This document shows, one piece after another, positions 1-64,000 of a stretch of DNA of 64,000 bases. The position numbers were made by a program, and so were the translations under genes. A model generated the notes under the pieces. It searched no databases. It saw only the letters and a program-made list of their open reading frames with translations, and had not been told where the DNA came from. Position 1 is the stretch's first letter, and each line of letters begins with the position of its first letter. This DNA is from Bifidobacterium breve. Lineage in GTDB: Bacteria; Actinomycetota; Thermoleophilia; Solirubrobacterales; Solirubrobacteraceae. The stretch lies in contig CAMCUD010000024.1 in the NCBI GenBank assembly GCA_945878865.1, forward strand, positions 1-64,000. Direction: 5' to 3'.

Positions 1-902
1 ACGCGTCGGTCAAGGCCGCCGTAATCGGCCACGCGACCACGCTCGTCAACGCGCTCTCGTCGCTCGACAGCCGGCTCTCCGTCCTCGAGAACCAGGCCGG
101 CACCGAGTTCACCGAGCTGACCACTGGCGCCCAGAACCCGATCGGCCCGATGGCGACCGAGCTGGCCCGCCTCAACGGCCAGATCCGCACGGCGGTGACC
201 GCGGGCCAGTCGCCCAACGAGCTGCTTGACCGCCGGGACCTCCTGATCGACAAGCTCGCCGAGTACGGCACCGTCACGGTGACCGAGCAGGGCTTCGGCG
301 CGGTGCAGATCGACTTCGGCGGCGCGGCGACCCCGCTCGTCGACGACGTCGTCGCGACGTGGCCGCAGGCCCTGAGCCCGACGCCCGGCGGCAAGCTGCA
401 GGCGCTGCTCGACGTGCAGACCACCGTGGCGTCGTACCGCGCCGACCTCGACAACGTCGCCAGCTCGCTGGCGACCACAGTCAACGCCGCGCATACGGTC
501 GGCGGCGCTCCGAACTTCTTCAACGGCACGACGGCCTCGACCATCGCGGTCAACGTCACGACCGCCACGCTGGCGGCCGGCTCGGGCGGCACGGTCAGCT
601 CGAACGACATCGCCCGCGCGATCGCCGCCCTGGGCAACGGGGCGACCGATGACCTCTACGGCACGTTCGTCAGCCGCGTCGGCCAGGACGTCAACCTCGC
701 CGAGAGCGCCGCCAACGCGTCTGCGGCGCTGCGGATGACGATCGACAACCGCCGCAAGAGCGTGTCGGGTGTCTCCATGGATGAGGAGATGACGAACATG
801 ATCCGCTTCCAGCGCGCCTACCAGGCCTCGGCCCGGACGATGAACGCGATGGACGAGATGCTCGACACGATCGTCAACCGGATGGGTCGGGTGGGCCTGT
901 GA
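1..902 (+). CDS. flgK: Flagellar hook-associated protein 1, 3' part
   Basis: C-terminal part of FlgK, the first hook-filament junction protein, which is exported through the flagellar type III apparatus and sits between hook and filament. The frame is open from the window edge (first full codon at position 3), so the start lies outside. The last 40 residues carry the FlgK/FlgE-type C-terminal helix (MIRFQRAYQASARTMNAMDE) that forms the D0 coiled coil of the axial structure. The stop overlaps the GTG of the next gene by 4 nt (GTGA), so translation of flgK and flgL is probably coupled. The following genes flgL, fliW, csrA and flagellin fit a late flagellar operon. Confidence 0.93.
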   Translation, partial: ASVKAAVIGHATTLVNALSSLDSRLSVLENQAGTEFTELTTGAQNPIGPMATELARLNGQIRTAVTAGQSPNELLDRRDLLIDKLAEYGTVTVTEQGFGAVQIDFGGAATPLVDDVVATWPQALSPTPGGKLQALLDVQTTVASYRADLDNVASSLATTVNAAHTVGGAPNFFNGTTASTIAVNVTTATLAAGSGGTVSSNDIARAIAALGNGATDDLYGTFVSRVGQDVNLAESAANASAALRMTIDNRRKSVSGVSMDEEMTNMIRFQRAYQASARTMNAMDEMLDTIVNRMGRVGL

Positions 903-1816
903 CCTCCACCTCGCGCATCACCGAGGGCATGACGGCCAACCGGCTGCTCGTCGACCTGCGGCGCGCCGGCAACGCCGTCGACCAGAGCTCCTCGCAGATC
1001 TCCAGCGGCAGCCGCCTGCTCGACGCCGCCGTCGATCCCCTCGCCACGCACCGCTCGCTGCGGCTGCGCCAGGACCTCAGCCAGGTCGACGCGTTCCGCA
1101 ACAACGTCACGCTGGCCACCGGCTGGATGGAGGCGACGGACGAGGCCCTCGGCACGATCACCAGCCAGATCCACCGCGTCCGCGAGCTGACGGTGCAGGG
1201 CGGCAACGACGCGATGACCCAGAGCGACCGCGACGCCCTCGCCGAGGATGTCCTCAACGCGATCTCGTCGGTCAAGCTCGCCGCCAACGCGCGGTACAAC
1301 GACTCCTACATCTTCGGCGGCCAGATCACGAACGCCGCCCCGTACGACCCGACCGCCGCCGGCCCGGACACCTACAACGGCGACGCCAACGCGATCGTCC
1401 GCTCGATCAGCCCCGGCGTGTCGCTGCAGATCAACGTCACCGGCGACACGATCATCGGCAACGGCGCCGACGGCAAGCTGCTGAACACCCTGCGCGACAT
1501 CTACACCGCGCTGAAGGGCGGCACCGCGGCCGATCTGAACGCGCTGCGCAGCACGGCGCTGCAGGGCCTGGACACCGGCCTGCAGGACGTCCTGACCGCC
1601 CGCTCGACCGTCGGCGCGGGCATCAACCGGCTCGAGCACGCGACCGCGACGCTCGACCAGCAGCAGCTCTCCGTCACGAAGTACCTCAACGACACCGAGA
1701 GCACCGACATGACGGAAACGATCCTGCAGCTGAACAGTCAGAAGCAGGTCTACAACGCCGCCATCCAGGTCGGCTCGAATCTGATCCAACGATCGCTCAT
1801 GGACTTCCTGCGATGA
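899..1816 (+). CDS. flgL: Flagellar hook-associated protein 3
   Basis: 305 aa, GTG start overlapping the flgK stop. FlgL is the second junction protein; it caps the hook-side ring and accepts the first flagellin subunits. The N-terminus (RITEGMTANRLLVDLRRAG) and the C-terminal helix ending NLIQRSLMDFL are flagellin-like D0/D1 coiled-coil segments. The middle segment containing YIFGG is typical of FlgL, and the length is normal for the family. It belongs to the flgK-flgL-fliW-csrA-flagellin run, all on the same strand. Confidence 0.93.
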   Translation: MTSTSRITEGMTANRLLVDLRRAGNAVDQSSSQISSGSRLLDAAVDPLATHRSLRLRQDLSQVDAFRNNVTLATGWMEATDEALGTITSQIHRVRELTVQGGNDAMTQSDRDALAEDVLNAISSVKLAANARYNDSYIFGGQITNAAPYDPTAAGPDTYNGDANAIVRSISPGVSLQINVTGDTIIGNGADGKLLNTLRDIYTALKGGTAADLNALRSTALQGLDTGLQDVLTARSTVGAGINRLEHATATLDQQQLSVTKYLNDTESTDMTETILQLNSQKQVYNAAIQVGSNLIQRSLMDFLR

Positions 1817-1845
1817 GCGTTCTGCACGAAGACCACGGAGGTTCC

Positions 1846-2304
1846 ATGCAGGCAGTTGTGCTCGAGAGCACACGGTTCGGTCAGCTCGAGATCCCGGCGG
1901 AGGCGGCCCTGGAGTTCCCCAACGGGCTCATCGGCCTCGGCGGGACGCGCTACGCGCTGCTCGCCCGCAGCGACGAGAGCGCGTTCATGTGGCTGCACTC
2001 GCTCGAGGATCCGGCGCTCGCCATCCCGGTGACCGTCCCGTGGCGCTTCTTCCCCGACTACGAAGTCGAACTGTCCGACGACGAGGCGGAGCGCCTCGGC
2101 GTGACGGATCCGGCGGACACGCAGGTCTACGTGACCGTGCGCGCCGCCGAGGCCCTGGAGGACTTCACCGCGAACCTGCGCGCCCCCATCCTGGTGGCCG
2201 ACGGCCGCGGCTTCCAGATCATCAACCAGTCGAAGAACGCTCCCGTCCGGTGCCCGCTGTTTCAGCCAGGCATGAACCCCGGCTCGGAGGAGCAGGCCGC
2301 CTAG
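1846..2304 (+). CDS. fliW: Flagellar assembly factor FliW
   Basis: 152 aa. FliW binds free flagellin and also binds CsrA as a non-competitive antagonist. When flagellin is exported, FliW is released and titrates CsrA, which lifts repression of flagellin translation. Family features are LEFPNGLIGL near the N-terminus, an acidic centre, and the ILVADGRGFQIINQSKNAPVR segment near the C-terminus. An upstream ATG at 1813 overlaps the flgL stop, but ATG 1846 has GGAGG at 1837-1841 and begins at the conserved part of the protein, so it is preferred. The gene is immediately followed by csrA, its regulatory partner. Confidence 0.92.
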   Translation: MQAVVLESTRFGQLEIPAEAALEFPNGLIGLGGTRYALLARSDESAFMWLHSLEDPALAIPVTVPWRFFPDYEVELSDDEAERLGVTDPADTQVYVTVRAAEALEDFTANLRAPILVADGRGFQIINQSKNAPVRCPLFQPGMNPGSEEQAA

Positions 2305-2337
2305 CGGCGCCGCTCTGTCCAGGGAGGAACGTTCCCC

Positions 2338-2568
2338 ATGCTCATCATCACCCGACGTCCCGGCGAGAAGATCATGCTCGGCGACGACATCGTCGTGGAA
2401 GTGATGGAGGTCAGCGGCAACAGCGTGCGTCTCGGCATCGCTGCGCCGCGGTCGGTCCCGGTCTACCGCGAGGAGATCTGGGCCGCAGTCAAGGAGGAGA
2501 ACGCAGCCGCCGCGTCCGCGGACGTCACGCAGCTGCCCGACGCCCTGCCCGTGAGGAGCAGGACCTAG
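2338..2568 (+). CDS. csrA: Carbon storage regulator / flagellin translational repressor CsrA
   Basis: 76 aa RNA-binding protein that dimerises and binds GGA motifs in hairpin loops near ribosome-binding sites. The start MLIITRRPGEKIMLGDDI and the RLGIAAPRSVPVYREEIW stretch, which holds the RNA-contacting arginine region, are canonical. The roughly 20-residue C-terminal extension is typical of FliW-regulated CsrA proteins, where FliW binds. A strong ribosome-binding site (AGGGAGG, 2321-2327) precedes ATG 2338. The next gene is flagellin, whose 35-nt leader carries GGA motifs, so a FliW-CsrA-flagellin partner switch is inferred. Confidence 0.95.
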   Translation: MLIITRRPGEKIMLGDDIVVEVMEVSGNSVRLGIAAPRSVPVYREEIWAAVKEENAAAASADVTQLPDALPVRSRT

Positions 2569-2579
2569 ATCGCCGCTAA

Positions 2580-2606
2580 GGACGGCAAAGGAGGAAGCAA
2601 AGGATG
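2580..2606 (+). promoter_or_regulatory. Candidate CsrA-binding array over the flagellin ribosome-binding site
   Basis: Four GGA triplets are seen within 25 nt, at 2580-2582, 2590-2592, 2593-2595 and 2602-2604. The middle pair is the Shine-Dalgarno sequence (AGGAGG) of the flagellin gene and the last overlaps its ATG. GGA is the core CsrA target, so bound CsrA would block ribosome access. Function is inferred from the motif and from the adjacent fliW and csrA genes. Confidence 0.6.
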
Positions 2607-3413
2607 GCTCTTCGGATCCAGAACAACATCGAGGCGCTGGGGGCACATAGGAACCTCACCGTCACGAACAGTCACCTGACGAAGGCGATGAGTCGGCTCT
2701 CGTCGGGGTTCCGAATCAACAGCGCCGCGGATGACGCCGCGGGCCTGGCGATCTCGGAGCGGATGCGCGGTCAGATCAGCGGCATCTCGCAGGCGATGCG
2801 CAACGCGCAGGACGGTATCTCGCTCATGCAGACCACTGAGGCTGCCATGACCGAGGTCCACAGCATGCTCCAGCGTGTGCGTGAGCTTGCCGTTCAGTAC
2901 ATGAACGGCTCCGTCTCCCCCAGTGACCGGACCGCAATTCAGTCGGAGGTCACCCAGCTGCAGCTCGAGATCGAGCGCATCGGTCAGCAGACCTCGTTCA
3001 ACGGCATCCCGGTGCTCAACGCCGCCGGCGCCGTCACGTTCCAGGTCGGCGCGAACGACAGCGAAGCGATTTCGGTCCCGACGATCTCCCTCTCGGGGGC
3101 GCTCGGGGCGAACTGGGCGACGCTCAGCCTCACCAACGCCAGTGACATCGCGGAGATCGACGCCGCGATCAACGCCGTGTCGCAGCAGCGCGCGACGTTC
3201 GGCTCGGTCCAGAACCGCTTTGAGCACCTGCTCAACAGCCTCGGGACCTACCACGAGAACCTCGTCTCGGCCGAGTCGCGCATCCGCGACCTCGACATGG
3301 CCGAGGGCATGGTCGACATGACCCGGTACCAGGTCCTCCAGAAGGCCGGTACGGCGATGCTCGCACAGGCCAACCAGTCCAACCAGACGGTGCTCCAGCT
3401 CCTCCAGAGCTAG
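2604..3413 (+). CDS. fliC: Flagellin
   Basis: 269 aa filament subunit exported by the flagellar type III system. The N-terminal D0/D1 helices (MALRIQNNIEALGAHRNL, SRLSSGFRINSAADDAAGLA) and the C-terminal D1/D0 helices (SAESRIRDLDMAEGM, ending TVLQLLQS) are classic. Only about 80 residues separate them, so this is a minimal flagellin nearly lacking the surface D2/D3 domains. ATG 2604 follows AGGAGG at 2590-2595. Translation is probably controlled by CsrA and FliW from the two genes upstream. A strong hairpin ends the unit. Confidence 0.97.
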   Translation: MALRIQNNIEALGAHRNLTVTNSHLTKAMSRLSSGFRINSAADDAAGLAISERMRGQISGISQAMRNAQDGISLMQTTEAAMTEVHSMLQRVRELAVQYMNGSVSPSDRTAIQSEVTQLQLEIERIGQQTSFNGIPVLNAAGAVTFQVGANDSEAISVPTISLSGALGANWATLSLTNASDIAEIDAAINAVSQQRATFGSVQNRFEHLLNSLGTYHENLVSAESRIRDLDMAEGMVDMTRYQVLQKAGTAMLAQANQSNQTVLQLLQS

Positions 3414-3440
3414 AGCTCGCACCCTTCCCTGACGGTGCGC

Positions 3441-3472
3441 GGGGCCGCCTTCGGGCGGCCCCGTCGTCGTTC
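3441..3472 (+). terminator. Rho-independent-type terminator after flagellin
   Basis: A perfect 9-bp stem, GGGGCCGCC (3441-3449) and GGCGGCCCC (3454-3462), closes a TTCG tetraloop and is followed by a moderately T-rich tail (GTCGTCGTTCT). It lies 28 nt after the flagellin stop and before the promoter of the next gene. Confidence 0.8.
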
Positions 3473-3509
3473 TGGAGCACGGGTGATCCGCGACCGGGGC
3501 CCCGCCCGG

Positions 3510-3522
3510 CACAATAGGGGCG
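3510..3522 (+). promoter_or_regulatory. Putative -10 element of a leaderless-type promoter
   Basis: CACAAT (3510-3515) lies 7 nt before the GTG at 3523 and no ribosome-binding site separates them. This fits a transcript starting at or next to the start codon. The 13-mer CAATAGGGGCGGT (3512-3524) recurs exactly at 23482-23494, again directly at a start codon. Confidence 0.45.
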
Positions 3523-5034
3523 GTGACGAGCTCCGTCGGGACCCTGCTGAACGAGCGCTACCGCCTCGACGCCGAGGTGGGCACCGGCGGCATGTCCACG
3601 GTCTACCGGGCGTTCGACACGCTGCTCGAGCGCCAGGTCGCGATCAAGCTCATGCATCGCGACATCGCCCGGCACGGCGATCAGCTCGAGCGCTTCCGCC
3701 GCGAGGCCCGAGCCGTCGCGCAGCTCAACCACCCGCACATCGTCCAGGTCATCGACTTCGGCGAGGACGACAGCACGCCGTACATCGTCCTGGAGTTCGT
3801 CGACGGCGAGACGCTGAAGGACCGCATCCGGCGGATGGGCCGGCTCCCGGTCTCCGAGTCGATCGCCTACGCCATCGAGATCGGCCGCGCACTGCAGGCC
3901 GCGCACGAGCGCAACATCGTCCATCGCGACGTCAAGCCGCAGAACGTCCTCATCGACGAGGAAGGCTCGGCGAAGGTCACGGACTTCGGGATCGCGCGCA
4001 CGCTGGACCAGGAGGGCCTGACCGCCGACGGCCGGGTGCTCGGCACGACGGACTACGTCTCGCCCGAGCAGGCGCTCGGCCAGCCGGTCACCGGGCAGAG
4101 CGACGTGTACTCGCTCGGGGTCGTCCTCTTCGAGATGCTCACCGGCGACGTCCCGTTCAAGGGCGAGAACCAGGTCGCCGTCGCGATGAAGCACGTGCGC
4201 GAGGAGCTTCCCGACGTCCAGCTGCGGCGCCCGGAGGTCTCTGCCGCCCTCGCCGCGGTCCTCGACCGCGCGACGGAGAAGGACCTCGACAAGCGCTACC
4301 CGAGCGCCGGCGCGTTCATCGCCGACCTCGAGGACGCGCTGGCGATCGAGACCGCGCGCTCGGGCCAGGCGACCGGCGAGGCGACGGCCATCATCCGCAC
4401 GCTGCCCAAGCGTGCGCAGCGGCGCCTGCCGTGGCGCACCCGGATGGGCGTCGGCCTGCTGCTCGCCGCGGCCGTCGGCGGGCTCGCGCTCGTGCTCATC
4501 CTCGTGGTCTTCGCCGCCGACAACGCCGAGCGCGGCACCGGCGGCGCCCAGCGCAACCTGACACCCGCCCCGCCGACGGTGGAGGCCGTGCAGCTGGGGC
4601 AGCGCGCCGCATCGGACTTCGACCCCCCGCCGGGCGACGGGCGCGAGCATCCGGACGAGACGAGCTTCGTGCTGGACGGCAACAAGGCGACGACGTGGTC
4701 GACGGAGACCTACGAGGCCGGCGAGCTGCAGAAGCCCGGAGTCGGCATCTACGTCGACGCCAAGCCGCAGGTCGCGGCCGTGCAGATGCAGATCGGCTCG
4801 AAGACGCCCGGGTGGAGCGGCGACATCTACGTGGCGAAGAACGGCGACGTCCCAGGCACGCTCGACGGCTGGCAAAAGGTCGGCACCGTCGAGGACGCCA
4901 AGCGCACCGAGACCGTCGATCTGGACACCGCGGGCAATCCGTTCCGCTACTACCTCGTGTGGATCACGAAGCTGCCTCCGGAGAGCCAGAAGGTGGAGAT
5001 CTCCGAAATCGTGCTGCGAAAGCGCAGCTCCTGA
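3523..5034 (+). CDS. Membrane Ser/Thr protein kinase with discoidin-like extracytoplasmic domain
   Basis: 503 aa Hanks-type kinase. The glycine loop is GTGGMSTV, followed by the ATP lysine at Lys42, catalytic HRD at 134-136 and DFG at 154-156, so all catalytic residues are present. One transmembrane helix spans about 309-331. The outer segment, about 365-500, contains SFVLDGNKATTWSTETY and ends with a beta-rich stretch. This resembles F5/8 type C (discoidin) carbohydrate-binding domains rather than PASTA repeats. The extracytoplasmic part probably senses a sugar or wall ligand. The gene stands alone between flagellin and a lipase, with a GTG start and a leaderless-type promoter. Its substrate is unknown. 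Confidence 0.88.
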   Translation: MTSSVGTLLNERYRLDAEVGTGGMSTVYRAFDTLLERQVAIKLMHRDIARHGDQLERFRREARAVAQLNHPHIVQVIDFGEDDSTPYIVLEFVDGETLKDRIRRMGRLPVSESIAYAIEIGRALQAAHERNIVHRDVKPQNVLIDEEGSAKVTDFGIARTLDQEGLTADGRVLGTTDYVSPEQALGQPVTGQSDVYSLGVVLFEMLTGDVPFKGENQVAVAMKHVREELPDVQLRRPEVSAALAAVLDRATEKDLDKRYPSAGAFIADLEDALAIETARSGQATGEATAIIRTLPKRAQRRLPWRTRMGVGLLLAAAVGGLALVLILVVFAADNAERGTGGAQRNLTPAPPTVEAVQLGQRAASDFDPPPGDGREHPDETSFVLDGNKATTWSTETYEAGELQKPGVGIYVDAKPQVAAVQMQIGSKTPGWSGDIYVAKNGDVPGTLDGWQKVGTVEDAKRTETVDLDTAGNPFRYYLVWITKLPPESQKVEISEIVLRKRSS

Positions 5035-5121
5035 GCCTCCGGTCCCCCGCGGTTTTGTAGCCGCCCACAATCCGGCGATATCCCCGGAAATGGTGGTCGG
5101 ATCGGGTTTCTGAAGATCACC

Positions 5122-5151
5122 TTGACAGCGGCTGATGTCCGGGTGTACAAC
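5122..5151 (+). promoter_or_regulatory. Sigma-70-type promoter
   Basis: A perfect -35 TTGACA (5122-5127), an 18-nt spacer and -10 TACAAC (5146-5151). It is one of the best consensus promoters in the window. It points toward the 25-codon frame and the lipase gene. Confidence 0.65.
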
Positions 5152-5165
5152 ACCCCGCACACCAC

Positions 5166-5181
5166 GACCGACCGCTCGGTC
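5166..5181. promoter_or_regulatory. Candidate operator palindrome
   Basis: GACCGACCGCTCGGTC has GACCG/CGGTC arms and an inner ACCG-CT-CGGT dyad. It lies 14-29 nt after the -10 box at 5146-5151, where a bound repressor would block transcription. The style resembles TetR-family operators of actinobacteria. A near-identical 16-mer occurs at 26244-26259. The binding protein is unknown. Confidence 0.4.
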
Positions 5182-5218
5182 AGGTGACTGTCCAACGTTC
5201 TTCCGGGGGGAGGCAGCG

Positions 5219-5296
5219 ATGCGAGCAGAACGTGCCGTGATCCGTCGTTCCCTCGAGGAACCCGTGCCGGGGAGCGCGGTACTGCCGACCGTGTAG
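5219..5296 (+). CDS. Possible 25-aa leader peptide
   Basis: The small frame ATG 5219 to TAG 5296 would encode MRAERAVIRRSLEEPVPGSA plus five residues. It is preceded by a very strong Shine-Dalgarno sequence (GGGGGGAGG, 5205-5213, 5-nt spacing) and lies downstream of the consensus promoter. It has no recognised family and no hydrophobic segment. It ends 13 nt before the large inverted repeat, so it may act as a regulatory leader peptide for the downstream lipase. Codon evidence is too little to be sure it is translated. Confidence 0.35.
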   Translation: MRAERAVIRRSLEEPVPGSAVLPTV

Positions 5297-5309
5297 TGCC
5301 GCCCGACAA

Positions 5310-5357
5310 CCCGGGGCGCGGAGCTCGAAGTCAGAGGGGGAAACTCCGCGCCCCGGG
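5310..5357 (+). repeat. 14-bp perfect inverted repeat (RNA hairpin)
   Basis: CCCGGGGCGCGGAG (5310-5323) and CTCCGCGCCCCGGG (5344-5357) are perfect complements around a 20-nt loop. No T-run follows, so it is not a standard intrinsic terminator. It lies within the presumed lipase leader and could be an attenuator arm or mRNA-stability element. Confidence 0.6.
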
Positions 5358-5564
5358 ATTCGCATCAAGCCTGGACCTGTCCCCAGGCGTCCCGGGGCCG
5401 GATCGGAGGTGCACCTTCGACCGGCCCTTGGTCGTTGTGAAACCTGTCCTCCACGCCAAATCTCCTTGACGTCCCTTTGGCGCGTCGGATAGAAGGAACA
5501 CGCCGCGTTTCTGGGGAACGAGGCGCGGCATGCCCTGTCCATCGTGACTCTCTGGGAGGAGAGC

Positions 5565-6452
5565 ATGCGTCTGCACCGCACCGCGGTGGCGCTGGCCTGT
5601 GCCATCGTCGCCTTCCTCGGGCTCGCCGGCTCCGCGTCGGCCGCCTACACCGTGACGCCGAGCTTCGCGCTCGGCCTGAGCTTCGGCCTCGCCGACCCGG
5701 GCGGCACGCCGCCCGGCGTCAACCGCAACGACTGCAAGCTCACGCCGGAGCATCCGCGCCCGGTGATCCTCGTCCACGGCACGACCGAGAACCGGCTCGC
5801 GAACTGGTCGGGCATGGGCCCGTACCTCGCCAACCAGGGCTTCTGCGTGTTCGCGCCCAACTACGGCTACTACAACAACATCCCCGCGCTGACCTACATC
5901 GAGAACAGCGCGGCGCAGCTGAGCACGTACGTCGACCAGATCCTCGCGAAGTACCCGGGCGTGTCGAAGGTCGATCTCGTCGGCCACTCGCAGGGCGGCA
6001 TGATGCCGCGGTACTACATCAAGTACCTGGGCGGCGATCAGAAGGTCAACCGCCTCGTCGCGATCTCGCCGTCGAACCACGGCACGACGCTGAGCGGGCT
6101 GGCGAACCTCGCGAAGGTCTTCGGCCTGACCGGCGCCGTCCAGACCGTCGGTCCGGCGTTCGCCCAGCAGATCCAGGGCTCGGCGTTCATCACGAACCTC
6201 AACGCGGGCGACGAGACGCCCGGCAACGTCAAGTACGACGTGCTCGTGACGAACGGCGACCAGGTCGTCACGCCGTACCAGAGCGCCTACATCAACGGCG
6301 CGTCCGCGTGGGTCGCCCAGAGCGGGTGCATCCTGGAGGCTTCCGAGCATCTCCAGATCTCGTACTCGCCGCGCGTGCAGACGAAGGTCGCGAACCTGCT
6401 CGACGGCAAGAACCGGTCGCTGCCGTGCACGCTGGTGCTGCCGTACGTGTAG
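5565..6452 (+). CDS. Secreted triacylglycerol lipase (class 2 lipase, alpha/beta hydrolase)
   Basis: 295 aa. ATG 5565 is chosen over GTG 5544 because GGGAGGAG lies just before it and the protein then opens with a clean signal peptide (MRLHRTAVALACAIVAFLGL, cleavage after SASA). The mature part shows the VHGTTEN oxyanion strand and the nucleophile elbow GHSQGG with Ser142. A late SEHLQISYSP segment probably carries the catalytic histidine. The family (Lipase_2, PF01674-like) hydrolyses acyl esters outside the cell. The long structured leader suggests tight control. It converges on ddl across a hairpin-rich gap. Confidence 0.88.
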   Translation: MRLHRTAVALACAIVAFLGLAGSASAAYTVTPSFALGLSFGLADPGGTPPGVNRNDCKLTPEHPRPVILVHGTTENRLANWSGMGPYLANQGFCVFAPNYGYYNNIPALTYIENSAAQLSTYVDQILAKYPGVSKVDLVGHSQGGMMPRYYIKYLGGDQKVNRLVAISPSNHGTTLSGLANLAKVFGLTGAVQTVGPAFAQQIQGSAFITNLNAGDETPGNVKYDVLVTNGDQVVTPYQSAYINGASAWVAQSGCILEASEHLQISYSPRVQTKVANLLDGKNRSLPCTLVLPYV

Positions 6453-6459
6453 CGCTGGC

Positions 6460-6530
6460 GTAGGGCGCAGACGTCCCGGAGACGGTGGTTTCGCCGTCCG
6501 GTCCTCGCAAGCTCGGACCTTCCGGCGACG
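6460..6530. terminator. Hairpin-rich convergent intergenic gap
   Basis: Two small hairpins lie between the converging lipase and ddl genes: GACGG...CCGTC within 6481-6500, and GGTCC...GGACC within 6500-6520. They probably act as a bidirectional terminator, although neither has a T-run. Confidence 0.4.
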
Positions 6531-7522
6531 TTACAAGCTGTAGCGGCGGACCGCCTCGGCCCGCCGCACGGCCAGCGTGCACAGGTCCTCGACGAGGTCC
6601 GGGTACGCCAGGCCGCTCGCGGCCCAGAGCTTGCCGTACACCGAGGTCGGGGTGAACCCGGGCATGGTGTTGAGCTCGTTGACGAGGATCTCGTCGCCGT
6701 CGACGAAGAAGTCCGCCCGCGCCAGGCCGTGGCAGTTCGCGCGGCTGAACGCCTCGGCGGCGAGCTCCTTCACGCGGGCGGTCTGCTCGTCGCTGATGCG
6801 CGCGGGCACGACGAGCTGCATGCCGCCGTCGGAGTACTTCGCCTCGTAGTCGTACCAGTCGGCGTCACCGAGCAGCTCGATCTCGCCGGGCGTGGAGACT
6901 TCGGGTTCCTCGGGCGTGCCGAGGACCGAGCACTCGATCTCCAGGCCCGACGCCATGGCCTCCACCACGACCCGCGGGTCGTGCGTGAACGCCTCGTCCA
7001 ACGCGTCGCCGAGCGCACCGGGCTCGGTGACCTTGACGATCCCGACCGACGACCCCAGCCGGGCGGGCTTGACGAACACGGGGAGGCCGAGACGCTCGAG
7101 GTCGGCCAGCACCGCGTCGCGCTCGTCGCGCCAGCGCGCATGGTGGATGCCCTCGTAGTCGACCTGCGGGATGCCCGCGGCGCGCATGAGGTCCTTGAAG
7201 ACGATCTTGTCGATGCACGCCGCCGACGCGAGCACGCCCGACCCGACGTACGGGATGTCGAGCAGCTCGAGCAGGCCCTGCACCGTGCCGTCCTCGCCGA
7301 ACGGGCCGTGCAGGACGGGGAACGCGACGTCGCAGCCCAGCAGGCCGCCACCGGGCGTCAGGGTGATGGGCTCGCCGTCCTCGGTCTTCCAGGATCCGTC
7401 GCGCTCGAGCAGGACCCACACCGTCTGATGATGCGCGCGCTCAAGCCCCTCGCGCACGGCGGCGCCGCTGCGCAGCGACACCTCGTGCTCGGAGGAGCGG
7501 CCGCCCGCCAGGACCGCGACCC

Positions 7523-7526
<4 letters not shown>
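6531..7526 (-). CDS. ddl: D-alanine--D-alanine ligase (kinase-cluster copy)
   Basis: 331 aa ATP-grasp ligase that joins two D-alanines for the peptidoglycan stem peptide in the cytoplasm. Key segments are AGGRSSEHEVSLRSG, HGPFGEDGTVQG, VKPARLGSSVGI and the omega-loop YDYEAKY, whose tyrosine is typical of D-Ala rather than D-Lac specificity. The metal-binding end is VNELNTMPGFT. Its start overlaps the stop of the PASTA kinase gene by 4 nt, making it the last gene of the cell-wall kinase operon. A second, shorter ligase is at 45648-46571. Confidence 0.96.
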
Positions 7527-9451
<1,925 letters not shown>

Positions 9452-10882
9452 CTACCCGAGAAGCTCCTGAAGGACCTGCTGCGCGACGGGGGCGGCGACG
9501 GTGCCGCCCTGGCCGCCGACGGACCGCTCGACCGTGACGGCGATGGCGTACTTCGGGTTGTCCAGCGGCGCGAAGCCGATGAACCACGGCTGGTTGAGGT
9601 CCTGACGCGGATCGATCTCCGCGGTCCCCGTCTTGCCGCCCACCTCGATGCCCGAGAGCGCGGCAGCGGTGCCCGTGCCCTCGCGGACCACGTTGCCCAT
9701 CATCTCCTGCAGCTGCTTGGCGGCCGACTCGCTCATCACCCTCGCTTCCTCCTGCGGCTCCCCATCCTCGCGGGTCCGCCCGTCGGGATCTGTGATCCGG
9801 CTCATGAGCCAGGGCTTCATGCGCACGCCGTCGTTGGCCACGGTCGCCGCGACGGTCGCCATCTGCAGGGGCGTCACGAGCAGCTTGTCCTGGCCGATCG
9901 CCATGCGGCCAACGTCGACGTACGTGGAGGTCGGCGAGAGCACGCGGCCCTTGCGGTACTCGCCGCTGGGCGCCTTCTCGTCGGCTGGCAGGTCGATCGG
10001 AGGGTCCTCACCGAAGCCGAAGCGTTCCATGTACCGCTTCATCGTGTCCTTCCCCAGCTTGACCGCCACCTGCGCCCACACGGTGTTCACCGAGTTCGTC
10101 AGCGCCGTCGTCAGCGAGATGTTGCCGAAATCCTGACCACCGGAGTTCGCCAGCGGCACCCCGGAGATCACCTTGCCGCTGTCGCCGTCGAGCGTGGAGT
10201 CCGGGGTGAACTCGCCGCTGTCCAGCGCCGCGGTCGCCGTGACGACCTTGAACGTCGAGCCGGGCGGGTAGAGCGCCTGGGTGGTGCGGTTGAGCAGCGG
10301 GGAGTCCGGGTCGTTGTTCAGCCGGCGGAACTCGTCGCTGTTGCGGATCGCGTTCTGGTCGTACCCGGGGACGCTCGCCATCACGCGGACCTTCCCGGTC
10401 TTCGGCTCCATGACGACGACCGCGCCCTTGCGCCCGTTGAGCGCCTGCAGCGCGACGCGCTGGGCGCCGGGGTCGAGGTTCGTCCGCAGCTCGTCGCCCT
10501 CGCGCTTGCGCGAGAGGACCTGGTCGAGCAGTGACGTGATCTCCCCGTGGTCGCCGGAGAGCTGGTCGCTGTAGAACCGCTCGAGGCCCGCCTGTCCGCG
10601 ATCGATGTACGAGTAGCCGACGGCGTGCGGGAACAGCGGGTCGTTCGGGTACCGGCGGTCGTAGGTCTCCTGCGGGCCCGGCACCGACCGGGCGAGGAGG
10701 TTGCCGTCGCGGTCCTTGATCGGGCCGCGGTCGATCTTCTGCTCCTGCAGGAGCTCGCGGCGGTTCTTCGTGTTGTCGCGCAGCGCCTCGGCGTCGAACA
10801 CCGTCCAGCGCGACGTCCACGCCACGAGCAACGCGAAGAGGCCGACGATCACGACGAAGACCCGGAAGATCGGCCCGTTCAT
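9452..10882 (-). CDS. pbpA: Class B penicillin-binding protein (transpeptidase)
   Basis: 476 aa. The start ATG 10882 overlaps the RodA/FtsW stop by 4 nt; a longer open frame upstream is only the antisense-like extension of a GC-rich frame. One N-terminal membrane anchor spans about 5-23. The transpeptidase motifs are STFK with Ser209/Lys212, SVN at 264-266 and KTG at 417-419, so the enzyme should be active. It cross-links the glycan strands made by the adjacent SEDS protein. Order and overlap match the rodA-pbpA pair of actinobacterial pknB operons. Confidence 0.95.
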   Translation of the reverse strand: MNGPIFRVFVVIVGLFALLVAWTSRWTVFDAEALRDNTKNRRELLQEQKIDRGPIKDRDGNLLARSVPGPQETYDRRYPNDPLFPHAVGYSYIDRGQAGLERFYSDQLSGDHGEITSLLDQVLSRKREGDELRTNLDPGAQRVALQALNGRKGAVVVMEPKTGKVRVMASVPGYDQNAIRNSDEFRRLNNDPDSPLLNRTTQALYPPGSTFKVVTATAALDSGEFTPDSTLDGDSGKVISGVPLANSGGQDFGNISLTTALTNSVNTVWAQVAVKLGKDTMKRYMERFGFGEDPPIDLPADEKAPSGEYRKGRVLSPTSTYVDVGRMAIGQDKLLVTPLQMATVAATVANDGVRMKPWLMSRITDPDGRTREDGEPQEEARVMSESAAKQLQEMMGNVVREGTGTAAALSGIEVGGKTGTAEIDPRQDLNQPWFIGFAPLDNPKYAIAVTVERSVGGQGGTVAAPVAQQVLQELLG

Positions 10883-12189
10883 CGCCCCTGCGCCTCCCGG
10901 CGCGCCCGGTCGGAGATGAGCAGCAGCAGGGCCACCAGCAGGAAGTTCGCGACGATGCTCGAGCCGCCGTAGCTGATGAACGGGAGGGTCACCCCCGTCA
11001 GGGGGATCAGTTTCGTCACCCCGCCGACGATGACGAACACCTGCAGCGCGAACACCGCGGCGAGCCCGGCCGCCAGCAGCGTGCTGAACGAGTCCTGGGC
11101 GAGCATCGCGATGCGCATCCCCCGCTCGGTGACGAGCAGGTAGACGACGAGCACCCCGGCCGCCCCGAAGAGGCCGAGCTCGTTCGTGATGAGCGCGTAG
11201 ATGAGGTCGGTCTGCGCGGCCGGCAGGATCGGCGCGCCCGTGGGCGTCTCGATGAGCGCCTGGCCGAACCCGGCGCCCGCGACCCCGCCGTCGGCCTGCG
11301 CGAAGAGGGACTGCGCGATCTGGTAGCTGCCGCCCACCGCGTCGTAGAGCTGGTCGTCGAACGGGTGCTGCCACGCGTCGATGCGATTGGCGACGTGGCT
11401 GACGGTGTTGGCGAAGAACCACGCACCCAGCCCGAACATCCCGAGGCCGATGAGCACGAACGACAGGCGGTCAGTGGCGATGTAGATGATCGCCAGGAAC
11501 GCGCCGAAGAACATCAGCGACGAGCCGAGGTCGCGGATGAAGACGAGCAGCACCATCGCGGCGCCCCACACGACGAGCAGCGGCATGAGATGACGCAGGG
11601 GCGGAAGCGTGATCCCGGCGAACCGCCGGGCGCCCTGGACGAGGACCTGCCGCGTGTCGCGCAGGTACGACGCGAGGAAGATGATGATGCAGATCTTCGA
11701 GAGCTCCGCGGGCTGGAACGAGATCGGGCCGAGCTCGATCCCGAGGTACGCACCGTTGACCTGCGCCCCGATCCCGGGCACGCGCGGGAGCAGCAGCAGC
11801 ACGATCCCCACGAGCGCGATCGTGTACCGGTATCTCTCGAGCACCCGGTAGTCCTTGCGCAGCAGCAGGATCGTCGCGGCGAAGACGATGAGCCCGATGA
11901 CGAACCACTGCGCCTGGTCGCGCGCGAGGTCCTCGTCGATGCGGAAGATCATCACCAGCCCGAAGCACGCCAGGAGCGCGACGAGCGGGAAGAGGTACGG
12001 GTCGGCGTCGGGCAGCGTGAACCGGATGATCAGGTGGGCGACGAAGCACAGCCCGAGGAACACGCCGCCGTACGTCAGCGAGGTGTCGCTGATGAGGTCG
12101 TCCTCCTGGATGAACACCGCGGCGAAGCCGACGGTGACCAGGAGGGAGGCGGGGATGAGCGCCAGGAGCTCGCGGTTGCGCGCGCTCAT
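10879..12189 (-). CDS. rodA: SEDS-family peptidoglycan glycosyltransferase RodA/FtsW
   Basis: 436 aa polytopic membrane protein with about ten hydrophobic helices. SEDS proteins polymerise lipid II and work with a class B PBP, here the next gene. The C-terminal region shows the family signature LIPLTGVTLPFISYGGSS. ATG 12189 overlaps the phosphatase stop (TCA at 12186-12188), which fixes the start; a longer upstream frame is Arg-rich shadow translation. The placement between pstP and pbpA matches the mycobacterial operon. It could serve elongation or division. Confidence 0.94.
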   Translation of the reverse strand: MSARNRELLALIPASLLVTVGFAAVFIQEDDLISDTSLTYGGVFLGLCFVAHLIIRFTLPDADPYLFPLVALLACFGLVMIFRIDEDLARDQAQWFVIGLIVFAATILLLRKDYRVLERYRYTIALVGIVLLLLPRVPGIGAQVNGAYLGIELGPISFQPAELSKICIIIFLASYLRDTRQVLVQGARRFAGITLPPLRHLMPLLVVWGAAMVLLVFIRDLGSSLMFFGAFLAIIYIATDRLSFVLIGLGMFGLGAWFFANTVSHVANRIDAWQHPFDDQLYDAVGGSYQIAQSLFAQADGGVAGAGFGQALIETPTGAPILPAAQTDLIYALITNELGLFGAAGVLVVYLLVTERGMRIAMLAQDSFSTLLAAGLAAVFALQVFVIVGGVTKLIPLTGVTLPFISYGGSSIVANFLLVALLLLISDRARREAQGR

Positions 12190-13394
12190 GTGCCGGAGAG
12201 CTGCCCCCGTTCGAGCTGGTTGACGAGGTCGGCGGCGTCGTCGCGCGACCGCAGCGAATGGTCGAGCAGCTCCTTGCGCCGGGCGTCCGACAGCGTGGTG
12301 ACCGGCACGCCGCTCGTGTAGTTCAGCGTGTAGAGGTCCAGCCCGAACGGCAGCTCGTACGGCAGCCCGCGGTACATCGCGACGAAGCCGTCGTTGCTGC
12401 CGACGAAGTACACCGACTGCGACGCGGCCCACGCGCCGAAGAGGATCGGCAGGCCGAGGAAGAGCGCGACGAAGACGCCGATGAGCACACGCCGGCGCCG
12501 GGTGCTGCCGACCCGCTCGGGCGCGGCGACGGCCTGCGGCGGACGCGGCTGCAGGCGGCGGGCCTGCGCAGCGGCGTCGGCGTCCTCGACGGCGGCGCGG
12601 ACCTGGGACGCGGTGGGGGCGTCGTCGCCCACGACCGTCGTCTGGTCGTCGGCCGGAGGCGCCGCCCCGTTGCCGACGTCGTCGACGCGGAACAGCACGA
12701 CGGTGATGTTGTCGCGGCCGCCGGCCTCGTTCGCCGCGGCGACCAGCCGCCGCGCGACGGACTCCAGTGCCTCCTCGGGCGCCGACGCGCCGAGCACCTC
12801 GGCCACCTGCGGCTCGCTGATCATCGACGTGAGGCCGTCACTGCACAGCAGGTAGAGGTCACCGGCCTGGGCGCGCCACGACGCCGTGTCGACCTCGACC
12901 TCCGGCTCGGGCCCGAGCGCGCGGGTGATGATCGAGCGCTGCGGGTGCTCCTCGGCCTCCTCGGCGGTGAGCTTGCCTTGGCGGCGAAGCTCCTCCACGA
13001 GCGAGTGGTCCTCCGTGAGACGCTCGAGCTCCCCGCCGCGCCAGCGGTACGCGCGCGAGTCGCCCACGTGCGCGACGGCGACATCGTGCTCGCCGACGTG
13101 CGCCGCCGTGACGGTCGTCCCCATGCCGGCGCGGTGCACGTCGGCGCGCGACATCTCGTGGATGCGGCTGTTGGCGGTGCGGATGACGTCGGCCAGCGCC
13201 TGCTCGGCGGTGACGTCGGGCAGCCCTTCGCCGAACGCCTCGACGACCGTGCTGCTGGCGACCTCGCCGGCCTGGGCGCCGCCCATGCCGTCGGCGACGA
13301 CGAACACGGGCGCACGGGCGAACAGCGCGTCCTCGTTGGCACGCCGCTGCCGGCCGGTGTCGGTGACCGACGCGTACTCGGTGACGCGCAGCAT
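12186..13394 (-). CDS. pstP: PP2C-family Ser/Thr protein phosphatase (PstP type)
   Basis: 402 aa. The catalytic domain (about 1-240) has the metal-binding motifs VADGMGG, HVGDSRAYR and LCSDGLT, and GGRDNITVV late in the domain. A linker follows, then a transmembrane helix at about 300-325 and a short extracytoplasmic tail. It removes phosphates from the operon's kinases and their targets, resetting the wall-synthesis signal. The gene overlaps the RodA/FtsW start by 4 nt and follows fhaB by 28 nt. Confidence 0.95.
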   Translation of the reverse strand: MLRVTEYASVTDTGRQRRANEDALFARAPVFVVADGMGGAQAGEVASSTVVEAFGEGLPDVTAEQALADVIRTANSRIHEMSRADVHRAGMGTTVTAAHVGEHDVAVAHVGDSRAYRWRGGELERLTEDHSLVEELRRQGKLTAEEAEEHPQRSIITRALGPEPEVEVDTASWRAQAGDLYLLCSDGLTSMISEPQVAEVLGASAPEEALESVARRLVAAANEAGGRDNITVVLFRVDDVGNGAAPPADDQTTVVGDDAPTASQVRAAVEDADAAAQARRLQPRPPQAVAAPERVGSTRRRRVLIGVFVALFLGLPILFGAWAASQSVYFVGSNDGFVAMYRGLPYELPFGLDLYTLNYTSGVPVTTLSDARRKELLDHSLRSRDDAADLVNQLERGQLSGT

Positions 13395-13422
13395 CAGCGG
13401 CGCGGGATGTCGGTCGGGGTGG

Positions 13423-13911
13423 TCACGAGTCCTCGAAGATGAAGACGGAGTCGCCGATGCGCACGCGATCTCCGGGATGAAGCGGTTGCGGGCCCTGCAC
13501 CGGCTCTTCGTTCAGGTACGTCCCGTTCGTCGAACCCAGATCCTCCAGCACGATCACGCTCCCCTGCCGGGTCAGCTGTGCGTGCCGGCCCGAGGCGAAC
13601 GGGTCCTCGAGATGGATCTCCACGTCGCCGCGGCCGAGGGTGCAGTCACCCACAAGATCGTACGCGGCGCCGCGCTGGAGCCCCGGCACCGACTCCACGA
13701 CGAGCCGCGGGGCGTCCCCGCCGACCCCCACTCCGCGCGCCGCGGCGTGCAGGCCGGTGGCGTCGGGCGGCGGGGTCGCGGCGATCGCGCTCACGCCGGG
13801 CTGCGTGCCGCGGCGCAGATCCTTCAGCGCGCTGCGCGTGACCCAGAGCAGGAACAGGTAGAGGATCGCCAGGAAGGCGAACTTGAGCGCGACGGAGGCA
13901 GGCTCGACCAC
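13423..13911 (-). CDS. fhaB: Membrane-anchored FHA-domain protein (FhaB/FipA type)
   Basis: 162 aa. An N-terminal transmembrane helix (about 8-25) precedes a linker and a C-terminal FHA domain. That domain has CTLGRG, the SGRHA motif, and LGSTNGTYLN, which together bind phosphothreonine. In actinobacteria FhaB links phosphorylated division proteins to the PknB and PstP system. Here fhaB is followed by pstP as usual but is separated from fhaA by three foreign-looking genes. Confidence 0.93.
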   Translation of the reverse strand: MVEPASVALKFAFLAILYLFLLWVTRSALKDLRRGTQPGVSAIAATPPPDATGLHAAARGVGVGGDAPRLVVESVPGLQRGAAYDLVGDCTLGRGDVEIHLEDPFASGRHAQLTRQGSVIVLEDLGSTNGTYLNEEPVQGPQPLHPGDRVRIGDSVFIFEDS

Positions 13912-13957
13912 ACCCCAATCTTCGCGGATCGGCCGCCGGAACCCCGCGCGGCCCCCT

Positions 13958-14542
13958 TCACGGCGCGAACAGCGCGTCCAGATCGAGGGGCGGGAGCGCC
14001 ACCGTGCCGCATCTCACGACGTCGGGCGGCCGAACGATCTGGATGTGGTCGAACTGCTCTCCGGCCGGCTGCGAGCGCACCTCGATGCATCGATGCTCGA
14101 CGTCGATGATCCAGTACTCGCGGATCCCCTCCCGCGCGTAGATCCGCGACTTCCTGCCGCGATCCTTCGACCGCGTGGCGTCCGACACCTCGACGACGAG
14201 GTACGCGTCGGCGGGATGCTCTGTCCACGTGGCCGCCGCACGGTCGACGACGGTGAAGTCCGGACAGGGAACGGACAACGGCCGGTAGATCATCGGGGCG
14301 CCCACGCGAACCAGCAGATCGTCAGTCGGAAGGTTGCGGATGAGCCACTCGGCCATGCGCGCGATCAGGAGCGCGTGTGGCGGCTGCTCCTCAGGCATTT
14401 CGACCAGCACCCCGTCGAGCAGCTCGATACGGACGTCGTCGTCGCCGAACACCCCTGCGGCGATCATCCGCTCGAACGCGTCGACGGTGATCGGGTACAG
14501 CGGCTCGCCAGTTGCCGTCTTCACGGCCATGGTTGTCACCAT
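13958..14542 (-). CDS. Uma2-family (DUF820) PD-(D/E)XK-fold protein
   Basis: 194 aa. The pattern fits Uma2 putative restriction-like nucleases: RIELLDGVLVEMP, an internal PCPDFTVVD with the acidic residue, YLVVEVSDAT, and SRIYAREGIREYWIIDVE. Uma2 proteins are abundant in cyanobacteria and actinobacteria, with no settled function. The start may be at GTG 14542 or at the ATG four codons in. It interrupts the fhaA-fhaB neighbourhood with two small genes upstream, which suggests insertion. Catalysis is not proven. Confidence 0.85.
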   Translation of the reverse strand: MVTTMAVKTATGEPLYPITVDAFERMIAAGVFGDDDVRIELLDGVLVEMPEEQPPHALLIARMAEWLIRNLPTDDLLVRVGAPMIYRPLSVPCPDFTVVDRAAATWTEHPADAYLVVEVSDATRSKDRGRKSRIYAREGIREYWIIDVEHRCIEVRSQPAGEQFDHIQIVRPPDVVRCGTVALPPLDLDALFAP

Positions 14543-14545
14543 AGA

Positions 14546-14761
14546 TCACGGTTCCTGCGCCCGCGAGGGCAGCTCGGCGCCGCACGCCCGGCAGCAAGGC
14601 GGCGGCTGGTCAGCGACCAGCTCCGTGATCGCGGGCGCCAGCAGGCCGACCGCGTCGATCGGGACGGCGAGGGCCAACTTCTGACCGTTCGGCACGATCA
14701 CGTACGCCTCCTCACCGGGCCCGCCTGGAACGTCATCGACGTGGATCAGGGCGAAGGACAT
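14546..14761 (-). CDS. Small hypothetical protein with C-terminal CxxC
   Basis: 71 aa. ATG 14761 is preceded by AGGGGGA, a clear ribosome-binding site, and is preferred over an upstream start at 14815. It begins MSFALIHVDDVPGG and ends with CCRACGAELP, a half zinc-ribbon. It overlaps the end of the preceding small gene by 16 nt and lies 3 nt before the Uma2 gene. The three are therefore probably co-transcribed. No family is recognised. Confidence 0.6.
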   Translation of the reverse strand: MSFALIHVDDVPGGPGEEAYVIVPNGQKLALAVPIDAVGLLAPAITELVADQPPPCCRACGAELPSRAQEP

Positions 14762-15009
14762 GCTTCCCCCTCGATGTCGGTGTCGAGGTCCGGCAGGTCG
14801 ATCGACGCTCCGCACGCGTCACACCGCGGGACGGAGATCGCAGCGCCCTCCCCGATGGCGCGAGCGAACCGGATGCACTCGCCGACCGCCTCTGCCGGGC
14901 TGCCGATCCGAATCGGGCGGTGCCATCCCGGCTTCCAGATCATGAGCAGCACCTGCTCGGAGTCGCCCGCCGCGGCGGACCCGGGGAGATGTCGCATGCC
15001 AAACCACAT
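14746..15009 (-). CDS. Small hypothetical protein with CxxC motif
   Basis: 87 aa. The N-terminal half contains VLLMIWKPGWHRP and SPAEAVGECIRFARA, and the C-terminal part has CDACGASIDLPDLD, a possible single zinc-knuckle. It reads through into the next small gene with a 16-nt overlap, so the pair is translationally close. No family is recognised. The start could be the ATG at 15009 or four codons later. Neighbours are fhaA upstream and the Uma2 gene downstream. Confidence 0.55.
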   Translation of the reverse strand: MWFGMRHLPGSAAAGDSEQVLLMIWKPGWHRPIRIGSPAEAVGECIRFARAIGEGAAISVPRCDACGASIDLPDLDTDIEGEACPSP

Positions 15010-15081
15010 GCGAGCACCCCATCATGGGCTCGGCGCCGAACCGCCGAACTGCGCAGAATCGTTGCGAAGTCTGCGCAGGTT

Positions 15082-15843
15082 CTACGCGAGCTCGAACGTC
15101 ACCGGCGCAGTCCCGAGCTCGAGCTGGTCGCCGGGGTGCAGCGGCTGCTCGCCGCGCACGTGCCGTCCATTGACCCGCACGCCGTTCGTCGACCCGAGAT
15201 CACGGATCGTCCACCCCGTCTCGCCGCCGGGACGGACCTCGGCGTGGTGGCGCGAGACGTTCGGGTCGCTCAGCACGACGTCGCAGTCACGGCTGCGACC
15301 GAGCAGCGCGCCCCCCGGCGGGACGACGTGGCGGCGCCCCTCGGCGAGCAGGAACGGCTTGGGCGGCGCGGCGCGGCCGGCCTGGGCGGCCTCGACCTCG
15401 CCGCGCACGCGCTCGGACGTCGAGTAGACCATCGTGTGCCCGTGGTCGGCCTGCACCGCCGCGCCCTCATCGGCCGGCCGCACGAGCCGCGCCTGGATGC
15501 CGAACTCGCCGAGCGCCAGGCGCTCGTCGGTGCGGAACTCGACGACGGGCCGGGCGACGAGCGCGAGCTTCTCGCGGCGCGCGTGCTCGAGCAGGTACGC
15601 GCACAGCTCGCCGGAGACCTCCTGCTCGACGCCTTCGTACCGCGCGCGGTCCTGCTGGGAGAGGTAGATGACGTACTCGTTGGGCACGTAGGTTCGCGAC
15701 AGGGAGACCGTCTTGTGGTCGTCCATCTCGCGCACGAGCTTGCGGGCGAGCTCGACGGGCCGGACCTCGGAGCGGAAGACCCGCCCGAACGTCCCCTCGA
15801 CGAGCTCGGACAGCGTGCGTTCCAGGTTGCGCAGGACGCTCAT
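15082..15843 (-). CDS. fhaA: FHA-domain protein with N-terminal DUF3662 (FhaA type)
   Basis: 253 aa. Residues 1-120 match the DUF3662 domain of FhaA: MSVLRNLERTLSELVEGTFG, VRPVELARKLVREMDD and TYVPNEYVIYLS. A C-terminal FHA domain (about 175-250) has LLGRS, SRHHAE and LGSTNGVRVNG for phosphothreonine binding. In mycobacteria FhaA binds the phosphorylated pseudokinase domain of MviN/MurJ and restrains wall synthesis. It lies 27 nt after the polytopic kinase gene, probably in the same transcript. Confidence 0.94.
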   Translation of the reverse strand: MSVLRNLERTLSELVEGTFGRVFRSEVRPVELARKLVREMDDHKTVSLSRTYVPNEYVIYLSQQDRARYEGVEQEVSGELCAYLLEHARREKLALVARPVVEFRTDERLALGEFGIQARLVRPADEGAAVQADHGHTMVYSTSERVRGEVEAAQAGRAAPPKPFLLAEGRRHVVPPGGALLGRSRDCDVVLSDPNVSRHHAEVRPGGETGWTIRDLGSTNGVRVNGRHVRGEQPLHPGDQLELGTAPVTFELA

Positions 15844-15870
15844 GGGATCAGGCCATCGTAGGGCGGAGGG

Positions 15871-17679
15871 TCACACGCGCGGGTCGGCAACAGCTCGAGC
15901 GACCACCGCGATGACCCCGGCGAGGACCGCGCCGAGGACGAGTCCGCGGGGCTCAGGGAGGGCCAGCGACCGCGCGGCGGCGCCGGTCGCAGCGGCCGTC
16001 CCGGCGGCCCAGCCGGCCGCGGCGGCGATGTCCGCGGCAGCGTTCCAGCCGCGCACGAGGACGGGCAGCAGCACCGCAGCGGCCGCCCAGATCGCCACGA
16101 GGACGATCGCACCGCCGGAGACGACCTCGCTGAGGACGTCGGCGGCGCCACCCGTCGTGGCGGCCCAGTCACCCGGCTCGGCGCCGACATGCAGCGCACG
16201 CTCCAGCGGCGCGGCGGCGAGCAGCACCCACCACGCGCCCAGCGCGCCCAGCCCGGCGCGCACCGACGCTCGACGTGCCTGCCCCGCGATCGCCGGGAAC
16301 GCGCCCGCGACCCCGGCCAGCCCGAGCAGCGGCGCCAGGATCGGCACGGTCCACGCGGTGCCCGCGCGCGGGAGCAGCAGCGGGACCGGCAGGTGCATCG
16401 CGGCGAGGAGCATCGCCATGCCCGCATCGCGCAGACCCACCGCGACGACGACGGCGATCGCCGTCAGCAGCCAGCCGAGGCGCGGCAGCAGGAGGACGAG
16501 CACGGCGGCGGCCGCCGCGACGAAGACCGGCACTCCCGGCGGCTCCGACCAGGCGAGCGCGCCGCCGGCCGCGGCCCCGGCCGCCACCGCGGCGGCGATC
16601 CGGGCGGGCGGTCGCGCGGCCCGCCGCTGCGGAAGATCCTCGACTGCCGCGACCCCCGCGACCGGCAGCGCCGGAGGCGGATCGGCCTGCCAGCGGCCGG
16701 CGGCAACCTGTGTGACGTCCCGGGCGAATCGCGTCCCGGCGCGCACGACGTGCGTCACCGTCTCCAGCGCGCCGCCCGTCACGTGCCCCGGCTCATCGTC
16801 GAGCGCCGGCCGCGCGCGCTTGAGGGCCGCGCGTAGCGCCGACGGCTTCGGCCGCGCGCGCGGATCCACGGACACGGCGCGGTCGATGACGTCCGTGAGC
16901 TCCTCCGGTAGATCCCGCCGCACGCGCCCGAGAGGCGCCACCTCGGCGTCGACCAGCCGCGCCGTCTCGGCCGCGCTCGCGCCCCGGCGCGGGTTCATCC
17001 CGGCGAACCCCTCGTACAGCACGATGCCGAGCGCGTAGACGTCCGCGGGTGGGCCGGCCGCCCGGCCACGGGCCTGCTCGGGCGCCATGTAGGCCAGGGT
17101 GCCAAGGACATCGCCCGTCCCCGTCAGCGTCTCGTCGCCCGCCAGCCGCGCCACACCGAAGTCGGTGAGCTTCGCCGGCGCGCCTGCTTCCTCCACCGCA
17201 TCGGGGCAGATGACGTTCGCCGGCTTGAGGTCGCGGTGGACGACGCCACGGCCGTGCGCGTGCTCCAGCGCATCGCACAGGGCGATGCCGATCTCGGCGA
17301 CGTCGCGGTCGGAGAGCAGCCCCTCCCGCAGGAGCGCCTGCAGCGTCGGTCCCCGAACCAGCTCGCACACCAGCACCCAGTCGCCGTCGTCGGCCTGCCC
17401 CGCCTCGTACAGCGCGACGATCGCCGGGTGTGCGAGCCGGGCCGCCGCAACCGCCTCCCGGCCGGCCCGCTTGGCGCCGCCGACCTCCGCGCCGCCGGCG
17501 ATCCGCTTGACCGCGACGCGCCGGTGCAGCCGCTCGTCCTCGGCCAGCCAGACCACGCCCATGCCGCCCTCGCCGAGCCGGCGCAGCAGCCGGTAGCGCC
17601 CGAGCAGCAGGTCGTCGGCCGTCGTCGCGCCGGCGCCCGTCTCGGGGTCGGCGGGCTCTGCTGAGCGGGCGTGGCGCAC
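15871..17679 (-). CDS. Ser/Thr protein kinase with polytopic membrane C-terminal half
   Basis: 602 aa from GTG 17679, which follows an AAGGA ribosome-binding site; an earlier ATG at 17757 gives an Arg-rich, unlikely extension. The kinase domain has GEGGMGVV, Lys58, HRD at 148-150 and DFG at 173-175. From about 365 onward there are some eight hydrophobic segments rather than the usual single helix and sensor domain. This is a multi-pass kinase that may sense membrane state. It heads the fhaA...ddl cluster in the place where a PknA-like kinase might be expected. It diverges from the 17818 gene. Confidence 0.87.
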   Translation of the reverse strand: MRHARSAEPADPETGAGATTADDLLLGRYRLLRRLGEGGMGVVWLAEDERLHRRVAVKRIAGGAEVGGAKRAGREAVAAARLAHPAIVALYEAGQADDGDWVLVCELVRGPTLQALLREGLLSDRDVAEIGIALCDALEHAHGRGVVHRDLKPANVICPDAVEEAGAPAKLTDFGVARLAGDETLTGTGDVLGTLAYMAPEQARGRAAGPPADVYALGIVLYEGFAGMNPRRGASAAETARLVDAEVAPLGRVRRDLPEELTDVIDRAVSVDPRARPKPSALRAALKRARPALDDEPGHVTGGALETVTHVVRAGTRFARDVTQVAAGRWQADPPPALPVAGVAAVEDLPQRRAARPPARIAAAVAAGAAAGGALAWSEPPGVPVFVAAAAAVLVLLLPRLGWLLTAIAVVVAVGLRDAGMAMLLAAMHLPVPLLLPRAGTAWTVPILAPLLGLAGVAGAFPAIAGQARRASVRAGLGALGAWWVLLAAAPLERALHVGAEPGDWAATTGGAADVLSEVVSGGAIVLVAIWAAAAVLLPVLVRGWNAAADIAAAAGWAAGTAAATGAAARSLALPEPRGLVLGAVLAGVIAVVARAVADPRV

Positions 17680-17817
17680 CGGCTGCGTCCTTCGCGCGCG
17701 TGAGGGTCGTTCCTGCCGGGAAAAGGAGGAAGACCGACGATGACGGCAAACTTGCACTGAGCATGCCCATCACCTGGGACAGTGCGCGCCTTCTTTCCCT
17801 TCGTTTGGAGCGTCACC

Positions 17818-18942
17818 GTGTCGTTCTTTGACGAGGACGAGCCTCGCACCCAGCAGACCCGCGTGCGACGCCCGCCCACCGGTGGCGGCGGCGCTGGCGG
17901 CGGCATGCCCGATCACCAGCAGCTCCTGGTCCGCCGCGCCGTGGCGGCCGGCATCGGGCTGCTCATCCTCCTGCTCCTGTTCTTCGGCGTCCGCGGGTGC
18001 CTGGACTCGCGCAAGAAGAACGCGCTGAAGGACTACAACCGCGACCTGACGAGCCTCGCGCAGGAGTCCGACGAGACCGCGAAGTCGTTCTTCGAGACGC
18101 TCGTGCAGTCCGACCTCGCCCCCGCCGATCAGCAGACCGAGCTGAACTCGCTGCGCGCGCAGGCGGAGAAGACGCTGCAGTCCGCTGAGGACCTCTCCGT
18201 GCCCGGCGACATGCAGGACGCGCAGGACAACCTGCTGCTCAGCCTGCAGTTCCGCGAGGAGGCGATCGGGAAGGTCGCCCAGAAGATCCCCACCGCGCGG
18301 GGGAGCGAGCGCGCCGGCGCCGAGCAGGCGACGAGCCAGATTTCCGGGCAGATGGAGAAGCTGCTGGCCTCGGACATCATCTGGTCGCAACGCGTGCAGC
18401 CGTTCGCCTCCGAAGCCCTGCAGAGCGCGGACCTCGACGAGCGGGTGCCGAACAGCCGCTCGGTCTCGAGCCTGAGCTGGCTGGACCCGACCACCGTCGC
18501 CGACTCCATCGGCGGGCAGGTGTCCAACGAGGACAACGACAACGCGACGCCCGACGACACGAAGGCCGCTCCCGGCACGCACGGGCACGGGATCGTCAGC
18601 ACGGCCGTCGGCGACCAGGTCCTCGAGTCCGGCGGCACACCCAACCGGATCCCGGCCAGCGGCAATCCGACGTTCACCGTGAAGTTCGCCAACCAGGGCG
18701 AGAACAACGAGGAGAACGTCCGCGTGCGCGTCACCGTCAAGCCGCAGACCGGCAAGGCGATCAGCGCGACGAAGACGGTCGATCAGACCACCGCCGGCAG
18801 CGAGGCGGAGGTCCAGGTCCCGCTCGGGCAGGCGCCGCCGATCGGCACACCGGCGACAATCACGGTCGAGGTCCTGAAGGTGGCGGGCGAGCAGAAGCTC
18901 GACAACAACAAGCAGGAGTACACGGCCCTGTTCACGCGGTAG
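17818..18942 (+). CDS. Single-pass membrane protein with extracytoplasmic CARDB-like end
   Basis: 374 aa. The start is put at GTG 17818, with GGAG at 17807-17810; an ATG-like extension to 17782 has no ribosome-binding site. The cytoplasmic N-terminus is acidic then Gly-rich, followed by a transmembrane helix (about 43-60) and a long helical region with probable coiled coil (about 70-200). The end is beta-rich (FTVKFANQGENNEENVRVRV), resembling CARDB or adhesion-type domains. No precise family is recognised. It precedes DUF4446 and pheA on the same strand. Confidence 0.75.
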   Translation: MSFFDEDEPRTQQTRVRRPPTGGGGAGGGMPDHQQLLVRRAVAAGIGLLILLLLFFGVRGCLDSRKKNALKDYNRDLTSLAQESDETAKSFFETLVQSDLAPADQQTELNSLRAQAEKTLQSAEDLSVPGDMQDAQDNLLLSLQFREEAIGKVAQKIPTARGSERAGAEQATSQISGQMEKLLASDIIWSQRVQPFASEALQSADLDERVPNSRSVSSLSWLDPTTVADSIGGQVSNEDNDNATPDDTKAAPGTHGHGIVSTAVGDQVLESGGTPNRIPASGNPTFTVKFANQGENNEENVRVRVTVKPQTGKAISATKTVDQTTAGSEAEVQVPLGQAPPIGTPATITVEVLKVAGEQKLDNNKQEYTALFTR

Positions 18943-18972
18943 CGCGCGCAGGCTCGCTACCGTCCGCAGCTG

Positions 18973-19539
18973 ATGGACGAGCTGACCTCCACCGCCGGCA
19001 TCGCGGCGCTGGCCGCCGGGGCGATCGCGCTCCTCGCGCTCGTGCTCGCCGTCGTGCAGTGGCGGGCGCTGCGCCGGATGCGCATCGCCCAGACGCAGGT
19101 GCTCGGTGACTACGGCACCCGGGACCTCATCGAGCACGCCGCGCACCTGCACCGGGAGTTCGAGGCGCTCCACGCGTTCATCACCGACGCCGCCGCGCGG
19201 CTCGACCAGAGACTGGACGTCGTGGAGGACCGCGCCGACGGGGCGGTGAGCCGGGTCGGACTGCTGCGCTACGACGCGTACAACGAGATGTCGGGGCGCC
19301 AGTCGACGTCGATCGCGCTGCTCGACGACCGCGACTGCGGGGTCGTCCTGTCGTCGATCCACCACCGCGAGCAGGCCCGGCTGTACGCCAAGCAGGTCAT
19401 CCACGGGCGCGGAGAGCTCACGCTCTCGCCCGAGGAGGAGGAGGCGATCCGGCTGGCACGCTCGAGCACCGACGCGCCCGCGGCGTCGCCGGCGCCCGCG
19501 GCGGAATCAGCGCCTCCCGAAGACCGGGACACGCCGTGA
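18973..19539 (+). CDS. DUF4446 family membrane protein
   Basis: 188 aa. The N-terminal transmembrane helix (about 8-30) is followed by a cytoplasmic helical region. Then comes the conserved core GLLRYDAYNEMSGRQSTSIA, LLDDRDCGVVLSSIHHRE and YAKQVIHGRGELTLSPEE. These are the DUF4446 hallmarks; the function is unknown. It overlaps the pheA start by 4 nt, so the two are probably translationally coupled. Confidence 0.9.
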   Translation: MDELTSTAGIAALAAGAIALLALVLAVVQWRALRRMRIAQTQVLGDYGTRDLIEHAAHLHREFEALHAFITDAAARLDQRLDVVEDRADGAVSRVGLLRYDAYNEMSGRQSTSIALLDDRDCGVVLSSIHHREQARLYAKQVIHGRGELTLSPEEEEAIRLARSSTDAPAASPAPAAESAPPEDRDTP

Positions 19540-20360
19540 AGGTCGCCTACCTCGGGCCCGCCGGCACGTTCTCCGAGGAGGCCGCCCGGGCCGCGCCGCG
19601 CGTCGCGGGTGCCGACCTCATGCCTGAGCCGACCATCGCCGACGCGATCGTCGCGGTCGCCGAGGGCCGCGCGGACGAGGCGATCGTCCCGATCGAGAAC
19701 TCCATCGAGGGCTCGGTGGCGCAGACGTTGGACACGCTCGCCGACCGCGAGGACGTGACGATCGTCGGCGAACTCGTGCTGCCGGTCTCGCACCTGCTCG
19801 TCGCCGCGCGGGAGCTGGCGCTGGCCGACGTGCGGCGCGTGATCTCGCACCCCCAGCCGCTCGGCCAGTGCGCGCATTGGCTGCGCGAGCAAGTCCCGGG
19901 CGCCGAGCTGGTGGCCGCCTCGTCCACGGCCGACGCGATCCGGGAGGTGACGGCCGCGCGCTCCGAGCCGTGGGCGGCCATCGGGACCCGCCGCGCCGCA
20001 GAGCTGTACGACGGCGTGATCCTGGCCGAGGGGATCGAGGACGAGGCCGGCAACGCGACCCGGTTCGTCTGGGTCGCGGCCGCCGGCGCCGAGGCCGAGG
20101 GCGCCGCGAAGACCTCGATCACGTTCTGGGGCGCCGGGGACGACACGCCGGGCTGGCTGGTGCGCTGCCTCGCCGAGTTCTCCGAGCGCGGCGTCAACCT
20201 CACGAAGATCGAGTCCCGCCCGCTGCGCGGGAAGCTGGGGCACTACCGCTTCTACGTCGACCTCGACCTGGGACTCGACGCGCCCCAGGCCGAGGCAGCC
20301 GTGGCCGCCCTGCGCGGGCACTGCGAGGACGTCCGTGTCCTCGGCAGCTACCCGGTGTGA
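19536..20360 (+). CDS. pheA: Prephenate dehydratase
   Basis: 274 aa, GTG start. It converts prephenate to phenylpyruvate in phenylalanine biosynthesis in the cytoplasm. The N-terminus is VAYLGPAGTFSEEAA; PIENSIEGSV and the ATRF motif form the catalytic region. The C-terminal ACT domain (about 190-270) contains KIESRPLRGKLGHYRFYVD, the phenylalanine-binding ESRP motif for feedback inhibition. It is a stand-alone dehydratase without a chorismate mutase domain, as usual in actinobacteria. It converges on phoA with a 1-nt gap. Confidence 0.96.
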   Translation: MKVAYLGPAGTFSEEAARAAPRVAGADLMPEPTIADAIVAVAEGRADEAIVPIENSIEGSVAQTLDTLADREDVTIVGELVLPVSHLLVAARELALADVRRVISHPQPLGQCAHWLREQVPGAELVAASSTADAIREVTAARSEPWAAIGTRRAAELYDGVILAEGIEDEAGNATRFVWVAAAGAEAEGAAKTSITFWGAGDDTPGWLVRCLAEFSERGVNLTKIESRPLRGKLGHYRFYVDLDLGLDAPQAEAAVAALRGHCEDVRVLGSYPV

Positions 20361-20361
20361 G

Positions 20362-21801
20362 CTACGGGAAGCGCAGGCCGTTCAGGACACCGAAGATGTC
20401 CGTCTGGTCGTGCGTGCCCTGGAGGTTCGCCGCCTGCGGACCGAAGCCCCACAGCGGCACCTGAGCGCCGGTGTGGTGCTGCGAGCCGCTGGTGGTCGCA
20501 CCGAGGCCCGTGTCGGCCGTGCCGTACGACACCCGGATCGGGGCGTCATCGGCGGTCTTGAGCGTCGCGTAGCTGGCGCCCGAGGCCGGCTTGCCCGTCG
20601 TGTACGTCATCTGCGACGTGTGGGAGTGGTCGGCCGTGACGATGACGAGGGTGTTCTTCTTGCGCTTGGCGTACTCGAGCGCGATGCCCACGGCGTCGTC
20701 GAACGCGAGGGTCTCGCCGATCTGGCCGCAGACGTCGGCGGCGTGGTCGCGCTTGTCGATCGAGGCGCCCTCGACCTGCAGCGCGAAGCCCTGCGGGTCC
20801 TTCTCCAGCAGCGCGATCGCCTTGCGAGTCATGTCCGAGAGCGACGGCTCGCTGCCGCGGTTCTGCGGCTGGCAGGTCGTCGTCTCGCTGCCGCCCTGGA
20901 CCTGGACGTCACGTCCCGGGTTGGCCGCGTAGTACGCGTCGGTGCGCGCGAACAGGGGCGCGTACTCGGTCGTCATGTTGCCGCCGGTGAAGAGGCCGAG
21001 CACCTTCTTGCCGCCGTTGAGCGAGCCGACGCCGTTCAGGCCGTCCTTGTCGGTGACGACGGTGTAGCCCTTCGCCTTGGCGTAGTCGACGACGGTGTCG
21101 GTGCCGTCGGCCGTGAGCTTCTGCTCGTAGCGCGACCGGCCGCCGCCCAGCGTGACGTCGAAGCCGCCATCGACCTGCTGCTCGGCGATCGAGCCCAGGC
21201 CGCCCGCCGCCTTGGTCTCGGTGGGGCAGGTGGTGCGGGCGTCCGCCGGACCCTGGCACGCGCGCTGGGAGATGTGAGCGCTCGGCCCGGCGGGGGTCGC
21301 GTCGGTGATCTCCGCCGTCGACACGTTGCCGGTGGCCTTGCCCTTGTCCCTCGCGATCTCGAGGTAGGTGCGGTACCCCTCGTTGCTGCCGGGGACATTG
21401 TCCGCGCTCGAGGGACCCTGCGAGACACGCCCGTCCTGGGTGCGCTTGCCGGTCGACCAGGCTGTGGCCGTCGGAGCGGAGTCGCCGACGTAGTTCGGCT
21501 GGTAGGTCGGGCCCGGGCCAGGGCGCAGGACGTAGTGGATCGAGCTGCCGCGGAACGGGAGCCTGTCCATGTTCAGCCGACCGGCGGCGCCCTTGCCGTA
21601 GTACCGGGCGAGGGTGACCTCGGAGTCGCCCATGCCGTCACCGACGAGCAGGATGACGTTCTTAGGCTTCGTGGGATTGAGGTTCTTGGCGAAGTTCAGC
21701 GTCTGGTCGCGGTCGTTGGACGCGCCGACCGCGACGCCGGCGCCTGTCGCCAGGACGGCGACACCGAGGGCCGCGGCGACGGCCTTCCGGTTCATGGGCA
21801 C
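20362..21801 (-). CDS. phoA: Secreted alkaline phosphatase
   Basis: 479 aa. The signal peptide lies at residues 1-27. ILLVGDGMGDSE carries the metal-binding Asp, DSAPTATAWSTG carries the nucleophile Ser108, and VTADHSHTSQ and QHHTGAQVPLWGFGP carry the zinc histidines. It releases phosphate from extracellular monoesters. The start is GTG 21801 or ATG 21795, with AAGGAG just upstream. The preceding lipoprotein gene is 100 nt away on the same strand and may be co-transcribed. No clear Pho box was found. Confidence 0.95.
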   Translation of the reverse strand: MPMNRKAVAAALGVAVLATGAGVAVGASNDRDQTLNFAKNLNPTKPKNVILLVGDGMGDSEVTLARYYGKGAAGRLNMDRLPFRGSSIHYVLRPGPGPTYQPNYVGDSAPTATAWSTGKRTQDGRVSQGPSSADNVPGSNEGYRTYLEIARDKGKATGNVSTAEITDATPAGPSAHISQRACQGPADARTTCPTETKAAGGLGSIAEQQVDGGFDVTLGGGRSRYEQKLTADGTDTVVDYAKAKGYTVVTDKDGLNGVGSLNGGKKVLGLFTGGNMTTEYAPLFARTDAYYAANPGRDVQVQGGSETTTCQPQNRGSEPSLSDMTRKAIALLEKDPQGFALQVEGASIDKRDHAADVCGQIGETLAFDDAVGIALEYAKRKKNTLVIVTADHSHTSQMTYTTGKPASGASYATLKTADDAPIRVSYGTADTGLGATTSGSQHHTGAQVPLWGFGPQAANLQGTHDQTDIFGVLNGLRFP

Positions 21802-21901
21802 GAGGGCTCCTTGGGGAGTGAGGGTGGCCTAACGCTTCGCAGCCTGCCCCGCACCGGCCTGGACGGCGTGACGAGGACGTCAATCGGCGGTGAAGATGCC
21901 G

Positions 21902-22687
21902 TTACCGGCGCCAGGCCAGGGCGCGCAGCCGCGGTCCGCCACGCAGAAGCGCGAGAAGCTCGGCGCGCTGTAGGCGCGCCGCCGGCAGGACGGCGGAGAC
22001 GATCTCGCGCTCACCGATCTCCTCCTCCCGGATGCGCGGGGCTTCGCCACCGGCGCCGAGATGGCCGAAGCGTTGCTGCAGCGTCCGCTCCATGGCGTGG
22101 ATGTGGCGGATGAAGCGCGGAGCACCGCAGATGCGCAGCTGCAGGCCGGCGGGGGGGTCCTGCCCCTGCGCCAGGCCGACTCCGAGCGCGGCGTCCGTCC
22201 CCATCGCACCCGGGCCGAGGATCGTCTGCGCGATGGTGTCGCCCAGGCAGGACTGGGTCGCGCTCTGCGCGAGCGGCGTGATCGCGCTCTCCTCGGGGCT
22301 GGTCGTGCGCAGCGCCCCGGCCAGGGACGGGTCGCCCGTCCGGACGACGCGTGAGGCGCCACGCAGGACGGTGGCACGGTTCCCTACCCGCACGGCCGTG
22401 TCGGCCTCGGCGACCCGGGAACTGCCGAGAACCGCCGCGAGAATCGCGTCGCGCGAGACGGGCGCGGCGTCGAGCGCGCGGACGTTGACGAACGCCAGGC
22501 GCCGCCGGGCCTGGGCCACGTTCGGGATCTCGGCGAGCGCGGCGGCCGTGGCGGGCGCCGGGGCCTTGGCCTCTGCTCCCCGCAACGGCGCGGGTGCCGG
22601 TGCAGGCGCCTCGACCGTGGCGTCGCCTCCACACGCCGGAAGGACTGCGGTCGCTGTCAGCGCGAGGATGAGCGTGACGAGGCGCAT
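21902..22687 (-). CDS. Hypothetical lipoprotein
   Basis: 261 aa. ATG 22687 follows GGAGG with 8-nt spacing. The N-terminus MRLVTLILALTATAVLPACG is a lipoprotein signal with lipobox LPAC, giving Cys19 as the lipidated residue. An Ala/Pro-rich linker follows, then a folded part of about 200 residues without a recognised family, containing two cysteines (SCLGD and RICG). It lies just upstream of phoA on the same strand. The function is unknown. Confidence 0.75.
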   Translation of the reverse strand: MRLVTLILALTATAVLPACGGDATVEAPAPAPAPLRGAEAKAPAPATAAALAEIPNVAQARRRLAFVNVRALDAAPVSRDAILAAVLGSSRVAEADTAVRVGNRATVLRGASRVVRTGDPSLAGALRTTSPEESAITPLAQSATQSCLGDTIAQTILGPGAMGTDAALGVGLAQGQDPPAGLQLRICGAPRFIRHIHAMERTLQQRFGHLGAGGEAPRIREEEIGEREIVSAVLPAARLQRAELLALLRGGPRLRALAWRR

Positions 22688-22749
22688 TCGCGCATCCTCC
22701 GGCAGCTGACGCGCTGCTCGGTGAAGGAACGGTGAAACGCCGCGATGCC

Positions 22750-22777
22750 TTGGGTTCGGGGACCCGGGCGTTACACT
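22750..22777 (+). promoter_or_regulatory. Promoter of the HNH gene (leaderless type)
   Basis: TTGGGT (22750-22755), a 16-nt spacer and -10 TACACT (22772-22777). The candidate starts GTG 22783 and ATG 22789 lie only 5 and 11 nt downstream without a ribosome-binding site. Leaderless translation is therefore likely. Confidence 0.5.
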
Positions 22778-22788
22778 CCGCCGTGGCC

Positions 22789-23412
22789 ATGCCAGGTGAC
22801 CCGCAGACTCCACCAGGTCCACCGGGGTCCGTACCGCTCGCTGAGCACCCGCGGTACGGACTGGATGGCGGCGGCGTGAGCCGTGGCGCCAACGGCCGGG
22901 TGCTCGTCCTCAACGCGACGTACGAACCGATCAACGTGTGCACGGTTCGGCGCGCAGCCGTCCTGCTCCTCAAGGAGAAGGCCGAGGTCGTGGAGCACGG
23001 CGTCTGGGAGCTGCGCTCCGAGCACACCGCCATGGCGCGTCCGGTCGTGATCCGTCTCGTGAGCTACGTGAAGGTCCCTCGGGACACCCATCAGCGGAAG
23101 ATCACGCGGCGAGCCGTCTTTGCGCGCGACGGGTGGGAGTGCCAGTACTGCGGTTCGCGCTCGCAGCTGACGGTCGACCACGTGATCCCCCGCTCGAAGG
23201 GCGGCGGCTCGACGTGGGAGAACATCGTCGCCGCGTGCGCACCGTGCAACCGGCGCAAGGGCGATCAGCTGCCCAAGCAGGCGAACATGCATCCGAAGCG
23301 CGCACCGCGGGTCCCGCACCCGCAGGTCTTCATCCACGTCGCAAGCCCGCACATCCCGGGCGCGTGGAAGCCGTGGCTGCCCGAGGCGGGCGTCGCGGCC
23401 GAGGCGGCGTAG
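22789..23412 (+). CDS. HNH endonuclease family protein
   Basis: 207 aa from ATG 22789, chosen because of the -10 box at 22772; GTG 22783 or 22876 are alternatives. The conserved opening VLVLNATYEPINVCTVRRA is followed by the HNH zinc fold. That fold has CQYCG, LTVDHVIPRSKGG and NIVAACAPCNRRKG, with two CxxC pairs and the DH metal site. This family is widespread and chromosomally conserved in actinobacteria; it probably nicks or cleaves DNA, but its biological role is unclear. GC content is like the core genome, unlike the next gene. Confidence 0.88.
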   Translation: MPGDPQTPPGPPGSVPLAEHPRYGLDGGGVSRGANGRVLVLNATYEPINVCTVRRAAVLLLKEKAEVVEHGVWELRSEHTAMARPVVIRLVSYVKVPRDTHQRKITRRAVFARDGWECQYCGSRSQLTVDHVIPRSKGGGSTWENIVAACAPCNRRKGDQLPKQANMHPKRAPRVPHPQVFIHVASPHIPGAWKPWLPEAGVAAEAA

Positions 23413-23494
23413 GCAGGCGGCGCCGTAGCAGCCGGGACCTGCGGTCCTGCGACCGTCAGGAGGGATTGAGTAGTCTCTGACCAATAGGGGCGGT

Positions 23495-26176
23495 ATGGAG
23501 ATCATACGCGCCTTTGCTCGGCTTCAGAAGATGGAAGCGTTCGAGCGCGTCGTTGACGCTGTGGAGGCGGTTATTGCCTCCGGCATAGATGAGTACCAGG
23601 CGCAGCTGGGCCCGCCCCCCGGGAGGGACCCTGGCACCAAGGCAGTCAAGGATGCCGTTTGGGGCATGGTTGATCTGCAGTGGCGCGAGGTGGTCGTCTT
23701 GGACAGCCCGCCGCTGCAGCGGCTGCGTCGCATTCGCCAACTCGGGCTCGGCTACCTGACATACCCGACGGCGGGCTACAGCCGGTTTGAGCACACGCTT
23801 GGCGCAACCCACCAAGCGGACCGGATGGTTCGCGCCATAGCTCGACGGTCCGGACGAGTTCTGCCTCAAGCTGGAGGCGGAGGCAGCTTGGAGGCTGAGA
23901 TCCTCGGCTCCCTTTCCGTTGTACGTCTCGCCGCGCTGATGCACGATGTCGGGCACCTCCCGCTCTCGCACGTCTCTGAGCGTTACTACTCGGCCGCCGA
24001 ATGTGGGGACACTTCTCTACTTCGCCAAGTCGAGCAGATGCGCGATGCTGTCCAAACAGCGCTCGACGTGAAGCGACCGAGCCTGGCCGAATGCCTATCG
24101 GTAGCTGTGATCTTGACCCCCTCGTTCAAGGGTCTGCTGACGAGTCGAGCGGGTTTCGCCGAGGCTGAGATTCTGAGCGCAGCCGGGGCGATCGTTGGGC
24201 GGCCGCCGTCAAGTAGGCAGGCGTTTGTTTCGCAGCTGATTACCAACGTGATCGACGCCGACAAGCTCGACTACATGTTTCGTGACGGTTCCGTGACGGG
24301 GGTTCCTCTAGCGGTAGACCTCGAGAGGCTCCTGTTCAAGTTGAAGTGCCTGGAGCTTCCTGTCGCGGCGATGCCGGATGGACTCCGGAATCTCCAAGTC
24401 GACCAAGCGTCGGCGCTGGTGCTCGGGATCGACCTCGCTGGCCAGCGACTCGCTTACGACGTAACTCTCGCACGGACGATGCTGTTCGAACGCGTTTACC
24501 TTCACCACAAGACACGCGCCGCGGAGCGGGTGGCGATGGCCCGGCTAGATGAACTCGCCATCTCACCGTGGCGTCTGCTCGCTTTCGGCGACGAGCTCTT
24601 TACGGATTCGGGAAGCAGCGCCGGCCGAGTTCGCCGTGACGTGCCTACGTCACTCATTCGTGAGCGCTGGCTTCCACGACGTGCCTATACGTTGTCCTAC
24701 GCGTTCCTCGCAAACGCCGCCGTAGCGCGGCCAGGAGAAGAGCCCGAGCTGGCGCCGGAGCAGACGCAAGCGTGGCGTCGGCTCCGAGGCGAGATCGACA
24801 AGGCAGGCAGTCGCCGGCGACTTGAGGACAAGGTGCTGAGGCTCGCCCGGGCGTTCGCCCGCGCGATCGACCCCGAGACGTCCGTCGATCGGGTCTGGAT
24901 CGACACGCCTCCGGGGAGCGGAGATATCGGCACCTGGGACCTGTGGGTCGAAACGCCAGACGGACATCTCGAGCAAGCAGATACGTACGACGCGCGGGCG
25001 GCAGCGTTTGCACACAGTCCCGCACACGCGTTCTTCGTATATGTGACGGGGAGCGGAAGATGCGCGCTGCTTGGGTTCATTGCGGCGGAGTTGGTGTTCG
25101 CCGCACGGTTCGGGATGTTCGTTGGCCGCGCGGCGGCCGATTACGCGAAGATCCGGTACGAAGAGATCGAGGCGATCAAGCGCGAGCTGGAGGGAGTGGA
25201 CGCCAACGTCTATGCAGCGCTCGGTCGGTTGCGCCCGGAACCCTCGTATCTTCGGACGTCGACAGGCCGGAAGCGCGTGCAGGAACTGGCCGAGCGTTTG
25301 TCGCACTACACCGGGGAGACGAAGGTACGAGTCGACGCGATGCGCGTGTCGCAGTTTCTCCGCCAGTTTCCTGGTGCATTGGTCGAAGAGATGGCGGGCG
25401 TGCTAGCGGAGCTGCGCTTCCTCGACAGGGAGGACGTGGGGACAGGCCTTGCTGCCTACCTGAACGAGGGTGCCGACGAGAATGAAGTGTTCGTTCCGCT
25501 CAGCCGTGCACCCGACAAGAGCGCGACCCACCTCGCCTACTACCTCCGTGACTACGCGGCTGGGCTGCGGATTGTGGACTTGGACGAGGCACTTGGGACG
25601 CCTTACCCGCTGACGTTCTACGATGACCAACTGCTTTCGGGCTCGCAGGCTCGATCAACCGTGCAGATCTGGCTTGGGCTCGAGCCCGAGCTCGCTGCAG
25701 AGGAGCCGGACCTCGCGCGTCAGCTTTCGGAGGCAGAGGTTCAGAGTCTTCACGACCGTAGGGTCCGGTTTCGCTTCGCGTACGGACACGCGGACGGGCT
25801 ACAGGAGCTACAGAAGCTCCTAGGCCAGAACGGCCTTTCGTCGGACGTGGCGGCGCGCGCCGTGGAACCGCGGCACCGGCCGTTGACAGAACTTGGGGTA
25901 TCGACGGAACTCCGCGGATTCCTCCAAGAGGTCGGAGAGGATCTCCTGTTGAGCACGAAGGGATCGGAGAACCCAGTCAAGTGGACCAGGGAGCGATGCC
26001 ACAAGTTTGCCCTCGGGTACGGCGGACTTGAGCAGCTGGTGGCACTCTTGTACAACACTCCGACCGGGACGGTGACAGCTCTGTGGAAGGGCGGCCGCTT
26101 CGGAGGAAGCCCATGGCTCCCTCTCCTTCCGCGCCGAAACGAAGCTGGCGTCACTCGGGCTCCGAGGGCAAGCTAG
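23495..26176 (+). CDS. Large HD-domain phosphohydrolase (SAMHD1/COG1078-like)
   Basis: 893 aa. The first 270 residues contain a complete HD site: RFEHTLGATH with His100, HDVGHLPLSH with His150-Asp151, and DADKLDYMFRD with Asp254/Asp256/Asp259. This is the arrangement in SAMHD1-like dNTP triphosphohydrolases. The remaining 600 residues match nothing recognised. The length is about twice that of housekeeping relatives. Base composition is visibly richer in A/T than the neighbours, suggesting transfer. Such enzymes can deplete dNTPs during phage infection, a role inferred only from family knowledge. ATG 23495 directly follows a CAATAGGGGCGGT element. Confidence 0.82.
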   Translation: MEIIRAFARLQKMEAFERVVDAVEAVIASGIDEYQAQLGPPPGRDPGTKAVKDAVWGMVDLQWREVVVLDSPPLQRLRRIRQLGLGYLTYPTAGYSRFEHTLGATHQADRMVRAIARRSGRVLPQAGGGGSLEAEILGSLSVVRLAALMHDVGHLPLSHVSERYYSAAECGDTSLLRQVEQMRDAVQTALDVKRPSLAECLSVAVILTPSFKGLLTSRAGFAEAEILSAAGAIVGRPPSSRQAFVSQLITNVIDADKLDYMFRDGSVTGVPLAVDLERLLFKLKCLELPVAAMPDGLRNLQVDQASALVLGIDLAGQRLAYDVTLARTMLFERVYLHHKTRAAERVAMARLDELAISPWRLLAFGDELFTDSGSSAGRVRRDVPTSLIRERWLPRRAYTLSYAFLANAAVARPGEEPELAPEQTQAWRRLRGEIDKAGSRRRLEDKVLRLARAFARAIDPETSVDRVWIDTPPGSGDIGTWDLWVETPDGHLEQADTYDARAAAFAHSPAHAFFVYVTGSGRCALLGFIAAELVFAARFGMFVGRAAADYAKIRYEEIEAIKRELEGVDANVYAALGRLRPEPSYLRTSTGRKRVQELAERLSHYTGETKVRVDAMRVSQFLRQFPGALVEEMAGVLAELRFLDREDVGTGLAAYLNEGADENEVFVPLSRAPDKSATHLAYYLRDYAAGLRIVDLDEALGTPYPLTFYDDQLLSGSQARSTVQIWLGLEPELAAEEPDLARQLSEAEVQSLHDRRVRFRFAYGHADGLQELQKLLGQNGLSSDVAARAVEPRHRPLTELGVSTELRGFLQEVGEDLLLSTKGSENPVKWTRERCHKFALGYGGLEQLVALLYNTPTGTVTALWKGGRFGGSPWLPLLPRRNEAGVTRAPRAS

Positions 26177-26486
26177 CGCCCCTGAGCTGTCTGTTCTGGG
26201 CCCTTCATCGGTCGCGTCCGGATGCTCGCTATTAGCGACGGATGACCGACCGGACGGTCCTGGACGGGGGCGTCCGGCAGCGCAGTTGGTTCATGTTCGC
26301 GCGGTCGGCGGGCAGGCTGTTCGCGCGACTCACGGCGGGTCCCAGAGGTCTCCACTGCCCGCACGACAGAGGGCGCCCTCGCACCCAAGCCTACCTAGCG
26401 CGATCACCGTTTCCCGGCGGCTCGACCGGGAAGCATTGCCGCCGTCCGGCGCGACAGTCGCCTCAGTGGGTCAGACCTCGTGGGGT
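26177..26486. other. 310-nt gap without a supported gene
   Basis: Open frames here are short, mutually overlapping and without a ribosome-binding site. One notable element is the GACCGACCGGACGGTC palindrome at 26244-26259, almost identical to the operator candidate at 5166-5181. The rest shows nothing recognisable; decayed coding sequence is possible. Confidence 0.5.
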
Positions 26487-26897
26487 CTACGCTGCGTCAA
26501 CGCTCGAGGCGACTTCGCCAGAGTAGACGGCAGCGAGATGGTCCAGTATTTGCCTTGCCTCCGGATCAAAGTCTGCCAGAACATCGGCCGCCTCCCGTTT
26601 GGTGAGGACCAACTTCAGGCCGAGATACGAAGGGTTTGGTGAGCTGCCGAATCCTTGCTGGAGGGCGAGCAGCGCGTCGTCCCACTCACCGTACAGCCCG
26701 GTGGCGATGGTCGGTCGGAAGACCGCCGGCAATGAACCGGTGCCAGGAGCGTTGGTACGGCTCAGCGTCTCAAGCTCCTTCACGACACGATCAAACTGGC
26801 GATGGTGGACATTTGCGCGCGTCTCGATGAACTCCACGTCATGGAGGCGAAGAGCCGCGATTAGGCCGGCAAAGAAGTCCTGATACGTCGTGGTCAT
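26487..26897 (-). CDS. Hypothetical protein, divergent from the HTH gene
   Basis: 136 aa with no recognised family. It is a soluble, mostly helical protein starting MTTTYQDFFAGLIAALRLHD. It has a central FRPTIATGLYGEWDDALLAL and a KREAADVLADFDPEARQILD segment. It reads away from the HTH gene across a 150-nt gap that holds two TATC/GATA palindromes, so it is a natural target of that regulator. Base composition resembles the HD gene rather than the core genome. It could be an accessory or defence-related effector, but nothing in the sequence shows its activity. Confidence 0.65.
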   Translation of the reverse strand: MTTTYQDFFAGLIAALRLHDVEFIETRANVHHRQFDRVVKELETLSRTNAPGTGSLPAVFRPTIATGLYGEWDDALLALQQGFGSSPNPSYLGLKLVLTKREAADVLADFDPEARQILDHLAAVYSGEVASSVDAA

Positions 26898-26976
26898 CGT
26901 GTCCCCCCGAGGAGATTGAAACCAAGTCCCGCAACGGCTCGGCGTCGAGGCCGTTGCGCCCGGACAGCGGTGTCAA

Positions 26977-27019
26977 TATCTTGATACGAGCGCCGGACGG
27001 CTATATCAGGATTCTGATA
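26977..27019. promoter_or_regulatory. Paired TATC-GATA operators between divergent genes
   Basis: TATC-TT-GATA (26977-26986) and TATCAG-GATT-CTGATA (27004-27019, perfect 6-bp arms) lie 27 nt apart, just before the HTH gene and opposite the divergent hypothetical gene. Dyads of this kind are typical targets of Xre-type dimers. Autoregulation and control of both genes is inferred. Confidence 0.55.
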
Positions 27020-27047
27020 CAGGTTGAGACCTCCCGAGGAAGAGCGC

Positions 27048-27395
27048 ATGGCGGTCGCCGCGGCGCTTAGACGCGCGGTGATTGCCAGCGAGTGGTCGTA
27101 CGAGCAGCTCGCGAGGCGGGTCGGAGTCTCGAAAAGCACGCTGGCGAACTGGACGGCCGGACGGACGGATGTCCCAGCGGCATGGCTAGCGATCATCGCG
27201 CGGGAACTCGACCGGCCAGTCACGGTGCTACTGGGGGAGCACCCGCTCCGGTCAAACGAGGCAACCCCTGAGGCGGATCTGGCGAGGACCCTCGCAAGCC
27301 TCGCACCCGCTATTGCTCCGCTTGAGCGGGCAACACCTGAGTTGATGCGTGTACTGCGCGAAGCCGAGAGGCTGGCGGACAGCGCGGGTCGGTGA
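27048..27395 (+). CDS. Xre-type helix-turn-helix regulator
   Basis: 115 aa from ATG 27048, which has GAGGAAG before it; a TTG start at 27024 would overlap the end of the operator and is less likely. The HTH is clear: YEQLARRVGVSKSTLANWTAG, with SKSTL as the recognition helix. The helical C-terminal tail (LARTLASLAPAIAPLE) may dimerise. It stands head-to-head with the 26487 gene and probably binds the two palindromes between them. The protein is likely a local repressor of an acquired module. Confidence 0.85.
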   Translation: MAVAAALRRAVIASEWSYEQLARRVGVSKSTLANWTAGRTDVPAAWLAIIARELDRPVTVLLGEHPLRSNEATPEADLARTLASLAPAIAPLERATPELMRVLREAERLADSAGR

Positions 27396-27675
27396 GGGAC
27401 GGGCACAGCTTCAGCTTGTCACGGATCCGGCCGAAGGGAGGGGTTCCATGAGAGTTCGGGGCCGATCTCATGAGTCCTGGAACGAGACGCACCGGGGCTT
27501 GCGAAGCCGCGGAGAGGGGACGAACGCACGAGGGGCGCCCTGTCGGGCGCCCCTCGCTGAGAACTGCTGGTGTTGAACCCGCCCTGAACGGTCTAGCGGC
27601 CGGGAGGACCAGATCCGGCATCCAGAGCGGCGGTGGCCCGGGTGGATTCGCTGGGGTCAGCCAGCACGTCCGGCC
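27396..27675. other. Gene-poor stretch with structured elements after the HTH gene
   Basis: No convincing gene. A 42-codon frame (27448-27576) has a good ribosome-binding site (GGGAGGGG) but runs through the strong hairpin at 27529-27556 and ends NCWC; it is doubtful. Small nested hairpins occur at 27443-27483 (CATGAGA/TCTCATG, then GTTCC/GGAAC). From 27577 to 27669 nothing recognisable was seen. Confidence 0.4.
27529..27556 (+). terminator. 12-bp perfect hairpin, likely terminator
   Basis: CGAGGGGCGCCC (27529-27540), loop TGTC, GGGCGCCCCTCG (27545-27556). A perfect 12-bp GC-rich stem lies 134 nt after the HTH stop. The following sequence is not T-rich, so strength is uncertain. Confidence 0.55.
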
Positions 27676-27686
27676 TCAGCGGCCGG
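27670..27686 (-). terminator. Short hairpin ending the micro-transcript
   Basis: CCGGCC-TCAGC-GGCCGG is a 6-bp perfect stem with a 5-nt loop that holds the stop codon of the minus-strand micro-ORF. Confidence 0.35.
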
Positions 27687-27732
27687 GCACCTCCAGGGTC
27701 CCGCAAGAACTGTCACTACAGATACGGACCAC
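27676..27732 (-). CDS. Possible 18-aa cysteine-containing micro-ORF
   Basis: On the minus strand, -10 TACTCT (27758-27753) is followed by a hairpin containing AAAGGAGG. The frame from GTG 27732 encodes MVRICSDSSCGTLEVPGR, then TGA inside a GGCCGG hairpin. The GTG overlaps the end of the Shine-Dalgarno sequence, so the real start is unclear (a non-AUG codon at 27723 is possible). The compact promoter, SD hairpin, ORF and terminator arrangement looks deliberate. No family is recognised. Confidence 0.3.
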   Translation of the reverse strand: MVRICSDSSCGTLEVPGR

Positions 27733-27758
27733 CTCCTTTCTCTGGTGATCCGAGAGTA
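27725..27758 (-). promoter_or_regulatory. -10 box and Shine-Dalgarno hairpin downstream of gyrA
   Basis: TACTCT at 27758-27753, then GGATCACC pairing with GGTGGTCC (8 bp with one G-U) around AGAGAAAGGA on the minus strand. The stem includes part of AAAGGAGGTGG, so it could gate ribosome access. Confidence 0.35.
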
Positions 27759-27765
27759 GCGAAGT

Positions 27766-27792
27766 GCCGGGACGGTCTCGACCCGTCCCGGC
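27766..27792 (-). terminator. gyrA terminator
   Basis: GCCGGGACGG (27766-27775) pairs with CCGTCCCGGC (27783-27792) around a 7-nt loop, 9 nt beyond the gyrA stop on the minus strand. It is followed by ACTTCGCTACTCT, which has few T residues in a row. Confidence 0.7.
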
Positions 27793-27801
27793 GCATCGGC
27801 A

Positions 27802-30384
<2,583 letters not shown>

Positions 30385-30398
30385 GCGTCAGGTCCTCC

Positions 30399-32891
<2,493 letters not shown>

Positions 32892-32917
32892 TCACAACGT
32901 GCTGTCAGTCTACCAGT

Positions 32918-32950
32918 CGAGGTTGTCGTAACTGCCTGTGCACAACCTCG
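32918..32950. repeat. 9-bp inverted repeat with DnaA box upstream of gyrB
   Basis: CGAGGTTGT (32918-32926) and ACAACCTCG (32942-32950) are perfect complements around a 15-nt loop. The right arm overlaps TGTGCACAA (32937-32945), a DnaA-box match. It lies between dciA and gyrB, where it could act as terminator, attenuator or DnaA-responsive element. Confidence 0.5.
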
Positions 32951-32986
32951 GAATTGCCCGGAACTACGGGGAAATCGCGCAGACAC

Positions 32987-33298
32987 TCATGACCGGCGAG
33001 ACGCGGGGCCCGCGGTGCACCTCAGCGCTGTCACCCGTTCGGCGCCGAGCGATGCGTTCAGCGCGCTGACGAGGGCCGGTCCCATGAGCTCGACCTCCTG
33101 CGCCCAGACCGCAGTTCGGCACCGAACGGTCACCTCCCCACCTCGCTCGGAGACGGGCTCTGCCTGCGCGGCGATCGCCGGCCCGACGGCCTGCTCCCAC
33201 ACGCGCTGAATGCTGGCCAGGCCGGTCAGCGGCTCCAGCTGCCCGGCGAGCGACTGCACCGCCGGCGCGAGCGGCCGCGGAGCCCGACGGAACCTCAT
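32987..33298 (-). CDS. dciA: DciA-family (DUF721) replicative helicase loader/operator
   Basis: 103 aa from ATG 33298, which overlaps the recF stop by 4 nt. DciA is the ancestral bacterial protein that interacts with DnaB helicase at the origin. The family core is present: VWEQAVGPAIAAQAEPV and a beta-rich VTVRCRTAVWAQEVELM. It sits between recF and gyrB, the standard position in actinobacteria. A longer upstream frame overlaps recF and is Arg-rich shadow sequence. Confidence 0.9.
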   Translation of the reverse strand: MRFRRAPRPLAPAVQSLAGQLEPLTGLASIQRVWEQAVGPAIAAQAEPVSERGGEVTVRCRTAVWAQEVELMGPALVSALNASLGAERVTALRCTAGPASRRS

Positions 33299-34419
33299 GC
33301 GGCCTCCGTCGCAGCGCCGTCCGCGGGCTCGGCGAGCGCCGCACCGTCGCGCACGGCGATCCGGCATACCGTGGCCGCCTCCGCCCCCGGGACGTGCGCG
33401 AGGTCCGTGGTGGTGATCACGCTCTGGCCCGGCCCGTCCAGGCGCTCGGCGAGCTTGCGCCGGCGCACCGGGTCGAGCTCGCTCATCACGTCGTCCAGCA
33501 GCAGCAGTGGCAGCGCGCCGCGGACGTCCGCGAGCGCCTCGCGTTCGGCCAGCAACAGCGCCAGCAGCCCGAGCCGCTGCTCCCCCTGCGACCCGAACAC
33601 GCGCAGCTCTCGCCCGTCCCGAGCCAGGACGATTTCGTCGCGGTGCGGCCCGTGGCCGGTGAACCCCCGCTCGAGATCACCGTCCACCCGCTCGGCGAGC
33701 TCGGCGGCAAACTCCTCCGCGCTCGACGCGTGCGTCCGCGGGCGGTAGCGGATAGCGGCCTCCCCGGCGAGCCCCAGGTCGGCGGCGGCGCGGGCGAACG
33801 GCTCGGCCAAGAGCTCGCATGCTTCGGCGCGATGGTCGCGCAACACCACGCCGTGGCGGGCCACCTCCGCATCCCACGCCGGCAGCGACGCGCGCGACGC
33901 GCGGCCGGCCCGGATGCTGGAAAGCAGCGCGTTGCGCTGAGCCACCGCCTGCCCGAAGATCCGCCGTGTCTCCGCCCGCGCCGGCCACGCGGCGGCGATG
34001 ACCTGATCGAGGTGCGCACGGCGCAGCGCCGGGGGTCCCTTGACGAGCTCAAGGCGATCGGGCAGGAAGACGGAGACCAGCGGCCGCGATGTGACGTCCA
34101 GCAGGCGCTCGACATCCGCGCCGTCGGCCTTCAAGCGCTTGGGCTCGCCGGGCTGGAACCCCACGGACAGCGTGTGCGCGACCCCGTCGACGTCCTCGAG
34201 ATCCAGATCCACGTGCGTGGCCGCCGCACCGAAGCGCACCACCTCGCGCTCGTTCGACGTCCGGCACGACCGCGCCGTACACCCGAAGTACAGCGCCTCG
34301 ATGAGGTTCGTCTTGCCGGCCCCGTTGCGGCCGTGCACCACCGTCAGACCCGCCCCGAGCTCAGCATCCAGGCGGGCGTAGGTGCGGAACTCCCGCGCGC
34401 GGAGCCGGCGGACGCGCAT
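33295..34419 (-). CDS. recF: DNA replication and repair protein RecF
   Basis: 374 aa SMC-like ATPase that helps load RecA at gaps in stalled forks. Walker A is GRNGAGKTNLIEAL near the N-terminus, the signature region is SQGEQRLGLLALLLA, and Walker B is LLLLDDVMSELD. The order dnaN-recF-dciA-gyrB is typical of origin regions. It is separated from dnaN by 4 nt and overlaps dciA. Confidence 0.96.
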   Translation of the reverse strand: MRVRRLRAREFRTYARLDAELGAGLTVVHGRNGAGKTNLIEALYFGCTARSCRTSNEREVVRFGAAATHVDLDLEDVDGVAHTLSVGFQPGEPKRLKADGADVERLLDVTSRPLVSVFLPDRLELVKGPPALRRAHLDQVIAAAWPARAETRRIFGQAVAQRNALLSSIRAGRASRASLPAWDAEVARHGVVLRDHRAEACELLAEPFARAAADLGLAGEAAIRYRPRTHASSAEEFAAELAERVDGDLERGFTGHGPHRDEIVLARDGRELRVFGSQGEQRLGLLALLLAEREALADVRGALPLLLLDDVMSELDPVRRRKLAERLDGPGQSVITTTDLAHVPGAEAATVCRIAVRDGAALAEPADGAATEAA

Positions 34420-34423
34420 CGCC

Positions 34424-35533
34424 CTACACGTTGAGCCTGATCGGCATGATCAGGTAGAGGAAGCCGCTCTCGTCCGCCGCCTCGATGAGTCCCGGGCGAA
34501 GAGGGCTGATGAGCCGCAGCTTCGCCTGGTCGGAGTCCACGCTGTCCAGGCCGTCGCGCAGGAACTCGGGGTTGAAGCCGATCTCGAACGGTTCGCCCAC
34601 GAACGGCAGCGGGAGTGACTCGGATGCCTCGCCGACGTCAGGGGTCTGCGCGGAGACCGTGAGCTCGCCCTCGGAGAAGCGCAGGCGCAGCGGCGCGTTC
34701 TTCTGGGCCATGAGGCTCATGCGGCGCACGACCGCGCGGATCTCCTCCGTGTCGACGAGCAGGTCGTGCTCGTAGCCGTCGGGCAGCAGCTGCCGGTAGT
34801 TCGGGAACTGACCGTCGATGAGCCGAGACGCCAGCACCGCACCGCCGACGCCGAAGATCACCTGGTTCTCCTGCCGCGCGACCGTGAGCTCGGCCTCCTC
34901 CGCGCCCTCGGCCAGCCGAGCGAGCTCGCCCAGGGCCCGGGCGGGGACATTCGCCTCGAACTCGCCGTCAAGCGGCGCCTCGAGCTTCGTCTCCTTGACC
35001 GAGAGCCGATACGAGTCCGTGGCGACCATCTTCAGCTCCGTACCGGCGGCCGAGACGAGGATGCCGGTGAGGATCGGCCGGGTCTCATCCTTCGACGCCG
35101 AGCGCTCGACCTTGCGGACGGTCTCGACGAACGCGCCCGCCGGCACCCGCACGACAGCGCCGTCGCCGGCTTCCGGGAACGGCGGGAAGTCCTCGCCGCG
35201 GAGCGTCCGCACGTGGTATCGGGCACTGCCGGAGACGATCTCGACATCGCCTTCCGTCGGCCGGAGCTCGAGCGTGACGTCCTTGCCGGGCAGGACACGC
35301 GCGACATCGAGGAGCAGGCGCGCCGGGAGGACGACGGAGCCGTCACGCTCGACGGTGGCCGGAAGCGGCACCCGGAGCCCGACCTCCATGTCCGTCGCGC
35401 GGAGTTCCGCGCGACCATCGGCGGTCACGACCTGCACCCCCGAGAGCGCCTGGACCGCACTGCGGGTGGACGCCACCCGGGCAGCCGCGCTCACCTGGCT
35501 GAGCAGGTCGGCGCTGGAGGTCTGCAGCTTCAC
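34424..35533 (-). CDS. dnaN: DNA polymerase III beta sliding clamp
   Basis: 369 aa. GTG 35533 is chosen because AGGAG lies 7 nt upstream and the sequence begins KLQTSSADLLSQVSAAARV. The longer upstream frame lacks a ribosome-binding site and runs into the dnaA-dnaN spacer. Three clamp domains are present; the end SGFLYLIMPIRLNV is the hydrophobic-pocket C-terminus that binds client proteins. It forms the dimeric ring that tethers the polymerase. Confidence 0.97.
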   Translation of the reverse strand: MKLQTSSADLLSQVSAAARVASTRSAVQALSGVQVVTADGRAELRATDMEVGLRVPLPATVERDGSVVLPARLLLDVARVLPGKDVTLELRPTEGDVEIVSGSARYHVRTLRGEDFPPFPEAGDGAVVRVPAGAFVETVRKVERSASKDETRPILTGILVSAAGTELKMVATDSYRLSVKETKLEAPLDGEFEANVPARALGELARLAEGAEEAELTVARQENQVIFGVGGAVLASRLIDGQFPNYRQLLPDGYEHDLLVDTEEIRAVVRRMSLMAQKNAPLRLRFSEGELTVSAQTPDVGEASESLPLPFVGEPFEIGFNPEFLRDGLDSVDSDQAKLRLISPLRPGLIEAADESGFLYLIMPIRLNV

Positions 35534-35672
35534 GATGCTCTCCTGAGATGGATAGGAAGAAGTAGTAGGGGGTGTGGAGATGTGGATATGCCCCGAAAGC
35601 GCCGCAACATGCGGGGTGATGATGCACATCCCGCATGTGCGCGCAGGTGCGCAAGTCTGCCAAGCGCAGCGG
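35534..35672. other. dnaA-dnaN spacer with DnaA-box-like sites
   Basis: 139 nt containing two adjacent box-like sites, TGTGGAGAT (35573-35581) and TGTGGATAT (35581-35589), matching TGTGGATAA at 7 and 8 of 9 positions. A GC-rich imperfect repeat CGCCGCAACATGCGG follows. The spacer is shorter and poorer in boxes than usual actinobacterial oriC regions, so the origin may also use the other spacer. Confidence 0.45.
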
Positions 35673-37148
35673 TCACGACGACGGTGTGCACAGGCGGGCG
35701 GCCAGTGCGCGCACCGTCTCGTAGGCCTCGGGGTCGGCCGCGATGCGCTCGCTCGTGCGCTTGCAGGCGTGCATCACCGTGGTGTGATTGCGCCCACCGA
35801 AGCAGCGGCCGATCGCGGGAAGGCTCTCGGAGGTGTGCTCGCGTGCGAGGAACATCGCGACCTGCCGCGGCCAGGCGACACTCGCCGCGCGACTGGTCGA
35901 GAGCAGGTCGTCCTGGGTGATGCCGAACGCCTCGCACGTGACGCGCTGGATGTCGTCGACGGTGGGGACGCCTGAGGGCGCCGGGGCGCCGGGGGCTCCG
36001 CGGCGGGACTCGGGGTAGAGGCCGTCGAGGACCTCGTTGGCGAGGTCGACGTCGATCGCGCGGCCGGTGAGCGAGTGGTACGCGACGACGCGGATGAGCG
36101 CGCCCTCGAGTGCGCGGACGTTGTCGGTGATGCGGTCGGCGATCACGGTGAGCGCGCGGGGGTCGGCGAGTTCGATCCCGTCGTGCTGGACGCGCTTGCG
36201 CAGGACGGCGAGCCGCACGCCGTGGTCGGGCCGGGCGATCTCGCAGACGAGGCCGGCCTCGAAGCGGTCGCGGAGACGGTGTTCGAGTGCGTCGAGATCG
36301 CGTGGTAGGCGGTCCGACGTCAGGACGAGCTGGGCGCCCGCGTCGTGGAGCGCGTTGAAGGTGTGGAAGAACTCCTCTTCGGTGCGCGTCTTGTCCGCGA
36401 GGAACTGGACGTCGTCGACGAGGAGGACGTCGGCGCGGCGGAAGCGGCCTTTGAAGTCATCCACACGCCCTGTGCGTAACGCGGCGATGAAGTCTCCGGT
36501 GAAGCGTTCGGTCGTCGTGTAGCGAACGGTGAGACCGCCGCCGAACGCCCGGACGTAGTTGCCGATGGCGTGGAGCAGATGGGTCTTGCCGACGCCGGGC
36601 GGGCCGTAGAGGAAGAGAGGGTTGTACGCCTGGCCGGGCAGCTCGGAGACCGCGAGCGCCGCGGCGTGGGCAAGCTGGTTCGACGTGCCGATGACGAACT
36701 GATCGAAGTTGAGCTTGGGGTTGAAGCGATCGTCGTGATCAGCGAGCGGCGCGTCGTCGGGGGCGGCGGCGTCACGACGCGCCGGCGGATGTTGCGGCTT
36801 CGGGCGCGGGGCGGAACCCGACGCGGAGACGAGATCGACGGTGGCCTCGGGCCCGAGGACGGCGGCGGCGCAGGCCTGGAGCACGCGATCGAAGCGATCG
36901 GCGACCCAGGAGCGCAGCGCGTCCGGCGCCTCGACGACGAGCGTCGCGTCACGCAGTTCGATCGCCTGCACAGGGGCGAGCCAGATGTCGAACGCCTGTG
37001 GACCGACAGCGTCGCGGAGCTCGGCGCGGATCTGGTGCCAAGCGGCGTCGAGGTGGGGGTCGTGAGCAGGCGTGGGGGACTCCGGAACGAGCAGGAACGG
37101 CGGGCGATGAAGGGCCCTGGGGACCCGGGAGGGCGACGAACTTAGCAC
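35673..37148 (-). CDS. dnaA: Chromosomal replication initiator DnaA
   Basis: 491 aa from GTG 37148, the only plausible start before the conserved domain I ([20 protein letters not shown]); a 533-aa frame extends into the origin spacer. Domain III has Walker [17 protein letters not shown] and Walker [14 protein letters not shown]. Domain IV has [14 protein letters not shown], which contacts DnaA boxes. The linker domain II is long and Pro/Asp-rich. It unwinds oriC and recruits the helicase. It diverges from rpmH across 115 nt. Confidence 0.97.
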
Positions 37149-37263
37149 GGGCCCGGGGGGCTGCGGGACGGGTGCAGGAAGGCGCCCCGCACACAGCGAA
37201 AAAAGCCTGTGCACAAGTGTCCGATGTGGTGTGTATCGCGAGTGGACTACCCTGTGCCGAGCC
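37149..37263. other. oriC: Divergent dnaA-rpmH spacer, probable part of oriC
   Basis: 115 nt in which transcription diverges: dnaA side leftward, rpmH side rightward. It contains a DnaA-box match TGTGCACAA (37208-37216) inside CCTGTGCACAA, an 11-mer repeated in the gyrB upstream region. A short A-run (37200-37204) precedes it. TACCCT (37248-37253) is the likely rpmH -10. Gene order and strand switch make this the origin zone, although classic box clusters are not obvious. Confidence 0.5.
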
Positions 37264-37398
37264 ATGAAGCGCACCTACCAGCCCAAGAAGCGCAAGCGCG
37301 CCCGTACCCACGGTTTCCGTGAGCGGATGCAGACGAAGGCCGGCCGCGCGGTGCTCAAGCGCCGCCGCGCCAAGGGCCGCAAGCGTCTGACCGTCTGA
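37264..37398 (+). CDS. rpmH: 50S ribosomal protein L34
   Basis: 44 aa, very basic: [20 protein letters not shown] followed by [20 protein letters not shown] and a short end RLTV. This is the canonical L34 sequence and length. It lies in the large ribosomal subunit near the 23S rRNA helices. rpmH-rnpA adjacency is universal. The start ATG 37264 is 10 nt after TACCCT, with no ribosome-binding site, so the transcript is probably nearly leaderless. Confidence 0.97.
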
Positions 37399-37409
37399 GG
37401 ACCGTCGCG

Positions 37410-37814
37410 GTGGACGAGCTGCCGCATCGCGTCGCCACGCCCCGTCGCGCCAAGCGCGGGCGCCTGTCGCGCAGCGCGGAGTTCGAGCGCGTGTACCGGC
37501 AGGGCCGTTCCCACGGCGGCCGGTATCTCGTGCTGCACGTCTTCCCCCGCGACGCCCGTGAGCCCGCCGAGTCGGCGCGGCTCGGTCTGTCCGTCTCCCG
37601 AAAGGTCGGCGGCGCCGTCGAGCGCAATCGTGTGAAGCGGCTGCTGCGCGAGGCGTTCGCTGCCGAGGCCGACCGCGTGCCCGCCGATCACGATGTGGTG
37701 ATCGTCGCCCGGCCGACGGCGCTGGAGCTGTGTGAGCGCGACGGCCTGGAGGGTGTGCGCGCGGCCATCTCCGAGCTGCTCGACAAGGCGGGGTTGCCCG
37801 CCGCAGACGCGTGA
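37410..37814 (+). CDS. rnpA: Ribonuclease P protein component
   Basis: 134 aa, GTG start 11 nt after rpmH. RnpA assists the RNase P RNA in 5' maturation of tRNAs. The basic RNR motif is present as [14 protein letters not shown], and [16 protein letters not shown] gives the N-terminal helix of the family. Its stop overlaps the start of yidD by 4 nt. Confidence 0.95.
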
Positions 37815-38074
37815 CCGCCGCGCGCCGCGCTGTCGTCGCACCGATCCGGCTGTACCAGCGGTTCATCTCGCCGTTGCTGCCGCGGCGATGCAAGTACGAG
37901 CCCACCTGCTCGCACTACGCCGCGCAGGCGATCGATCGGTACGGCATACTCCGCGGGCTCGTGCTGGCCACGTGGCGCCTGCTGCGCTGCAATCCGTTCA
38001 GCCACGGCGGCTATGACCCCGTGGAGGACCAGCGCCTCTTCACCCATCCCCCGCGCCCCGCGCGCACCTCCTAG
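37811..38074 (+). CDS. yidD: Membrane protein insertion efficiency factor
   Basis: 87 aa, GTG start overlapping rnpA. The family motifs are [20 protein letters not shown] and [20 protein letters not shown], with the three conserved cysteines. YidD is a small inner-membrane-associated protein thought to assist YidC. The yidC start follows its stop codon without a gap. Confidence 0.95.
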
Positions 38075-39028
38075 ATGCCCGTACTCGCCAACATCTTCCA
38101 GCCGCTCATCGACATCTTTGAGCCGGTGCTCACGACGATGTACGACATCGTCGGGTCGTGGGGCTGGGCGATCGTCGCCATGACGGTCCTCATCCGCTCG
38201 CTCCTCCTGCCGCTGGCCATCAAGCAGTACAAGTCGATGCGCGCGCTCTCGGAGCTTGCGCCCGAGATCAAGAAGCTGCAGGAGAAGTACAAGGACGACA
38301 AGCAGCGCCAGCAGCAGGAGATGATGCGCTTCTACCAGGAGCACAAGGTGAATCCGTTCGCCTCGTGTCTGCCCCTGGTGCTGCAGATCCCCGTCTTCAT
38401 CGCGCTGTTCAACCTGCTGCAGCAGGACCTGAAGATCGAGATCTGCGGGCCGCAGCTGCAGGAGGCGGGGATCATCTCCGCCACGAACACGGTGCTCAAT
38501 GCCTCCGAGCTGAAGAGCACGAGCTGTGGGTCGTTGAACCCACCCGGCAACCCTGAGTCGTTCCTCTTCATCCCAGACCTGACGGCGAAGGCGACGGGCG
38601 GCGTCCTCGTGACGCTGATCATTCTCTACGTCTCGTCGCAGCTGCTGTCCAGCATCCTCATGCCGTCGACGGTGGACAAGACCCAGCGCATGATCTTCAT
38701 GGCGCTGCCGTTCGTCTTCGTCCCGTTCATCATCAACTTCCCGGCGGGCCTCATGGTCTACTGGATCACGACGAACCTGTGGACGGTCTCGCAGCAGGTC
38801 ACGCTGCGAAAGATCTACGGCGCGCCGAAGCCACCGGATCCGGGCGAGAAGACAGGAATCGGTGGGCTCTTAGACCAGCTCCGAGGTTCTCCTCAACCCG
38901 CAGCGGCAGTGGCGGGTTCAGCCAACGGCAGCTCCACGAAGAGCGGCGACACGGTGAAGAAGCCGGCTGGCGGACCGCCGCCCGCGTCGCCGCGCAAGCG
39001 CAAGAAGCGGTCGGGGAGGCGTCGATGA
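38075..39028 (+). CDS. yidC: Membrane protein insertase YidC
   Basis: 317 aa polytopic insertase of the Oxa1 family that inserts membrane proteins alone or with SecYEG. Core segments are WGWAIVAMTVLIRSLLLPLA, a cytoplasmic coiled region with KLQEKYKDDKQRQQQEMMRF, and NFPAGLMVYWITTNLWTVSQ. The C-terminal tail is Lys/Arg-rich for ribosome binding. It lacks the large periplasmic domain of enterobacterial YidC. Its stop overlaps the jag start. Confidence 0.95.
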   Translation: MPVLANIFQPLIDIFEPVLTTMYDIVGSWGWAIVAMTVLIRSLLLPLAIKQYKSMRALSELAPEIKKLQEKYKDDKQRQQQEMMRFYQEHKVNPFASCLPLVLQIPVFIALFNLLQQDLKIEICGPQLQEAGIISATNTVLNASELKSTSCGSLNPPGNPESFLFIPDLTAKATGGVLVTLIILYVSSQLLSSILMPSTVDKTQRMIFMALPFVFVPFIINFPAGLMVYWITTNLWTVSQQVTLRKIYGAPKPPDPGEKTGIGGLLDQLRGSPQPAAAVAGSANGSSTKSGDTVKKPAGGPPPASPRKRKKRSGRRR

Positions 39029-39489
39029 GCGCAGCTGCAGACGCGGTGAAGGACCTCATGGAGAAGGTCTCCGCCGCACTGGATCTTGCGGGCCCGGTGG
39101 AGGTCGTGGAGTCGGACGACGAGATCGTCGCGACCCTGCACGGCGAGGATCTCGGCCTGTTCATCGGCCGGCACGGTTCGACGATCGATGCCGTGCAGCA
39201 CCTCGCGCAGCGCGTGGCGCAGCGGGCCGGGGACTCAGAGGCCCGGGTGGTGGTCGACGCCGAGGGCTACCGGGAGCGCCGTCGCAACGCGCTGGAGCGT
39301 CAGGCGGATCGGGCGGCGCACGACGCGGTGCGGTCGAAGCGCCCGGTTGCCCTGGACGCGATGACGGCGAGCGAGCGCAAGCTGGTCCACGAGTACCTCC
39401 GCGATCGCGTCGAGATCGAGACGTACAGCGAGGGCGACGAGCCGGATCGTCACCTGGTCGTGGCGCCCGCGGACACGCCCGCCGGCTGA
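39025..39489 (+). CDS. jag: Jag/KhpB-type KH-R3H RNA-binding protein
   Basis: 154 aa. ATG 39025 overlaps the yidC stop by 4 nt. The KH region has GLFIGRHGSTIDAVQHL with the GxxG loop, followed by a helical REALVHEY-like R3H segment (MTASERKLVHEYLRDRVEIETYS) near the C-terminus. It binds small RNAs or mRNA and connects to division and wall control in other bacteria. It is part of the rpmH-rnpA-yidD-yidC operon. Confidence 0.93.
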   Translation: MSAAADAVKDLMEKVSAALDLAGPVEVVESDDEIVATLHGEDLGLFIGRHGSTIDAVQHLAQRVAQRAGDSEARVVVDAEGYRERRRNALERQADRAAHDAVRSKRPVALDAMTASERKLVHEYLRDRVEIETYSEGDEPDRHLVVAPADTPAG

Positions 39490-39493
39490 CGGC

Positions 39494-39521
39494 GTTTCAC
39501 GTTTTTCTCCCCGGTGAAACA
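39494..39521. promoter_or_regulatory. Split parS-like half-sites / promoter
   Basis: GTTTCAC (39494-39500) and GTGAAACA (39514-39521) are the two arms of a parS site (consensus TGTTTCACGTGAAACA), separated by 13 nt instead of being adjacent. The same segment provides TTTCAC (39495-39500) and AACAAT (39518-39523) with a 17-nt spacer as a promoter for the next gene. Both readings are possible. Confidence 0.35.
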
Positions 39522-39530
39522 ATGCCGGGT

Positions 39531-39884
39531 ATGGATCATGAACGCGGGCGGGGTGTGCTGGCGGGCCTCCTCCTGAGCGCCGGCTCGTTCGGTGGCGACG
39601 GGAAGCAGCCGCAGGTCACCCTTCGCATGCACGTGCGGCACGAGCACCTCCTCCGCTGGGTCACCACCATGGTGCCGGGGAGCAAGCTCTACGGGCCGTA
39701 CCACCACGGCGGCCGGTCGTACTTCCAGTGGATGGCGCGCGGCGATGCGCTGGTGCGTGAGCTGCTCCCGCTCCTGGAAGAGACGCTTGTGCCCGAACTC
39801 GATCCTCCGGCCGCCGAGCGCCTGCGGGATATGACCGATCGCTACGCGGAGGCGATCGCGCGATCCCGGGAGCGCGCTCGATGA
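39531..39884 (+). CDS. LAGLIDADG-like protein with degenerate catalytic motif
   Basis: 117 aa. Residues 10-18 read LAGLLLSAG followed by SFGGDG and a beta-rich part (PQVTLRMHVRHEHLLRW, then SKLYGPYHHGGRSYFQW) with a final helix. This is the layout of a single LAGLIDADG domain, but both aspartates of the motif are replaced (Leu15 and Ala17), so cleavage is unlikely. A DNA-binding role, as in the domesticated WhiA regulators, is inferred. ATG 39531 is preferred over 39522 because of the AACAAT box. The stop overlaps rsmG by 4 nt. Confidence 0.6.
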   Translation: MDHERGRGVLAGLLLSAGSFGGDGKQPQVTLRMHVRHEHLLRWVTTMVPGSKLYGPYHHGGRSYFQWMARGDALVRELLPLLEETLVPELDPPAAERLRDMTDRYAEAIARSRERAR

Positions 39885-40588
39885 GCGTGGAGACCGCCCT
39901 GGCGGATCTGGCCACGCGCTTCGGCCTCAGTGATGCCGTCGTCGAGGCGTTCGGGGCCTACCTGGAGCTCCTCGAGCGCGATCCGACGGCCCCGACCACC
40001 GTGACGGATCCGCGGCGCGGCGTCGACGAGCACCTCGCCGACGCCCTCGTCGCCTTGGATCTTCCCGAGGTTCGTGCCGCCCGGGAGATGGCCGACCTCG
40101 GATCCGGCCAAGGCGTGCCCGGTCTGCCGCTGGCCCTCGCCCTTCCCGACGCGCACGTCACCCTCGTCGACAGCCTCGAACGCAAAGGGGCATTTATGCG
40201 CCGCGCCGTCGAGGTCACGGGCGCGACCAACGTCGACGTCGTGGTCGATCGAGCGGAAACCTGGGAACAGGGGCGTGGCCGCCACGACGCCGTGCTCGTT
40301 CGGGCCGTCGCGCCGCTCGCGGTCCTCGCCGAGTACGCCGCCCCGTTGCTGCGCGAGGGCGGCAGCCTCGTGGCGTGGAAGGGCCAGCCCGACGTCGGTG
40401 AGGAAGCGGACATGCACGCCGCGGCGAAGGTCTTGGGTCTTGAGGTCGGGGAGCGTGTGCCGGTGGCGCCGTGGCCCGGGGCCGAGCGCCGGAGCCTCTA
40501 CGTGTTGCGCAAGATCGCGCCCACGCCGCCGACCTACCCCCGGCGCCCAGGGATGGCTCGCAAGCGCCCGCTGCGCGCGAAGAACTGA
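39881..40588 (+). CDS. rsmG: 16S rRNA (guanine-N7)-methyltransferase
   Basis: 235 aa. RsmG methylates G527 of 16S rRNA using S-adenosylmethionine. Motif I is MADLGSGQGVPGLPLALALP, followed by VTLVDSLERKGAFM and the WKG motif in VAWKGQPDV. ATG 39881 overlaps the upstream gene, suggesting one transcript from jag through rsmG. Loss of RsmG gives low-level streptomycin resistance in other bacteria. Confidence 0.95.
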   Translation: MSVETALADLATRFGLSDAVVEAFGAYLELLERDPTAPTTVTDPRRGVDEHLADALVALDLPEVRAAREMADLGSGQGVPGLPLALALPDAHVTLVDSLERKGAFMRRAVEVTGATNVDVVVDRAETWEQGRGRHDAVLVRAVAPLAVLAEYAAPLLREGGSLVAWKGQPDVGEEADMHAAAKVLGLEVGERVPVAPWPGAERRSLYVLRKIAPTPPTYPRRPGMARKRPLRAKN

Positions 40589-40674
40589 GGACGGACACCC
40601 GGCATTCCTCGCACTTTGCGCGCGGGACTGCACCAGAACACCCCTCGGCCCGGCGGTGCGACGCGTTCGGCGGC

Positions 40675-40680
40675 TACGCT
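40675..40680 (+). promoter_or_regulatory. -10 box of parA, leaderless type
   Basis: TACGCT ends 9 nt before ATG 40690, and no ribosome-binding site lies between. A good -35 box was not seen. Confidence 0.45.
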
Positions 40681-40689
40681 CCGTCGCGC

Positions 40690-41445
40690 ATGGGCTCGGT
40701 GTACGCAGTCGCAAACCAGAAGGGCGGGGTCGGGAAGACCACGACCGCCGTGAACCTCGCGGCCTGTGTCGCCGAGGCCGGGTATCCCACGCTGCTCGTC
40801 GACGCTGATTCGCAGGCGAACGCCACGGTGGCGCTGGGCCTTCCAAAGGACGGGACGCCTTCGCTCTACGACGTCCTGAGCGGTGACGCCACTGCCTCCG
40901 ACGCGCTGCGCGCCTCGGAGGTGCCGAACCTCCAGGTCCTCCCGGCGCACCCGGATCTCGCCGGCGCAAACGTCGAGCTGCCGCGTCGCGCCGGCTCCGA
41001 AGTTCTGCTGCGCGAGGCGCTCGAGCCGATTCGCGAGCGCTTCTCCTACATCTTCCTCGACTGCCCGCCCTCGCTCGGCCCGCTCACCGTCAACGCTCTG
41101 GTCGCGGCCGATCGGGTCATCGTCCCGGTGCAGACCGAGTACTTCGCGCTGGAGGGTCTCGCCGGCCTGCTGGAGACGCTGCAGCTCATCCAGCGGACGC
41201 TGAATCCGCGCCTCACCGTCGCGGGGATGCTTCTCACGATGCACGACGGGCGCACGCGCCTCGCTCGCGACGTGGAGGACGAGGTCCGCACGCACTTCCC
41301 CGAACTCGTCTTCGACACCGTGATCCCCCGCAACATCCGGATCAGCGAGGCGCCGAGCTTTGGCCGCCCGGTCATCCATCACGACCCGACCTGCGTCGGG
41401 TCCGACGCGTACTTCGAGCTCGCCAAGGAGGTCGTCGCCCGATGA
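40690..41445 (+). CDS. parA: Chromosome-partitioning ATPase ParA/Soj
   Basis: 251 aa. ATG 40690 begins MGSVYAVANQKGGVGKTTTA with the deviant Walker A motif, preceded by TACGCT; a frame extending to 40471 overlaps rsmG and is spurious. Walker A' region FLDCPPSLGPLTVNAL and the C-terminal region NIRISEAPSFGRPVIHHDP are typical. ParA moves ParB-parS complexes to segregate the origin. It overlaps parB by 4 nt. Confidence 0.96.
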   Translation: MGSVYAVANQKGGVGKTTTAVNLAACVAEAGYPTLLVDADSQANATVALGLPKDGTPSLYDVLSGDATASDALRASEVPNLQVLPAHPDLAGANVELPRRAGSEVLLREALEPIRERFSYIFLDCPPSLGPLTVNALVAADRVIVPVQTEYFALEGLAGLLETLQLIQRTLNPRLTVAGMLLTMHDGRTRLARDVEDEVRTHFPELVFDTVIPRNIRISEAPSFGRPVIHHDPTCVGSDAYFELAKEVVAR

Positions 41446-42335
41446 GCAAGTCCCGTGGGATGGGCCGCGGCCTCGCCGCGATCCTCGCCGTCTCCGAGGA
41501 GGGGGAGGCCGGCGGCGACGAGCTGCGCGAGCTGCCCGTCGACCTCATCAAGCCGAACCCGAATCAGCCTCGACGCCACTTCGACGAGGCGGCGCTCCAG
41601 GCGCTGGCCGATTCGCTGGAATCGCGGGGCGTCCTGCAGCCCGTCCTCGTCCGTCCCGTCGCAGGCGGCACGTACGAGCTGGTCGCCGGGGAGCGGCGCT
41701 GGCGCGCCTCCCAGCTCGCGGGCCTCGAGCAGATCCCCGCGCTCGTACGCGAGCGCGACGATGCGCAGGCTCTCGAGGTCGCGCTCATCGAGAACATGGC
41801 TCGGGAGGACCTCAATCCCGTCGAGGAGGCGCGCGCATGCGCGGCGCTCGTCGAAGAGCTCGGGCTCACGCGCGAAGAGGTCGGTCGTCGGGTCGGTCGC
41901 AGCCGCGTCGCGGTGTCGAACCTCCTGCGCCTGCTGGATCTTCCCGACGAGGTGCTCGAGCTCCTGGAGCGCGGCGACCTCGCCGAAGGCCACGGCCGGG
42001 CGCTGCTGCTGGCTGAGGATCATGGAGACCGCCGCCGCCTCGGGCGGACGGCCGCCGCGGAGGGCTGGTCCGTGCGGGTCCTGGAGGATCGCGCGCGGAA
42101 GACCAACGAGGCGCCGACGGCGCCCCAGCCGGGCGCCGGCCGGAGCGGGAAGGCCGGTCTGCACCCCGATCAGGTGGCCGCGGCCACGGAGATCGAAGAC
42201 GCCCTCGGCGCCGCGCTCGGGACCGACGTGAAGGTCAAGCCGCGGGGCACCGGCTACCGCATCGAGCTCGTCGTCGATGACGTCGACGAGGCACTGGCGC
42301 TGGCCGAGCGGATCGGCGCAGGCACCCCGGCGTGA
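41442..42335 (+). CDS. parB: Chromosome-partitioning protein ParB
   Basis: 297 aa. The N-terminus MSKSRGMGRGLAAIL is the ParA-stimulating motif. The ParB/CTPase domain has IKPNPNQPRRHFDE, GERRWRASQLAGLEQIPALV and ENMAREDLNPVEEA. The HTH (REEVGRRVGRSRVAVSNLLR) recognises parS. A C-terminal dimerisation domain ends the protein. It loads SMC complexes near oriC. No perfect parS was seen in this window, but a split pair of half-sites is at 39494-39521. Confidence 0.96.
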   Translation: MSKSRGMGRGLAAILAVSEEGEAGGDELRELPVDLIKPNPNQPRRHFDEAALQALADSLESRGVLQPVLVRPVAGGTYELVAGERRWRASQLAGLEQIPALVRERDDAQALEVALIENMAREDLNPVEEARACAALVEELGLTREEVGRRVGRSRVAVSNLLRLLDLPDEVLELLERGDLAEGHGRALLLAEDHGDRRRLGRTAAAEGWSVRVLEDRARKTNEAPTAPQPGAGRSGKAGLHPDQVAAATEIEDALGAALGTDVKVKPRGTGYRIELVVDDVDEALALAERIGAGTPA

Positions 42336-42359
42336 CGTCCGCGGCAGGGCCGCTATCAT
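42332..42359 (+). promoter_or_regulatory. tRNA-Ile promoter
   Basis: GTGACG (42332-42337), a 16-nt spacer and TATCAT (42354-42359), ending 10 nt before the mature tRNA start. Confidence 0.6.
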
Positions 42360-42369
42360 GCCCCGTCCC

Positions 42370-42443
<74 letters not shown>

Positions 42444-42450
42444 CTCTGAC

Positions 42451-42469
42451 GGCCCCGCTCTGCGGGGCC
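42451..42469 (+). terminator. Terminator after tRNA-Ile
   Basis: GGCCCCGC, loop TCT, GCGGGGCC: a perfect 8-bp stem followed by GTTCTGCGTTCC. From 42470 to 42716 nothing else recognisable was seen. Confidence 0.75.
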
Positions 42470-42730
42470 GTTCTGCGTTCCGGGCTCGGCACGCGGGGCG
42501 TCCGGGTCTCCGCCGGCGGCCACGGTCTCGATCACCGTCGCCTGTGAAGCGAACAACAGCGGGAGGGCCCGAGGGCCGCCTGGGTGGGGGTTGCGTCGAT
42601 AGGGCACGGGAGTCGTCCTTGCTGCCGCGGTGCGTTCCTGTCCTTCATGGTCGGTGTTCGCGCGGACGGACTCCGTCGCCTCCGCGCAGCCCCTTGTGTC
42701 GTCTTCCCGACACTGCTTTAGGGTCCCCTC

Positions 42731-43273
42731 ATGGACGATCCCGAAGAGGTCGAGTTCGCCCCGCCGCTCCCAGACAACGCGCTGGCGGCGACCGTGACGT
42801 TTCTCGCCGCGCGCGGCGGCCTGGCTCCCGGGTATCGCACCGTCCCGCGGTCGCAGGCGACACACGCGCAACTCGTCATCACCGGGCTGAGCGGGAAGCC
42901 GGTGTCGCGCCGGGTCGAGCTGGGGGAAGCCGAAGCCTGGCTGGCCGAGGTCCGGGCGCTCCACGCCCGCCATGCCACGCTCGACGCGGCGGATCGGACC
43001 CGCACCGAGAACATCCGGCAGGCCAACGAGGAGGTCGCGGCGCAGATCTCGCCCACGTGCCCGCACTGCGACGTGCCGCGGGAGTACGTCGGGCGTCATC
43101 ACCTCATGACCGCGGGCGCGCCCGAGCATCTCGCCGCCAGCGGTGAGTTCTTCGGCCGCATCCGGGCGTCGGCGATCGTCGTCGAGCAGTACGCGTGCCC
43201 TCGATGCGGCTCGCTGGAGCTGTTCCGACCGCTGCTCCCGCATCCGCTCCCCGCAACCCAGCGCCCAGGATGA
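42731..43273 (+). CDS. Hypothetical protein with two CxxC zinc-ribbon pairs
   Basis: 180 aa. The first 110 residues are helical and Arg/Glu-rich. CPHC (about residue 117-120) and CPRC (about residue 156-159) could bind zinc in a ribbon-like fold at the C-terminal half. No family is recognised. ATG 42731 follows TTTAGG at 42717-42722 with 8 nt between, again a leaderless-like start. Its stop overlaps the FAD oxidoreductase start by 4 nt, so both may be expressed together. Confidence 0.72.
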   Translation: MDDPEEVEFAPPLPDNALAATVTFLAARGGLAPGYRTVPRSQATHAQLVITGLSGKPVSRRVELGEAEAWLAEVRALHARHATLDAADRTRTENIRQANEEVAAQISPTCPHCDVPREYVGRHHLMTAGAPEHLAASGEFFGRIRASAIVVEQYACPRCGSLELFRPLLPHPLPATQRPG

Positions 43274-44682
43274 CCGCCGGACCGCCCGTCGCCCTCCGCC
43301 ACCCCGCGTGCGGCTGGTGGGTCGAGGAGGCCGGCACCACCGCGCCTGACCTGCCGCTGACCGGGCCGGTCGATGCGGACGTCGTGGTCGTCGGCGCCGG
43401 CTACACGGGGATGTGGGCGGCGTGGTGCCTGCTCGATGCTGATCCGGCGACCCGCGTGGTGCTGCTGGAACGCGACCAGGCGGGGCACGGCCCAAGCGGC
43501 CGGAACGGCGGCTTCTGCAAAGGCCTCTGGCTGAACCTGCCCGTGCTTGTCGACCAGTTCGGCGACGACGAGGCGCTCGCGGTCGGGTACGCGTGCGAGG
43601 AGGCGGTCGAGGCGATCGCCGCCTGGTGCGAGGCTGAGGCGGTCGACGCGTGGTTCACCGCGGGCGGGTATCTCAGTGTGTCGACCAGCCCGCTCCAGGA
43701 CGACATCCACATGTCCGCGGTTGCCGAGGCCGCGCGGCTCGGCGTCCCGGACGCCGTCCGAGCGCTGGGGCCTGACGAGGTGCGCGCGCGATTCGCCGCC
43801 CCCGCTGCGCGCGGCGGGGTGCTCGCACCCGGCGCCACGATCCAGCCCGCGCGGCTCGCGCGAAGGCTGCGGGATGCGCTCGTGCGGCGCGGTGCGCGTC
43901 TGTTTGAGCACACGCCAGCCGTGCGCATCGAGGAGCGCGACGCCGGGGTCGTGGTGGAGACGCCCGGCGGCGCCGTGCGCGCCGAGCGTGCGATCCTCAC
44001 GGCGGGCCCCGCGCTCGTCGCGCTCGCGCCGCTGGCGACCAGCCTCACGGTGGGATCCAGCCACATGATCGTGACCGAACCGGTCCCCGACGTCGTCGCG
44101 CACTACGGCTGGACACGGGGCGAAGCGGTCATCGATCGCCGCACGCTGCTGCACTACCTCCGCACGACGCCCGACGGGCGCATCGCCTTCGGCTGGGCGG
44201 GAGGCCGGCCCGCACTGGGTGGGCGCGTCCGAGGGCCGGTCCTGCACGACGCCCGAGCGATCGCCCGCGCCGCACGACATCTCACCGAGCTCCTGCCTGA
44301 GGTTCGGGGGCGAACCATCGAGGCGGGATGGGGCGGGCCGATCGACATCAGCCCCACGACGCTCCCGGCCGTGGTCCCCCTGGGAGCGCGCGTGGACGCG
44401 GCGTACGGCTTCACCGGCCGCGGGGTCGGGCCGGCGCGCCTCATCGGCGAGATCCTCGCCGCCCGCGCGGCGGGCATCCAGAACGAGCGAACGCGTCTCC
44501 CGCTCGTCGGGCGCCCGGACGGTTCGGTGCCCCCGGAACCGGTGCGTTGGGCCGGGGCGAGCACGGTCCGCGCTGCCCTCATCCGCTGCGACGAGCAGGA
44601 GGCACGAGGCGAGCAGCCGGACCCGATCGCCCGGTTCGTCGCCGACCTTCCGCGCCGCCTCGGCATCACCGTGGGCCGGTGA
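43270..44682 (+). CDS. FAD-dependent amine/D-amino-acid oxidoreductase (DAO family)
   Basis: 470 aa. ATG 43270 overlaps the preceding stop, while a longer frame to 43195 lies in the upstream gene. The Rossmann motif VVVVGAGYTGMWAA binds FAD, and GPSGRNGGFCKGLW is typical of gamma-glutamylputrescine oxidase-like DAO proteins. The C-terminal AYGFTGRGVGPARLIGEILA completes the FAD site. It probably oxidises an amine or amino acid; the substrate cannot be read from the sequence. Confidence 0.87.
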   Translation: MTAGPPVALRHPACGWWVEEAGTTAPDLPLTGPVDADVVVVGAGYTGMWAAWCLLDADPATRVVLLERDQAGHGPSGRNGGFCKGLWLNLPVLVDQFGDDEALAVGYACEEAVEAIAAWCEAEAVDAWFTAGGYLSVSTSPLQDDIHMSAVAEAARLGVPDAVRALGPDEVRARFAAPAARGGVLAPGATIQPARLARRLRDALVRRGARLFEHTPAVRIEERDAGVVVETPGGAVRAERAILTAGPALVALAPLATSLTVGSSHMIVTEPVPDVVAHYGWTRGEAVIDRRTLLHYLRTTPDGRIAFGWAGGRPALGGRVRGPVLHDARAIARAARHLTELLPEVRGRTIEAGWGGPIDISPTTLPAVVPLGARVDAAYGFTGRGVGPARLIGEILAARAAGIQNERTRLPLVGRPDGSVPPEPVRWAGASTVRAALIRCDEQEARGEQPDPIARFVADLPRRLGITVGR

Positions 44683-44715
44683 TCGCAGCCCGGCGGTCGC
44701 GCCGAACCCGGCGGC

Positions 44716-44721
44716 TATGCT
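44716..44721 (+). promoter_or_regulatory. -10 box before the BFN gene
   Basis: TATGCT ends 7 nt before GTG 44729, giving a leaderless-type start. No -35 consensus was seen. Confidence 0.45.
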
Positions 44722-44728
44722 TCAGCGC

Positions 44729-45214
44729 GTGCAGGAGATGGTCATCTACGGCGTCAGCTTCGACATGGTCGGCAAGCAGCCGATCGTCCTCCTGAAGACC
44801 GTCGACTCCAACAAGTTCCTCCCGATCTGGATCGGCCACCCCGAGGCCGCCGCGATCCTGATGAAGCTTCAGGGCGCGAGCACCCCGAGGCCGATGACGC
44901 ACGACCTCCTCGTCGACATGCTCGGCGAGCTCGAGGCCAAGTGCACGCAGGTCGTCGTCACGGAGCTGAAGGACAACACGTTCTTCGCCCAGATCACCCT
45001 GTCGATCAACGGCCGCGAGATCGAGATCGACTCGCGCCCGTCCGACGCCCTCGCGCTGGCCGTCCGCTCGGGCGCGCCGATCTTCGCCGCCGAGGACGTC
45101 ATCGCCGAGTCCGCGATCGAGTTCGAGCACGAGGTCGAGGACACCGAAGAAGTCGTCGAGAAGTTCAAGGACTTCCTCGACCAGGTCTCGCCCGAGGACT
45201 TCGCCGGCGAATAG
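44729..45214 (+). CDS. Bifunctional nuclease (BFN, DUF151) family protein
   Basis: 161 aa from GTG 44729 (or ATG 44738). The family core is clear: LPIWIGHPEAAAILMKLQG, MTHDLLVDMLGELEAK, and RPSDALALAVRSGAPIFAAEDVI. Plant homologues have RNase and DNase activity, while the bacterial role is not settled. Length is normal; the C-terminus is acidic (EDTEEVVEKFKDFLDQ). The gene follows the FAD oxidoreductase by 46 nt but has its own -10 box. Confidence 0.9.
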   Translation: MQEMVIYGVSFDMVGKQPIVLLKTVDSNKFLPIWIGHPEAAAILMKLQGASTPRPMTHDLLVDMLGELEAKCTQVVVTELKDNTFFAQITLSINGREIEIDSRPSDALALAVRSGAPIFAAEDVIAESAIEFEHEVEDTEEVVEKFKDFLDQVSPEDFAGE

Positions 45215-45223
45215 CCCGACGGC

Positions 45224-45679
45224 GTGCGGGCCCTACGCCATCCGGCGCCGCTCCTGCTTGCCGCCGTGACGCTGGTCGTAGCCCTGGGTTCGACGATCGC
45301 GAGCTGCTTTACGCCGTCGGTCGGGACGCCGTCGGACTGGGCTTTCGCCCGCGCTGTCGGACGCGCCGATCCGTACCGCCACGCCGTGGGCACGCCGTGC
45401 CTCGTCCGCGGAGGCGCCACGTACTGCTTCGGCAGCAACGGGCAGCGCGAGCCCGGCCCGACGCTGATCTTCCGCGTCAGCATCCGAGGGCGGTGCTTCG
45501 ATGCGGAGCAGGTGCTCATCAACGACCACGGCGCCCGTGGGAAGGCGTTCAGCGGGTGCGTGACGGTCGCCGATCAGGTGCCACGCCCATGGCACGAGTT
45601 CCTTCCAGCGTCTCACGCCGACCAGGTCCGTCGACTCGTCGACGACGCTACGCAGCCAGATCCAGCAGCCGCTGGATGA
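45224..45679 (+). CDS. Hypothetical secreted or membrane-anchored protein
   Basis: 151 aa, GTG start 9 nt after the BFN stop. The N-terminal hydrophobic segment (PLLLAAVTLVVALGSTIASC) could be a signal anchor or a lipoprotein signal (IASC). Four further cysteines (CLVRG, YCFG, CFDA, GCVTV) may form disulfides outside the cell. No family is recognised. Its 3' end overlaps the convergent ddl gene by 32 nt. Confidence 0.7.
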   Translation: MRALRHPAPLLLAAVTLVVALGSTIASCFTPSVGTPSDWAFARAVGRADPYRHAVGTPCLVRGGATYCFGSNGQREPGPTLIFRVSIRGRCFDAEQVLINDHGARGKAFSGCVTVADQVPRPWHEFLPASHADQVRRLVDDATQPDPAAAG

Positions 45680-46571
45680 GCGCGTCGTAGTCGATCCCCG
45701 CGGCCTCAGCAGCCTGCGGGAGCAGCGACGTGTCGGTCAGTCCCGGGATCGCGTTGGCCTCGAGCACGAACAGCTCGCCCGTCTCCTCGGAGAGCATCAC
45801 GTCGATGCGTGCCATCCCGCGCAGGCCGAGCACCTCCCAGACCCGCACGGCGAGCTCCTGCGCGCGCTCGGTCACCCCGTCGGGGAGCTGGGCGGGGCAC
45901 ACGAACTCGGTCTGCCCGATGTTGTACCGGGCCTCGAAGTCGTAGCGCTCGCCCACCGGGACGGCCTCGACCACCGGGAGCGCCACGCCGTCGAGCACCG
46001 AGATCGCGAGGTCGGGGCCCTGCACGAACCGCTCGAGCAGCACCTTGCTGTCGTAGGAGAACGCGGCGAGGAGCGCGGCGGGCACCGCGCCCGCGTTGTC
46101 GGCGAACCGGATGCCCAGCGCGGACCCCTGCCCAGCGGGCTTGATCACGATCGGGAAGTCCAGCCGCTGCTCGATCTCCGGCAGCGCCTGCGCTGCGCCG
46201 AGCCCCTTGAACGCCGCCTCGGTGAAGGCGAAGAAGTCCGGCGTCGGGATGCCGGCGTCCACGAGGCGGTGCTTGGCGAGCACCTTGTCGAAGCTCTGAA
46301 TGCAGGCGCTGATCCCCGAGCCCGTGTAGGGGATGCCGATGAGCTCGAGCAGCTCCTGCACGGTGCCGTCCTCGCCGTCGCGGCCATGCAGCGCGATGAA
46401 CGCGACGTCCGGGGCCGCGTCGCGCAGACGGACGACGAGGTCCTGGCCGGCGTCGACCGGCACGACGTCGTGGCCGAGACGGTGGAGCGCGTCGATGACG
46501 CGGGCGCCCGACCGCAGCGACACCTGCCGCTCCAGCGACTGGCCGCCCTGGAGCACCGCGACGCGGCTCAT
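45648..46571 (-). CDS. ddlB: D-alanine--D-alanine ligase (second copy)
   Basis: 307 aa ATP-grasp ligase. Family segments are LQGGQSLERQVSLRSG, LHGRDGEDGTVQELLE, IVIKPAGQGSALGI, RYDFEARYNIG and FVLEANAIPGLTDTS. The omega-loop tyrosine is kept, so D-Ala-D-Ala synthesis is expected. It is 24 residues shorter than the copy at 6531-7526 and diverges clearly from it. Its start overlaps the aminotransferase stop by 4 nt, so the two are co-expressed. Confidence 0.92.
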   Translation of the reverse strand: MSRVAVLQGGQSLERQVSLRSGARVIDALHRLGHDVVPVDAGQDLVVRLRDAAPDVAFIALHGRDGEDGTVQELLELIGIPYTGSGISACIQSFDKVLAKHRLVDAGIPTPDFFAFTEAAFKGLGAAQALPEIEQRLDFPIVIKPAGQGSALGIRFADNAGAVPAALLAAFSYDSKVLLERFVQGPDLAISVLDGVALPVVEAVPVGERYDFEARYNIGQTEFVCPAQLPDGVTERAQELAVRVWEVLGLRGMARIDVMLSEETGELFVLEANAIPGLTDTSLLPQAAEAAGIDYDALIQRLLDLAA

Positions 46572-48004
46572 GCCGAGTTCGAACCCCGGCCGCCCGCGGC
46601 GTCGTCCCGGCGGGGCAGCGGCAGCACGTCGGCGAGGCCGGGATCGACCGCCGGGACCTCGGGCGCGGCCGGCGGGACCGCGCGGTGGGTGCCCGTGAGC
46701 GTGCCGTAGAACTCGACCTGCTCGCGGATGACCTCACCGATGCGGCGCACGCCCTCGCGGATGTCCGCGTCGCCGACCATCGAGAAGTTCAGCCGCATCG
46801 AGGACGCGCCGCGGCCGTCGAGGAACGCCGCGCGGCCGGGCACGAACGCGACGTTCTCCTGCAGCGCGCGGGCCAGCAGGTCGGTCGTGTCGATGTAGTC
46901 GGGGAGCGTCACCCACAGGAAGAGGCCGCCGTGCGGTCGGCTCCACGTGGCCTCCGGCGGAAAGTGCTCGGCGAGCGCCTCGAGCATCACGTCGCGGCGG
47001 CCCCGGTACAGGTCGCACAGCGAGTCGAGGTACGCCCGCCACTGGCCGGGAATCGAGAAGTACTCGGCGGCGAACAGCTGGGTCATCGACGACGAATTCA
47101 GGTCGGCGCCCTGCTTGCCGACGTTCATCTTCTGCAGCACGGGCCGCGGCGCGACCGCCCAGCCGATCCGCAGGCCCGGCGCGAGGATCTTCGAGAACGT
47201 GCCGAGGTAGATGACGAAGTCGCCGCCGTCCAGGGAGCGCAGCGTCGGCAGCGGCTCGCCCTCGAAGCGCAGCAGCCCGTACGGGTTGTCCTCCAGGACC
47301 AGCAGCTCGCGCTCACGGGCGATGGAGACCAGGCGCTGGCGGCGCGGGAGCGACATCGTCACGCCGCCCGGGTTGTGGAAGTTCGGGATGGTGTAGATGA
47401 ACTTCGGCCGCCGCCCCTCGGCTTCCAGCCGGTCGAGCGTCTCTTCGAGCAGGTCGACGCGCATGCCGTCGGCGTCCAGTTCGATCTGCACGACGTCGGC
47501 CTGGTAGGCGCTGAACGACGGGACCGCGCCCGGGTACGTCGGTGCCTCGGCGATGATCACGTCGCCCGGGTCGACGAGCGTCTTGCAGACGAGGTCGATG
47601 ACCTGCTGGCCGCCCGTGGTGACGAGGACGTCCTCGGGGTCGATCCCGACCGTGCCCTCGGCCGCCATCACCTCGGCGATGACGTCCTTCGTCGCGGCCA
47701 TCCCCTCCGTCGGCGCGTACTGAAGCGCCTTGGCGGTGACCTTCGCGGCCATCTGCGCCGTGACCTTGGCGAACAGCTCGGGCGGGAACGTCGAGGTGTC
47801 CGGCAGGCCGCCGGCCAGGGAGATGACCTCCGGGCGCTCGGTGATCGCCATGAGATCGCGCATCGCCGACGACGTCATCACGCTGGTCCGCGAGGCGAAC
47901 AGCTTCGCGTAGCGCTCGAGGTCGCGGGCGGACGATCGTGCCCCGCTCCGGCTCATGGACACGGTTTCGCCACGAGAGGGACGGTCCCTGTCGTCTATCG
48001 TCAC
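46568..48004 (-). CDS. PLP-dependent aminotransferase (2-aminoadipate aminotransferase-like)
   Basis: 478 aa fold-type I class I/II aminotransferase. Family features are ISLAGGLPDTSTFPPELF, the NFHNPGGV motif and DNPYGLLRFEG. GTFSKILAPGLRIGW carries the pyridoxal lysine. This resembles LysN/MocR-type transaminases without the DNA-binding domain. The substrate may be aromatic, branched or 2-aminoadipate. GTG 48004 is 7 nt after TACCGT on the minus strand, which fits a leaderless start; ATG 47956 is an alternative. The long Pro-rich C-terminal tail is unusual. Confidence 0.88.
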   Translation of the reverse strand: MTIDDRDRPSRGETVSMSRSGARSSARDLERYAKLFASRTSVMTSSAMRDLMAITERPEVISLAGGLPDTSTFPPELFAKVTAQMAAKVTAKALQYAPTEGMAATKDVIAEVMAAEGTVGIDPEDVLVTTGGQQVIDLVCKTLVDPGDVIIAEAPTYPGAVPSFSAYQADVVQIELDADGMRVDLLEETLDRLEAEGRRPKFIYTIPNFHNPGGVTMSLPRRQRLVSIARERELLVLEDNPYGLLRFEGEPLPTLRSLDGGDFVIYLGTFSKILAPGLRIGWAVAPRPVLQKMNVGKQGADLNSSSMTQLFAAEYFSIPGQWRAYLDSLCDLYRGRRDVMLEALAEHFPPEATWSRPHGGLFLWVTLPDYIDTTDLLARALQENVAFVPGRAAFLDGRGASSMRLNFSMVGDADIREGVRRIGEVIREQVEFYGTLTGTHRAVPPAAPEVPAVDPGLADVLPLPRRDDAAGGRGSNSA

Positions 48005-48024
48005 GGCCCGGACGGTATCGGACC

Positions 48025-48609
48025 ATGAACTTCATCCTTGATCTCCTGCAGGGCGTCGGTGTCGGCGGAGCGTCGGGCATCCGACCCTTCCTGCCCGCCC
48101 TCGTGACGGGCGCGCTGGCCACCACGGACACCGCCGTGGACTTCGACGGCACCGCGTTCTCGTTCCTCGAGTCGCCCGTCTTCCTCATCGTGCTCGTGTT
48201 CGCCGCGGCGGTCACCGTCGCGCTCGAGCAGCGCGGGAAGATCGCGGAGCCGCTGGGCCAGGGCCTGCTCGTGATCGGCGTCATCCTCGGCGCGTTGCTG
48301 GCCGCCGGATCGCTCGACGACCGGTTCGACATCTGGTGGCCGGGCCTCCTCGCCGGCGGTCTCGCGGCGGCGCTGCTCGGGGTTGCGTCGCGGCAGCTGC
48401 TCGGCCGGGTCCGTCAGCGCCTGGGCGCCGAGGAGCAGTCGTTCCTCATGCTCTACGCGGGCGGCGCGGCGCTCATCGTCACGGCCGGCTCCCTGCTCTT
48501 CCCGCCGCTCGCGCTGGTCGCCGTGGGTGTCGCCATCTGGCTGCTCGTCGCCTCGCGCAAGCGCGCCGGTGAGAAGTACGCGGGCCTGCGCATCCTCAAC
48601 CGCCCGTGA
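48025..48609 (+). CDS. DUF4126 family membrane protein
   Basis: 194 aa with about five hydrophobic helices. The opening ILDLLQGVGVGGASGIRPFLP and internal AAGSLDDRFDIWWPG match DUF4126 proteins, whose function is unknown. ATG 48025 is taken over an upstream start that would overlap the divergent aminotransferase gene. The stop overlaps the next start by 4 nt, suggesting coupling to the phosphodiesterase. Confidence 0.82.
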   Translation: MNFILDLLQGVGVGGASGIRPFLPALVTGALATTDTAVDFDGTAFSFLESPVFLIVLVFAAAVTVALEQRGKIAEPLGQGLLVIGVILGALLAAGSLDDRFDIWWPGLLAGGLAAALLGVASRQLLGRVRQRLGAEEQSFLMLYAGGAALIVTAGSLLFPPLALVAVGVAIWLLVASRKRAGEKYAGLRILNRP

Positions 48610-50081
48610 CGTCGAAGCTCGTCCTCGCGGTCATCGACGGGTGTAAGCCGTCGATGCTGCGGCGGGCGATCGACACGGGTCGCGCGCCGGCGCTGAAGGC
48701 CATCGAGGAGCGCGGGACGAACGCGGAGTCCTGCGTCGCGGCGTTCCCGAGCGTGACCCCCGTGTGCGCCGCGGCGATCGCGACGGGGACGCTGCAGGAC
48801 GTCCATCACATCCCGTCGATGAACTGGTACTCACGGCGTGAGGGGCGCTACGTCGAGTACGGGTCGTCGTTCGCCGCGTCGTGGAAGTTCGGCCTGGGCC
48901 GGCAGCTCACGGACACGGTCTACAACATGAACGGCGAGCACCTGAGCCGCGACGCGCTCACGGTGTTCGAGGCGCTCGACGACCAGGACGTCCGCACGGC
49001 CGGCACGACGTACCTCATGTACCGCGGGCGGCACGAGCACCAGCCGAGCAAGGAGTTCGCCCTCTCACGGGTCGCGACCTCGACGATGTTCCGCAAGCCG
49101 ATCCACGGCCCGCGCGAGTTCTTCTACGCCGACCTGTTCGCCAGCCGCCAGACCGGCTGCTTCGGCCAGATGGGGATGCCCGGCGTCCGCGACCAGCACA
49201 CAGGCTGCGTCAGCGCGTACCTCGCCGAGCACGACCTCTTCGACTTCCTGCTCTTCAGCCTGCCGGACAACGACGCGTACTCGCACAAGCACGGCCCGCA
49301 CGCGCAGGTGCAGTCGATCGCCAACGCCGACCGCCAGCTCGAGCGGCTCTTCCACCAGTTCGGCGGCACCGAGGCCTTCCTCGACCGTCACGCGGTGATC
49401 GTCGTCGCCGACCACTCGCACGCGCCCGTGGAGGCGACGATCCCGCTGCAGGAACGCGTGACCGAGGACTGGGCGGTGCTGCGGCCGTCGGGCACCCGTG
49501 CCGGGGATGCCGAGATCGCGTTCTGCCCGGCGCAGCGCAGCGCGATGCTCTACGTCCTGCGCCAGGACGCGCGCGAGGAGGTCATCCCGCCGCTTGTGCG
49601 CGCCGCGCGGGGGATCGACGGCGTGGATGTTGCGATGTGGCGCGACGCCGACGGTTACGCGGTGGTCGACGGCGAGCTCGGGCGCCTGCGCTTCCGGCCG
49701 GGCGACGACGTCGCCGACGCCCGCGGCCGGCGCTGGGAGGTCCACGGAGAGGCGGGCGCGCTGCAGGCGGAGATCGGCGGCCACGCGATCTCGACGCCGG
49801 TCTACCCCGACGCGCTGAACCGCGTCTGGGCGGCGCTCACCTGCCCGACCAGCGGCGACATCCTCCTCAGCGCCGCCCCCGGTTGGGAGTTCCCCGACTG
49901 GGGCGGCCAGGCCCATGTCGGCGGCGGCAGCCACGGCTCCCTGCACCGCGCGGACAGCGAAGGCGCGTTGCTGTTCAGCGGCGTCGAGCGCTCGGGTGTG
50001 CTGTCCGCGCGCGAGGCCGACGGCGCCTGGTCGATCACCGATGTGGCGCCGATGACCGTTGCCCACTTCGGCGCTCGGTAG
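48606..50081 (+). CDS. Type I phosphodiesterase / nucleotide pyrophosphatase family protein
   Basis: 491 aa, GTG start. It is an alkaline-phosphatase-superfamily hydrolase. LVLAVIDGCKPSML carries the metal Asp, AAFPSVTPVCAAAIATG carries the nucleophile Thr/Ser region, LFSLPDNDAYSHKHGP holds a metal-binding Asp and His, and VVADHSHA carries the last pair. No signal peptide is seen, so it may act in the cytoplasm or at the membrane face. The substrate is unknown; phospho-lipids, sugars or nucleotides are candidates. It is followed by GtrA after 16 nt. Confidence 0.85.
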   Translation: MTSKLVLAVIDGCKPSMLRRAIDTGRAPALKAIEERGTNAESCVAAFPSVTPVCAAAIATGTLQDVHHIPSMNWYSRREGRYVEYGSSFAASWKFGLGRQLTDTVYNMNGEHLSRDALTVFEALDDQDVRTAGTTYLMYRGRHEHQPSKEFALSRVATSTMFRKPIHGPREFFYADLFASRQTGCFGQMGMPGVRDQHTGCVSAYLAEHDLFDFLLFSLPDNDAYSHKHGPHAQVQSIANADRQLERLFHQFGGTEAFLDRHAVIVVADHSHAPVEATIPLQERVTEDWAVLRPSGTRAGDAEIAFCPAQRSAMLYVLRQDAREEVIPPLVRAARGIDGVDVAMWRDADGYAVVDGELGRLRFRPGDDVADARGRRWEVHGEAGALQAEIGGHAISTPVYPDALNRVWAALTCPTSGDILLSAAPGWEFPDWGGQAHVGGGSHGSLHRADSEGALLFSGVERSGVLSAREADGAWSITDVAPMTVAHFGAR

Positions 50082-50097
50082 CCTCCTCTCCTCGCTG

Positions 50098-50550
50098 ATG
50101 TCCGTCGAGAGCACCCCCACGCCGCCCCCGGTGCCGATGCACCTGCGGGTTCGCGCCGGACTGCGCAAGCCGCACAACTGGCTGCAGCTGATCCGCTTCG
50201 CCGCGGTCGGCGCGTCGGGCTACGTCGTGAACCTCGTGACGTTCACCGTGCTCGTCCACGCGTTCGACCTCGACTACCGGCTCGCCGCGACCGGCGCGTT
50301 CCTCGTCGCCGTGACGAACAACTTCTGGTGGAACCGCCGCTGGACGTTCCAGGCGCGGGCCGGGCACCGCGGGTGGCAGGCGGCCCGCTTCCTCACCGTC
50401 AGCCTGCTGGCGTTCGGCTTCAACCTGCTGTTCCTCTGGCTGCTCGTGGAGCGGCTCGGCGTGGCCGAGGTCCCCGCGCAGGCCGCGGCGATCGTCGCGG
50501 CCACGCCTTTGAGCTTCGTCGGCAACAAGCTCTGGAGTTTCGCCCGGTGA
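50098..50550 (+). CDS. GtrA-family membrane protein
   Basis: 150 aa with four transmembrane helices. LIRFAAVGASGYVVNLVTF, VTNNFWWNRRWTF and FVGNKLWSF are the GtrA signatures. GtrA-like proteins flip or supply polyprenyl-linked sugars to glycosyltransferases of cell-surface polysaccharide. ATG 50098 is chosen because the upstream frame lies in the preceding gene. Its stop overlaps the next membrane protein by 4 nt. Confidence 0.9.
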   Translation: MSVESTPTPPPVPMHLRVRAGLRKPHNWLQLIRFAAVGASGYVVNLVTFTVLVHAFDLDYRLAATGAFLVAVTNNFWWNRRWTFQARAGHRGWQAARFLTVSLLAFGFNLLFLWLLVERLGVAEVPAQAAAIVAATPLSFVGNKLWSFAR

Positions 50551-52157
50551 GGCGCGTGGCCGCGGTCCTCGCGGCCCTGCTCGTCTTCGCCGGCTGGGCC
50601 GGCACGGCGGCGGCCAACGACCTGACGGCGCCGCCCGGGCTCGATCAGGTCCCGCAGAACTACCGGCTCACCGAGCGGCAGGTCCTGGCGATCGCCGACA
50701 AGCTCCCCGCGGTGCGCGAGGCGCGCGCGAAGGAGAAGAAGTCGACCCGTAGCGCGTTCCTCAAGCCGGTGGGCCGCTGGCAGGTCAGCTACTACGACGA
50801 CGCCGAGCCGCGCCACGAGATCGCGCAGGTGCAGATCGACGACGCGACCGGCGCGGTCATCGAGGCGTGGACGGGCTACAAGGTCCCGTGGACCATGGCG
50901 CGGGGTTACGACGGCGCGTTCGGGCGCAAGATCAACTCGCCGTTCGTGTGGATCCCGCTGGCGATCCTCTTCGTCCTGCCGTTCCTGGACTTCCGCCGCC
51001 CGCTGCGGATGCTCCACCTCGACCTGCTCGTCCTCACCGGCTTCAGCCTGGCCTACCACTTCTTCAATGTGGGGGACATCGGCACGTCGACGCCGCTCAC
51101 GACGCCGCTGCTGGTCTACGTGCTCGTGCGGATGCTGTGGATCGGCTTCCGCCCCAAGGACACCGATCGCCCGCCGGATCGTCCGCTTCCGCTCCTTGTC
51201 CCGGCGCTCTGGCTCGGGGTCGCGGCGGTGTTCCTCATCGGCTTCCGGATCGGGCTGAACGTCATGAGCTCGAACGTCATCGACGTCGGCTACTCGGGCG
51301 TGATCGGCGCGAACAAGCTGGCCAACGGCATGCCGCTCTACGGGCACTTCCCGTCGGACAACTCCAGCGGCGACACGTACGGCCCGATCATGTACCTGCT
51401 CTACGTGCCGTTCGAGCAGGTGCTCGGCTGGAGCGGGAAGTGGGACGACCTTCCGGCCGCGCACGCCGCCGCGATCTTCTTCGACCTGCTGACCGTCGGC
51501 CTGCTGTTCCAGCTCGGGCGCCAGCTCCGCGGCAACGCGATGGGGATCGTGCTCGCGTACGCCTGGGTGGCGTTCCCGTTCACGACGTTCGCGACGAACA
51601 CGAACGCCAACGACGCGCTGCCGGCCGCGCTCGTCGTCGCGGCGCTGGTGGCGGCCACCAGTCCGGGCGGCCGCGGGATCCTCGTCGGCATGGCGGGGAT
51701 GACGAAGCTCGCCCCGCTCGCGCTCATCCCGCTGTTCGCGACGTTCCGCTGGCAGACCGACAAGGCCCGGACGGTCGCGCTGTTCAGCCTCGGCCTGTTC
51801 ATCCCGCTCGTGCTCGGCGCGGCGATCATCCTGCTGCACGGCGGGTCGCTGCGAGAGTTCTACGACGCGAGCGTGGCCTTCCAGTCCGGCCGCGAGTCGC
51901 CGTTCTCGCCGTGGGGCTTGTACGACGGGCTGCACAAGGTCCAGCGCGTCGTCCAGGGCCTGGCGCTCGGGCTGGCGGTGCTCGTGGCGTTCCTCCCGCG
52001 GCGCGAGGACGTTGTCGGCCTGGCCGCGCTCAGCGCAGCGATCCTCATCGCGCTCCAGCTCGGCCTGGGCTACTGGTTCTTCCTCTACGTCATCTGGTGG
52101 ATCGCGCCGGTGATGGTCGCGCTGCTCGCCCGCGACGGGGAGCCCGAGCTGCGGTGA
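50547..52157 (+). CDS. Polytopic glycosyltransferase-like membrane protein
   Basis: 536 aa, GTG 50547 overlapping the GtrA stop. A signal-like helix (1-23) is followed by a soluble segment (about 25-125) and then some ten transmembrane helices. The loop after a helix holds NSSGDTYGPIMYLLY, and TKLAPLALIPLF occurs later; the layout resembles GT-C fold mannosyl- or arabinosyltransferases (GT87-like). The acceptor is unknown. It overlaps the next gene by 4 nt, and both belong with GtrA in one operon. Confidence 0.75.
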   Translation: MRRVAAVLAALLVFAGWAGTAAANDLTAPPGLDQVPQNYRLTERQVLAIADKLPAVREARAKEKKSTRSAFLKPVGRWQVSYYDDAEPRHEIAQVQIDDATGAVIEAWTGYKVPWTMARGYDGAFGRKINSPFVWIPLAILFVLPFLDFRRPLRMLHLDLLVLTGFSLAYHFFNVGDIGTSTPLTTPLLVYVLVRMLWIGFRPKDTDRPPDRPLPLLVPALWLGVAAVFLIGFRIGLNVMSSNVIDVGYSGVIGANKLANGMPLYGHFPSDNSSGDTYGPIMYLLYVPFEQVLGWSGKWDDLPAAHAAAIFFDLLTVGLLFQLGRQLRGNAMGIVLAYAWVAFPFTTFATNTNANDALPAALVVAALVAATSPGGRGILVGMAGMTKLAPLALIPLFATFRWQTDKARTVALFSLGLFIPLVLGAAIILLHGGSLREFYDASVAFQSGRESPFSPWGLYDGLHKVQRVVQGLALGLAVLVAFLPRREDVVGLAALSAAILIALQLGLGYWFFLYVIWWIAPVMVALLARDGEPELR

Positions 52158-53392
52158 GGGCGGCGGCGCCGTACCCCGCCCTGGCGGTCGGGTTCGCGCT
52201 GCTCACCACGGTCGGGCCGATGGCCGACACGCGGGTGAGCGACCTCTATCTCTACGGCCAGTACGGCCGGCTGCTGGCCGACGGGAACCTGCCGTACCTG
52301 GACTTCGGCTTCGAGTACCCGCCGCTCGGGATCCTGCCGATCGCGATCGCCGGGATCCCGTTCCCGGGGCAGGGCGGGACGGGCGGCGGCTTCGACTGGG
52401 TGTTCGGCGCGCTGATGCTGCTGTGCGCGGTCGCCGGGCAGCGGGCCGCCGCGCTGTTCGCGCGCGAGACCGTGGACGCGCGCGCGGAGAGGACCGTGGC
52501 CTGGCTGCTCGTCGCGCAGCCGTTCGTTATCGGGGCGTCCCTGCGCACGCACTTCGATCTGTTCCCAGTGGCGGTGACGATCGCCGGCCTCGTGCTCTTC
52601 GCCCGGTCGCGCCCGGTGACGGGGATGGTCGCGCTGGGGTTCGGCACGGTCATCAAGCTCTTCCCCGGGATCCTCGCGGCGGTCAGCGGGCTGTGGCTGG
52701 CCGGGCGGGGGGAGGCGCGGGAGCTCGCGCGCGGCGCGGCGGCGTTCGTCGCGGTCTGTGTGGTGTGCACGTTGCCGTTCTGGGGCGGCGGGTTCGTCGA
52801 CATGTTCACGTTCCACCTCGACCGGCCCGTGCAGATCGAATCGACGCCCGCGACCGTGCTCTTCGCGGTCGGCGGGTCGGAGGTGACGGGCACGAACGAG
52901 CGGCCCGACCGCTTCAAGTCCAACGGGCTGGATGGCGGCGCGGCGGGGCCGGTCGCGGCGTTCTTCGCGGTGCTGCAGATCGTGGCGCTCGCCGCGGCGG
53001 CGCTCCTGGCGCTGCGGCGGACCGACCCCCGCTGGCTCGGCCTCTGCTGCCTCGCCGCGCTGCTCGCCTTCGTCGCGCTGGGGAAGGTTCTGTCGCCCCA
53101 GTACATGATCTGGCTGGCCCCGTTCGCCGCGCTCGCGTGGGTGTGGGGCGAGCGCGGCGTCGCCGTGCTGTGCGCGGGGGCGATCGCGCTGACGTCGGTG
53201 TGGTTCCCGCGTGCCTACGTGCCGCTCGTGCAGGAGCACGAGTGGGTCATCTGGACGGTCGCGCTTCGCAACGTCCTGCTCGTCGCGGCGCTCGGTCTGC
53301 TGTTCGCGCGGTTGGCGACCGCGGCGCCTACGCCTCCTGCGGCACGTAGTCGTGCGGCCCGGTCTCAACCGCTTCGGGCGCCATCCACATGA
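52154..53392 (+). CDS. Polytopic glycosyltransferase-like membrane protein (GT87/DUF2029-like)
   Basis: 412 aa, GTG 52154. The frame open upstream to 50867 is shadow of the previous gene. After the first helix comes [20 protein letters not shown] and [10 protein letters not shown], whose DxE-like acidic loop is typical of GT-C enzymes, and later [10 protein letters not shown] and [15 protein letters not shown]. About ten transmembrane helices are present. It probably transfers a polyprenyl-phosphate sugar to surface polymers. Its 3' end overlaps the convergent VOC gene by 65 nt. Confidence 0.82.
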
Positions 53393-53759
53393 CCTCCCAG
53401 AGGTGGCCGTCGGGGTCGTGGAAGCTGCGGCCGTACATGAAGCCGTGGTCCATCGGCTCACTCGCGCCCGCGCCGCCGGCGGCCAGTGCCGTGTCGGCGA
53501 ACGCGTCGACGTCCTGACGGCTCTCGGCCGACACGCAGAGGATCGCCTCGATCGTCTCGGCGTCGGCGACGGTCTTCGTTGTGAAGTCGGCGAAGCGGTC
53601 GCGCTGCAGCAGCATCACGAAGGCCTGGTCGGAGACCACCATGCAGGCGCATGACTCGTCGGTGAACTTCTCGTCGAACGTGAAGCCGAGCCGGCCGAAG
53701 AAGGCCATCGACCGGTGCAAGTCCGCGACGGGAAGGTTGATGAAGATGAGACGCGCCAT
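53328..53759 (-). CDS. VOC (glyoxalase/bleomycin resistance) family protein
   Basis: 143 aa from ATG 53759, which has GAGGAG upstream. It starts [20 protein letters not shown], and the fold ends [17 protein letters not shown], a standard VOC metal-site strand. This subgroup is frequent in actinobacteria beside ECF sigma factors. It diverges from the sigma gene across 97 nt. The substrate is unknown. The last 65 nt overlap the upstream glycosyltransferase gene on the other strand. Confidence 0.88.
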
Positions 53760-53856
53760 CGGTGCTCCTCTCGGGTGGTGATGGCGGGTAGACCGCTGCG
53801 CCGGCGCGAACTCATCGGTGGGGGTGATGCGTTGCCTTCCGGGGTAGGCTGCTCTC

Positions 53857-54837
53857 ATGGCCGAGGGGACCCTCACCCGCCCCGTCGAGGACCAGCTCGA
53901 AGCGCACCGCACCGAGCTGACGGGCTACTGCTACCGGATGCTCGGCTCGGCGGCCGACGCCGAGGACGCCGTGCAGGAGACGCTCACGCGGGCGTGGCGG
54001 AACATCGACCGGTTCGAGGGCCGCGCCGCGCTGCGCACCTGGCTCTACAAGATCGCGAGCAACGTCTGCTTCGACGCGCTCGCGGCCGGCCAGCGCCGCG
54101 CGATGCCGATCGACCTCAGCCCGGGGCAGCCCAGCAGCGCGCTCGGGCCGCTCGATCCGCCGCTGGCCGAGACGACGTGGGTCGGGCCGGCGCCCGACGC
54201 GCTCGTGCTCGACGGCGTGGGGGACCCCGCCCACCTCGCCGAGGCGCGCGAGTCGGTGCGCCTGGCGTTCGTCGCGGCGCTGCAGCATCTGCCGCCACGC
54301 CAGCGCGCGATCCTGATCCTGCGCGACGTGCTGCGCTGGCAGGCCTCCGAGGTCGCCGACCTGCTGCACCTCAGCGTCCCGGCCGTCAACAGCGCGCTGC
54401 AGCGGGCGCGCGCGACGCTCGCGTCGAAGGACCTCGAGGTCGTCGAACTCTCCGACGCCTCCGTCGACGCCGCGAGTGAGGAACTCCTGGCGCGGTACCT
54501 CGACGCGTTCGAGCGCTACGACATGGACGCGCTCACCGCGCTGCTGCACGAGGACGCGACGCAGTCGATGCCGCCGTACCCGATGTGGCTGCGCGGCCGC
54601 GACGAGCTGATCACGTGGATGACCGGCCCCGGCGCCGAGTGCGTCGGCTCGCGCCTCGTGCCCGTGCGGGTCAACGGGCAGGATGGCTTCGCCCAGTACC
54701 GCGACGGCGGTCAGACGCCGTGGTCGATCCATGTGCCGACCTGGCGGGACGGGCGGATCGTCGACATCACGTACTTCCTGGAGACCGACGGCTCGCTGTT
54801 CGCGCTGTTCGGCCTGCCGCCGACGCTGCCGGCTTAG
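53857..54837 (+). CDS. ECF sigma factor with C-terminal SnoaL-like domain (SigG/TIGR02960 type)
   Basis: 326 aa. Sigma-2 region (about 12-82) has [20 protein letters not shown] and [18 protein letters not shown]. Sigma-4 region (about 138-190) has [17 protein letters not shown] and [17 protein letters not shown]. The C-terminal 120 residues form a SnoaL-like domain ([20 protein letters not shown]) in place of a separate anti-sigma factor. Such ECF factors are controlled by their own tail. ATG 53857 is 6 nt after TAGGCT, a leaderless-type start. It overlaps tetR convergently by 4 nt. Confidence 0.92.
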
Positions 54838-55448
54838 ACCTGCAGCAGCGCGAGCGCCGCGTCCGCGAGGTAGCGCGCGAGCTGCGCGTCGTCGACGTCC
54901 AGCCGTCCCTCGAGCCGGCGGATGAAGAGCTCGGAGGTCGAGCCCGAGATCGCGGCGATCGTCATCGCGGCGCGGGCCGGATCGGGGCTCGGGCCGAACA
55001 GCGCGGCGCGTTGCTCCTCGATCACCGTGCCCAGGCTCTGGATGATCTGGCGGCGCTTGGCCTGGAGCACCGGGGTGTCCAGCCCCTCCGACAGGGCGGC
55101 GCGGCCGATCCGCGGGTCGCCGAACATCACGTCGACGAGGGCGCGGGCGCCGGCCTCGATGCGTGCGCGCGGGTCAGCGGGGCCGGTGGACAGGCCGCCG
55201 ACGATCGCGTCGCGGACCTCTTCTGCGAGGCGGTCGAGCAGCGCGAGGTAGAGCTCGTCGCGGTTGCGGTAGCTCTCGTAGAAGTACCGCTCCGTCAGGC
55301 CCGCGGTGCGGCAGATCTCGGTCATCGTCGCCTCGCCCCAGCCGCGCGTACCGATGATCTCCAGTGCGGCAGCGTCGAGCTTGGCCTTGCGCTCGGCGCG
55401 CCGCTCGGCCGCGCTCTGGCCCTTGAACATCCGGTCGGTCGACGCCAC
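54834..55448 (-). CDS. TetR family transcriptional regulator
   Basis: 204 aa, GTG start. The N-terminal HTH is AALEIIGTRGWGEATMTEIC with recognition helix GLTERYFYESYRN. The C-terminal ligand and dimer domain is long and alpha-helical. It diverges from the P450 gene; a perfect 7-4-7 dyad over the P450 -35 box is its likely operator. The ligand may be the P450 substrate, but this is inferred only from position. Confidence 0.9.
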   Translation of the reverse strand: MASTDRMFKGQSAAERRAERKAKLDAAALEIIGTRGWGEATMTEICRTAGLTERYFYESYRNRDELYLALLDRLAEEVRDAIVGGLSTGPADPRARIEAGARALVDVMFGDPRIGRAALSEGLDTPVLQAKRRQIIQSLGTVIEEQRAALFGPSPDPARAAMTIAAISGSTSELFIRRLEGRLDVDDAQLARYLADAALALLQV

Positions 55449-55470
55449 GAGCGCATGCTCGCACTACAAC

Positions 55471-55499
55471 TTGACAGGATGCCCTGTCAGGTGTCACTC
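55471..55499 (+). promoter_or_regulatory. P450 promoter with overlapping TetR operator
   Basis: TTGACA (55471-55476) with a 17-18 nt spacer to a CACTCT-like -10 (about 55494-55500), ending about 7 nt before ATG 55507. The operator TGACAGG-ATGC-CCTGTCA (55472-55489, perfect 7-bp arms) covers the -35 box. Repression by the divergent TetR is inferred. Confidence 0.6.
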
Positions 55500-55506
55500 T
55501 GCGGGC

Positions 55507-56988
55507 ATGGCCACCGTGACCGAGGAGAGCGTCCGCGCCGCGCAGAAGCGCCCTGACCGCCGGATGCTCACCGCGACCCCGCCCGCGCCGATGGACCTCC
55601 GCGTCCCCGCCCAGGTGCGCAAGGACCTGCGCGACGAGCGCCGCGCGCGCCGGCGCGGCCCCATGCCGCCCGGCAACCCGTATCCGAGCTGGACCACCAC
55701 GCTCACGACGTTCACCGACCCGCTGAAGATGCTGCTGGAGAACCGGCGGCGCTATGGCCCGGTCTTCACCCTGCGCCACGGGCACGAGCTCATCGTCTGG
55801 GCGATCAGCCCGACCGCCAACCACGAGGTCCTCGTCTCCAAGGCCGACGCGTTCGGCTGGCGCGAGGGTCGCTTCCGCGACCTGTGGCCGCTCATGGGCG
55901 ACGGGTTCTTCGCGATCGACGGCGACTACCACCGCCAGATGCGGCGCATGCTCCTGCCGGGCTTCCACGCCGACGCGGTCCACGGCGTGGCGGGCGACAC
56001 CGTCGCCGAGGTCGTCGCGGCCGTGGAGCAGCTGCCGGCCAAGGGGATCGTCGACATCAACCACTGGGTGCGCGACACCGCGATGCGCGTCGCGCTGCGC
56101 GTCCTGCTCGGCATCGACCGCGAGGACGACGAGATCCACCGGATCGCCAACGCGTTCGAGCGCGCGCTGGCCTTCCACGGCTACTCCATCCCGACGCAGA
56201 TGCTCCGCGGCCCGCGCACGCCGTACGCCCGCACGCAGCAGGCCCGCGCGGAGCTCGACGGCCACGTCTACGAGGAGATCCGCCGCCGGCGCGCGGCCGG
56301 CGACCCCGGTCGCGGCGTACTCGGCCTGCTGCTGCAGTGCACCGACGGCGACGGCAACCCGCTGCCCGAGCACACGATCCGCGACCTCGCGATCACCGTG
56401 ATGTTCGCCGGCCACGACACGACGACCGCGACGTTCACGTTCCTCACCTACGAGCTGGGCCGCCATCCGCACGCCCGTGAGGCGCTGCTCGACGAGCTCG
56501 ACACCGTGCTCGGGGAGAACGATCCGACACCCGATCAGCTCGACGGTCGCGCGCTGCCCGTCCTCGAGCGGACGCTGGACGAGACCCTGCGCCGCTACCC
56601 CATCGCGTGGATCGGCCCGCGCCGCGTGCTCGAGGACGTCGAGCTCGACGGCGTCATGGTCCCCAAGGGCGTCGGGATGTTCTACTCGAGCTGGGCCACG
56701 CACCACCTCGAGGAGTTCTATCCCTCGCCGATGGCGTTCGACCCCGACCGGTTCTTGCCCGGCGGCCAGGTCGAGCAGCTCCCAAAGGGGTCGTACATCC
56801 CGTTCGGCGGCGGCAGCCGGATGTGCCTGGGCAAGCGCTTCGCGCAGTACGAGCTGCGGGCGCTCACCGCGGTCGCGCTGCGGCGCTTCACTATCGATCC
56901 GGACCCGGCCGACCCGTTGAAGATGTCCTTCACGCCGACGCTCGGGCCGAAGAACGGCCTGCGCTACTTCGTCACCCGACGCGACTAA
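55507..56988 (+). CDS. Cytochrome P450
   Basis: 493 aa. The I-helix oxygen-binding motif FAGHDTTT occupies residues 300-307, ExxR is in TLDETLRRYP, and the heme loop FGGGSRMCLG has the thiolate ligand Cys440. All catalytic features are present. It is a soluble monooxygenase that needs external ferredoxin and reductase, which are not encoded nearby. The long Arg-rich N-terminus (about 40 residues) is atypical. ATG 55507 is chosen from the promoter distance. Control by the divergent TetR is likely. The substrate is unknown. Confidence 0.93.
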   Translation: MATVTEESVRAAQKRPDRRMLTATPPAPMDLRVPAQVRKDLRDERRARRRGPMPPGNPYPSWTTTLTTFTDPLKMLLENRRRYGPVFTLRHGHELIVWAISPTANHEVLVSKADAFGWREGRFRDLWPLMGDGFFAIDGDYHRQMRRMLLPGFHADAVHGVAGDTVAEVVAAVEQLPAKGIVDINHWVRDTAMRVALRVLLGIDREDDEIHRIANAFERALAFHGYSIPTQMLRGPRTPYARTQQARAELDGHVYEEIRRRRAAGDPGRGVLGLLLQCTDGDGNPLPEHTIRDLAITVMFAGHDTTTATFTFLTYELGRHPHAREALLDELDTVLGENDPTPDQLDGRALPVLERTLDETLRRYPIAWIGPRRVLEDVELDGVMVPKGVGMFYSSWATHHLEEFYPSPMAFDPDRFLPGGQVEQLPKGSYIPFGGGSRMCLGKRFAQYELRALTAVALRRFTIDPDPADPLKMSFTPTLGPKNGLRYFVTRRD

Positions 56989-57782
56989 CGGCCCGCGGCG
57001 GGCTCCAGGACCGCCTCGATGCTGTCGGCCCGCCCGGCCTGTGAGCAGCGGATGAGGACCCCCATGAGCCAGGGGTCCTCCTCGCTCGTCTCGAAGTGCT
57101 GCTTCATGTGCGTGACGAACCCGGCGATCGCCTGCTCGCGCTTGACGCCGATGACGCCGCCGCGCGGGCCGGTCATCCCCACGTCGGTGATGTAGGCCGT
57201 CCCCTCGGGCAGCACACGGAAGTCGTTGGTCGGCACGTGCGTGTGCGTGCCGACGACGCCGGTCACGCGCCCGTCGAGGTACCAGCCCAGCGCGACCTTC
57301 TCGCTCGTGGCTTCGGCGTGGAAGTCCACGAGGATGTGGTCGCAGCGGCCCTTGAGCTCGTGCAGCGCGGCGTCGGCCTCGGGGAAGGCGGGCCGGCCCG
57401 CCTGCAGGAACACGTTGCCGGAGAGGTTCACGACGCCGAGGCGCACCCCGTCGCGCTCGACCACGCACGTGCCGTGACCGGGCTGGCTCTTGAGGTAGTT
57501 CGCCGGCCGGAGGATCGCGTCGTGCTCGTCGAGATAGCGGTGGATGTCGCGGCGGAAGTACGTGTGGTTGCCGAGCGTGATGACGTCGACGCCCTTGGCG
57601 AACAGCTCGTCGGCGATCTTCGGCGTGATCCCCAGCCCGCCGGCGCTGTTCTCGCCGTTGACGACGACGAATGTCGGCTCGAAGCGCTCGCGCAGCTGCG
57701 GCAACAGGCCGAGCAGCGTGCGGCGGCCGATGGAGCCCACCACGTCGCCGATGAACAGGATGGTCGCGGCGCCGTCGCTCAT
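56985..57782 (-). CDS. ymdB: YmdB-family metallophosphoesterase (TIGR00282)
   Basis: 265 aa. The dimetal site is ILFIGDVVGSIGRR, VVNGENSAGGLGIT, VITLGNHTYFR and VGTHTHVPTND. The fold and motifs match YmdB/DR1281 phosphodiesterases, which act on 2',3'-cyclic nucleotides or related substrates. ATG 57782 follows GACAAT (57796-57791 minus strand) by 8 nt without a ribosome-binding site. It converges on the P450 gene with a 4-nt overlap. Confidence 0.92.
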   Translation of the reverse strand: MSDGAATILFIGDVVGSIGRRTLLGLLPQLRERFEPTFVVVNGENSAGGLGITPKIADELFAKGVDVITLGNHTYFRRDIHRYLDEHDAILRPANYLKSQPGHGTCVVERDGVRLGVVNLSGNVFLQAGRPAFPEADAALHELKGRCDHILVDFHAEATSEKVALGWYLDGRVTGVVGTHTHVPTNDFRVLPEGTAYITDVGMTGPRGGVIGVKREQAIAGFVTHMKQHFETSEEDPWLMGVLIRCSQAGRADSIEAVLEPAAGR

Positions 57783-57790
57783 GGCGCGGG

Positions 57791-57818
57791 ATTGTCGCGC
57801 ACCTGCGGTCCGTACGAT
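57791..57818. promoter_or_regulatory. Divergent leaderless promoters (ymdB / ABC)
   Basis: Minus strand: GACAAT at 57796-57791, 8 nt before ymdB. Plus strand: TACGAT at 57813-57818, 7 nt before the ABC gene. Two -10 boxes point in opposite directions within 28 nt. Confidence 0.5.
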
Positions 57819-57825
57819 GCCGGGC

Positions 57826-58521
57826 GTGGTCACGCTGCGCGCCGAGGCGCTGAGCAAGGCGTTCGGGGCGCGCAGCGCCCTGCGGGATGTCAGCTTCGAG
57901 CTGACGTCCGGCGAGCGCGTGGCCGTCATCGGCCCGAATGGCGCGGGCAAGACGACGCTCCTGTCCCTGCTCGCCGGGCTGCAGCGCGCCACCGGCGGCT
58001 CCGTGTCGCTCCCGCCCGAGCAGATCGGCTGGGTCCCGCAGCAGGCGGCGGTCTACAAGCGGCTCTCCGTCCGGGAGAACCTGCGGCTGTTCGCCCGGCT
58101 CGAGCGCGTCGACGATCCCGACGCCGCCGTCGACCGCGCGCTGGAGCTCACCGGGCTGGCCGACCGCGCCAAGGACGAGCTCAGCACGCTCTCGGGCGGC
58201 AACCAGCAGCGCGTGAACATCGCGATCGGCCTGCTCGCCGACCCGCCGGTGCTGCTGCTCGACGAGCCGTCATCGTCGCTGGACCCGCGCCAGCGCGCGA
58301 TCCTCTGGGAGTTCATCGACGGCCTCGCGGACGCCGGCACCGCGGTGATGTTCGCCACGCACGAGATCGACGAGGCGCAGCGCCACGCCGACCGCATCCT
58401 CGTGCTGGCCGACGGCGAGCTCATCTTCACCGGCACCGCCGACGAGCTGCACGCCGCCGGCGGCGGGGATCCTGATCTCGTCGTCGCGTTCGTCTCGCTC
58501 CTGGAGGCGCAGGGGCACTGA
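57826..58521 (+). CDS. ABC transporter ATP-binding protein
   Basis: 231 aa from GTG 57826; earlier ATGs fall in or upstream of the -10 box. Walker A is GPNGAGKTTLL, the Q loop is WVPQQA, the signature is LSGGNQQRVNIA, Walker B is LLLDEPSSSLD, and the switch histidine is in FATHEIDEA. The C-terminal part is typical of ABC-2 exporters. It overlaps the permease start by one base (TGATG), so the two are coupled. Confidence 0.95.
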   Translation: MVTLRAEALSKAFGARSALRDVSFELTSGERVAVIGPNGAGKTTLLSLLAGLQRATGGSVSLPPEQIGWVPQQAAVYKRLSVRENLRLFARLERVDDPDAAVDRALELTGLADRAKDELSTLSGGNQQRVNIAIGLLADPPVLLLDEPSSSLDPRQRAILWEFIDGLADAGTAVMFATHEIDEAQRHADRILVLADGELIFTGTADELHAAGGGDPDLVVAFVSLLEAQGH

Positions 58522-59879
58522 TGCGCTGGCTCCTGCTCAAGGACCTGCAGATCCTGCGGCGCTCCCCGCTGCTCGTCGGGCTGCTCATCGTCTACCCGGT
58601 CGTCATCTCGCTGCTCATCGGCTTCGCGCTGTCCCGCGGGCCGGATAAGCCGAAGGTCGCGTTCGTCAACGAGGTGCCCGAGGCCGAGCAGACGATCAGC
58701 GTCTCCGGCGACCGCGTCGACATCGCGGGCTACAGCGACCGGCTCTTCGAGCGCGTCGACCCGGTCCCGGCGTCCTCTCGTGAGGAGGCGCTGAAGATGG
58801 TCGAGGACGGCGAGGTCCTCGGCGCGCTCGTCATCCCCGAGGACTCGGCTCGCAAGCTCCAGCGGGCGGTGGCGCTCGGTGGCAGCGCCGACAAGCCGAC
58901 GGTCGAGGTGATCTACAACGCGTCGGGCCCGCTGCAGGGCCAGCTCGTCCAGTCGCTCGTCGACAGCACGCTGGCGGAGGCCAACGCCGCGATCGGGGAG
59001 AAGATCACGCAGATCGCCGCGGGCTACCTGAACATCCTGCTGCGCGGCGGCTCGTTCTCCCTGTTCGGCCAGGACTTCGACATCCTCGGCCTGCAGGACA
59101 CGGAGAAGATCCTCGGCCAGCAGGCCGCGGACCTCCCGCAGGGCTCGGCGCAACGCGCGCAGCTCGAGCGCATCGAGCGCTTCGCGCGCCTGGCGGTGGA
59201 GAACCTCGGCTTCTCCGACGAGATCCTGTCGTCGATCAGCAGCCCCATCGAGGTCAAGCAGACGCCGGTCGGCGGGAGCGCGAGCACGAGCCTCGCGTCG
59301 TTCGCGGTGGCGGCGTCAGTCGTCTTCAGCCTCATGTTCGTCTGTGTCCTCCTGGCGGCCGGCATGCTCGCCCTGGAACGGGAGGAGCACGCCTACGGGC
59401 GTCTTGTCCGCGGGCTCGTCTCACGAGGGAAGCTGCTCGTCGAGAAGGTGCTGCTCGCCGCGGCGTGCGCGCTGCCCGTCGGCCTCGTGATGCTCGTGGT
59501 CGTCGCGCTCCTCGCCGACCTCGACTGGGGCGGCGCGCCGAAGTGGGTCGTCGGCGTGCTCGCCGCGGGGCTGGCGTTCGGGGCGCTGGGCGTGGCGATC
59601 GGTGCGGTCGCGCGGGAGGTCCGCGCAGCGTCGCTGCTGGCGTTCGGCCTCTCGCTGCCGATCGCGTTCCTCGCACTCGTCCCCGCGGGCACCGTCGCCG
59701 ACGCGCTGTACGAGGTGATCCGGGTCGTCAGTGCCGCGTTCCCGTTCAAGCCGGCGCTGAACGCCATGGACGCCGCGCTGAACGACAACGGCGACCTGTG
59801 GCCGCCGATCGCGCATCTCCTCGCGCTCACCGTCGCGTACGTCGCGCTCGCGCGTATCGCGCTGCGGCGTTTCGGCTAA
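58521..59879 (+). CDS. ABC-2 family transporter permease
   Basis: 452 aa. One N-terminal helix (about 12-35), a large extracytoplasmic domain (about 40-260), then five helices at the C-terminus, as in ABC2_membrane_3/YhgE-type exporters. The outer domain includes SLVDSTLAEANAAIGEKITQ. With the ATPase it probably exports a lipid, drug or peptide; the substrate cannot be inferred. Its start overlaps the ATPase stop. Confidence 0.9.
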   Translation: MRWLLLKDLQILRRSPLLVGLLIVYPVVISLLIGFALSRGPDKPKVAFVNEVPEAEQTISVSGDRVDIAGYSDRLFERVDPVPASSREEALKMVEDGEVLGALVIPEDSARKLQRAVALGGSADKPTVEVIYNASGPLQGQLVQSLVDSTLAEANAAIGEKITQIAAGYLNILLRGGSFSLFGQDFDILGLQDTEKILGQQAADLPQGSAQRAQLERIERFARLAVENLGFSDEILSSISSPIEVKQTPVGGSASTSLASFAVAASVVFSLMFVCVLLAAGMLALEREEHAYGRLVRGLVSRGKLLVEKVLLAAACALPVGLVMLVVVALLADLDWGGAPKWVVGVLAAGLAFGALGVAIGAVAREVRAASLLAFGLSLPIAFLALVPAGTVADALYEVIRVVSAAFPFKPALNAMDAALNDNGDLWPPIAHLLALTVAYVALARIALRRFG

Positions 59880-59904
59880 GGGCCCGCGCGGGCATCTCGC
59901 GCGC

Positions 59905-60375
59905 ATGGATCTCTTCAGCCCCGTCCGCCTCGGCTGGCGTGTGACGACCGGGGCCGTGGACCTCGCCGTGGGCGTGGTGCGCGGTCTGGCCGGCCCGCTC
60001 CTCGGCGGTGACGATGAACCCGCTCCGCCGCTGTCCCGCCGACCGCCCGTTCGTCCGCCGGCTCCACCAAAGCGTGTACCGACCGCCGCGCCGCCGGCCG
60101 CCGAACCGGAGCCCGAGCCGCTCCCGCCGGTCACCGAGCTGCTGACCGACCGCAAGACCATCGACGACGAGCCCGAGCTCGTCGAGACCGAGGGCGGCGC
60201 CACCGCCGGTCCTGAGCTCCACGTCGACCCGCCGTGGCAGGGCTACGAACAGATGACGGCGGCGGACATCGTCGACCGCCTCGTTCTCGCCGACGCCGCC
60301 GAGCGCGCGGTCGTCCTGCTGTACGAGCAGCAATACAAGCGGCGCAAGTCCATCCTCGCGGCGGCGGCGGCATGA
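59905..60375 (+). CDS. Hypothetical protein with hydrophobic N-terminus and Pro-rich linker
   Basis: 156 aa, 25 nt after the permease gene. The N-terminal segment (RVTTGAVDLAVGVVRGLAGP) is amphipathic or membrane-associated. A Pro-rich linker (about 40-75) and a helical C-terminus (DIVDRLVLADAAERAVVLLY) follow, ending KRRKSILAAAAA. The ATG at 59905 is accepted by position; no ribosome-binding site is obvious. No family is recognised. Confidence 0.6.
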   Translation: MDLFSPVRLGWRVTTGAVDLAVGVVRGLAGPLLGGDDEPAPPLSRRPPVRPPAPPKRVPTAAPPAAEPEPEPLPPVTELLTDRKTIDDEPELVETEGGATAGPELHVDPPWQGYEQMTAADIVDRLVLADAAERAVVLLYEQQYKRRKSILAAAAA

Positions 60376-60376
60376 C

Positions 60377-60402
60377 GCCGGTCTCCATGCCGTAACACCG
60401 GC
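60377..60402 (+). terminator. Weak hairpin after the 59905 gene
   Basis: GCCGGT and ACCGGC pair around a 14-nt loop. No T-run follows. Possible end of the ABC transcript. Confidence 0.3.
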
Positions 60403-60432
60403 GGGTCGCGGGCGTGGCATCCTGCCGCGCCG

Positions 60433-62367
60433 ATGTCCGTCCCGTCCGCCGTCAGTCCCGTCCGCGCTGCGCTGCGCGAGCCGGGGATACGGCGGACGGC
60501 CGCCGGATTCGGGCTGCTGACGCTCGGGGAATGGATCCTCGGGACGGCGGTGGCGATCGCGCTGTTCGCCTCGTCGGGACCGCTCGCAGTCGGCCTCGTG
60601 GGTGCGCGGTTCGTTCCCGCCGCCCTGGCGAGCGTCCTCCTCGCCGGCCTGGTGGATCACGTCGCGCCTGCGCGAGCGCTGGCGGGCGTCGCCGCCCTTC
60701 GCGCGCTCGCCGCGGCGGCCTGTTCCGTCGTGCTCGCGCACGACGGGGCGACCGCGTTCGTCATCGCGCTCGTCTGGCTCGATGCCGCCGCCGGCTCGGC
60801 GTACCGCCCGGCCCAGTCGCGGCTCCTGCCGAGTCTCGCCCGCACGCCAGGGGAGCTCACGGGCGCAGTCGCGCTTGCCTCGAACGCGAAGTCCGCCGGC
60901 CAGATCGCGGGCGCGCTCGCGGGCGGACTTGTGCTCGCTCGTGCGGGCGCGCCGACAGCCGTGGCGTGCGCGGCCAGCGCGTCGCTCCTCAGTGCCGTGC
61001 TTGCCCTGCGCTCGCGGCGCGCCCCCGCCCCCGCGGGCGACCGGAGTGCCGAGGGGATCGGCCGGGGACTCGCCTTGATCGCCGGCCACCGTGAGACCCG
61101 CGTGGTCGCCGCCTGGGCCGGGGCCCGGTCGCTGCTGCGAGGGGTCTGGATGGCGCTCGGCGTGATCGCGGCGGCGACCTCGCTCGATCTCGGCGAGGGC
61201 GGGTTCGGCATCCTCATGACGGCAGCCGGCATCGGGACCGTGGTCGGCATAGGGTGCTCCGGCGTCCTGGCCGGCCGCCGCGTGCTCGGCGCGCCGTTCG
61301 CGGCGTCGCTCGTCCTGTGCGCGGTCCCGCTCGCCGTCGTCGCCGCCGTGCCTGCCACCGCCGTCGCGCTCGCGGCGATGGTCATCTGGGGTATCGGGAT
61401 GGCGGTGTCGGACGTGACGGCGCAGGCCTTGCTCGCGCGCGTCGTGCCGCCGGTGCAGACGCCACGTGTCGTAGGGGCGATGGAGGGCGGCAAGCTCCTG
61501 GCGGAGGGCCTCGGCGCGTTGCTCGCCCCGGTCGCCTACGAGCTGGCAGGGCTGGACGCGGCCCTCATTGGTTCCGCGGCGCTCGTGCTCGTCCTCCTCG
61601 CCGCGGACCTGCCCGGCTTCCGCGCCGTCGACCGCCGTGCTCTCGGGCGGACGGAACGGCTCGAGCTCGTCCGCGGCGTTCCCCTGTTCGGGGCGCTCCG
61701 GCTCGATGGCCTCGAGATGGTCGCCGCGGCGCTCGTGCCCGGCCGGATCCGCGCCGGGGAGGACCTCTTCGTCCAGGACACCACGGGCTCGCGGTGGTAT
61801 CTCATCGAAGACGGGGTGCTCGAGGTGCGGGTCGACGGGTTCCTGACCGGCACCCTGCGGCGCGGCGCGGCCGTCGGAGAACGAAGCCTCCTGCGCGCTG
61901 AGCCACGGGCCGCGACGGTGCGCGCGGCCACCGACAGCGCCGTCCTCGGCCTCGAGCGCGGCGCGTTCCTGCGGGCGGTCACCGGCACGGCGGACGCGCC
62001 GGTCGCCGACGTCCCCGCCATCCCGCGGGACGTCCGAGCCATGCTCCGCCGCCAACACGTGCTCGCCCACGTGTCCGACGGCGCGCTGGCCGACCTCGAG
62101 CGCGTCGCGACCCGGTGGACCGCGGCCGCCGGGACCCTGCTGTTCGGCCAGGACGCCGAAGACGACCGGTACCTCCTCCTGCTCGACGGCGAGGTGCAGG
62201 TCGTGGTCGACGGGGTGCCGCGCCGGACGCTGCGGCCGGGCGACGCGCTCGGAGAGATTGCCGTCCTGCACCGCCGGCCGCGCACGGCGTCGGCGCGGGC
62301 GGTCCGTGACACGGACCTGCTCGTCATCGACGGGGCCTCGCTCCGTGAGGCCGTGACGACCGTGTGA
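60433..62367 (+). CDS. MFS transporter fused to two cyclic-nucleotide-binding domains
   Basis: 644 aa. The first 400 residues are a major-facilitator-like membrane domain of about 12 helices, with repeated Ala/Gly-rich segments such as GVVAGLVDHVAP-like loops and MTAAGIGTVVGIGCSGVLAG. Two CAP-ED-like domains follow, with phosphate-binding cassettes GERSLLRAEPRAATV and GEIAVLHRRPRTASA; each keeps the arginine that contacts the nucleotide phosphate. Transport may therefore be gated by cAMP or cGMP. The transported substrate is unknown. Confidence 0.85.
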   Translation: MSVPSAVSPVRAALREPGIRRTAAGFGLLTLGEWILGTAVAIALFASSGPLAVGLVGARFVPAALASVLLAGLVDHVAPARALAGVAALRALAAAACSVVLAHDGATAFVIALVWLDAAAGSAYRPAQSRLLPSLARTPGELTGAVALASNAKSAGQIAGALAGGLVLARAGAPTAVACAASASLLSAVLALRSRRAPAPAGDRSAEGIGRGLALIAGHRETRVVAAWAGARSLLRGVWMALGVIAAATSLDLGEGGFGILMTAAGIGTVVGIGCSGVLAGRRVLGAPFAASLVLCAVPLAVVAAVPATAVALAAMVIWGIGMAVSDVTAQALLARVVPPVQTPRVVGAMEGGKLLAEGLGALLAPVAYELAGLDAALIGSAALVLVLLAADLPGFRAVDRRALGRTERLELVRGVPLFGALRLDGLEMVAAALVPGRIRAGEDLFVQDTTGSRWYLIEDGVLEVRVDGFLTGTLRRGAAVGERSLLRAEPRAATVRAATDSAVLGLERGAFLRAVTGTADAPVADVPAIPRDVRAMLRRQHVLAHVSDGALADLERVATRWTAAAGTLLFGQDAEDDRYLLLLDGEVQVVVDGVPRRTLRPGDALGEIAVLHRRPRTASARAVRDTDLLVIDGASLREAVTTV

Positions 62368-62379
62368 ACACCGTGTTCA
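62365..62379. promoter_or_regulatory. Perfect 7-1-7 palindrome before the last gene
   Basis: TGAACAC-C-GTGTTCA, overlapping the stop of the MFS gene. A related imperfect copy, TGAACGCTGTGT, lies at 62400-62411. It may be an operator for the 62462 gene or part of a terminator. Confidence 0.45.
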
Positions 62380-62461
62380 TCGGGGGCGAACAGCCGCCCG
62401 TGAACGCTGTGTGCCGCCAGCGAACGCTCCGTGGAGGTACCCGACCTCCTTGGAGCTCCAC

Positions 62462-64000
62462 ATGCGTTCCCATGGCAGTCCCCCTCGTTCCCGCCTGACC
62501 CGAATCGTCGTGCGGGGCGGTGCTCTCGCCGTCGTCGTCGCCGGTGCGCTCGCTGGCACCGCGCACGCCGGCGCGCTCATCGACAACGGCACCATCCGCC
62601 TCGGCGTCAACGACACCGGCGAGCTGAACTTCTCGAAGGAAGGGATCTTCGCCGGCGTCATGTACCTGCCGACCGGCAACGACGGCACCCGCGCGGGCTG
62701 CCCCTGCGAGGGCTGGGGCGCGGGCAACGGCAGCGCCGCGGAAGGCGGCGTCTTCTCAGGCTTCGCCAACCGTGACCGGGGCGGCCCGAACAACGTCGAC
62801 GCCGTGTCGTTCACCAGCGATGCGTCGTCCGCGACGTCGGTGACGAGCATCGACGACAAGCTGCAGGTCACGCAGCGGTTCGCGCCCGCACCGGAGACGC
62901 CGAACCTCTACGAGGTCAAGGTCACGCTGAAGAACATCGGCGCGGAGCGACTCGGTGACGTGCGGTACACGCGCCTCATGGACTGGGACATCGAGCCCAC
63001 CGCGTTCCGCGAGTTCGTCACGATCCGCCGCGGGACGCCGCCGCCCAAGGCACTGCTGTTCAGCAACAACAACGGCTTCCTGAAGGGCGACCCGTTCGAG
63101 GCGCGCACGCCGACGGGCAGCTTCACCGCCGACCAGGTCTCCAGCATCGACTTCACCGACCTGGGTCCTGACGATCACGGGGCGCTCTTCGACTTCGGCT
63201 TCGGCGCGCTCGACCCGGGCCAGGAGACGACGTTCCGTATCTACTACGGCGCGGCGGCGGACGCGGCGGCGGCCGACCTCGTGGTCTCCCGCGCGGCGCT
63301 CGAGCTGTACTCGGAGGGCAAGCCGAGCACGGGCGGTGGGGGCGGAGGCGTCGACGAGCGCGCCGCCACGCCGCCGACCGGCGCGCCCAACACGTTCATC
63401 TTCGGCTTCCGCGCCGTCGGCGGCCGGCCGATCATTCCGCCGACGCTGACGCTCGATCCGGCGACGCAGTCGCACGCCACCGGCGAGACGGCGTCCCTGA
63501 CGGCGACGCTGAAGGACACGGCGGGCAACCCGATCGGCGGCGCGCCGATCGTCATCCAGCCGGCGGGCGCGAACCCGAAGGCGCCCACCGCGCTCACGAG
63601 CGCGGCCGACGGGACGGCGCCACTGAGCTACGTGGGCGCCAACGCGGGGACGGACACCGTCACCGCGTGCCTGGATTCCGACGGCAACGGCGCGTGCGAC
63701 GCCAACGACCCGATCGCCGTCACGGCGACGGTGAACTGGTCGAGCATCGTGGCGACCGCCGCCGGCGGGTCGGTCTCGATGACGAAGCGCTCGTGCCTGT
63801 CGCGGCGCTCCTTCACCATCCGTCTGCGTGAGCGCAAGGGCCAGTCGATCGCGTCCGCCGTGGTGCGGGTCAACGGCAAGAAGGTCGCCACGCGGCGCGG
63901 CTCGCGCCTCACCGCGCCCGTGAACCTCAAGGGCCTGCCGAGCGGCAAGTTCACGGTGGAGATCACCGCGAAGCTGGAGAACGGCAAGACCCTGAAGGGC
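62462..64000 (+). CDS. Secreted protein with Ig-like domain, 5' part
   Basis: 513 residues are visible and the frame is open to the window end. ATG 62462 follows TTGGAG by 6 nt. A signal peptide (TRIVVRGGALAVVVAGALAG, cleavage after THA) is followed by a domain of about 250 residues containing CPC. A Gly-rich linker lies at about residue 290, then a Big-1/Ig-like beta segment (TLTLDPATQSHATGETASLT) and a basic Arg/Lys-rich end. It is probably a secreted or surface adhesin-like protein; no enzyme motif is seen. The continuation beyond the window may define it. Confidence 0.7.
   Translation, partial: MRSHGSPPRSRLTRIVVRGGALAVVVAGALAGTAHAGALIDNGTIRLGVNDTGELNFSKEGIFAGVMYLPTGNDGTRAGCPCEGWGAGNGSAAEGGVFSGFANRDRGGPNNVDAVSFTSDASSATSVTSIDDKLQVTQRFAPAPETPNLYEVKVTLKNIGAERLGDVRYTRLMDWDIEPTAFREFVTIRRGTPPPKALLFSNNNGFLKGDPFEARTPTGSFTADQVSSIDFTDLGPDDHGALFDFGFGALDPGQETTFRIYYGAAADAAAADLVVSRAALELYSEGKPSTGGGGGGVDERAATPPTGAPNTFIFGFRAVGGRPIIPPTLTLDPATQSHATGETASLTATLKDTAGNPIGGAPIVIQPAGANPKAPTALTSAADGTAPLSYVGANAGTDTVTACLDSDGNGACDANDPIAVTATVNWSSIVATAAGGSVSMTKRSCLSRRSFTIRLRERKGQSIASAVVRVNGKKVATRRGSRLTAPVNLKGLPSGKFTVEITAKLENGKTLKG

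What the first reader, a model, noticed from the sequence alone, without database searches (positions are those of the whole stretch)
2561..2606. FliW-CsrA partner switch with four GGA motifs in the flagellin leader
fliW, csrA and flagellin are consecutive, and the flagellin leader has GGA at 2580, 2590, 2593 and 2602, two of them forming the Shine-Dalgarno sequence. This organisation is well known in Bacillus and epsilonproteobacteria; its presence in a thermoleophilic actinobacterium with a minimal 269-aa flagellin would show the switch is ancient or transferred.
Basis: partly seen in the sequence, partly recalled or inferred. Interest (0 to 1): 0.55.

Follow-up and report, generated by a model that had tools for sequence, protein, structure and literature searches.

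The report
Flagellin self-control switch in soil actinobacteria

Summary
In detail: flgK-flgL-fliW-csrA-flagellin are consecutive, with GGA at 2580, 2590, 2593 and 2602. The switch reading is well supported for the lineage. Window CsrA has V51 and N55, which FliW needs; N55 is in 72 of 72 class CsrA from FliW or flagellin loci and in 0 of 38 CsrA from elsewhere. Flagellin leaders of the class often hold GGA hairpins, one of them on the Shine-Dalgarno (SD). An SD hairpin of at least 4 bp is in 56% of 137 leaders, against 7% shuffled, 9% arm-swapped and 13% of 124 control genes. A covariance model gave 99 hits at E<=1.5e-4 in 146 family genomes, all in flagellin leaders. The marked leader is a poor example: the model gives it 5.8 bits, it has one 4-bp hairpin (2572-2586) and no SD hairpin, and its layout is shared only with the sister species. 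The model's one strong hit in this genome is the second flagellin, on another contig. The mechanism is known (Bacillus hag, Campylobacter flaA), and Actinobacteria were already listed as possible FliW users. New here: the class-wide RNA element, and a second CsrA without N55 in relatives lacking detected FliW.

The parts
3..902 (+). flgK (5' end cut by the window), hook-associated protein
   Evidence: Pfam FlgK_D1 2.9e-27
899..1816 (+). flgL, hook-associated protein
   Evidence: Pfam Flagellin_N 2.7e-17 and Flagellin_C 8.7e-07; named flgL from its place after flgK (inference)
1846..2304 (+). fliW, CsrA antagonist
   Evidence: Pfam FliW 3.2e-28; matches solved FliW 5dmb_A 6.2e-17
2322..2336 (+). 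possible GGA hairpin on the csrA SD: GGGA[GGAACGT]TCCC (tentative autoregulation)
   Evidence: csrA-1 SD hairpins 15 of 48 against 11.9% shuffled, outer pairs covary only weakly
2338..2568 (+). csrA-1, 76 aa with C-terminal extension; R6, R44 (RNA binding), V51 and N55 (FliW binding)
   Evidence: Pfam CsrA 1.2e-23; residue table; V51, N55 and R44 as defined in PMC7829508 (passages); R6 as an RNA-binding residue is recalled
2572..2586 (+). candidate upstream CsrA site: GCCG[CTAAGGA]CGGC, GGA 2580 in the loop
   Evidence: sequence; identical block in sister L035; only 4 bp, no covariation available
2590..2595 (+). SD of flagellin, GGAGGA (two adjacent GGA), linear, no hairpin found on it
2602..2604 (+). 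fourth GGA, overlapping the start codon
2604..3413 (+). flagellin (fliC/hag), 269 aa
   Evidence: Pfam Flagellin_N 2.9e-45, Flagellin_C 1.4e-25
3441..3462 (+). 9-bp hairpin with TTCG loop after flagellin, likely end of the unit
   Evidence: read from sequence; not scored with a tool

Best explanation
fliW and csrA-1 in this window form the FliW-CsrA-flagellin homeostasis switch. A CsrA dimer binds GGA sites in flagellin leaders and covers the SD, blocking translation. FliW binds the CsrA helix around V51 and N55 and releases the RNA; unexported flagellin binds FliW and so restores repression. In this lineage the main RNA target is a leader with up to two hairpins: an upstream hairpin with a short ANGGA loop flanked by AC and GU, then the SD inside a second GGA loop. 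At least one of them is in 86 of 105 flagellin leaders not next to csrA and both in 43 of 105, and they precede the second flagellin of this genome on contig C4. The csrA-adjacent flagellin of the window keeps a reduced version, one 4-bp GGA hairpin plus a bare SD, probably a weaker CsrA target. Shown by sequence: genes, residues, hairpins with covariation, co-occurrence. Inferred: binding, repression, flagellin-FliW feedback.
For: Gene order and domains. V51 and N55 in window CsrA; N55 in 72 of 72 CsrA from FliW or flagellin loci and 0 of 38 from elsewhere; R6 and R44 invariant in the 72 and in the 18 of the 38 that were tabulated. SD hairpin >=4 Watson-Crick bp in 56.2% of 137 flagellin leaders against 6.8% shuffled, 12.9% of 124 control genes, 9.8% of 51 fliW, 4.0% of 25 flgL; arm swap 9.3%; 24 of 29 genera, shuffled mean 7.5, max 14. 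Upstream GGA hairpin in 53.3% of 137, against 3.2% of 124 controls and 5.1% shuffled. At least one hairpin in 86 of 105 remote leaders. Upstream stem: 6 of 7 pairs with both-sided changes in 43 leaders chosen for having it. Model R1: 99 hits at E<=1.5e-4 in 58 of 146 genomes, all in flagellin leaders (coordinates); 42 of 45 FliW-positive genomes of this family have it (tabulated by hand).
Against: The window leader itself scores 5.8 bits with R1 and has no SD hairpin; of csrA-adjacent flagellins only 12 of 34 have an SD hairpin, against 65 of 103 remote ones, and 20 of 36 have neither hairpin. Leaders are related: one per cluster at 0.7 similarity gives 42.5% against 12.0% in controls, at 0.6 25.0% against 12.5%, and at 0.55, where 130 of 147 fall in one cluster, 3.5% against 15.5%. 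Loop and stem limits were set after seeing the first leaders. The SD hairpin of this genome's second flagellin has a 9-nt loop, outside the 5-8-nt limit of the counts. FliW-positive G370 has only a weak hit, and G238 and G389 none listed; G314 and G326 have the element without a FliW hit (assemblies 81% and 89% complete). A second CsrA in the cell could also bind these leaders. No binding was measured.
Confidence: 0.82

Rival explanations
1. The four GGA in the window leader are only a strong SD and its surroundings; this flagellin is not CsrA-regulated, and only the remote flagellin is.
For: Two GGA are the SD and one overlaps the ATG; R1 does not find the leader; fold unremarkable; csrA-adjacent leaders have SD hairpins in 12 of 34 only, and 20 of 36 have neither hairpin.
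Against: The 15-nt block GCCGCTAAGGACGGC with GGA in the loop is identical in the sister species although sequence around it differs; 9 of 36 csrA-adjacent leaders have an upstream GGA hairpin >=4 bp, against 4 of 124 controls.
Confidence: 0.35
2. The leader hairpins are recognised by the second, N55-less CsrA-2 rather than, or as well as, CsrA-1.
For: CsrA-2 keeps R6 and R44; G326 has flagellins with the element but no FliW hit and one CsrA, of the CsrA-2 type.
Against: CsrA is in 184 of 399 class genomes and flagellin in 88, so flagellin cannot be the only target of CsrA-2; 42 of 45 FliW-positive genomes of the family carry the element; G326 is 89% complete, so fliW-csrA-1 may simply be missing from the assembly.
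Confidence: 0.2
3. The SD hairpins are plain RNA thermometers or SD-masking structures with no protein partner.
For: Hairpins on an SD can mask it without a protein (established knowledge).
Against: The SD GGA sits in the loop, exposed, not in the stem; a second GGA-loop hairpin with AC/GU flanks as in the SELEX consensus RUACARGGAUGU (PMC7652899, passages) often lies upstream; the element goes with FliW.
Confidence: 0.05

Closest known systems
Campylobacter jejuni flaA leader with CsrA and FliW (PMC4894983, passages read)
   Same: Two stem-loops with ANGGA loops, the second on the ribosome-binding site, compensatory changes; FliW antagonises CsrA.
   Different: GGA-GGA spacing 21 nt there; here 22-26 or 31-39 nt in 57 of 71 leaders that have an upstream stem of 5 bp or more, often with a GGGAC between; here mostly on a flagellin remote from csrA; unrelated phylum and stem sequences.
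Bacillus subtilis hag leader, Hag-FliW-CsrA homeostasis (PMC6529632, PMC7652899, passages read)
   Same: A FliW-CsrA-flagellin switch; two CsrA sites in the leader, one on the SD; N55 needed for FliW (PMC7829508, passages). That fliW-csrA lie beside hag is recalled.
   Different: Here a second flagellin elsewhere carries the stronger site, and a second CsrA without N55 exists in the genome.
E. coli glgC leader (PMC7652899, passages)
   Same: A GGA hairpin just upstream plus a site on the SD, bridged by a CsrA dimer; this is the layout of the window leader.
   Different: CsrA in E. coli is antagonised by sRNAs, and FliW is absent from Gammaproteobacteria (same passages); different target.

Membership tests
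FliW-CsrA-flagellin partner switch | FliW domain protein encoded beside csrA | tested here: met
   5dmb_A match
FliW-CsrA-flagellin partner switch | CsrA with RNA-binding R6 and R44 | tested here: met
FliW-CsrA-flagellin partner switch | CsrA V/I51 and N55 for FliW, and C-terminal extension | tested here: met
   V51, N55, 76 aa; N55 in 72 of 72 CsrA from FliW or flagellin loci, 0 of 38 from elsewhere
FliW-CsrA-flagellin partner switch | GGA sites on the flagellin SD, in hairpin loops | tested here: inconclusive
   Window leader: one 4-bp upstream hairpin, SD linear. Second flagellin of the genome (L133): upstream hairpin of 6 bp and an SD hairpin of 5 bp whose loop is 9 nt
FliW-CsrA-flagellin partner switch | CsrA binds the leader and represses translation | not testable with these tools
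   needs gel shift, footprint and reporter
FliW-CsrA-flagellin partner switch | FliW binds CsrA and flagellin in turn | not testable with these tools
   needs pull-down
Two-stem-loop flagellin leader (C. jejuni flaA type) | Two GGA-loop hairpins, second one on the SD, covarying | tested here: not met
   Not met by the window leader. Met by 43 of 105 remote flagellin leaders of the class, at least one hairpin in 86 of 105 (covariation)
Rfam families | Match to a curated RNA family | tested here: not met
   Only one match below E 5 in window 1-6000 (a viral leader family at 17.2 bits against a cut-off of 70) and one below E 1 in 5 loci holding the element (21.9 against 43)

The most novel reading that the evidence does not exclude
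Thermoleophilia run two separate CsrA circuits in one cell: CsrA-1, gated by FliW through N55 and devoted to flagellins via a dedicated two-hairpin leader, and CsrA-2, which lacks N55, cannot answer FliW, is kept in genomes in which neither FliW nor flagellin was found, and must control something else by an unknown antagonist or none. N55 presence would then be a sequence marker for FliW control of any CsrA.
Probability: 0.55. Interest if true: 0.6.

Novelty: new member of a known kind. Interest (0 to 1): 0.42.

Why it matters
It supports by covariation, in a phylum where my searches found no work on it, that control of flagellin translation by CsrA with FliW is inherited across Actinomycetota, and supplies a searchable RNA element that marked only flagellin leaders at E<=1.5e-4 in 146 genomes of one family. 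It also gives a natural experiment, two kinds of CsrA differing at the FliW contact, for asking what CsrA does in genomes where neither FliW nor flagellin is found.

Tried and rejected
Whole-leader fold of the window: no signal. Counting GGA: weak. csrA autoregulation by an SD hairpin: 15 of 48 csrA-1 leaders with an SD GGA (24 more have none) against 11.9% shuffled, but outer pairs fit barely above expectation (13 against 10.8; 8 against 5.6); kept as tentative. fliW and flgL leaders: no enrichment. Other targets in this genome: R1 gave one strong hit (fliC2, itself in the training set), the next at E 0.04; the five weaker hits have no flagellin profile match nearby and were not followed. Weak family hits at E 1.1e-3 to 7.8e-3: 13, of which 4 were checked, none near flagellin. 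Natural controls (flagellin without a FliW hit: G077, G314, G326) are too few and partly incomplete. Named genomes: one scan gave only Svornostia abyssi; no paper held on it. CsrA tree: 60 columns, bootstrap not settled, rough. Papers on Actinobacteria or Thermoleophilia with FliW/CsrA: the listings of searches showed none on these leaders; PMC7366521 (passages) treats CsrA distribution but has no occurrence of the word Actinobacteria.

Rows dropped before counts: leaders identical over -35..-1 were counted once; genes with no start within 45 nt of the expected place or under 60 nt from a contig end were dropped; leaders without GGA at -16..-6 were left out of hairpin percentages (flagellin 137 kept; one search shows 4 of 141 without) but count as no hairpin. 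The flagellin listing was cut, so weaker matches were not fetched, and near-identical G380 loci were skipped on purpose. For alignment A1 I took leaders with an upstream stem of at least 6 bp and gave 43 of 49 (six near-copies of L144/L145 left out). Of the 58 FliW-positive genomes in the phylum sample only the best-scoring other-class loci (27) were read. The 99-of-99 check uses the coordinates and, for the rest, the flagellin profile; I made it by hand. The 42-of-45 table is also by hand; G238 and G389 may not have been among the 146 genomes, and 14 element-positive genomes new were not tested for FliW.

Full report
WHAT IS THERE. The window opens with the end of flgK (3-902), then flgL (899-1816), fliW (1846-2304), csrA (2338-2568) and flagellin (2604-3413), all on the + strand and supported by Pfam. 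GGA occurs at 2580, 2590, 2593 and 2602 as reported. The csrA stop and the flagellin ATG are 35 nt apart, so the flagellin is either read through from csrA or has a promoter inside csrA (inference). A 9-bp hairpin follows the flagellin at 3441-3462. The nearest named relative found is Svornostia abyssi J379 (FliW 89% identical; Thermoleophilia, Solirubrobacterales, Baekduiaceae).

SURVEY. FliW is in 81 of 399 genomes of the class, CsrA in 184 of 399, relatives of the window flagellin in 88 of 399, and FliW in 58 of 396 genomes drawn from the phylum. So at least 103 class genomes have CsrA without a FliW hit. flgK-flgL-fliW-csrA is the usual order in the fetched class loci; flagellin directly after csrA is seen in a part of them. 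In several loci of family f5 the order differs: flagellin lies just before fliW, and csrA stands beside a second flagellin.

CsrA RESIDUES. FliW binding needs CsrA V51 and N55 in C. jejuni, and N55 also in B. subtilis (PMC7829508, abstract and passages) and Geobacter (PMC13407953, abstract and passages). Window CsrA has V51 and N55. N55 is present in 72 of 72 class CsrA taken from FliW loci or from flagellin loci beside csrA, and in 25 of 25 CsrA readable at that place in the 27 other-class loci of the phylum that were read (one more was cut off, one locus had none found). It is absent in 18 of 18 CsrA from a second locus, 6 of them in FliW-positive genomes, and in 20 of 20 further CsrA from FliW-negative genomes. 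R6 and R44 are invariant in the 72 and the 18. A rough 60-column tree separates the main FliW-linked group from the rest with 99/92 support; the FliW-linked CsrA of family f5 lie inside the other clade but keep N55, so N55 goes with FliW rather than with descent.

LEADER HAIRPINS. In flagellin leaders the SD GGA often sits in a 5-8-nt loop of a stem whose sequence changes from genus to genus, for example TCCATC[AAGGAG]GATGGA, GATTC[AAGGAG]GAATC, TCAACA[AGGAG]TGTTGA, GCATCC[CCAGGAGA]GGATGC. Stems of at least 4 Watson-Crick pairs: 56.2% of 137 leaders; shuffled flanks 6.8%; 124 other SD-led genes 12.9%; fliW 9.8% of 51; flgL 4.0% of 25. Swapping arms between leaders with different arms drops it to 9.3%. 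Averaged by genus it is 56.3%, with 24 of 29 genera having at least one; 200 shuffles gave mean 6.9%, max 17.4%, and at most 14 genera. Similarity clustering lowers the figure (42.5% against 12.0% at 0.7; 25.0% against 12.5% at 0.6; at 0.55, where 130 of 147 leaders fall into one cluster, 3.5% against 15.5%).

UPSTREAM HAIRPIN. A GGA in -60..-20 with a stem of at least 4 bp (loop 4-8) is in 53.3% of 137 flagellin leaders, 3.2% of 124 controls and 5.1% of shuffles. A typical form is GGAGCGAC[ATGGA]GTCGCTCC; the AC and GU flanks match the SELEX consensus RUACARGGAUGU (PMC7652899, passages). In 43 aligned leaders, chosen because they have the stem, 6 of 7 stem pairs show both-sided changes. Where the upstream stem has 5 bp or more, the spacing between the two GGA falls at 22-26 or 31-39 nt in 57 of 71, roughly one RNA helical turn apart (the last remark is inference). 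Both hairpins are in 43 of 105 remote leaders and at least one in 86 of 105; for csrA-adjacent leaders 5 and 16 of 36.

MODEL SEARCH. Covariance model R1 found one strong site in this genome, the leader of the second flagellin, C4:20500-20566 (E 1.3e-6; it is a training sequence; next hit E 0.04). Over 146 genomes of the family it gave 99 hits at E<=1.5e-4 in 58 genomes, all in flagellin leaders by the coordinates or the profile, many in genomes not used for the model, and 13 weak hits (E 1.1e-3 to 7.8e-3), of which 4 were checked and none is near flagellin. By hand, 42 of 45 FliW-positive genomes of this family carry it (G370 has a weak hit only; G238 and G389 have none listed). FliW-negative genomes with the element are G314 and G326, both with flagellin and incomplete. 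Rfam has no credible match.

THE MARKED LEADER. It is not of this type. R1 gives 5.8 bits, E 7.5. What it has is GCCG[CTAAGGA]CGGC at 2572-2586, identical in the sister species (L035), and a bare GGAGGA SD. csrA-adjacent flagellins in general are weaker: SD hairpin in 12 of 34 against 65 of 103 remote flagellins; upstream hairpin in 9 of 36 against 64 of 105. Its layout resembles the glgC arrangement, a hairpin site upstream of an SD site (PMC7652899, passages). The second flagellin of the genome has an upstream stem of 6 bp and an SD stem of 5 bp with a 9-nt loop, which the 5-8-nt counts do not include.

HOW IT WORKS. Most likely as in Bacillus and Campylobacter: a CsrA dimer bridges the GGA sites and covers the SD; FliW, freed when flagellin is exported, removes CsrA. 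The parts and the RNA conservation are shown here; the binding steps are inferred.

AGE AND NOVELTY. In the 27 other-class loci read (the best FliW scores of the phylum sample), flgL-fliW-csrA order is usual and N55 is kept. Of 13 flagellin leaders there, 6 have an SD hairpin (loops to 9 nt, no shuffle made) and 8 an upstream GGA hairpin of at least 4 bp (upstream shuffled 4.9%). With the published vertical origin of actinobacterial flagella (PMC10746217: abstract, passages and one section), this favours an ancestral switch; I made no FliW tree across phyla. Actinobacteria had been named among groups that may use FliW (PMC4682653, passages). My paper searches listed no study of these leaders. 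I therefore file it as a new member of a known kind.

Noticed in passing
G000 contig C12:11722-11880 (L168); L169-L182, L185-L187, L272-L291: A second CsrA without N55, found also in genomes without FliW and without a flagellin hit. In 6 of 18 loci (L170, L174, L178, L179, L181, L185) an enolase-like gene lies within 5 kb (Pfam-checked in L174 and L181; a DivIC-domain gene follows it in L174); the genes beside csrA-2 (L168:5270-5515, L174:4291-4875) have no Pfam match.
   Followed up: partly
L168, L169, L170 csrA-2 leaders: The csrA-2 SD lies in GGCAC[GGGAG]GTGCC in three genomes of the window's genus; 6 of 15 csrA-2 leaders with an SD GGA have a hairpin >=4 bp against 11.6% shuffled: possible autoregulation.
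   Followed up: partly
2322-2336 and csrA-1 leaders of relatives: csrA-1 SD often in TTCC[AAGGA]GGAA; autoregulation possible but covariation weak.
   Followed up: partly
L133 (G000 contig C4:15000-26000): Second flagellin locus: part of flhA, a glycosyltransferase-family gene, flagellin, a CHAP-domain protein and a chemoreceptor; flagellin glycosylation is a guess.
   Followed up: no
L144, L145, L142: Genus g16 has arrays of many tandem flagellins (nine starts in L144), most with an upstream GGA hairpin of their own.
   Followed up: no
leaders: GGA-GGA spacing has two classes (22-26 and 31-39 nt, 57 of 71), and a GGGAC often follows the upstream hairpin, perhaps a third CsrA site.
   Followed up: no
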